A DNA stretch of 32,711 bases from contig DUZD01000003.1 of NCBI GenBank assembly GCA_013349695.1, positions 1 to 32,711 of the forward strand. The letters are read 5' to 3'. The notes below the pieces were generated by a model, which was given only the letters and a program-made list of their open reading frames with translations, was not told where the DNA came from and searched no databases. Both the position numbers and the translations under genes were made by a program. Shown here piece by piece: positions 1 through 32,711 of this stretch (positions within the stretch are counted from its first letter, which is position 1; every line of letters starts with the position of its first letter). This DNA comes from Rhodospirillaceae bacterium. GTDB lineage: Bacteria; Pseudomonadota; Alphaproteobacteria; Rhodospirillales; 2-02-FULL-58-16.

Positions 1-117
1 TCTCCCGGGGCGTCGAGAACGCTTGACGATGTACCCGCATCGCCGGCGCGTCCGCTCCTACCGGGAGAGCGGGAAAAGCGATCGTATGGGGTCAGGAATC
101 CCGCCGGGGTGTACTAG
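1..117 (-). repeat. Partial copy of a structured inverted-repeat element
   Basis: Positions 1-86 align without gaps to the reverse complement of 32325-32410, inside the complete element at 32293-32564, with 71 of 86 identical bases by my count. The first 8 bases and 61-68 form a perfect inverted repeat that corresponds to a stem in the complete copy. Positions 70-86 are identical to the complete copy. Beyond 86 similarity fades, but the sequence again ends in CTAG (114-117), as the complete element does. The copy is cut off by the window edge, so its full length is unknown. Its terminal CTAG overlaps the stop codon of the neighbouring small gene. Confidence 0.75.
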
Positions 118-356
118 CCGCTTTTGCCGGTCTTGGGCGGCGCCGCGGGGATACTTTTTCCGCAGCCCGCGTTCAGCCAAACGGTACAGATCTTGATCCA
201 ATTGTCGACGGCATCGATGCGCCGCACGCTCAAATCGGGAACGCTGTTGCAATAGACCTGCAGCGGCTTGCCGCTCGACGTTTGCTGCTCGGCCAAGGCC
301 GGCGCCGCGCCGACCGTTAGCAGTGTCAAGGCGGAACTCAGCAAAATTCGTTTCAT
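114..356 (-). CDS. Small exported protein of unknown function
   Basis: An 80-aa protein. The first 22 residues form a typical Sec signal peptide: MKR, a hydrophobic stretch, then a signal peptidase I site after PALA. The mature part is about 58 residues with three cysteines (QVYCNS, KICTVW, NAGCGKS), so periplasmic disulfide bonding is possible. I chose the ATG at 356 over the upstream start at 419 because the signal peptide begins there and GGAG lies about 10 nt upstream. The gene diverges from guaA. I do not recognise the family. The stop codon lies in the terminal CTAG of the repeat at 1-117, so the original C-terminus may have been altered by that insertion. Confidence 0.65.
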   Translation of the reverse strand: MKRILLSSALTLLTVGAAPALAEQQTSSGKPLQVYCNSVPDLSVRRIDAVDNWIKICTVWLNAGCGKSIPAAPPKTGKSG

Positions 357-510
357 GGTTCGAATCTCCATCGGAAAATGTCGCCGACAGCATAGACGTT
401 TCCCGCCGCGTTTTCTCAAGTGCCGCCGTCACCGGACTGGCGGCGGACGCGGCTATGGGCTATGGTCCGGCGGCCGTTGATCAACCTGGCCCGATCCCTT
501 CGGCCCGCCC

Positions 511-2061
511 ATGAGCGAACGCATCCTCATCATCGATTTCGGATCGCAAGTGACCCAGCTGATCGCCAGACGGGTGCGCGAAAGCGGCGTCTATTCGGAA
601 ATCCATCCCATCAACAAGGTCAGCGAACGCTCGATCCGGAATTTCGCCCCCAAGGCGGTGATCCTTTCGGGCGGGCCAGCGTCGGTGACCGACAGCGGCA
701 CGCCCAGGGCGCCGGACGCACTCTTCGCATTGGGTATTCCCGTGCTCGGCATTTGTTACGGGCAGCAGGCCATGGTCGAGCAGCTGGGCGGCAAAGTGGA
801 AAGCTCGGAACGGCGCGAATTCGGCCGCGCCCATGTCGAGGTGACGGACGACTGCGAGCTGTTCCACGGCGTCTGGGACAAAGGCGGCCGCCAGCCGGTG
901 TGGATGAGCCACGGCGACCGGGTCAGCGAGCCACCGGCCGGTTTTCGCTCCGTGGCGGCCTCCGAAGGCTCTCCTTACGCCGCCATCGCCAACGACGAGA
1001 AACATTTTTACGGCCTCCAGTTCCACCCGGAAGTGGTGCACACCCCGCATGGCGGCAACCTGCTCAGGAATTTCACCCATCGGGTGGCGGGATGCAAGGG
1101 CGATTGGACGATGGCCAGGTTCAAGGATGTCGAAATCGCCAAGATCCGCGAACAGGTGGGCGATGGTCGGGTCATTTGCGGCCTCTCCGGCGGCGTCGAT
1201 TCTTCGGTCGCCGCGATGTTGTTGTTCGAGGCCATAGGCGATCGGCTGATCTGCGTTTTCGTCGATACCGGGCTTTTGCGCCTGGGCGAGGCGGAACAGG
1301 TGGTGGAGATGTTCCGCGGCCACTACAACATCCCGCTGGTGCATCGCGACGCCGCGGCCTTGTTTTTGCGCCATCTCGAAGGCGTCGGCGCGCCGGAGAA
1401 GAAACGCAAGATCATCGGCGCCACCTTCATCGATGTCTTCGAAGAGGAAGCCGAAAAGGCCGGTGGCGCCGATTTTTTGGCGCAAGGGACGCTCTATCCC
1501 GACGTCATCGAATCGGTTTCCTTCGCCGGCGGCCCTTCCGCCACCATCAAGTCCCATCACAACGTCGGTGGCCTGCCGGAGCGGATGAGCTTGCGGCTGG
1601 TCGAACCCCTGCGCGAACTGTTCAAGGACGAGGTCCGGGAACTGGGCCGGCAACTGGGACTGCCGGAAACGTTCGTCGGCCGCCATCCCTTCCCCGGGCC
1701 GGGGCTGGCGATCCGTATCCCCGGCGCCATCACGGCGGAAAAACTCGACGTCCTGCGCAAGGCCGACGCCATCTACCTGGAAGAGATCCGATCGGCCGGC
1801 CTTTATGACGCCATCTGGCAGGCTTTCGCCCTGTTGCTGCCGGTGCGGACCGTCGGCGTCATGGGAGACGCCCGCACCTATGACTATGTCTGCGCGCTAC
1901 GCGCCGTCACCTCCACCGACGGCATGACCGCCGATTGCTACCATTTCGACAATGATTTCCTGGCCCGAGTGGCGGGCCGCATCGTCGGCGAGGTCAAGGG
2001 CATCAACCGGGTGGTCTACGACGTCACCTCGAAACCGCCGGCAACCATCGAGTGGGAATAG
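511..2061 (+). CDS. guaA: GMP synthase (glutamine-hydrolysing)
   Basis: A 516-aa protein of normal length for the family. It converts XMP to GMP using ATP and glutamine, the last step of guanine nucleotide synthesis in the cytoplasm. The N-terminal class I amidotransferase carries the nucleophile Cys82 in GICYGQQ and the His172/Glu174 pair in QFHPEVV. The ATP-pyrophosphatase domain carries the PP-loop SGGVDSS at 226-232. The C-terminal dimerisation domain ends [11 protein letters not shown], the usual GuaA terminus. No strong Shine-Dalgarno precedes the ATG at 511, but the N-terminus ([13 protein letters not shown]) matches the family. The 154 bp upstream of it contain no other gene and presumably the promoter; I could not pick one out. 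Confidence 0.97.
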
Positions 2062-2206
2062 GTTGTCTTCGCCGATCATCCGACAAGTTACCGGGAAACA
2101 GCCCCTTCAATGGTTTTCGCGAGTTACAAAGCTACCCCACGAGCGTTTGTCCGGCCGCGTGTTTGACTGGAACCTCGGCTCGGAATTCCAATGAAGAGGC
2201 ATAGAA

Positions 2207-3460
2207 ATGAAATCAAGCAAAGATGCCGCGGCGATGGGCAAAGCCGTGTTATCCGACTTATACGACGTCAACCTAGACTCGTTGCCCGAGGCGCTTTCGC
2301 GAGCTCATCTGGCGAGCAGTCAACCGGACCGCAATCTTGCCCTTGCTAACCACCTGTATGGCAGAATCGTGTCAAAAATTAAAATGCACCACGACGCCGG
2401 CAAGACAGTAGATATCTACGGGCCGGAGTGGTCTAGACAGAAAGCGAATGTTCAAAAGGCGGCCGAGGCGCATGCTCGAATCATCATCGACACGTACGGA
2501 CCGAATTACGCCTTCCCGAATAAGTACCCGGACCAAAACGCCAAAGTCATCGAGGCTGGCGCCGTGGACCTTTATTTTCTCGTCATCGACGGCGAGTTTG
2601 TTGGAACAACCTGCTTGTGCGATCAAGGAGAGATGAGAGCCGAGCTAGGGCGCTCGGCCGCCATTCGGCCGCGTGTCGGCAATACCATAATTCAAGACCT
2701 GAGCATTCTGGAATGGCTGCTGAATGACCGCGTATCCGACAAGTACCACACATTATTCACAACGCTTCGAACCGCGCCGGATCAGGATATCGGCTTGGAG
2801 CAACCGATGCGGGGCGGACAGGCGATAACAAGTCAATGGCAAAAGTTTCCCGAGCTGTTCGTCAACGGTACCGCACCGCTTTACTCGCTTTACTGTAAGC
2901 ACGGCAGCCTTGAGCAGTTCACCATCGCACAAATTACCCGAGCCGAATTTCAGACTGTACCCCTCTTCATCGCCGATGAGACCGATCGTCTGTTCGTTCG
3001 GCGGTGGCACGCGTTCTATGGGCTGGACGAGCCGCCCGCGGGAAACGTGGCCGAAGCGCCCCTCGTGGAAGCTCGTGTCCAAGTTCATGCGCCCCCTGAC
3101 CACTCCAGCATTTTCAAATTCGTATATGCCGCCATGACGTTTGGCGATGGGGCGATCGACGAACACGGCGAATCGATCGAAACTTACTTCACCAAGGAAG
3201 TTCCGTTTATCCAGGCAGCGGTGCCAATTGGCGACAACTCGATAGATGTCCAAAGGCAACTTCGAGATGCCGGCTTTCAGGCTTTCGGATATGAACCGGC
3301 AAATAATTTCCGGCCCGCCCATCTGTTCTTCGGAAAGGTAAGGCCCGGAAACAAGGTCGTTCCAACAAACTGGACGGTAGAGAGCGAGGCTCATCCATAT
3401 TGGACGGGCGAACTCGCAAACCACGCGGCACGAATTGAAAAAGCGTGGCAATCGATGTGA
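2207..3460 (+). CDS. Unrecognised protein, possibly acyltransferase-like
   Basis: A 417-aa soluble protein with no signal peptide or membrane segment. A good Shine-Dalgarno (AAGAGG, 2194-2199) sits 7 nt before the ATG. The N-terminal ~110 residues look helical. The middle (about 120-170) alternates strands and helices around YFLVIDGEFVGTTCL and AELGRSAAI, which recalls a GNAT acetyltransferase fold, but I see no clear acetyl-CoA loop, so this is a guess. The C-terminal third includes VPIGDNSIDVQRQLRDAGF, which resembles the end of an acyltransferase domain. Base composition is visibly lower in GC than guaA or the ABC gene around it, with more NNA and NNT codons. This suggests acquisition from outside. 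It stands alone, with 145 bp before and 352 bp after. Confidence 0.7.
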   Translation: MKSSKDAAAMGKAVLSDLYDVNLDSLPEALSRAHLASSQPDRNLALANHLYGRIVSKIKMHHDAGKTVDIYGPEWSRQKANVQKAAEAHARIIIDTYGPNYAFPNKYPDQNAKVIEAGAVDLYFLVIDGEFVGTTCLCDQGEMRAELGRSAAIRPRVGNTIIQDLSILEWLLNDRVSDKYHTLFTTLRTAPDQDIGLEQPMRGGQAITSQWQKFPELFVNGTAPLYSLYCKHGSLEQFTIAQITRAEFQTVPLFIADETDRLFVRRWHAFYGLDEPPAGNVAEAPLVEARVQVHAPPDHSSIFKFVYAAMTFGDGAIDEHGESIETYFTKEVPFIQAAVPIGDNSIDVQRQLRDAGFQAFGYEPANNFRPAHLFFGKVRPGNKVVPTNWTVESEAHPYWTGELANHAARIEKAWQSM

Positions 3461-3687
3461 CGGAATGAAGCTTGGCATGAGCGGAGATTGGCACGAAGGC
3501 CGCCGAGAAGAATTCGACCGCGCCGAATTGGCGGCAAGCTATGGACCCGCCCGCTGTGAGCTGGATCAGACCGCCTGGCCATCCGCCGGCGGGATAACGC
3601 CGGCATCGCCTTCGCCAGCCTGAAGCCTTATATATCAACCAGGATCCGGTGCCGGCCGCCGGGGAGCCAAGACGCAACCACGAGCCG
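3461..3687. other. Intergenic stretch with no recognisable gene
   Basis: Together with the hairpins to its right, this fills the 352 bp between the unrecognised gene and the ABC exporter. Short open frames on both strands show no family features. Nothing further can be supported. Confidence 0.5.
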
Positions 3688-3738
3688 TTAGAGTGCGATC
3701 ATTTCAAATTGAATAAATTTGAAATGATCGCACTCTAA
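3688..3738. repeat. Perfect 23-bp hairpin, 5-nt loop
   Basis: Positions 3688-3710 are the exact reverse complement of 3716-3738, around the loop GAATA. The arm starts TTAGAGTGCGATC. No T-run follows on either strand, so it is not a standard terminator. It resembles the AGAGC/AGAGT-type intergenic palindromes common in alphaproteobacteria. Confidence 0.85.
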
Positions 3739-3748
3739 TTCATATACT
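3719..3748 (+). promoter_or_regulatory. Candidate sigma-70-type promoter for the ABC exporter
   Basis: TTGAAA (3719-3724) and TATACT (3743-3748) are separated by 18 nt. The -35-like box lies in the right arm of the first hairpin, and transcription would start near the beginning of the second hairpin. This is pattern recognition only. Confidence 0.35.
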
Positions 3749-3749
3749 T

Positions 3750-3798
3750 TAGGGTCTTATCGTCCTGGATCGTTTCGATCCAGGACGATAAGACCCTA
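3750..3798. repeat. Perfect 23-bp hairpin, 3-nt loop, next to a start codon
   Basis: Positions 3750-3772 are the exact reverse complement of 3776-3798, around TTT. The arm starts TAGGGTCTTATCG. It ends 14 nt before the ABC exporter ATG, so in a transcript it would form a very stable stem just ahead of the ribosome binding site. Its sequence is unrelated to the hairpin 11 bp to the left, but the arm length is the same. Confidence 0.85.
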
Positions 3799-3812
3799 GC
3801 GGACGAGAGACG

Positions 3813-5729
3813 ATGAGAGCCAATAACATGGGCCCGCCGGCGGCGGGTCCGCGCAGTGATATCAAGACGATCAGAACCCTGCTGCCCTATCTCTGGCCCA
3901 AGGGCGAGGTGGAATTGCGCATCAGGGTGGTCGTCGCCATAGGGTTTCTGGTTGCGGCCAAGCTCGCCAACGTCACCGTTCCGGTTTTCTACAAGTACGC
4001 CGTCGACGCCCTCGACGGCGGGACGCAGGCGGTGGTCGCGGTGCCGGTGTTCATGTTGGTCGCCTACGGCCTGGCGAGGGTCATGGCGCTGGCTTTCGGC
4101 GAGCTCCGCGACGCCGTCTTCGCCAAGGTCGCCCAACGGGCCATCCGCTTGGCGGCGCTCAAGACCTTCCGCCATTTGCACCGGCTCAGCTTGCGTTTTC
4201 ATCTCGACCGCAAGACCGGCGCCGTCAGCCGCGCCATCGATCGCGGCACCGAGGGCATTGAGTTCCTGCTCAATTTCATGCTGTTCAACATCCTACCGAC
4301 CTTGTTCGAGATCTTCCTGGTCTGCGCCATCCTGTGGGTGCTGTTCGGCCCTAGCTTCGCCGCCGTCACCTTCGTCGCCATCGCCGGCTACATCGCCTGG
4401 ACCATGACGGTGACCGAATGGCGCATCAAGTTCCGCCGCGCCATGAACGAGGCCAACAACGAAGCCAACACCAAGTCCGTGGACTCCTTGCTCAATTACG
4501 AAACCGTCAAGTACTTCGGCAACGAGGCCCACGAGGAGCGGCGCTTCGACGCCGGCCTCAGGTGTTACGAGACCGCCTCGGTGAAAAGCAAAACCTCGCT
4601 CGGCCTACTCAACATCGGCCAGGGGGCGATCGTCTCGCTCGGCCTGGTCGTCGTCATGCTGATGGCCGGCGCCGGCGTCACCGGCGGCGCCATGACCATC
4701 GGCGACTTCGTTCTCGTCAATACTTACCTGATCCAGCTTTTCATGCCCTTGGGTTTCCTCGGCTTCGTCTACCGGGAGATCAAGCGCTCTCTCACCGACA
4801 TGGAGAACATGTTCGCACTTTTGCGGGAGCAGGCGGAGATCGAGGACGCCCCCAGCGCCGGGCCGCTTCAACTTGACGGCGCCCGGGTGGCCTTCGAAGG
4901 CGTTTCGTTCGCTTACGATCCCAGGCGGCAGGTGCTGAAAGACGTCACCTTCACGGTGTCCGCCGGCAGTACCGTCGCCATCGTCGGCGCCAGCGGCTCC
5001 GGCAAGTCGACCATCTCGCGCATCCTGTTCCGCTTTTACGACGCCGGCGCCGGACGCGTCCTCATCGACGGCCAGGACATCCGCGGTGTGACGCAAGAAT
5101 CCCTGCGCGCTGCCATCGGCATGGTCCCCCAGGACACGGTGCTGTTCAACGACAGCATTTACTACAACATCGCCTACGGCCGCTGCGGGGCCAGCCCGTC
5201 GGAGGTCGAAGAGGCGGCGAAGATGGCCCGCATCCACGATTTCGTCATGTCTCTTCCCGACGGATATCAGAGCATCGTCGGCGAACGCGGCCTGAAGCTC
5301 TCGGGCGGTGAAAAACAGCGCGTCGCCATCGCCCGCGCCATCCTGAAAAAACCCCGCATCCTGCTCTTCGACGAGGCGACTTCGGCGTTGGACAGCCGCA
5401 CCGAGAAGGAAATCCAGAAATCGCTCGCCGAGGTCTCGTCCGGCCGCACGACGCTGGTCATCGCCCACCGGCTGTCGACGGTGGTGGACGCCGACGAGAT
5501 CGTGGTCCTCGAGGCCGGCCGCGTCGCCGAACGCGGAAGCCACGCCGATCTCCTCGGCCGCAAGGGCCGTTACGCCGAGATGTGGGCGCGCCAGCAAGAG
5601 GCCGAGCAGGCGCGCCAGGTCTTGGTGAAGACGGGCGAGGCGGACGGCCCCGGCGGCGGCGATGCGGAAGAAACCGTGGAGGCCATAAAGGACGGTGGCG
5701 TTTCCGTAGCGGCCGAGGCGGCTGTATAG
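3813..5729 (+). CDS. Atm1-type ABC exporter (fused permease/ATPase)
   Basis: A 638-aa half-transporter that should work as a homodimer in the inner membrane. Residues ~35-310 form the six-helix ABC exporter membrane domain. The ATPase domain has Walker A GASGSGKST (about 392-400), signature LSGGEKQ (about 495-501), Walker B ILLFDEATSALD and the H-loop in IAHRL. The N-terminal part (LLPYLWPKGE, then PVFYKYAVDAL) is typical of the Atm1/HMT1 branch, which exports glutathione-linked sulfur or metal compounds. The substrate here is inferred. The tail after ~595 is charged and low in complexity. The ATG at 3813 is the furthest upstream; one at 3828 is also possible. It converges on mnmA. Confidence 0.92.
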   Translation: MRANNMGPPAAGPRSDIKTIRTLLPYLWPKGEVELRIRVVVAIGFLVAAKLANVTVPVFYKYAVDALDGGTQAVVAVPVFMLVAYGLARVMALAFGELRDAVFAKVAQRAIRLAALKTFRHLHRLSLRFHLDRKTGAVSRAIDRGTEGIEFLLNFMLFNILPTLFEIFLVCAILWVLFGPSFAAVTFVAIAGYIAWTMTVTEWRIKFRRAMNEANNEANTKSVDSLLNYETVKYFGNEAHEERRFDAGLRCYETASVKSKTSLGLLNIGQGAIVSLGLVVVMLMAGAGVTGGAMTIGDFVLVNTYLIQLFMPLGFLGFVYREIKRSLTDMENMFALLREQAEIEDAPSAGPLQLDGARVAFEGVSFAYDPRRQVLKDVTFTVSAGSTVAIVGASGSGKSTISRILFRFYDAGAGRVLIDGQDIRGVTQESLRAAIGMVPQDTVLFNDSIYYNIAYGRCGASPSEVEEAAKMARIHDFVMSLPDGYQSIVGERGLKLSGGEKQRVAIARAILKKPRILLFDEATSALDSRTEKEIQKSLAEVSSGRTTLVIAHRLSTVVDADEIVVLEAGRVAERGSHADLLGRKGRYAEMWARQQEAEQARQVLVKTGEADGPGGGDAEETVEAIKDGGVSVAAEAAV

Positions 5730-5775
5730 GCCGGCGGGAACGGCTCGGCGCTTGCCAAAACCGAACGCCGGAGCA

Positions 5776-6900
5776 TCATTCCGCCGCCTTGGTCTCAGCC
5801 TCCTCGCGCATGATCCAGCCACCACCCAATAGACTTTCGCCATCATAAAAAACGCAGGCCTGACCGGCGGCGGCGGCGGCGAAGGGCTCATCAAGCATGA
5901 CTTCGGCACTGGCGCCGGCGCAGGCGACGATGGCCGGCACCGCCGCCATCGCCGAGCGCAGCTTGACGGAAACGCGAAGCCGCCGCGCCGGCGGCTCCCC
6001 GGGGCCCAGCCAGTTGACGCCGCGTAAATTGACATGGTTCCCGAGTAGCGCCCGTCTGGGTCCGACCACGACCCGCGCCGCCGCCGGCTCCAGGCGGACG
6101 ACGTAGAGAGGCCTAGGCGCCGAAACCCCAAGCCCCCGGCGCTGGCCGATGGTGAAATGGACGATGCCCCGGTGGCGGCCCAGGACCCGGCCTTCGAGAT
6201 CGACGATGTCGCCGGGGCGGCGAGCCTCGGGACGCAGTTTTTCGACGACGCCGGCGTAGTCGCCTTCGGGGACGAAACAGATATCCTGGCTGTCGGGCTT
6301 GGCGGCGACGGAAAGATGGAAGCGGCGGGCCAGTTCGCGGACCCGCTCCTTGGCCAGATCGCCAAGGGGGAAGCGCAGGAATTCGAGCTGCTGGCGCGTC
6401 GTGGCAAAGAGAAAATAACTCTGATCGCGGCTCTCGTCGGCGGCGCGCAGCAGTTCGGCGCCGTCCGGGCCCATCCCGCGCCGGACGTAATGGCCGGTGG
6501 CCAGCGCATCGGCGCCCAGTTCCCTGGCGGTCCGCAAAAGATCGCCGAACTTGACCGTCTCGTTGCAGCGGACGCAGGGGATCGGGGTTTCGCCCCGAAG
6601 GTAGGATTCGGCGAAATCGTCGATCACCGAGGTCCGGAATCGGTCCTCGTAGTCGAGCACGTAATGGGGGATGCGCAAGGCGGCGGCGACGTGCCTGGCG
6701 TCATGGATGTCCTGGCCGGCGCAGCACGAGCCCGGCTTCGCCACCGCTTGGCCGTGGTCGTAAAGCTGCAGGGTGACGCCGACGACGTCATAGCCTTCGC
6801 CGGCCAACAGCGCGGCCGTCGCCGAACTGTCGACGCCGCCGGACATGGCGACGACGACGCGGGTCTCGGAAGGCGCCTTGTCGATGCCGAGGGTGTTCAT
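5776..6900 (-). CDS. mnmA: tRNA 2-thiouridylase MnmA
   Basis: A 374-aa protein. It makes the 2-thiouridine at wobble position 34 of Lys, Glu and Gln tRNAs, using ATP and a sulfur relay. The PP-loop SGGVDSS is at 20-26. Cys112 (CNETVKF) and Cys208 (DSQDICF) match the two catalytic cysteines of the family. I start it at the ATG at 6900 because [17 protein letters not shown] matches the alphaproteobacterial N-terminus. An ATG at 6939 has a better AAGG Shine-Dalgarno and would add 13 residues, so the start is uncertain. It follows trpF on the same strand with a gap of about 70-110 nt, and may be cotranscribed with it. Confidence 0.95.
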
Positions 6901-7006
6901 GTGGGAAATATAGGTCTCGGAGCCTGTTTGGGAAGTCATAAACCTTGTGACTTCGCTCGGTTCCGTCAAACGCCGGGCGCTTTCACGGTATCCTCCCAGC
7001 AAGGTT

Positions 7007-7648
7007 TCAAAGACTCTTCGCGGCCCGCAAAAAAGCGCCTATTTTCTCCGCGTTTTTGACCCCCGGCTGGTCTTCGACGCCGGACGAAACGTCGACCGCG
7101 GCGGCGCCGCTGATATCGACCGCGGCGGCAAGGTTGCCGGTATCGATGCCGCCGGCCAGCAACCATGGCAGCCGCCAGCTTGCGCCGCTGATCAACCGCC
7201 AGTCGAAAACGAGAGCGTTGCCGCCGGGCCGCTCGGCGCCTTCGGGCGGCTTGGCGTCGAACAGCAGCAGGTCGGCAACGTCTTCGTACGTCCGCGCTTT
7301 TTCGATGTCCTCGGGTCCCGAAACGGCGATGGCCTTGATCACGCCGAGACCGAAACGGTCCTTGATTTCCCTGACCCGTCGAGGGTGTTCATCACCGTGA
7401 AGTTGCAGGAAATCCAGCGGCGTCCGGGAAAGGATCGTCCGCAAGGCCTGGTCATCGGCATCGACCACCAGTCCCACCTTGGCGATGCCTTCGGGAACGG
7501 CGGCGGCAAGCTCGCCGGCTTCGTCCGGCGTCACGCGGCGCGGCGATGGCGGGAAAAAAACAAAACCGAGATAAGCGGCGCCGCCATCGACGGCGGCGGC
7601 CACCGTCTCGGCCGTCCCGAGGCCGCAGATCTTGACGTCAACCTGCAT
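7007..7648 (-). CDS. trpF: Phosphoribosylanthranilate isomerase
   Basis: A 213-aa (beta/alpha)8 enzyme for step three of tryptophan synthesis: phosphoribosylanthranilate to CdRP. The general base Cys8 is in VKICGL and the general acid Asp131 is in LLFDAKPP. The phosphate-binding end is in LLAGGI and VDVSSGVE. Length is normal. In many alphaproteobacteria trpF directly precedes trpB and trpA on the same strand. Here it faces away from them across a gap of roughly 690 bp that contains a repeat element. It is instead followed by mnmA. Confidence 0.95.
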
Positions 7649-7846
7649 CGGCGATTCCCTTGGCGATCTTTAATGCCGCATCGGCGGCGGCGGTGGAACC
7701 AAACAACCAAAATCGAGACAGCAAAGACATTCTCTCATGCCCAGCCAAGAAAGAAATAAGCTTTGATAGATTCCCATATATGGATTAGGTCATGTACTCA
7801 TTAATTTTTTGGAACGCCAATAATTCAATGAGCTAAGAGGAACGCG

Positions 7847-8061
7847 GGTAACATCGGCAAAACACCGGGCGAACTCATGCCAGATGGCGGACCCGCCAAT
7901 TCCCCGCCTTCCTATCGCGTCATTCCCGCGAAAGCGGGAATTCAGGATTATCAAGAGGCTACTGGATTCCGGCTCGGCGCTCCGCGCCGTCCGGAATGAC
8001 ACCGGGAGGATAGTCCGACGCCTTTTCGAACCGGCTTGCCCGGTGTTTTGCCGATGTTACC
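7847..8061. mobile_element. 215-bp element with 24-bp perfect terminal inverted repeats
   Basis: Positions 7847-7870 are the exact reverse complement of 8038-8061; the arm starts GGTAACATCGGC. The interior has no convincing gene and holds a palindromic repeat (7919-8000). The architecture is that of a small non-autonomous element, but no target-site duplication is visible. It lies between the divergent trpF and trpB genes. The rest of that gap (7649-7846 and 8062-8335) contains AT-richer DNA and no gene that I can support. Confidence 0.6.
7919..8000. repeat. Multi-armed palindromic intergenic repeat
   Basis: The ends are GTCATTCC (7919-7926) and GGAATGAC (7993-8000). Inside are TTCCCGC-GAAA-GCGGGAA (7923-7940, a GNRA-type tetraloop) and CGGCGC-TCC-GCGCCG (7975-7989) nested within ATTCCGG/CCGGAAT (7966-7972, 7991-7997). 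This matches a dispersed repeat type, starting GTCATTCCCGCGAAAGCGGG, that I know as common in proteobacterial intergenic DNA. Its plan is like that of the repeat at 27456-27556. Confidence 0.75.
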
Positions 8062-8157
8062 AAGCCTGCCCATAACATAATGATTCTTACACCAAAACCC
8101 GGGTACCCTGTCGTCAAATCACAAGGTCATCTGGGCAATGCTTTCTTAGTTCGACGG

Positions 8158-8186
8158 GCAATCGATCCACTGGATCGATTGCTTTT
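8158..8186 (+). terminator. Terminator-like hairpin in the trpB leader
   Basis: GCAATCGATCC (8158-8168) pairs perfectly with GGATCGATTGC (8172-8182) around ACT, and TTTT follows (8183-8186). It lies 150 bp before the trpB start, on the coding strand. It could be an attenuator or could end a transcript entering from the left. A 50-codon frame at 8080-8232 runs through it but has no Trp codon, so classic Trp leader-peptide attenuation is not supported. A weak promoter-like pair, TTGCCG (8048-8053) and CATAAC (8071-8076), lies upstream. Confidence 0.55.
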
Positions 8187-8335
8187 CCGTCTCACCCTTC
8201 AGCGTGTAGAAAATTTCTCCGTTTTTCCATGAATTTGTGGTTTATTACCCGCCTCGCAAACCGGAGAAGGGAGGGAACGGCTGCTTTCCCAAGCCGAGGC
8301 GGGAACAAAAATCCGGGCAAATGCACGAGCTTGGC

Positions 8336-9546
<1,211 letters not shown>

Positions 9547-9547
<1 letters not shown>

Positions 9548-10389
9548 TGCCGGAAACCCGCATCGATCGCCGTTTCGCCGTCTTAAGGAGAGAAAACCGC
9601 GGTGGCTTGGTGGTCTTTGTGACGGCGGGCGATCCCGATCCGCGAACGTCGGCGGAAATCCTGCGGGGTCTTCCCGCCGCCGGCGCCGATTTTATCGAAC
9701 TGGGCATGCCGTTCAGCGATCCGATGGCCGACGGCCCGGCCATCCAGATGAGTTCCCAGCGGGCCCTAAAAAGCGGCGCGACATTGAAAACGACCCTCGA
9801 ACTGGTCGCCGATTTCCGCCAACGCGACAGCGAAACGCCGATCATCCTCATGGGTTATTACAATCCGATTTATATTTTCGGCGTCGACGCTTTCTTGAGC
9901 GAGGCGAAAGCCGCCGCCGTCGACGGCTTGATCATCGTCGACCTGCCGCCGGAAGAGGAAAATGAGATCTGCCTGCCGTCGCGAATGGCGGGAATCGACT
10001 TCATCTATTTGACGGCGCCGACCACCGACGAGATCAGGTTGCCCAGGGTGGTCAAAAACGCCAGCGGTTTCGTCTATTATGTTTCCATCACCGGCATTAC
10101 CGGCACCGCCTCGGCGCGGATCGAGGACGTCCGCAAGGCGGTCGAACGCCTGCACCGCCATACCGACCTTCCCATCGCCGTCGGTTTCGGCATCAAGACG
10201 CCGGAGCAGGCGGCCGGGGTTGCCGCCGTCGCCGACGCCGCCGTCGTCGGATCGGCCCTGATCGGCAAGGTAACGGAAAATCTGGACGAGGACGGAAAGG
10301 CTCGTCCCGGCCTGACCAACGCGGTGCTGGATTTTACCGCCGAATTGGCCAAGGGTGTGCGCGGCGCAAGGGTGAAAGGGGCAGCTTGA
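9547..10389 (+). CDS. trpA: Tryptophan synthase alpha subunit
   Basis: A 280-aa (beta/alpha)8 protein that cleaves indole-3-glycerol phosphate and channels indole to TrpB. The catalytic residues are Glu51 ([11 protein letters not shown]) and Asp62 (MADGPA), equivalent to E49 and D60 in Salmonella. The phosphate site is in [11 protein letters not shown] and VVGSALI. Its ATG shares an A with the trpB stop codon, so the two are probably translationally coupled. The stop codon immediately abuts the accD ATG. Confidence 0.97.
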
Positions 10390-11343
10390 ATGAATTGGCT
10401 TAAGAACCTGGTCCGGCCGAAGCTGAGGGAACTTGTCGGCAGGCAGAAGGGAACCGCCGGCAACCTCTGGCGCGATTGCCCCGAATGCGAGGGGATGATT
10501 TTTCACAGCGATCTGGAGAAGGATCACTGGGTTTGCCGGTTCTGCGGCCATCACATGCGTCTGGAGGCCGGAAAACGGCTGGTAATGTTGTTTGATGAAG
10601 ACGCCTATCAGACCGTCGAACTGGACGCCGTGCCGACCGATCCCCTGAAGTTCCGCGACCGCAGGAAATACACCGAGCGCATGAAAGAGGCGCAGAACCG
10701 AACCGGCGAGACCGACGCCCTGATCGTCGCGCACGGAAAAATGGGCGGCTTCAATGTCGTCATCGCGGCCCTGGATTTCTCCTTCATGGGCGGTTCCATG
10801 GGTGTTGCCGTCGGTCAAGGGTTGCTGACGGCGGCCCGCTTGGCGGTGGTCCAGGACGCATCGCTGATCGTGGTACCGTCTTCCGGCGGCGCCCGCATGC
10901 AGGAAGGCATTCTCTCGCTCATGCAAATGGCCCGGACGACCATCGCCGTCGAGGAGGTCCGTGAAGCCGGCCTGCCCTATATCGTGGTCCTCGCCGATCC
11001 AACCACTGGCGGCGTAACGGCCTCGTTCGCCATGCTGGGCGACATCGCCATCGCCGAACCGGGAGCCATCATCGGTTTCGCCGGCGCCCGTGTCATCGAA
11101 CAGACCATCCGCGAAAAGTTGCCCGAGGGTTTTCAGCGGGCTGAATACCTGCTCGACCATGGCATGATCGACATGGTGGTTCATCGCCACGAATTGCGCG
11201 ACACTTTGATTCGCGTCATCGGCCTTCTGCGCAACACCGTTCCGGCGGCTGATGTCGCCTCCATTCCCGCCGCCGCCGAAACGCCCGCCGCCAATCCGGC
11301 CCCCTCCGAGGACCACCCAGCCGAGGACCGTCCAACTGAGTAG
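10390..11343 (+). CDS. accD: Acetyl-CoA carboxylase carboxyltransferase beta subunit
   Basis: A 317-aa protein that pairs with AccA to transfer carboxyl from biotin to acetyl-CoA, making malonyl-CoA for fatty acid synthesis. The N-terminal zinc ribbon is complete: Cys30, Cys33, Cys49 and Cys52. The crotonase-like core shows [12 protein letters not shown] and [14 protein letters not shown]. The last ~35 residues are a low-complexity tail rich in Pro, Ala and Glu, encoded by DNA that also overlaps the start of folC. There is no gap to trpA, and GAAAGGGG lies just upstream of the ATG. Confidence 0.97.
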
Positions 11344-12607
11344 CGAAGCCATCCTCGAACGCCTCACTCGGCTTCATCCCAAACTGATCGATCTCTCGCT
11401 TGGGCGCATCGAGACCCTGCTTGGAAGATTGGGCCATCCGCAAAGGCGGCTTCCCGCCGTCGTCCATGTCGCCGGAACCAACGGCAAGGGCTCGGTGATC
11501 GCTTTCCTGCGCGCCTTCCTGGAAGCGGCCGGCCACCGCGTTCATGTCTATACCTCGCCGCATCTGGTCCGCTTCAACGAGCGGATCAGGCTCGCCGGCG
11601 AACTGATTTCGGATACCGAATTGATAACCATGTTGGAGGAATGCGAGACGGCCAATGGCGGCGATCCCATCACCTTTTTCGAGATCACCACGGCGGCGGC
11701 GTTCCTGGCTTTTTCCCGCCACCCGGCCGACCTGTTGTTGCTGGAAACGGGCCTTGGCGGGCGGCTGGATGCGACAAGCGTGGTCGAACGGCCGGCACTG
11801 ACGGTGCTCACCCCCATCTCGTTGGATCACCAGCAGTACCTGGGCGACAGGCTGGAGAAAATCGCCGGCGAGAAAGCCGGTATCCTGAAAGCCGGCGTCG
11901 CCTGCGTTGTCGCCAGCCAGCAACGAAAGGTAGAAAAAGTTATCGCCCGGCGGGCGGCGGATCAAGGCGCGCCGTTGATCCGGGAAGGCAAGGAGTGGTT
12001 CGTCCGCGGCGGCGTGGTTTTCTCGGGCGGCGGAAAGACGCGGCGTCTGCCGCCGCCGCCGCTGGCCGGGGCGCATCAAGTCCGCAACGCCGGGCTGGCG
12101 GTGGCCTGCCTAGACCAACTCGGGGATTTCGCCGTCGCCGATGCCGCCATCGCCCTTGGAATGAAAGCGGTGCAATGGCCGGCCCGGTTGCAACGGCTTG
12201 CCGGCGGCCCACTTGTCGATATTCTGCCCGATGGCTGGGAGCTTTGGCTGGATGGCGGGCACAACGCGGCGGCCGCCCGCGCCCTCGCCCGGCAAGCGCG
12301 GCGCTGGCGGGAGCGGCCCTTGCACTTGATTTTCGGCATGCTGCGAACCAAGGATCCGCTGGCATTTCTTCAGCCTCTGGCGGGGAAAGTAAACGCCCTT
12401 CGCGCCGTCGCCATCCCCGGCGGGGAGAGCAGCCTGAGCGCCGAGGAAACGGCCGCCGCGGCGGCAAGGCTCGGCATCGACGCCGCCGCCGCGGTAGAGA
12501 TCGGCGCCGCCCTGCAAAGCCTTGTCGATCATTTTCCCAGCCCCGCCCGGGTGCTGATCTGCGGGTCCTTGTATCTGGCCGGCGAGGTGCTGAGGGAGAA
12601 CGGATAG
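11252..12607 (+). CDS. folC: Folylpolyglutamate synthase / dihydrofolate synthase
   Basis: A bifunctional Mur-ligase-type enzyme that adds glutamate to dihydropteroate and folates. The ATP loop is [10 protein letters not shown] (about 72-81 of the long form); [20 protein letters not shown] and LDGGHN are conserved. The start is unclear. The only in-frame ATG, at 11252, overlaps accD by 92 nt and adds a proline-rich N-terminus unlike the family. The conserved part begins near [11 protein letters not shown] (about 11350). No GTG or TTG lies between, but a CTG at 11336 preceded by GAGG would give the usual length. The gene ends convergently with trxA. Confidence 0.93.
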
Positions 12608-12634
12608 AGCGTTTGCGGCTTTTTGCATGAAATG

Positions 12635-12660
12635 AAAACCCCGCCGGGTGGCGGGGGTTC
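12635..12660 (-). terminator. Rho-independent terminator between folC and trxA
   Basis: CCCCGCC (12639-12645) pairs with GGCGGGG (12650-12656) around GGGT. Read on the minus strand, the stem is followed by TTTTCATTT, so it fits the end of the trxA transcript. On the plus strand the T-run is weaker, so it may also partly stop folC transcripts. Confidence 0.75.
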
Positions 12661-12691
12661 GTTTCCGGTGGCGGAGATTGCAAGCTCCGGA

Positions 12692-13009
12692 TCAGATCAC
12701 CGATTCAATCCATTCGGCCATCTTGTTTTTGGGCAAGGCGCCGATCTTGGTGGCGGCGACCTCGCCATCCTTGAACAGAATCAGGGTCGGAATTCCGCGA
12801 ACGCCGTACTTGGACGGAGTTATCGGGTTTTCGTCGATGTTGATCTTGGCGACGGTGACCTTGTCGCCCAACTCCGAGGCCAACTCCTCGAGTACGGGAG
12901 CGATTTGTTTGCAGGGTCCACACCACTCCGCCCAGAAATCGACGATGACTGGCATCGAAGACTTGAGAACCTCGGAATCGAAGGTCTCATCGGTAACCTG
13001 TTTCGGCAT
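12692..13009 (-). CDS. trxA: Thioredoxin 1
   Basis: A 105-aa cytoplasmic dithiol reductant of standard length. The active site WCGPC has Cys30 and Cys33, and the cis-proline is in [18 protein letters not shown] lies just before the ATG, a good ribosome binding site. It follows addA after 104 nt of AT-richer DNA, so it may have its own promoter as well as read-through from the repair operon. A terminator follows it. Confidence 0.97.
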
Positions 13010-13113
13010 TAACTCTTTCCTATCAATATGTTAACTTAAAATACGTGGAATTTTCCTTGACTGGATCGCCGCCCCATGCACGGACTTGAACTTAGGCAGG
13101 CGCCGGCCTTGCG

Positions 13114-16100
13114 TCAAGGCGCATACCGGTCCAAAAGGGGCTCGGGCAGGGCCATCAAGTCGGCGTTGGCGGTCCACAGCAGGAGGCACCGCACCGGCCG
13201 GTCCGGATAAATGCGCCGAAGCGCCGCGCGGTAGGCGGCCATCTGCGCGAGGTAGATGGCGGGAACCTCGTCAACGGCGGCCGGCGGCAATCGGTTGGTT
13301 TTGTAGTCGATGACGCTGACGGCCCTGTCGGTGACCAGCAAACGGTCGATTTGCGCCGAGATGACGGTGCCCGAGACGTCGCCGATCAAAGACACTTCGG
13401 CCCGGCTGCCCGGTCCGAAAAGGGCGGCGAAATCGGCATGCCCAAGGATGGCCAGGACCTCGGCGGCGATTTCCGCCTGTTCCTCCAGCGAAAGATCGTG
13501 GGCGGGGCGGGCCAGATAGGTCCGCGCCGCCTCGAAACGGAAATCGCCGGACACATCCGGCAGGCACTGCAACAACCGATGGGTAAGGCGTCCACGTTTG
13601 AACTTGGCTCCGCCGTCGTCCGAGAAGGGGGAGATCACCGGCGGTTCCTCTTTTAGCGGCGCCGACGGGGTCAGGGGTCGCGGCGGTTCGGCCTCTGGCG
13701 GTGCCGGTTGCCGCGCCCAGGCGGGCAACGCGCTCGCCGCCGCCGCCGTTTCCGCCATCGGCGAGCTTTGATCCGGCGGCGCCGTTTGCTCGTCCCTCAG
13801 GCGCCAGCCGGTTTCGCCGCTATCCGATAAGAAGGTTTCGACGTCGTTGGGGTTGGCGGCGGCGATGGCGGTTTCGAGCAAGTCGTACCAGCAACCCGGA
13901 CCGCGGCGCCGCTTGCCATCCCAGCCGCAGATGTAAAGGCGGTCCTTGGCGCGGGTCATGGCGACGTAAAGCAGGCGGTGGTATTCCCCGACGACGCGGC
14001 GGCGGGCTTCCTCGCGCAGGCGCCTGCATTGGGCTTCCTCGTTTTCCTTGCGTACCGGCCACAACAGGTAAGAGTCCGCCCCTTTTCCCCACAGTAACCG
14101 GGGGTCGAGCCTGGAGTCGGGCACGGTGCGGGTGTCGGGCAGGAAAACGATGTTGGACTGCAGGCCCTTGGCGCCGTGGACGGTCATCACCCGCACTTCG
14201 CCGCGCCCGTGCTCGAGGTCGCGCTTGATTACGGTCTCGCCGGCGGCGAGCCAGTGCAAGAACCCCTGCAACGAGGCGACGTGTTGGCGTTCGAAGTCCA
14301 GGGCCAGGGCGAGGAACTCGTCAATTGGGTCTTCGGCGTCGGGTCCCAGCCGCGCCAAAAGCCGTTGGCGGCCACCGCCACGGCCCAACAGGTCGGAGAA
14401 AAATTCGAAAGGCGGGGTGAAATCCGCCATCTCCAGCATCGCCGCCAGTTTTCCGCAAGCGGTGTCGTAAAGGGGGCGTTGGTCCCGGTTTTTTTTCAGC
14501 TCCATCCACAGGCTTCCAGCGCGGCCGTATGCGAGATCGAACAAGGCCTCGTCGTCGAAACCGAAAAAAGGGCTTTTCAGGACGACGGCTAAGTTCAAAT
14601 CGTCCTCCGGCAGCAGCGCGAACTGGCCGAGCGCCACCAGGTCCATCACCGCCAATTGTCCGGTCAGGACCATGCGGTCGCTGCCGGCGACGGGAATGCG
14701 GCGTTGCTTGAGGCAACTGACCATTTGCTCGGCGAACCGGCCGCGGGTGCGGACCAGGATCATGATGTCGCCCGGACGGATCGGCCGCCCCGTCGATTCC
14801 AGGATCTCTTCATTTTGCAGCCATCCCTCGATGCGCCTGGCGATGCGGTTGGCCAGCCGGGCCGGCGGGCTGGCGGCGGGCATTTGGTCGAGGGGCGCGT
14901 CCCACGGATCGGCGGCGGGATCTTCTTCGGGCTTAAGCGTCGGCCACAGCTCGACCAAGCCGGCCTGGCCGTCCCGCGCCGAAAGATGGCGGATCTGAGC
15001 CTCGCCGGAGGACATGCCGTCGCGGGCCTCCGCCGTCTCGAACACTCGGTCGACGAAATTAAGCACCGTCCAAGTGGAACGGTAGGAAAGCGTCAAATCG
15101 ACCGGCCGCCACTTGCCGCCGGCATCCCCGACCCGATCGGCGAAATGGGCGCGCATACGGTCGAATTCGTCCGGATCGGCGCCCTGGAAGCTGAAAATGG
15201 ACTGCTTTTCGTCGCCGACGGCAAAGACCGTGCGTGGACCTTCCCTGCTTCCCTCGCCGGCGAAAAACTCCCCGGCGATGGCGGCGATGACCTGCCATTG
15301 TTCGGGGCTGGTATCCTGGGCTTCGTCGACAAGTATGTGATCGATGCCGCCGTCGAGCTTGTAATGCACCCAGGAGGCGCCGCCCTCGGCGGCGAGGAGA
15401 TCCCGGGCCTTGGCGATCAGGTCGTCGTAATCTAGAAGGGCGCGGTCTTCCTTCATGGATTCGTACGAATCGAGAAGGGCGGCGCCCAGATGCAGCAAGG
15501 CGTCGGTCGAGCAGGCGACCTCCAGCGCCTTCAGCCTGTCCTTGACCGCCAGCACTCGCGCTTGTTCGTCAAGGAGGATGCCGAGCGCCCCTGGATCGGC
15601 GGTCTTGGCGGCTTTGGTGATCAGGTTTTTCTCGGCGCAAGGGCCGCCGTCCGTTTTTTTGATGAAAACCGGGGCGTAAGCCTCGAGGAACCCTGCGGCC
15701 CGTTGTAGCGCTCCGCCATCGAGCCAGGCGCGGATGGCGGCGGCCCGCTCCCGGTCTTTCGCCGTTCCGTGATCCAGCGCCGCCGAGGCGCGGCGAAGGT
15801 CCTCGTCATGGCCAGCCGCCGCGGCGGCGGCGAGGACCGTTTCCCTGCTGTCGTCCGGGTCCAAGCCGAGGGCGGCGCGCGCCGCCCGGAGCAGTCCCGC
15901 GCGGCCGCCGTGCTGGCGCAAAAGACCGCGCAGGCGGCCGCGGTTGGCGTCCAGTTCCCGCATCAGATCGGCGAACCCGTTTTCGTCCACCTGCCCGGCC
16001 AGATGCTCCAACGCCGCGCCGAGGCGATGGCTGTCGCCGTCGAAAGACCGGGCCAGCACCCGGTCCCTCACCTCAATGCGAAGTTCCGCCGCCGTGCGCT

Positions 16101-16551
16101 CGTCGATGACCGAGAAATGAGGCGCGACGCCGGCCTCCAGGGGGAAGCGGGCAAGCAGGGATTCGCAAAACGAGTGGATGGTGCGGATGCCGAGCCCGCC
16201 GGGCGTTTCCAGGGTTTCGGCGAATAGGCGCCGAGCCTTGGCGAGGGTTTCGCCGCCAGGATGCCGGGCCAGCAGTCGGCGCAACGTTTCGGCAAGTTCG
16301 CCCTCGGCCATCACCGCCCAATCGCCCAACTGGCTGCTCAAACGGTTGGCCATCTCCGCCGCCGCCGCCTTGGTGAACGTCAGGCAAAGGATTCGTTCCG
16401 CCTTCGTGCCCGCCAACAGCAGCCGCGAGATACGGTCGATCAGCACGCGGGTCTTGCCGGTTCCGGCGTTGGCCGAGACCCATGCCGAATGCGTCGGGTC
16501 GGCGGCGGTCATCTGCCCATGCGGGACCCGGTGGTTTTGGGCGCCGTTCAC
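13114..16551 (-). CDS. addA: Double-strand break repair helicase-nuclease AddA
   Basis: A 1145-aa UvrD/Rep-type helicase with a C-terminal nuclease. It works with AddB to resect broken DNA ends for RecA, the RecBCD role in alphaproteobacteria. Walker A is NAGTGKT (about 28-34), Walker B is VDEAQDTSP (about 408), and the RecB-family nuclease motif VIDYKTN is near 1080. I chose the GTG at 16551: it overlaps the addB stop as GTGA, like the other junctions in this operon, and GGAGAAGGGA lies directly upstream. An ATG at 16578 would overlap addB by 31 nt; the ATG at 16512 would cut into the conserved N-terminus. Confidence 0.95.
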   Translation of the reverse strand: MNGAQNHRVPHGQMTAADPTHSAWVSANAGTGKTRVLIDRISRLLLAGTKAERILCLTFTKAAAAEMANRLSSQLGDWAVMAEGELAETLRRLLARHPGGETLAKARRLFAETLETPGGLGIRTIHSFCESLLARFPLEAGVAPHFSVIDERTAAELRIEVRDRVLARSFDGDSHRLGAALEHLAGQVDENGFADLMRELDANRGRLRGLLRQHGGRAGLLRAARAALGLDPDDSRETVLAAAAAAGHDEDLRRASAALDHGTAKDRERAAAIRAWLDGGALQRAAGFLEAYAPVFIKKTDGGPCAEKNLITKAAKTADPGALGILLDEQARVLAVKDRLKALEVACSTDALLHLGAALLDSYESMKEDRALLDYDDLIAKARDLLAAEGGASWVHYKLDGGIDHILVDEAQDTSPEQWQVIAAIAGEFFAGEGSREGPRTVFAVGDEKQSIFSFQGADPDEFDRMRAHFADRVGDAGGKWRPVDLTLSYRSTWTVLNFVDRVFETAEARDGMSSGEAQIRHLSARDGQAGLVELWPTLKPEEDPAADPWDAPLDQMPAASPPARLANRIARRIEGWLQNEEILESTGRPIRPGDIMILVRTRGRFAEQMVSCLKQRRIPVAGSDRMVLTGQLAVMDLVALGQFALLPEDDLNLAVVLKSPFFGFDDEALFDLAYGRAGSLWMELKKNRDQRPLYDTACGKLAAMLEMADFTPPFEFFSDLLGRGGGRQRLLARLGPDAEDPIDEFLALALDFERQHVASLQGFLHWLAAGETVIKRDLEHGRGEVRVMTVHGAKGLQSNIVFLPDTRTVPDSRLDPRLLWGKGADSYLLWPVRKENEEAQCRRLREEARRRVVGEYHRLLYVAMTRAKDRLYICGWDGKRRRGPGCWYDLLETAIAAANPNDVETFLSDSGETGWRLRDEQTAPPDQSSPMAETAAAASALPAWARQPAPPEAEPPRPLTPSAPLKEEPPVISPFSDDGGAKFKRGRLTHRLLQCLPDVSGDFRFEAARTYLARPAHDLSLEEQAEIAAEVLAILGHADFAALFGPGSRAEVSLIGDVSGTVISAQIDRLLVTDRAVSVIDYKTNRLPPAAVDEVPAIYLAQMAAYRAALRRIYPDRPVRCLLLWTANADLMALPEPLLDRYAP

Positions 16552-19505
16552 TTCCCTTCTCCGATTGCCGCCGCCCATTCCTTGACCCGGGCGAGATGGT
16601 CGTAATCGCCGTATTGGCTTTCGAACATCGGAACCGGCCGCGACCGGTAAGGCATCTCGGGTTCATCGAAGGCGGCAATGCGTTTTAGCAGTCCGCTAAT
16701 GGCCTTGTCGGCGGCCTCGGCGGCGTCCAGTTTGAGTACCTTCATCTCACCCGCCGGCCGGCCGCCCGACAGGCGCAAATAAATGAGTTGGTCGATTTTT
16801 TCGCCGCCGATGCCCTCGAAACCGCCATCTCCGGCTATCGCCGCCTCCAGAGGCAGCTGCGGCGCCAAGCCGCATTCCACCTGCGGCGACGTCGGTGTTT
16901 GTCCGGTCTTGTAGTCGATGATTGCCAAACCGCCGCCGCTCAGGCGGTCGATGCGGTCGGCACGGGCGGTGAGGGTGAAATCTCCCGCCGGGCCGGCCAG
17001 CGCGAGCCGGCCGTTGACCTCGGTGGCGGCGGTCATTTGTCCCCCGCCGCGGCGGCCGCGTTCGAAGTCGACGAACCAATGGGCGATGCGTTTAAACCTG
17101 GGCCACCAAAAAGCGCGCACGCCGGGACGGTCCAGGTGTTCCTCGAATACCTGCCGGCCGATGGCGATCAGTTCGCCGGCCGGGTCGGCGGGAAGCTCTC
17201 CGGGATGGGCGGCGATGAAGCGCTCCAAGGCCTTGTGGATAACACTGCCCCTTTCGGCGGCGCCGGGGTCGGCGTCGAGGGGATCGAGCGGCCGCAGGCC
17301 AAGGATACGTTCGGCGTAGATGGCGTAGGGATCGCGGACCCAGGTTTCGACGCGGCTGACGGACAACTGGCGGGGACGGGCGGCGACCGGCGGCGTCGGG
17401 GCCGGCGGCGGGATCGCGCCCGGTTTTTCGGAGGCATCCAGCCTGGACACCCATTGCAGCCATTCGAGGTCCGGCTTGAGGGCGTTTTCCAATCCTGAGC
17501 CGCGGAGCTGTGTTTGCAGCCTGAGGAGCCAGCGCGACGGCACCGTCGGCGTGCCCTCGACGCGGGTGGCGCGGGTCAGCACCACGTTCGGGGCGCAAAA
17601 AGCCTGGGCGAAGTCGTGGGCGGCGAGGCCGACGCGCCGTTCCGGCGGCGGCAGGCCGAAGGCCTTCAGCATGGGCCGGCTCATCCACGGATTGGCGGTC
17701 GCCTCGGGCGGCCAAGTGCCCTCGTTGAGGCCGCCCAGGATGAGGGTATCGGCTTGTTGCAGCCGCGCCTCCAGCAGTCCCCAAATGTGCAGCCGGGGAT
17801 GCCGGCCGTAACGAGGCCTGACGACCCGTCCGGCCATCAACGAATCGAGCAACGCCGGATACTGGCCGCCCTCGATGCGGGCAAGAACGCCGCCGGCTTC
17901 GTTCAATTCGGCGACGAAGGCGGCGGCGGCTTCACCGGCCTCTCCGGCCCAAAGCCGTTCGCCGCCGTCCGCTACGTCCGAAGCCGCCATTGCCTCGGCC
18001 ATTTCCACATGCAGCCGCAAAAGATCGTCGAAGGGGACGCTTTTGCGTTTCATCGCTTTCGCCAGGGGGGCCACGGCGGCGCCAAGTGTTTTGAGGAAAC
18101 CCTTCAGTTCCTTGCGCTCTTTGGGTCTTAGCGCGGCGCCAAGTCCTTTGATTCCCGCCGCTGGACGCGGCCCGCGCAAGGCGGCGATTTCCAGGCGGCG
18201 AACCTGGGCGCGGAAAAGAGCGGGGTTTCGGCCGGCCGCCGCCAGGGGGTGTTTGCAGGCGCCAAGCAGGGCCACCGGCGCCAGGTTTTCGGCGGCCATG
18301 CGGGCGGTGAGCCGGAGGAAAGCTCCCGGCGGCGTCCGCGCCAGGGGACGGCCGGCGGAATCGTCGACCTCCACCCGCCAGCGCCTGAGCTCGGCGGCGA
18401 CCCGCCGGGCCAGACCCCGGTCCGGTGTCACCAAGGCGGCGGTCCGGGTCTCCTTTTCGAGGACCCGGCGCATGATCAAGGCGATGACCGCGGCTTCTTC
18501 CCGCGGGCCGGGGCAGTCGATATGAGTGACGCCGGCCAGGGCGTTTTCGTCCATGCGCTTCGCCGGTTGCCGACAAACGGCGGCGGGTTCCACGGCGCCG
18601 TAAATCAACGCTTGGCGCGCCGGTGCCGTCGCCGCGATGCCGGCGGCCGGCCATTCCTTCACTTGCCCGGGAGTGACGCCGAGATGCCGCAACAAACTGG
18701 CCAAGCCATACTGGGGATGGGACGGCTCCAGAACCTCCCAGGCATCGGGCGAGGCCCGCCGGTAGAGGCCGGGCAGAACCACGCATCCTCTTGGCAGGTG
18801 GGCGACGACCTTCAGGAGGTCGGCGGTGGCGGGAATGGAACCGGTGGAGCCGGCGGCGATGACGGGACCGGCGGGAGGCTGGTTTGCCCAAGCTTCCGCC
18901 TGCCCCCGCAGAAGCAAATCGCGGCGGGTCGCCGGGTCGACGGAACCCTCCCGCTCCAGGATGGCGGGCCAGTTGTCGGTGACAATCTTGAGGAAATCCA
19001 GTGTCACTTGCCAGTGAACGGCGAAGTCGCCGGAAACCAGGCCCTCGAGCCCGTCGAAGCCGAGGCGCTCGGTATGGACCTGGTCGACAAGCCGCGCCAG
19101 TTCACCGGCCAGCCGCGCCGCCTGGTCCGGTGTCGTTTGCCCTTTATCCTTGGCCAGGATCAGCCTGGTCAGCAACAGCAGCCGTTTGAGACCGGAAACG
19201 GCCGGTTTTGCTTCGATGCCGCCGCCGTTCATTGCCGTTTCCCGCCAGCTTGCGAAAGCCAGTTCCTCTTCGTCGATATCGCCCAGCGGCGTCAGCCTCG
19301 GCAAAAGCAGCGGCCGCCCGCCGGAAAGGCGCAGGAAAGCCTCGCGCAGGGCACGGCAGGCGCGCCGGGTCGGTAACAGCACCGTCACAGTGGCCGCGGC
19401 ACTCGCCTCGCCGCCGGTTTTGGCCAAAATTCCCGCCGCCAGGGCGTCAACGAAAGGAATCCCGGCGCCGATGTTGTAAACTTCGGGTGGAGTCCTGTCG
19501 TTCAT
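16548..19505 (-). CDS. addB: Double-strand break repair protein AddB
   Basis: A 985-aa partner of AddA, of the alphaproteobacterial type. An N-terminal inactive-helicase-like region carries LLPTRRACRALREAF. The C-terminal PD-(D/E)XK nuclease carries IIDYKTGQ at about residue 860. I see no clustered cysteines like those holding the iron-sulfur cluster of the Bacillus protein. The ATG at 19505 overlaps the murU stop (ATGA), and the stop overlaps the addA GTG, so translation is probably coupled throughout. Confidence 0.95.
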   Translation of the reverse strand: MNDRTPPEVYNIGAGIPFVDALAAGILAKTGGEASAAATVTVLLPTRRACRALREAFLRLSGGRPLLLPRLTPLGDIDEEELAFASWRETAMNGGGIEAKPAVSGLKRLLLLTRLILAKDKGQTTPDQAARLAGELARLVDQVHTERLGFDGLEGLVSGDFAVHWQVTLDFLKIVTDNWPAILEREGSVDPATRRDLLLRGQAEAWANQPPAGPVIAAGSTGSIPATADLLKVVAHLPRGCVVLPGLYRRASPDAWEVLEPSHPQYGLASLLRHLGVTPGQVKEWPAAGIAATAPARQALIYGAVEPAAVCRQPAKRMDENALAGVTHIDCPGPREEAAVIALIMRRVLEKETRTAALVTPDRGLARRVAAELRRWRVEVDDSAGRPLARTPPGAFLRLTARMAAENLAPVALLGACKHPLAAAGRNPALFRAQVRRLEIAALRGPRPAAGIKGLGAALRPKERKELKGFLKTLGAAVAPLAKAMKRKSVPFDDLLRLHVEMAEAMAASDVADGGERLWAGEAGEAAAAFVAELNEAGGVLARIEGGQYPALLDSLMAGRVVRPRYGRHPRLHIWGLLEARLQQADTLILGGLNEGTWPPEATANPWMSRPMLKAFGLPPPERRVGLAAHDFAQAFCAPNVVLTRATRVEGTPTVPSRWLLRLQTQLRGSGLENALKPDLEWLQWVSRLDASEKPGAIPPPAPTPPVAARPRQLSVSRVETWVRDPYAIYAERILGLRPLDPLDADPGAAERGSVIHKALERFIAAHPGELPADPAGELIAIGRQVFEEHLDRPGVRAFWWPRFKRIAHWFVDFERGRRGGGQMTAATEVNGRLALAGPAGDFTLTARADRIDRLSGGGLAIIDYKTGQTPTSPQVECGLAPQLPLEAAIAGDGGFEGIGGEKIDQLIYLRLSGGRPAGEMKVLKLDAAEAADKAISGLLKRIAAFDEPEMPYRSRPVPMFESQYGDYDHLARVKEWAAAIGEGK

Positions 19506-20302
19506 CGGCGTCTGTTTCCGGCGTAGCGGACCCGGATGTAGGCTTCGGCTTCGGCTAGACCTTCCGGGGTGCCGATATTGAACCATTCCCCGTCATGGAT
19601 GATGCCGTGGAGCCTTTCCGCCTCGATGGCCCGATCGTAAAGCAGGTTGAGGGAAAAGGCGCCCTCCGGCGCCTCGTTGAACAGCCGTGGATGGAGGATT
19701 TGCAGGCCGGTAAACAGAAAAGGCGAGACCTCGGATTCGGCGCGGCGGGCGAGCAGCCCCGCCGGATCGACGCAGAAATCCCCCCGACCCTGGTAGCCGT
19801 ATGCGTCCACCGTCGAATGGAGCAGCAGCAAGGCGTCCATGCGTCGATGGTCCCAGCCGGCGGCCATGCGGGCGAGCGTGCTTTGCGTGCCGTTCAGCCA
19901 CAAGATGTCGGCGTTGACGGCGTAGAACGGCTCCGCGCCCAAGAGAGGCAGGGCCTTGGCTACGCCGCCCCCGGTATCGAGAAGCTCGTCCTCGGATGAA
20001 AACAAGAGCTCCGGGCGGCGGCCTTTCCTTGGCCGGCGCTGGCGTCTTCCCAAATGCTGCTCGATCAGGTGGCCCAGGTGATGGAGATTGAACACCACCG
20101 TTTCCACGCTCGCTTCCTCCAGGCGGTCAAGGGTCCAGTCGAGCAAGGCCTTTTCCCCCACCTTGACCAGCGGTTTCGGCAGGCGGTGAGTGATTGGACG
20201 CATGCGCTTACCGAGTCCGGCGGCCAGCACCATCGCCCGGCGCGGGGCACCGGCGGCGCTGTCTCCGGCCGGGCGCTTGCCGGGGCTTGTTTTTCTTGTC
20301 AT
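19502..20302 (-). CDS. murU: N-acetylmuramate-1-phosphate uridylyltransferase
   Basis: A 266-aa sugar nucleotidyltransferase. The family makes UDP-MurNAc from MurNAc-1-phosphate and UTP in peptidoglycan recycling, bypassing de novo MurA synthesis. The nucleotide-binding motif is MVLAAGLGKRMRPIT (24-38), with LPKPL at 41-45. VNADILW and EWFNIGTPEGL carry the metal- and sugar-site residues. The start at 20302 overlaps the amgK stop by 4 nt. The adjacent kinase supports the MurU assignment over other NTP transferases; the exact substrate is inferred. Confidence 0.88.
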   Translation of the reverse strand: MTRKTSPGKRPAGDSAAGAPRRAMVLAAGLGKRMRPITHRLPKPLVKVGEKALLDWTLDRLEEASVETVVFNLHHLGHLIEQHLGRRQRRPRKGRRPELLFSSEDELLDTGGGVAKALPLLGAEPFYAVNADILWLNGTQSTLARMAAGWDHRRMDALLLLHSTVDAYGYQGRGDFCVDPAGLLARRAESEVSPFLFTGLQILHPRLFNEAPEGAFSLNLLYDRAIEAERLHGIIHDGEWFNIGTPEGLAEAEAYIRVRYAGNRRR

Positions 20303-21306
20303 TGGACCGTTTCCTCGCGGGGCAGGGCTCTCATCTCTTGCGGAACGTGTTTTTCGAACCAAGCGGCGACGGGGGCGAGGAACGGGTGTTCGAGGGACCG
20401 CGCCAACAGCCGCCACACCCTGGGAATATGAACAAGATAGCCGGACTTGCCGTCGCGGACCGATAGGCGGGTGAAAATACCGATCACTTTCGCATGTCTC
20501 TGGGCGCCAAGAATGGCGTAAACGGTCTCGAAGGCTTGCCGGTCCCGGTCGGGGAAAGCGGCATGGTAGCGGTCCAGCATCGTCCTCGCCAGTCTATCGT
20601 CGATGTCCCGGCGGGCGTCCTCCAGGAGAGACATAAGGTCGTAAGCGGCGGCTCCCGCCACCGCGTCCTGAAAATCCAAAAGACCGCAGGCCTTGATACC
20701 GGGCCTATCCGGCAGCCAGATCAGATTGTCGACATGATAATCTCTCAGCACCAGGGTCCGGGGCTGGGCGTGGACGAGGGGGAAAAGGCCGAGCCAGGCG
20801 TCGATGTAGCTTTGCCGGACGGGCTCGGGCGTCACCGTCCCCGTCGCCCGTGGCAGGTACCAATCGGTGAGCCAAGCGGCCTCGCAAAGAAGCGTTTCGT
20901 CGTCGTAGGCGGGGAGGCCGGACGGCACCGCCGCCGGCCGGCCGTGCAGGCCGATCAGCAGGTCGACGGCGAGGGCGTAAAGGGTTTCCTCGTCGCCGCC
21001 GGCGGCGAGCAAGGAGGTATAGGTGTCGTCGCCCAGGTCTTCGAGCAGCAGCAGGCCGGCCGTTTCATCGAAGGCGAGGATAGCGGGCGCGCTCAATCCC
21101 AGTCTTAGCAAATGACGGGCCACGGCGACGAAGGGGCGGACGTTCTCTCGCGGCGGCGGCGCGTCCATCAACACCGCCCGCCGCCGGCCATCGCGCAAAC
21201 GATAATAGCGGCGAAACGAAGCGTCCCCCGCCAAAGTCGAACGTTCCGCCTCGTCCCAGCAGGCGCGCTTGAGGAATGCGTCGATCGACGCGGCGCGATC
21301 AGACAT
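20299..21306 (-). CDS. amgK: MurNAc/GlcNAc anomeric kinase
   Basis: A 335-aa aminoglycoside-phosphotransferase-fold kinase. The AmgK family phosphorylates C1 of MurNAc and GlcNAc and feeds MurU. The catalytic loop is RDYHVDN (188-194) and the metal-binding motif is DFQD (211-214). The ATG at 21306 overlaps the tsaE stop by 8 nt, and the gene's own stop overlaps the murU ATG as ATGA. The kinase-uridylyltransferase pairing is what distinguishes it from choline or aminoglycoside kinases. Confidence 0.88.
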   Translation of the reverse strand: MSDRAASIDAFLKRACWDEAERSTLAGDASFRRYYRLRDGRRRAVLMDAPPPRENVRPFVAVARHLLRLGLSAPAILAFDETAGLLLLEDLGDDTYTSLLAAGGDEETLYALAVDLLIGLHGRPAAVPSGLPAYDDETLLCEAAWLTDWYLPRATGTVTPEPVRQSYIDAWLGLFPLVHAQPRTLVLRDYHVDNLIWLPDRPGIKACGLLDFQDAVAGAAAYDLMSLLEDARRDIDDRLARTMLDRYHAAFPDRDRQAFETVYAILGAQRHAKVIGIFTRLSVRDGKSGYLVHIPRVWRLLARSLEHPFLAPVAAWFEKHVPQEMRALPREETVQ

Positions 21307-21790
21307 CGATGTCCGCTTCCTTCAGCCACCTCGCCCAGTTGCCGCGGCCGGTGAGCGTCGCCCGGCGGCTATTGGCGTCGCCGCCGTGCGCCAGCGACAG
21401 CCAACAATGGTCGCCGGGCAGGAGCCGGCCCAGCCGTTCCGGCCATTCGATCAGCGAAATGCCGCCCGCGAAGGCCTCCTCGATTCCCAGCTCGAAAGCC
21501 TCGTCCGGCCCGGCCAAGCGGAACAGGTCGAAGTGATGGACGGTGACCCAGTCCAGATCATAGGCCTGGACCAAAGTGAACGTCGGGCTGGGGATTTCCT
21601 CGGGGTTTGGCGCCAGCGCGTTGATGAAAGCGCGGGCGAAGACGGTCTTGCCGGCGCCGAGCTCGCCGGCCAGCGCGAAAACGTCGCCGGCCCGCGCCAG
21701 CCTGGCCAAGGCTCCGGCGAGGGCGGCCGTCGCCGCCTCCGAGGCCAGGCCGATGACGACGGAATGGTCCGTTGATTGGGCCTCGGGCAT
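21299..21790 (-). CDS. tsaE: tRNA t6A biosynthesis ATPase TsaE
   Basis: A 163-aa ATPase that works with TsaB and TsaD to form t6A at position 37 of ANN-decoding tRNAs. Walker A is GELGAGKT (42-49), with PSPTFTLVQAY and HHFDLFRL conserved. The ATG at 21790 fits the family N-terminus; an ATG at 21805 and a TTG at 21826 would extend it by 5 or 12 residues. It appears to be the first gene of the minus-strand operon and diverges from the reductase gene, with about 110 bp between them for promoters. Confidence 0.93.
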   Translation of the reverse strand: MPEAQSTDHSVVIGLASEAATAALAGALARLARAGDVFALAGELGAGKTVFARAFINALAPNPEEIPSPTFTLVQAYDLDWVTVHHFDLFRLAGPDEAFELGIEEAFAGGISLIEWPERLGRLLPGDHCWLSLAHGGDANSRRATLTGRGNWARWLKEADIDV

Positions 21791-21903
21791 GTCCCGTCTT
21801 TCCATCGGCTCGCAAACAGGCCACAATGTGGGGGCGTACGACAGTCGTTCGCCAAGCTGCTGAACAGCACGCCAATAATAACCCCGCGGGTCGGCGAGTT
21901 TCC

Positions 21904-22932
21904 ATGGTCAAAACGCCCGAAAGCACCGATGTGGCGATTATCGGCGCCGGCCCCGCCGGTTTGTTCGCCGTTTTCGAATGCGGCATGATGAACATGCGCT
22001 GTCACGTCATCGACGTGCTGGAGGCGGTCGGCGGCCAATGCCAGGCCCTCTATCCGGAGAAGCCCATTTTCGACATTCCCGGCCATCCCGAGATTCTGGC
22101 CGGCGATCTGGTGATGAAGCTGGAACGGCAGGCGGCGCCGTTCGATCCCGTCTATCATCTGGGCCAGCAGGTGGTGAAGCTGGCGCAAGGGGAACGGGGG
22201 CGCTGGTTGCTGGAAACCTCGCGGGGCGTTTCGATCGACGCCCGGGTGGTGTTCGTCGCCGCCGGGGTCGGGGCGTTTGGCCCGAAGCGGCCGCCGCTTC
22301 AAGGCATCGAGCGGTTCGAGGGCAAAAGCATCCACTACCTGGTCAAAAACCGCGAGGATTTCCGGGGAAAAAAAGTAGTCATCGCCGGCGGCGGCGATTC
22401 GGCGGTGGACTGGGCGATATCGCTCTCTGGGCTGGCGGCGAAGGTTTCCGTGGTCCATCGGCGGGCCAAGTTCCGCGCCGCGCCGGCCAGCGCCGAGAAG
22501 CTGCAAAAGCTGGCCGACGGCGGCGCCGTCGATCTGGTGATCCCCTTTCAACTGGCCGCCATCGAGGGCGATGGCGACAGTTTGAAGGCGGTGCTCGCCC
22601 GCGACCTGGACGGAAACGAAAGACGCCTGGAGGCGGACGCGCTGTTGGCCTTTTTCGGCCTGTCGCAGAACCTTGGGCCGATCGTCGATTGGGAGCTCGA
22701 CCTGAACGGCGGCTTGATCGCCGTCGACCCGGCGACCGGCGCCACCAACAAGCCGGGCATTTTCGCGATCGGCGACATCGCCACCTATCCGGGCAAGTTG
22801 AAATTGATCCTGAGCGGCTTCGCCGAGGTGGCGCAAGCGGCGCGGGCCGCCCATCCCCTGGTCCATCCGGGCGAGGAGCTACATTTCGAGTACTCTACCA
22901 TCCAGGGCGTGCCGGGCAAGACACGAGGTTAA
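21904..22932 (+). CDS. TrxR-like ferredoxin/flavodoxin-NADP+ reductase
   Basis: A 342-aa flavoprotein. The FAD-binding motif is IIGAGPAG (12-19) and the NADP-binding motif is GGGDSAVDW (162-170). The C-terminal FAD contact is in GDIATYPGK. There is no CxxC pair, so it belongs to the thioredoxin-reductase-like FNR group (like Bacillus YumC) and not to true thioredoxin reductases. It moves electrons between NADPH and ferredoxin or flavodoxin in the cytoplasm. The ATG at 21904 is the last one before the FAD motif; an upstream ATG would run into the tsaE region. Confidence 0.9.
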   Translation: MVKTPESTDVAIIGAGPAGLFAVFECGMMNMRCHVIDVLEAVGGQCQALYPEKPIFDIPGHPEILAGDLVMKLERQAAPFDPVYHLGQQVVKLAQGERGRWLLETSRGVSIDARVVFVAAGVGAFGPKRPPLQGIERFEGKSIHYLVKNREDFRGKKVVIAGGGDSAVDWAISLSGLAAKVSVVHRRAKFRAAPASAEKLQKLADGGAVDLVIPFQLAAIEGDGDSLKAVLARDLDGNERRLEADALLAFFGLSQNLGPIVDWELDLNGGLIAVDPATGATNKPGIFAIGDIATYPGKLKLILSGFAEVAQAARAAHPLVHPGEELHFEYSTIQGVPGKTRG

Positions 22933-23054
22933 TTCGGTGACAGCATACTAATTTCCTGTTTCCTCCGTCCCCATTTCGCCAAGCGGTGCCGATCGCTGTC
23001 CCCCGACTGCACGCTATTCTATTGGTCGTCATTTGCCGCCTCCCTTAATTTCTT

Positions 23055-24221
23055 TTAGGGCACGTAACAAAACAATTGAATCGTATTGCCTCGGTCTGTC
23101 GGTGAGGGGTTCCGCATCCTTCGGGTATGCACTATATTTGGTATATGCAGGACACGGAAGGCATCAGGTATCGTTACGAGGCGCTTTATCCGCACCTTGA
23201 CGAGAAGGCACGGCGGCTCTTTGCCGCCGCGGAGGCGCGGACGGTGGGATGGGGCGAGATCAAGCTGGTATGCGAGATCACAGGGATTGCCCGCTCGACG
23301 ATCGGGCGCGGTCTTGATGAACTTGACGGCAAGACGGAGTCGCTCGGGGAAGGGCGGGTTCGGCGTCGCGGCGGTGGCCGCAAGCTGGAGACGGAGAAGC
23401 AACCGAGTTTGCTGGGAGCCCTTGAGAGCCTTGTCGCGCCAGCCACGCGCGGCGATCCGGAAAGGCCGTTGCCTTGGGTTTCAAAAAGCTATCGGCACCT
23501 TGCGAACGGCTTGAGGGAGCTTGGTTTTTCGGTCAGCCACCAACTGGTGGGGCGGCTCCTTGATCGGCTAGGCTACACTCTTCAGGCGAACGTGAAGAGG
23601 CGAGAAGGAACCCATCATCCCGACCGGGACGGCCAATTCGAGCACATCAACGGCCGGGTAACGGATTTCCTGGCCGCCGGGCAGCCGGTGATCTCGGTGG
23701 ACACGAAGAAGAAGGAACTGGTGGGCGACTTCAAGAACGGCGGGCGCGAGTGGCGACCGCAAGGCAAGCCCGAAGAGGTCAACGTGCATGACTTCGCCGA
23801 CAAGAAGCTTGGCAAGGTGGCGCCCTACGGCGGCTCCAACGGAGCCCGGGTCCGGCTATGGAAGGTCGAACTGCAAAAGCTCGCCTCCGAATTGGGGCTT
23901 GAGATCATGGTTTGCTATCTGCCGCCCGGCACCAGCAAATGGAACCGCATCGAACACCGCCTGTTTTCGTTCATCAGCCAAAACTGGCGTGGCAAGCCGT
24001 TGCGGACGCTCGCCACCATTGTCAACCTGATCGGCGCGACCACGACAAACACGGGACTCAAGGTCTATTGCGATGTGGACCATAACGCCTATCCCAAAGG
24101 TGTCGCCGTCAGCGATGATGAAATGACTGCCCTCAACATCCGACGCGCCGAATTCCATGGCCAATGGAACTACTCCTTCCTGCCCGCATAAACGAAGCAG
24201 TTTTTTTGTTACGTGCCCTAA
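23055..24221 (+). mobile_element. ISAzo13-type insertion sequence
   Basis: Terminal inverted repeats of 18 bp, perfect: TTAGGGCACGTAACAAAA (23055-23072) and its reverse complement at 24204-24221. Part of the outer TTA may be target sequence; TA flanks both ends and could be a TA duplication. One transposase gene fills the interior. The insertion lies between the reductase and enoyl-CoA hydratase genes. The 122 bp to its left contain GGTGACAGCATACTAATTTC, which looks like debris of another repeat. The right flank carries GATGCG-A-CGCATC and no gene. Confidence 0.9.
23127..24191 (+). pseudogene. ISAzo13-family transposase with internal deletion
   Basis: A 354-aa open frame. The family members I know are roughly 400 aa. 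The N-terminal helix-turn-helix region (EKARRLFAAAEAR to RVRRRGGGRK) and the first catalytic Asp192 (VISVDTKKKELVG) are present, as is the Glu276 motif (GTSKWNRIEHRLFSFI). Between them KVAPYG (to residue 235) joins directly to GSNG (from 236). The family normally has about 50 more residues here, ending in the ADGGGSNG motif that holds the second catalytic Asp. The frame stays open, but the protein should be catalytically dead. The start may be the ATG at 23127 or at 23145. Confidence 0.85.
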
Positions 24222-24363
24222 GGCGATGCGACGCATCATGCCCCCTTACGTATTCCAGCGAGATTAGAGTCGGATTCTCCCACCAAAATCCGGTCGGATC
24301 AACTGCTCCTTGCCCCGAGGCACGAAAGGGTTCATCGGCCTGGACGTTCGGTTCCGGTTTGGC

Positions 24364-25137
24364 CTATTTGTCGGTGAATTTGGGCTGGCGCTTTTCGGCA
24401 AAGGCGGCCATGCCTTCCTTCTGGTCATCGGTGGCGAAGGTGGCGTGAAACAGGCGCCTTTCGTAACGGATACCTTCGGCAAGAGGGGTTTCCTGGGACC
24501 GCAATACCGCTTCTTTTGCCATCATGACGGTTGGCCTGGACATCTCGGCGATGGCATCGGCCGTCTTCACCGCCTCGTCCACCAGATTGCCGGCGACGAC
24601 GCGGCTGACCAAACCGGAGCTCTCGGCTTCCACGGCCTCCATGATACGGCCGGTGAGAATCATCTCCATCGCCTTCGACTTGCCGACCAAACGGGTCAGA
24701 CGCTGGGTTCCCCCCGCCCCGGGGATCGTGCCGATGGTGATTTCCGGCTGGCTGAACTTGGCGTTGTCGGCGGCGAGAATGAAATCGCACATCATGGCGA
24801 TTTCACAACCGCCGCCCAAGGCGTAGCCGGCGACGGCGGCGATCACCGGCTTGCGGCACGTGGCGATGCGTTCCCAGTCCTTGCTAATGAAATCCTCGCT
24901 GTAGGCCTCGATAAAGGACTTGTCCCTGATCTCCTTGATGTCGGCGCCGGCGGCGAAAACCTTATCCGAACCGGTAATGACGATGGCGCCGATTTCGTCG
25001 TCGTCCTCGAATTCGTCGAGGGCCAGCTTAAGTTCCCCGATCAAGGCGACGTTAAGCGCGTTCATCGCTTTCGGGCGGTTGAGCGTGATCAGGCCGACGC
25101 GGCCTCTTTTCTCGACAATGATGTTCTCGTGTGCCAA
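24364..25137 (-). CDS. Enoyl-CoA hydratase (crotonase family)
   Basis: A 257-aa protein that hydrates short-chain trans-2-enoyl-CoA in beta-oxidation or a related CoA pathway. Oxyanion-hole segments are FAAGADIKE and [11 protein letters not shown]. The two catalytic glutamates are Glu112 and Glu132 ([19 protein letters not shown]), which favours a true hydratase over other crotonases. The start codon is TTG at 25137, chosen because AAGGAGGGG lies 5 nt upstream and no ATG or GTG fits. It is the last gene of a minus-strand set after mutM and a small exported protein. Confidence 0.94.
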
Positions 25138-25225
25138 CTGACCCCTCCTTCAAGACCAAGACGCTAGCGCAAATCCCGAGCGGATGGACTCATCCGCGAC
25201 GACGCATTTGCGTTTAAAACAAATA

Positions 25226-25271
25226 GATAGAGCATTTCAGGTGAACGCATGTGAACCGGAAATGCTCTATC
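25226..25271. repeat. Inverted repeat overlapping a stop codon
   Basis: GATAGAGCATTTC (25226-25238) pairs perfectly with 25259-25271 (13 bp). The spacer contains a direct repeat, GTGAAC-GCAT-GTGAAC. The stop codon of the exported-protein gene (25267-25269) lies in the right arm, so on the minus strand the hairpin begins at the end of that gene. The AGAGCATTTC core is similar to dispersed alphaproteobacterial palindromes. It may act as an mRNA 3' stabiliser or weak terminator. Confidence 0.7.
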
Positions 25272-25674
25272 GGGCGGCGGCGGCGTTTGCCGGCGACAGC
25301 GCGAACCGCACCGTCAGGGCCGGTTTCGCGGCGGCGGTGGAAAATTCCAGTTTCAGGATCTCGTTTTCCCGCTGAAAGGTGGTTTCGCCGCGTCGCCGCC
25401 AGCCCAGTTGCGGCAGGGTCGAGGCGTAGAATTCCAGAACTTGCCGCCGCGTCACGGCGCCGGAAGCGTAGGATTCGACAATCCGGCCCGCCACCGTGTC
25501 GAAGACCATGCTTTCCTCTTCAGCCTCGCGCAAGCCGTCCATCAGCGGCAGGTCCTCGATGCCGCTGACGAAGGCGACGCCATCGCGGTCGGCCGCCGCC
25601 AGTCCCCAACAGCCCATCTGGACAGTGAAGAGGACGGCGGCCAGAAACGTAAACCGACGCAACGAACGGGACAT
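25267..25674 (-). CDS. Small exported protein of unknown function
   Basis: A 135-aa protein with an N-terminal signal peptide (MSRSLRR, a hydrophobic core, cleavage probably after GLAAA near residue 28). The mature part has an acidic helical stretch (GLREAEEESMVFDT), then YASTLPQLGWRRRGE, a pattern seen in several small secreted families. No catalytic motif is visible. It starts 15 nt after the mutM stop, so the two are probably cotranscribed. I do not recognise a named family. Confidence 0.75.
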   Translation of the reverse strand: MSRSLRRFTFLAAVLFTVQMGCWGLAAADRDGVAFVSGIEDLPLMDGLREAEEESMVFDTVAGRIVESYASGAVTRRQVLEFYASTLPQLGWRRRGETTFQRENEILKLEFSTAAAKPALTVRFALSPANAAAAR

Positions 25675-25689
25675 AAGATTGCTATTTAA

Positions 25690-26532
25690 TCACCGCTGGC
25701 GAGATGAACAATAAAAAGTTGCCCGTCCCGCCTGAACGATCCGCCTGACGCCGGCCGTTTTTGCGATCTCGCAATCGCATCCGGGGCAGGCCAGGCCTTG
25801 GCGTCCATAGACGGCGAAACGGTGTTGGAAATAGCCGAACCCGCCGTCGGGCAAGCGGTGATCGCGAAGGCTCGAGCCGCCGGCCTCGATGGCTTCCGCC
25901 AGCACCTCGCGGATGGCGGCGGCGAGGCGCCGGGCCCGCCGGCCCTTGACCGACGCCGCCTTTCTCTTCGGCGATATGCCGGCTCTATGGAGGCTTTCCG
26001 AGGCATAGATATTTCCCATCCCGGCGACCACGGCCTGATCCATGATCGCCGTCTTGATGGGGGCTTTCCGCCCATTGAGGCGCGATTCCAACCAAGCCGC
26101 GCCGAAATCGGCGCTCAATGGCTCCGGGCCGAGGCCGGAGAGCAAGGGATGCAAGGCGAGCTCCGGTTCGGGAACCAAATCCATGAAACCGAAGCGCCGG
26201 GGATCCGAGAAGCGGATGGTGGCGGCGGCGTCGGTCTCGAAGGTCACGTGATCGTGAACGTCCGCCGCCGCCGGTGGTTTCTCGAAGACCTTGAAGTGGC
26301 CCGACATGCCGAGATGCATGATCAACACCCAGCCGTCGTCCAGGGTGGCGAGAATGAACTTGCCCCGCCGCCCCAGGGCGAGGACGCGGCGCCCGGTCAA
26401 ACGCCGGACGAAGCCGGCCGGCAGGGGAAACCTGAGATCGGCGCGCCGTTGAAGGACGCGGCGCAACAACTTGCCCTCGAGGACGGGGACAAGGCCCAGT
26501 CGGACGGTTTCGACTTCGGGCAGCTCGGGCAT
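25690..26532 (-). CDS. mutM: Formamidopyrimidine-DNA glycosylase, altered zinc finger
   Basis: A 280-aa base-excision repair enzyme that removes 8-oxoguanine and FaPy lesions and nicks the DNA. The N-terminus MPELPEVET gives the catalytic Pro (after Met removal) and Glu. The conserved lysine is in GRRGKFIL, and MGNIYASE is the helix-two-turn-helix. The start is the ATG at 26532; the in-frame ATG at 26550 would mask the catalytic proline. The zinc finger reads CPGC, then FYCSSRQR at the end, where the family has C-x2-C-Q. The fourth zinc ligand is therefore Arg (codon CGC, one transition from TGC). A spare Cys in CPGCDC might partly compensate. Confidence 0.93.
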   Translation of the reverse strand: MPELPEVETVRLGLVPVLEGKLLRRVLQRRADLRFPLPAGFVRRLTGRRVLALGRRGKFILATLDDGWVLIMHLGMSGHFKVFEKPPAAADVHDHVTFETDAAATIRFSDPRRFGFMDLVPEPELALHPLLSGLGPEPLSADFGAAWLESRLNGRKAPIKTAIMDQAVVAGMGNIYASESLHRAGISPKRKAASVKGRRARRLAAAIREVLAEAIEAGGSSLRDHRLPDGGFGYFQHRFAVYGRQGLACPGCDCEIAKTAGVRRIVQAGRATFYCSSRQR

Positions 26533-26579
26533 CGGTTCAAGGTAGCGCATGGGACCGGCTTAGGCTATGGTTCGCCGCC

Positions 26580-27365
26580 ATGTCCCGACCCCGTAAGATC
26601 AAGTCTCCGCCCCAGCGCCGGCAACATGCGGGCGCGACCACCCATTTCGGATTCAAGAGCGTCGCCGAGGACGAAAAGGCGTCGCTGGTGGGCGCCGTTT
26701 TCGACAGCGTCGCGCCGCGCTACGACCTGATGAACGACCTGATGAGCTTGGGCATCCACCGTCTGTGGAAGGCGGCCCTGATGGACCGGCTGCATCCGCG
26801 TCCGCGAATGCGGCTCCTTGACGTCGGCGGCGGCACCGGCGATATCGCCATTCGCTTTCGGAAGCGCGGCGGCGGCCATGTCACCGTCTTGGACGTCAAC
26901 AAGGAGATGCTCGCCGTCGGCCGCGGCCGCGCCATCGACCGGGGGCTGTTGGATGGCATCTCCTGGGTTTCGGGCGACGCCGAGCGCCTGCCCGTGGAAG
27001 ACGGCTGCGTGGACGCCTACACGACGGCGTTTTGCATCCGCAACGTCACCCGCGTGGAACGGGTCTTGCGGGAGGCGAGGCGGGTGCTCGGGCCCGGCGG
27101 GCGGTTCCTTTGCCTGGAATTCAGCCGGGTGGCGCTGCCGCTCCTGGGCCGGCTTTACGACGCCTATTCCTTCCGCATGCTGCCGGCCCTGGGACAGGCG
27201 GTGGCGGGCGACCGCGAGGCCTACGTCTATTTGGCGGAAAGCATTCGCCGTTTCCCGCCGCAGGAGGCCTTCGCCGCGATGATCGCCGAGGCCGGCCTGG
27301 ATCGGGTCGAGGTGTGCAACCTTTCCGGCGGCATCGCCGCCATCCATTCGGCCTGGCGAATCTGA
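26580..27365 (+). CDS. ubiE: Demethylubiquinone/demethylmenaquinone C-methyltransferase
   Basis: A 261-aa SAM-dependent methyltransferase for quinone biosynthesis at the inner membrane. Motif I is LLDVGGGTGD (79-88). The family signatures VFDSVAPRYDLMNDLMSLG and LEFSRV are present, as is the C-terminal LSGGIAAIHSAWRI. It has a basic N-terminal extension of about 20 residues. It diverges from mutM with 47 bp between start codons, so the two promoters must overlap. ubiB, commonly the next gene in alphaproteobacteria, is not present here. Confidence 0.96.
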   Translation: MSRPRKIKSPPQRRQHAGATTHFGFKSVAEDEKASLVGAVFDSVAPRYDLMNDLMSLGIHRLWKAALMDRLHPRPRMRLLDVGGGTGDIAIRFRKRGGGHVTVLDVNKEMLAVGRGRAIDRGLLDGISWVSGDAERLPVEDGCVDAYTTAFCIRNVTRVERVLREARRVLGPGGRFLCLEFSRVALPLLGRLYDAYSFRMLPALGQAVAGDREAYVYLAESIRRFPPQEAFAAMIAEAGLDRVEVCNLSGGIAAIHSAWRI

Positions 27366-27366
27366 G

Positions 27367-27381
27367 CGGGCTGGCAGCCCG
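27367..27381 (+). terminator. Short GC hairpin after ubiE
   Basis: CGGGCT (27367-27372) and AGCCCG (27376-27381) pair around GGC, directly after the ubiE stop. There is no T-run beyond TT, so it is at best a weak terminator. Confidence 0.3.
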
Positions 27382-27420
27382 TTGACGAAGTCGTCCTCCA
27401 CTGATTCAATGATCGAGTAA

Positions 27421-27596
27421 CTAAGGGCTCGTCACAAAATAACCGTGTCACTTCACTTCCGTCGTCATGCCCGGCCTTGAGCCGGGTATCCACGCGGTCG
27501 ATGCCGAGCGCGGGACCCGTGGATGGCCGAATCAAGTCCGGCCATGACGACGGAAGGGAGGATGGTGATTCATTTATTCTGTTACGGTCACTTAAG
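27421..27596. repeat. Cloverleaf-like palindromic repeat element
   Basis: The core is 27456-27556: CTTCCGTCGTCATG pairs perfectly with 27543-27556. Inside are CCCGGC-CTTGA-GCCGGG (27470-27486), ATCCACG/CGTGGAT (27488-27494, 27518-27524) and GGCCG/CGGCC (27525-27529, 27539-27543), so three arms sit on one stem. The outer flanks are imperfect inverted repeats: GTCACAAAATAA on the left is close to the reverse complement of the right flank near 27577-27596. It resembles a repeat type I know from alphaproteobacterial intergenic DNA and has the same three-arm plan as 7919-8000. Confidence 0.75.
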
Positions 27597-27597
27597 G

Positions 27598-27633
27598 TCG
27601 GCGGCCAACTGATCAACGGTCTGGGTCGCCGTC
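27598..27633. repeat. Direct repeat copy A, at the 3' end of the TIR-CHAT gene
   Basis: These 36 bases match 32140-32175 at 31 positions, in the same orientation. It covers the last codons and stop of the TIR-CHAT gene. The other copy lies just upstream of that gene, so the pair brackets it. Confidence 0.6.
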
Positions 27634-30600
27634 GCGGATGGACTCGGCCAGGGCGTCGAGGATTTCCCGGAGCTTCGCCGGCAGGGCGCCGGGAACCGGG
27701 GGCGGGGGCTTGCCGTCGGCGACGGCGCGGAGGAAGGCGCCGACGGCGTCCAGGGGCGCCGGGTAGTCCGCCAGTCGGGCGAGGGCCTCGGCCGCGTCGG
27801 GCGGCAGGGCGCCGCCGCCACGGGCCTGGAAGGCCGCCTGGGCGAGGGCCAGGATCGCTTTCACCAGGTCGTCGGGCACGGCCCCGTCCTCGCCGCCACC
27901 CCGGCGTAGCCGCCCGATCTCCTCGACCTTGGTGTCATGCTTGGCTTGCCATTCGGCGGCGGCGGCGGTGTCGCCCCGGGCGCGGGCGATCTTGGCGAGG
28001 TTGCCGTAGTCCATGTATACGTCGGGGAGGCGGAGCGATTCGCAGATGGCGAGCGATTCGCGGGCGTTCCGCTCGGCCTCGTCCAGTTCGCCCAGCATGC
28101 GGTGGAGAACGCCGAGTTGAAAATGGGATTTCGCCGCGCCGGGGCGGTCGTTCATTTCCAGCACTATCGCCAAGCTTTCCCTTATGGAGTCGACCGCCCG
28201 GCGAAGCCAGGCCTCGCGCTCCCCAGGGTCCTTTGTCTGCTCGGCGCGATTCTGGTGAAGTATGCCGACATTGTGGGCGTTGGCGGCCAGTTGCCGCCGG
28301 TCATTGAGGCGCTTCGCCAGTTCCCGTGCGCGCCCATACCAGGCCTCCGCCACATCAAGCTGTCCGCGTTGCGCCTCCGCGTTGGCCAGCAAGTCGGCGG
28401 TTTGCATCTCTCCACCCGCATCGTCGGCCCGACGGAAGAACTCCAGCGCCTGCTGGTAGAGCGCGACGGCGCGGTCGAAGCGACCCTGCGCGCCGTGCAA
28501 GATTCCCTGGTGCTGAAGGAACGTCCCCTGTAGTTCGAGGTCGCCCGCGTCCCGGGCGGCGGCAAGCGCCTCGGTGTAGCGGGCATCGGCCTCCGCGTAA
28601 CGCTGCAGCCTTGTCAGGATGGTGGCTGCTCGTCCCAGACCGGCAGCCACCTCCCGGTCGTGGCCGAGGTCGCGTCTGATGGCGAGGCCGCGCTCGGAAG
28701 CCTCCAGGGCTTCATCGAAGCGCCCCAATTCCATCAGCGCGTTGGCGAGGTCGCCCAGGGCGGCCGCGAGATTGCCGCGCTGGGCCTCGCCGAGGCCTTC
28801 GAATTGGGCGATGGCCCTCCCGAGCGGCTCGAGCGCCCGGTCCGGGCGGCCATGGGAGTCAAGCAACCGGCCCAGATAAAGTTGGCTCAGCGCCAACTGT
28901 AACGCCGGATCCGCGCTGTCCGCCAGGCCTTCGTCCGCGAGCCTGCGAATCAGATCCTCCAGGGTGGCGATGGCCTCGTCCCCATGGCCCTGGGTGAAGC
29001 GGCTCCAGGCATGGTCCCGAATCGCCGCGCAGGCGGCCCCGTCCAGCGTCTCGTCCACCGGCATCCGCTCCCGCACCCAGGCCACCACTTCGTCCCGTTC
29101 GCGAGGCCGCCCGGCCATTTGCAGGAATGTCCGCAACGTGCCGGCCAACGCCTGACCCTCGGACCGGCCGCCACGCCGGAAGGCCCGGCGGATGGCGGCG
29201 CGGTAGTTGGCTTCCTCCAGGCTCATGCTCAGCATCGCGGCGGCGGGCTGGCCGCCCCGGAGCGCCTTGTCGGTCGCCCGCATATCGGCGAGGTAGACTC
29301 CGATGAAGCGCTTCTCGGTGGCCTCCGGGTCCGCAACGTCGGCCGCCCGGGCGGCGTGGGGCAGGGTCGGATGGAAGCGCAGAAAGGGGGTCGAAAAAAC
29401 CTCGACGGTCTCCACCCGCACCAAGGCCGTCGCCACCAGTTCCGCCCGCGTCGCTTCCCACGCCTCCGGGTCCAACTCCGCGAAAATGATGAACAACCCT
29501 TCGAACACACCGCCCCGGAACCAAGCGAGATAGGGCAGCGCCGCCTGGGCGGCCTCGCTGAGCCGGCGTTTGGAGAAGGCGAGCGAGGCAAGCAGCGACC
29601 TGTTGCGGCCCTCCGCCGCCGCCGCGTCGGCGAATTCCTCCAGCGGTTCGCCGAACTCTTCGCGGATTCGGTCCGGCGTCCGCGCCTTCAAATGGGGGGC
29701 GACCAGGGCGATGGAGAGGGGATGGTCGGCGAGGGCGTCGAGTAGCCGTTCCACCCGTTCCCGCTCGTAGCCCGGGCGGCCGGTGTCGATGGACTTGGCG
29801 TCGAGCACGGCGGCCAGCAGGTGCAGGCTGTCGGGGCGGGCGAGGCCCTCCAGGGCCACCTCCTTGATGGCGGGGAGCTCTGTTTCCTCCGGACGGCAGG
29901 TCACCAGCAAGCGGCCGAGGGGGGCGCCGTCGGTGAGGTCCCGGTAGAGCCGCGCCAGCCCTTGGCGCGCCTCGGCCGTGTAGACGCCCAGGCCGTCCGT
30001 GCCGCCGTCCGCCGCCTCTTCCCCTTCCTGGAACGCCGGCAGGGTGGATTCGAAGTTGTCCCAGACCAGCAAGACCCGGCGGGTCCTGAACAGCGCCACC
30101 GCCTGGCGCCATTGCTCCTCTTGCGGCAGCGCCGCGAAGCCTTCGTCCCCGAGGGCGGCGCCGATCCGCTGGGCCACCTGGTCCGCCCCCGCCCATTGTT
30201 CGAAGCTGACGAACACCGCCGCCTCGAAGCGGCCGGCGCGCAGCCACCACGCCGCCGCTTCCCGCGCCAGGGCCGTCTTGCCCATGCCCCCCATGGCGTG
30301 GAGCAGCACGGCGGGATGGTCGCGGAATTGCCGCTCCAGGGCCAGCAGTTCCCGAGCCCGTCCGTGGAAGCGGTACACCGGCGGCGGCGGAAATCCGTGA
30401 AGCCTTGCCGCCACGCCGGTCCGCGCCCACTCCCTTTCCGGTTCCGCCGCCGCGCCGGCGGTCAGCGCCGGGTCGTCTCCCACTTGGTAAAGCTGGGGAA
30501 TGAACCAGTCGTCCAGGTTCACCGTCTCGGCCTCGGGTCCCAGGTGCAGCCAGCGCGCCCGGTTTGCGTGCAAGGCCCGGCGGGCCTCGGCGAGGGCCTC

Positions 30601-32001
30601 GCCGACACTCATGCCGGCGGCCAACTCGCCATAGAAGCGCTCGACCAGCAGGCGCGCCGCCTCCACGTGCACCGAATGGCTGAAGGCGACGACGCTCCCG
30701 ACGCCGCTGTTGAGCAGGGCCGGCGCCACCGAGCCGAACACCGGCCGGTCGGCGAGGTCGGCGCTACGGCAAGCCTCCAGCAGCACCAGCGGCACGCCCT
30801 GTCTCACCATCAGGTCGCCGAGGCGGGGTCCCGCGATCAGGTCGGTAGTGGCCGCGCCGTCCTCGAAGGCCAGGGCGCCGACGCCGGTCCTCGGCAGATA
30901 GGTGCCGTGGCCGTCGAAATGGACGATATGGAAGGGCTTGCCGTTCTTGCGCGCCTCGGAAACCTGCTTCTCGAGCTGTCCGAAGGTGGGCGGCTCGCAG
31001 AATTCGAGATCAAGCTGGCCGGGACCCAGGGCCTCGAGGGCGTCGAGCATGGGCGCGATGCTGTCGCGCGGGTCGAGGAATCCGGTGTCGGTGGGCCGGC
31101 TGACGATCGACAGAACCCGGAGCGGCAGGCCAAGCTCGGGTGTTCGGGTCTCGCCGGACTCGCGAAGCTGGCGGCGGAGGCTTACCCCCTGGAAGGTCAA
31201 TGGGCGGTCCTCGGCGTCGCGCAGCATCTCCCAGGGCTGGCCGAGGACCTCGGCGTCGTCGCTGGCCAGCGTCAGCAGCACCGGCCGGCCGTGGGCGACG
31301 GCCTTGGCCAGGTCGCCATGAACCTCCCCACCGGTTCGGTTGTCGAACAGGGCCTCGAATAGTTCCCCGCCCCATCGTGAAAGACAGGACTCCAAACCCT
31401 TGGCGCGCACCCGGTCGCCGGCGCCGGGAAACTGCGGGTAGGTTTCCAGGTACCAACGAAGCTCCTCCAGGCCCTTGCCGTCGAGGGGCAGGGCAAGCTC
31501 GAATGGCGGTGCGTGCCAGCGGCCCATCGGCGCGCCGTCCTTGCTCTCGACCACGAGGCGGGCGTGATAGGGCGGGCGACGGATGCGCGCCCCAGCGGTG
31601 GGCGCGCCCACATGCTTCCGTATGGCCGTCAGCAGCTTCGTCAGCCCGGCGTCGTAGTCGTCCCTGAAATCGGCGTGGCTTTTGTCGCGCAGCAATCGCG
31701 GAATGTCGCAGTCCTCGATCAGGACCGGGACGATGTGAACCTTCCGGCTGGTGGCCTCGTCCGCGATATGGGCCTGCCACTCCTTCTCCACCCAGCCCGA
31801 CCGGACACTTTTCCGGGACAGCACAAGAACGAGAAGGTCCGAGTCATCGAGCCCCAATTGGATGTTTTGCGCGATGGAATCGCCCGGCAGAATTTCGTCG
31901 TCGTCGAGCCAAACGCCGATGCCTTCCGCCTTCAGATCATCGGCGAGGCGCGTGACGAGCAACTTGTCGCTGCTGGAGTGAGAGAGAAAGACTCTGGGCA
32001 T
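27613..32001 (-). CDS. TIR-CHAT-STAND-TPR protein, candidate immune effector
   Basis: A 1462-aa cytoplasmic protein. Residues 1-130 are a TIR domain (VFLSHSSSDK, VWLDDDEILPGDS) with a candidate catalytic Glu74 in SGWVEKEW. Residues ~290-505 are a CHAT caspase-like protease with His365 (HFDGHGTY) and Cys411 (LLEACRSA); 145-290 is probably its N-terminal part. Residues ~545-830 are an NB-ARC-type STAND ATPase: Walker A GGMGKT (571-576), Walker B VLLVWDNFE (Asp648), sensor LLVTCRPEE. A helical linker precedes about nine TPR-like units (992-1360), one interrupted near 1253-1265. A proline-rich C-terminal module (1371-1456) is unassigned. A likely job is sensing through the TPRs, ATP-driven assembly, then NAD cleavage and/or proteolysis. 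The GGGGGAAGGG run before the ATG at 32001 is the likely ribosome binding site. It stands alone, flanked by mobile debris. Confidence 0.93.
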   Translation of the reverse strand: MPRVFLSHSSSDKLLVTRLADDLKAEGIGVWLDDDEILPGDSIAQNIQLGLDDSDLLVLVLSRKSVRSGWVEKEWQAHIADEATSRKVHIVPVLIEDCDIPRLLRDKSHADFRDDYDAGLTKLLTAIRKHVGAPTAGARIRRPPYHARLVVESKDGAPMGRWHAPPFELALPLDGKGLEELRWYLETYPQFPGAGDRVRAKGLESCLSRWGGELFEALFDNRTGGEVHGDLAKAVAHGRPVLLTLASDDAEVLGQPWEMLRDAEDRPLTFQGVSLRRQLRESGETRTPELGLPLRVLSIVSRPTDTGFLDPRDSIAPMLDALEALGPGQLDLEFCEPPTFGQLEKQVSEARKNGKPFHIVHFDGHGTYLPRTGVGALAFEDGAATTDLIAGPRLGDLMVRQGVPLVLLEACRSADLADRPVFGSVAPALLNSGVGSVVAFSHSVHVEAARLLVERFYGELAAGMSVGEALAEARRALHANRARWLHLGPEAETVNLDDWFIPQLYQVGDDPALTAGAAAEPEREWARTGVAARLHGFPPPPVYRFHGRARELLALERQFRDHPAVLLHAMGGMGKTALAREAAAWWLRAGRFEAAVFVSFEQWAGADQVAQRIGAALGDEGFAALPQEEQWRQAVALFRTRRVLLVWDNFESTLPAFQEGEEAADGGTDGLGVYTAEARQGLARLYRDLTDGAPLGRLLVTCRPEETELPAIKEVALEGLARPDSLHLLAAVLDAKSIDTGRPGYERERVERLLDALADHPLSIALVAPHLKARTPDRIREEFGEPLEEFADAAAAEGRNRSLLASLAFSKRRLSEAAQAALPYLAWFRGGVFEGLFIIFAELDPEAWEATRAELVATALVRVETVEVFSTPFLRFHPTLPHAARAADVADPEATEKRFIGVYLADMRATDKALRGGQPAAAMLSMSLEEANYRAAIRRAFRRGGRSEGQALAGTLRTFLQMAGRPRERDEVVAWVRERMPVDETLDGAACAAIRDHAWSRFTQGHGDEAIATLEDLIRRLADEGLADSADPALQLALSQLYLGRLLDSHGRPDRALEPLGRAIAQFEGLGEAQRGNLAAALGDLANALMELGRFDEALEASERGLAIRRDLGHDREVAAGLGRAATILTRLQRYAEADARYTEALAAARDAGDLELQGTFLQHQGILHGAQGRFDRAVALYQQALEFFRRADDAGGEMQTADLLANAEAQRGQLDVAEAWYGRARELAKRLNDRRQLAANAHNVGILHQNRAEQTKDPGEREAWLRRAVDSIRESLAIVLEMNDRPGAAKSHFQLGVLHRMLGELDEAERNARESLAICESLRLPDVYMDYGNLAKIARARGDTAAAAEWQAKHDTKVEEIGRLRRGGGEDGAVPDDLVKAILALAQAAFQARGGGALPPDAAEALARLADYPAPLDAVGAFLRAVADGKPPPPVPGALPAKLREILDALAESIRDGDPDR

Positions 32002-32292
32002 CCCTTCCCCCGAATATCGGAATGCGTTTTCGTTGAGTATAGCGAGCGAAATTCTCGATGGGAAATGTCATCGTCCGCCTGGCGAACCGTTATGGGCGAG
32101 AGGGCGATGCCCGGGGGCGCCAAGCGCAAGTCCTTTGCTTCGGCGGCCAGTCGATCGATGGTCTGGGTCGCCGTCCGACGGGTTCGTTGCGAAGTCGAAA
32201 CATCCGCTCGCCGCAACTGCATTCGAAGTTGGATCGCCAAATAGCCCTGAACATCAAAGCGGACGTCGGAGTGAAGGAGCGGATTTTCCATA
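32002..32292. other. Upstream region of the TIR-CHAT gene
   Basis: Presumably holds its promoter on the minus strand; I could not identify -10 and -35 boxes with confidence. A minus-strand open frame runs from an ATG at 32291 into the TIR gene in another frame. It shows no family features and is probably not a gene, apart from the direct-repeat segment described separately. Confidence 0.5.
32140..32175. repeat. Direct repeat copy B, upstream of the TIR-CHAT gene
   Basis: Matches 27598-27633 at 31 of 36 positions, same orientation, 4542 bp apart. Read on the minus strand in one frame the two copies encode ATQTIDRLAAEAK and ATQTVDQLAADLK. The changes are mostly conservative, which hints that this segment once was coding sequence in that frame. 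Confidence 0.6.
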
Positions 32293-32564
32293 TCTAGTGG
32301 CCCGCGTCAGCCAAATTGCACCCCTACGATCGCTTTTCCCGTTTCCTCGGCAGAAGGGGGCGCGCAGGCGATGCAGGGACATCGTCAAGCGTTCCCGACG
32401 CCCCGAGGGGACGGGAAAAGCGACCCTTCGGGCGGTCTTGCGAGGCTTCCAGACGTCGTCGCGTGCCGCTTGTGGTGCACAGACACCACGGCGCAACGCG
32501 CTCCTAGCCGGAAACCTCGCAAGACCGTCGTAGGGGTGCAATTTGGCTGACGCGGGCCACTAGA
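32293..32564. mobile_element. 272-bp folded element with 37-bp perfect terminal inverted repeats
   Basis: 32293-32329 is the exact reverse complement of 32528-32564 (outer end TCTAGTGGCCCGCG). The interior folds into two further arms. The first is closed by CGCTTTTCCCGT/ACGGGAAAAGCG (32331-32342, 32411-32422), with CCTCGG/CCGAGG inside. The second is closed by 13 perfect pairs (32433-32445, 32515-32527), with GTGGTG/CACCAC inside. The whole is T-shaped. No gene is visible within. CTAG occurs at both outer ends and could be a 4-bp target duplication. A partial second copy lies at 1-117. Confidence 0.85.
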
Positions 32565-32711
32565 ACGTCAATGCCTACGACAGCCGGCTGAAGGGATGGG
32601 TGCAAAGGTTCAACGGAGTGGCGACCAGATACCTGGACAGCTATCTGGGTTGGCGACGGTTCTTTGAGCGTCATAAGGAAGAGGCGACCAATCCAAAATC
32701 ATGGTTGATCG
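32564..32711 (+). pseudogene. IS1595/ISXO2-type transposase, C-terminal remnant
   Basis: An open frame to the window end encodes about 49 residues including [11 protein letters not shown] and [17 protein letters not shown], the conserved C-terminal part of IS1595-family (ISXO2-like) DDE transposases. The 5' part of the gene is missing: the frame begins exactly where the 272-bp element ends, and the preceding in-frame codon is TAG. The 3' end is outside the window. Confidence 0.8.

Follow-up and report, generated by a model that had tools for sequence, protein, structure and literature searches.

Several small repeats of bacterial genomes lie close to the element described here. The RUP of Streptococcus pneumoniae is 107 bp long and has been proposed to be mobilised by IS630-Spn1 (PMC2229807), and IS630 itself is reported to prefer TA within CTAG (Tenzen and Ohtsubo 1991, as cited in PMC2170065). 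The Correia/NEMIS and ERIC/IRU repeats affect mRNA via its processing (PMC2229807), and the CGTC-tagged REPs combine an 8-9-bp stem and a 4-5-nt loop with the CGTC tag and a CCA-like tail (PMC3733652).

In most descriptions, bacterial MITEs are simple hairpins that remain from insertion sequences. The element that we studied in the window (the whole 32,711-nucleotide stretch of DNA that was analysed) is, in contrast, branched, and its strand-specific fold covaries non-canonically and recurs across a bacterial class. We regard it as almost certainly a non-autonomous MITE of the IS630/Tc1-mariner type. The family is undescribed in the literature that we searched, which omits most subscription journals, and it offers a natural test of whether the RNA of a mobile element, not its DNA ends, is kept by selection.

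Layout, copies and subfamilies

As in a MITE, the window copy has 36-bp terminal inverted repeats around 270 bp and is free of any transposase (Table 1). The earlier note, made from the letters alone, had described a T-shaped element with perfect 37-bp ends and two internal arms. The perfect inverted repeat and both arms are real, but the biological ends are 36 bp long, the flanking T/A probably pairing by chance, and the overall shape is not a T but a four-way junction formed by the outer stem, arm A, a mini-hairpin and arm B. Each arm consists of stems of 20-21 and about 8-9 bp with an internal loop between them; the mini-hairpin also occurs in a compensated variant, CCG...CGG, in copies L103, L105 and L106. 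Folded as single-stranded DNA, the window element reaches an energy 15.9 standard deviations below that of shuffled sequences (0/200). One ORF of 166 aa overlaps part of the element and is without a Pfam match.

Table 1. Coordinates of the element, its parts and the adjoining features in the window.
Feature	Position	Strand	Details
Second copy, subfamily 4 (ends CTAGTACACCCCGGCGGGATTCCTGACCCCATACGA)	1-117	-	truncated within arm A by the contig end
3' end of IS1595-family transposase gene (flank)	32564-32710	+	NCBIfam NF033547, E 1.1e-8, profile 177-214 of 215
Complete element, 270 bp, subfamily 1	32294-32563	+	arm A first; CTAG at each end
Left end CTAG	32294-32297		TA at 32295-32296, presumed target duplication (from empty sites of other copies in same-genus genome G001)
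Right end CTAG	32560-32563		TA at 32561-32562, presumed target duplication (from empty sites of other copies in G001)
Left terminal repeat, outer stem strand 1, 36 bp	32294-32329	+	perfect complement of 32528-32563
Arm A, 94 nt	32330-32423	own sense +	21-bp stem, internal loop, inner stem, apical hairpin; RNA fold, covariance model R1
Conserved internal loop, 5' side	32351-32356	+	CAGAAG here; family consensus (T/C)AGGAG
Conserved internal loop, 3' side	32397-32400	+	GACG; conservation of A90, C91 and G92, covariation of 43/89
Mini-hairpin CCC-TTC-GGG between arms A and B	32424-32432	+	pairing preserved by compensatory changes
Arm B, 95 nt, inverted homologue of arm A	32433-32527	own sense -	RNA fold; arm-A model matches B arms
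Right terminal repeat, outer stem strand 2	32528-32563	+	perfect complement of 32294-32329

The similarity of the left copy to the arm, also seen in the earlier note, holds (positions 6-90, 85% over 85 bases, E 7.8e-21). That copy had been taken for a partial element; base 1 is the end of the contig, and the copy is cut there. Its terminal repeat, which had seemed less well kept than the arm, differs because the copy belongs to another subfamily (CTAGTACACCCCGGCGGG...). In the 2.28-Mb, 255-contig draft genome, blastn with three queries recovered at least 24 complete copies, and by our tally about 37 contig ends lie inside further copies; the family explains many of the breaks between contigs in these MAGs. 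Copies range from 161 to 372 bp, the standard two-arm ones from 263 to 271 bp, and arms without an inserted hairpin from 94 to 96 nt. Variants include single-arm copies (L022, L032, L107, L109), copies with a third hairpin at one fixed place of arm A (L006, L011, L012, L025, L041) and one with the interior of arm A inverted (L010). Three two-arm elements of 326-380 bp (L122, L187, L233) carry GC-rich extra hairpins of the GGGGG...CCCCC type within an arm, the surrounding fold remaining intact. A separate palindromic repeat of about 93-113 bp (GAAATTCGGTGACAGCATACTTAATTC...) was observed at L002:2484-2593, L032:938-1032, L105:661-773 and L115:214-306.

At least eight end sequences are known, the majority starting with CTAGT and the remainder with ATACCAA. 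The ATACCAA end of copy L021 has an identity of 0.69 to that of L103 and 0.43 to that of L007; for its core, the identities are 0.84 to L007 and 0.69 to L103. Comparison of the sequences thus indicates that the core has exchanged ends between subfamilies, ends and cores having separate histories. One copy (L127) in G034, a genome from another family of the same order, shares 95% identity with the window element and points to recent transfer, unless that MAG is contaminated.

The IS1595-family fragment on the right directly abuts the element; its match is weak, partial and below the curated cut-off, with no Pfam match, and the 5' part of the gene was not seen on the element's other side. Either an insertion followed by rearrangement or a recombination between copies would account for this arrangement. 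To the left, at 27613-32001 on the minus strand, lies a gene for a 1462-aa protein with TIR, CHAT, NB-ARC-like and TPR regions. It matches PADLOC TIR defence models weakly to moderately and is a candidate for a role in anti-phage defence or signalling.

Mobility and the IS630 family

The only target bases common to the flanks of the copies are TA (in CTAG, TTAG, GTAG and CTAA). When the flanks of 12 copies were searched in nine genomes of the same family, seven sites (L029, L026, L012, L022, L007, L005, L006) were found empty in the same-genus genome G001. These sites, all of CTAG-type copies other than the window copy, are contiguous in G001 and, aligned to a model built with one TA, read as flanks with one TA or a mutated TA. 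The ATACCAA copy L021 is likewise absent from G001, where its site reads ambiguously as to a duplication. As the positions of the copies differ between genomes of the same genus, the family has moved recently.

The sole DDE_3 gene of the element's own genome belongs to the IS630 family by NCBIfam and is spread over two overlapping reading frames. The ends around it agree with element subfamily 5 at 27/28 bases on the right and 25/30 on the left, and this IS630 copy sits on the CTAG end of an element copy (L004). Another IS630, in G009, has ends matching subfamily 2 over the outer ~24 bases. The outer ~28 bases of the element thus match IS630-family ends in its own and a related genome, and a transposase with matching ends, for which the earlier note had proposed to look, does exist alongside the element. 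An IS630-type transposase would act on the element in trans, by cut and paste. Further IS630 copies were observed in relatives (L289 in G045, L281 in G034, L277 and L285 in G006), with other CTAG-starting ends, some of them resembling element subfamilies.

An insertion sequence with exactly the subfamily-1 ends of the window copy was not found, the nearest being that of subfamily 2, and none with ATACCAA ends was found either. DDE_3 went undetected in 7/15 element-bearing genomes, including G004 (92% complete, at least 64 model matches). Two ATACCAA-bounded stretches of 1.3-1.4 kb (L195, L231), considered as a possible autonomous partner, contain ordinary genes. The window holds an ISAzo13-family insertion sequence at 23055-24221, with imperfect ends (TAGGGCACGTAACAAAA...); its transposase (23127-24191) was rejected as mobiliser of the element, as those ends differ from the element's.

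Covariation, strand asymmetry and range of the arms

The two compensated pairs of the earlier note can be read directly from the letters: 32345/32408 is C-G against T-A at 3/66, and 32347/32406 is T-A against C-G at 5/64. Alone they are insufficient evidence, because template switching can homogenise inverted repeats. In 13 full copies, 98.2% of the cells are paired and 62/105 pairs have changes on both sides; none of 500 shuffles reaches any of the measures, and structures slid along the alignment pair 36-43%. With both-side changes in so many pairs, chance is excluded. The covariance model of arm A (R1), which is usable for annotating the family, gave 197 matches in 97 loci, of which we took the best 150, comprising 148 distinct arms. 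Among these best 150 of 197, 94.7% of the cells are paired, against 40-43% in the slid controls, and 37/40 pairs have changed on both sides; the covariation, which the earlier note had wanted followed in more copies, thus persists.

The same 148 arms (best 150 of 197) show where the sequence is constrained. Many columns of stem 1 carry 0.04-0.3 bits of sequence information, that is, they are nearly free, and the apical hairpin CGATG/CATCG is nearly invariant, as is much of the internal loop, both on its 5' side (A40 97%, G41 100%, G42 90%, A43 81%) and on its 3' side (A90 97%, C91 100%, G92 98%). Outside the drawn pairs, covariation is strongest at 43/89 (A.G with 29.8 and C.A with 6.7 effective sequences), which adjoins G42.A90, and we infer that the two together form a tandem purine loop of the sheared type. 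A kink-turn, with its similar TAG-GA / GA layout, was considered and rejected: the invariant G92 is without the required pairing into the outer stem. An intrinsic terminator was rejected as well, there being no U-run after the hairpins as read from the sequence.

For selection on the arm fold, the element brings its own control in the outer stem. In arm stems 1 and 2 of the best 150 of 197 matches, each read on its own strand, there are 369 G-U against 35 A-C cells, although the strands in this alignment were chosen by the covariance model, which biases the asymmetry upwards; a MAFFT alignment of the own-genome copies, independent of that model and with each arm in its own sense, gives 44 against 7. 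The outer stem, with 24 G-T against 31 A-C (p = 0.42), has no strand preference, even though 27/36 of its pairs have changes on both sides. Its covariation is therefore not evidence of folding, equally strong as it is. For the arms, three observations decide for selection on the fold: G-U outnumbers A-C roughly tenfold, bases outside the pairs are conserved, and A.G covaries with C.A. We consider it very probable that a single-stranded form of the arms is what selection sees. The earlier note's proposal of selection on the folded form in a non-autonomous element is thereby upheld for both arms.

Folding energies agree in direction. With RNA parameters, arm A of the window reaches -64.7 on the plus strand and -52.4 on the minus strand, and arm B -64.2 on the minus strand and -53.9 on the plus strand; with DNA parameters, these gaps are about 3. 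Among the best 150 of 197 matches, 138/146 arms fold better on their own strand with RNA parameters (mean gap 7.5 kcal/mol), as do 128/145 non-tied arms with DNA parameters (mean 2.7 kcal/mol); the choice of strand by the covariance model biases these gaps upwards. The outer stem behaves as a transposon end, and the arms like a nucleic acid that folds strand-specifically, RNA being the likelier form. Over a long time, nearly every base pair of the arms has been swapped and the fold kept, which points to a function of the fold, probably as RNA.

R1 matches occur in 34/60 relatives and in 28/289 genomes of the class, most of the genomes compared being fragmented MAGs. A draw from the phylum, in which the share from outside the class was unspecified, gave 3/299, all three Alphaproteobacteria. 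In distant genomes, too, plus and minus matches occur as pairs ~100 bp apart. The carriers that have names are MAGs of uncultured organisms, bearing the labels Rhodospirillales, Rhodospirillaceae, Kiloniellaceae, Alphaproteobacteria or Proteobacteria. Rfam 15 had no match above its gathering score in the window and, at a relaxed threshold over four loci, only a chance-level miRNA match (E 0.51); IMG/VR had no match to the element pattern, and plasmids no blastn match.

Possible roles of the arms and relation to known repeats

A crude gene caller placed genes on either side of 22 own-genome copies; these neighbours are co-directional for 16 copies, convergent for 3 and divergent for 3, and many copies are 0-30 bp from a gene end; some sit on a TAG stop codon, which the CTAG end restores. 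The orientation relative to co-directional genes is unbiased (8 to 6 by our tally). As the copies lie between closely spaced, mostly co-directional genes, they would be transcribed within mRNAs. The arms are inverted and the element would therefore be orientation-independent, a transcript from either side carrying one arm in its own sense. The folded RNA would present this sense arm on a long double-stranded stem and most likely set local mRNA processing or stability, or bind a host protein; either could explain why the insertions are tolerated. The account that we favour, and hold to be probable as a whole, is thus that of a MITE of the IS630 type which is read through into mRNAs, where its arms, as RNA, probably influence processing or stability. 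Of its parts, action as RNA rather than single-stranded DNA is fairly likely; an effect of the arms on mRNA, taken by itself, is a serious possibility of somewhat less than even standing. Still more tentatively, the core could be a distinct, old alphaproteobacterial RNA module that has its own structured loop of purines and is itself under selection; it would exchange terminal repeats to ride successive IS630-type (perhaps also other) transposases, its inverted pair working in either orientation.

The main competitor keeps the selected fold and places it in single-stranded DNA, the own-sense arm being extruded in replication, conjugation or repair and recognised by a DNA-binding or replication protein. 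Own-sense arms are slightly more stable with DNA parameters too (the 128/145 non-tied arms and 2.7 kcal/mol given above, best 150 of 197), G.T is better than A.C in DNA as well, and inverted arms put one own-sense arm on each strand. RNA parameters, however, give a strand preference about three times that under DNA parameters, and since IS630-type transposition cuts and pastes double-stranded DNA (PMC2170065), no known single-stranded step calls for the fold; we think this reading rather unlikely. We give only slightly less credit to an ordinary IS630 MITE with hairpins as passive ballast, in which the fold persists solely because misfolded copies harm neighbouring transcripts and are purged. 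Such ballast would need neither invariant unpaired loop bases nor a fixed arm length of 94-95 nt, much as it would suit the position of the copies close to gene ends and the stable stem-loops common in bacterial MITEs (PMC2229807, PMC10969869).

Two further explanations fare worse. The arms could be GTAG-tagged, REP-type hairpins served by RAYT tyrosine transposases and secondarily captured between IS630 ends: they have (G/C)(T/C)AG followed by GA, a stem and GAC, much as in GTAG-1/2 REPs the GTAG is followed by two additional bases (GW), a stem and a tail of 3 bp, and dimers of REPs inside long palindromes are described from A. variabilis (PMC3733652). Against this, the arms measure ~94 nt where REPs have 20-40, C and T are about equally frequent as second base of the tag, and the Y1 transposase is absent in 11/25 element-bearing genomes, among them the highest-copy G004, G008 and G009, which leaves the idea improbable. 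Least credible is that the covariation arose as template switching or gene conversion homogenised the inverted repeats, with the fold unselected. That process suits the outer stem, where both-side changes come without strand preference, but it predicts equal G-T and A-C mispairs and an eroded loop, and the arms (best 150 of 197) have 369 against 35, nearly invariant loop bases and non-canonical A.G/C.A covariation; as the only explanation, it is already contradicted for the arms.

An IS630-type MITE with arms that may act as RNA invites comparison with several described families. Like RUP, the element is a small, intergenic, non-coding repeat with ends resembling those of an IS630-family insertion sequence of the same genome and with a TA target; unlike RUP, it has two homologous inverted arms with a covarying fold, subfamily-specific ends and a class-wide range. 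With Correia/NEMIS and ERIC/IRU it shares TA termini and a stable transcript structure between genes (PMC2229807), but by description their stem-loop comes from the pairing of their own ends, whereas here a four-way junction carries two arms and admits extra hairpins. The CIR repeats of Caulobacter and Brucella are likewise alphaproteobacterial and have two long arms and a linker (PMC2229807); they also have a conserved GANTC at the loop and no closing outer stem, and membership was rejected, as GANTC is absent from the element's arms and an outer stem is present. REP dimers in palindromes, such as GTAG-15 of A. variabilis, resemble the element in that two tagged hairpins lie inside a long terminal palindrome starting with TA, with a GTAG-1/2-like tag, an extra GA and a 3' tail (PMC3733652). 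The element differs from them by arms of ~94 nt in place of 20-40, by the absence of RAYT from many hosts and by ends that match IS630. It was not assigned to the GTAG-tagged REPs, its tag being (G/C)(T/C)AG inside a ~94-nt arm and not GTAG beside a 20-40-bp palindrome, and RAYT (Y1) transposases being absent in those 11/25 genomes; nor was it assigned to the CGTC-tagged ones, since stems of 20-21 and about 8-9 bp split by an internal loop are a different architecture. Overall, the kind of mobile element is a known one; its unusual features are an elaborate fold that is strand-specific and class-wide, and a conserved core around which the ends have been exchanged.
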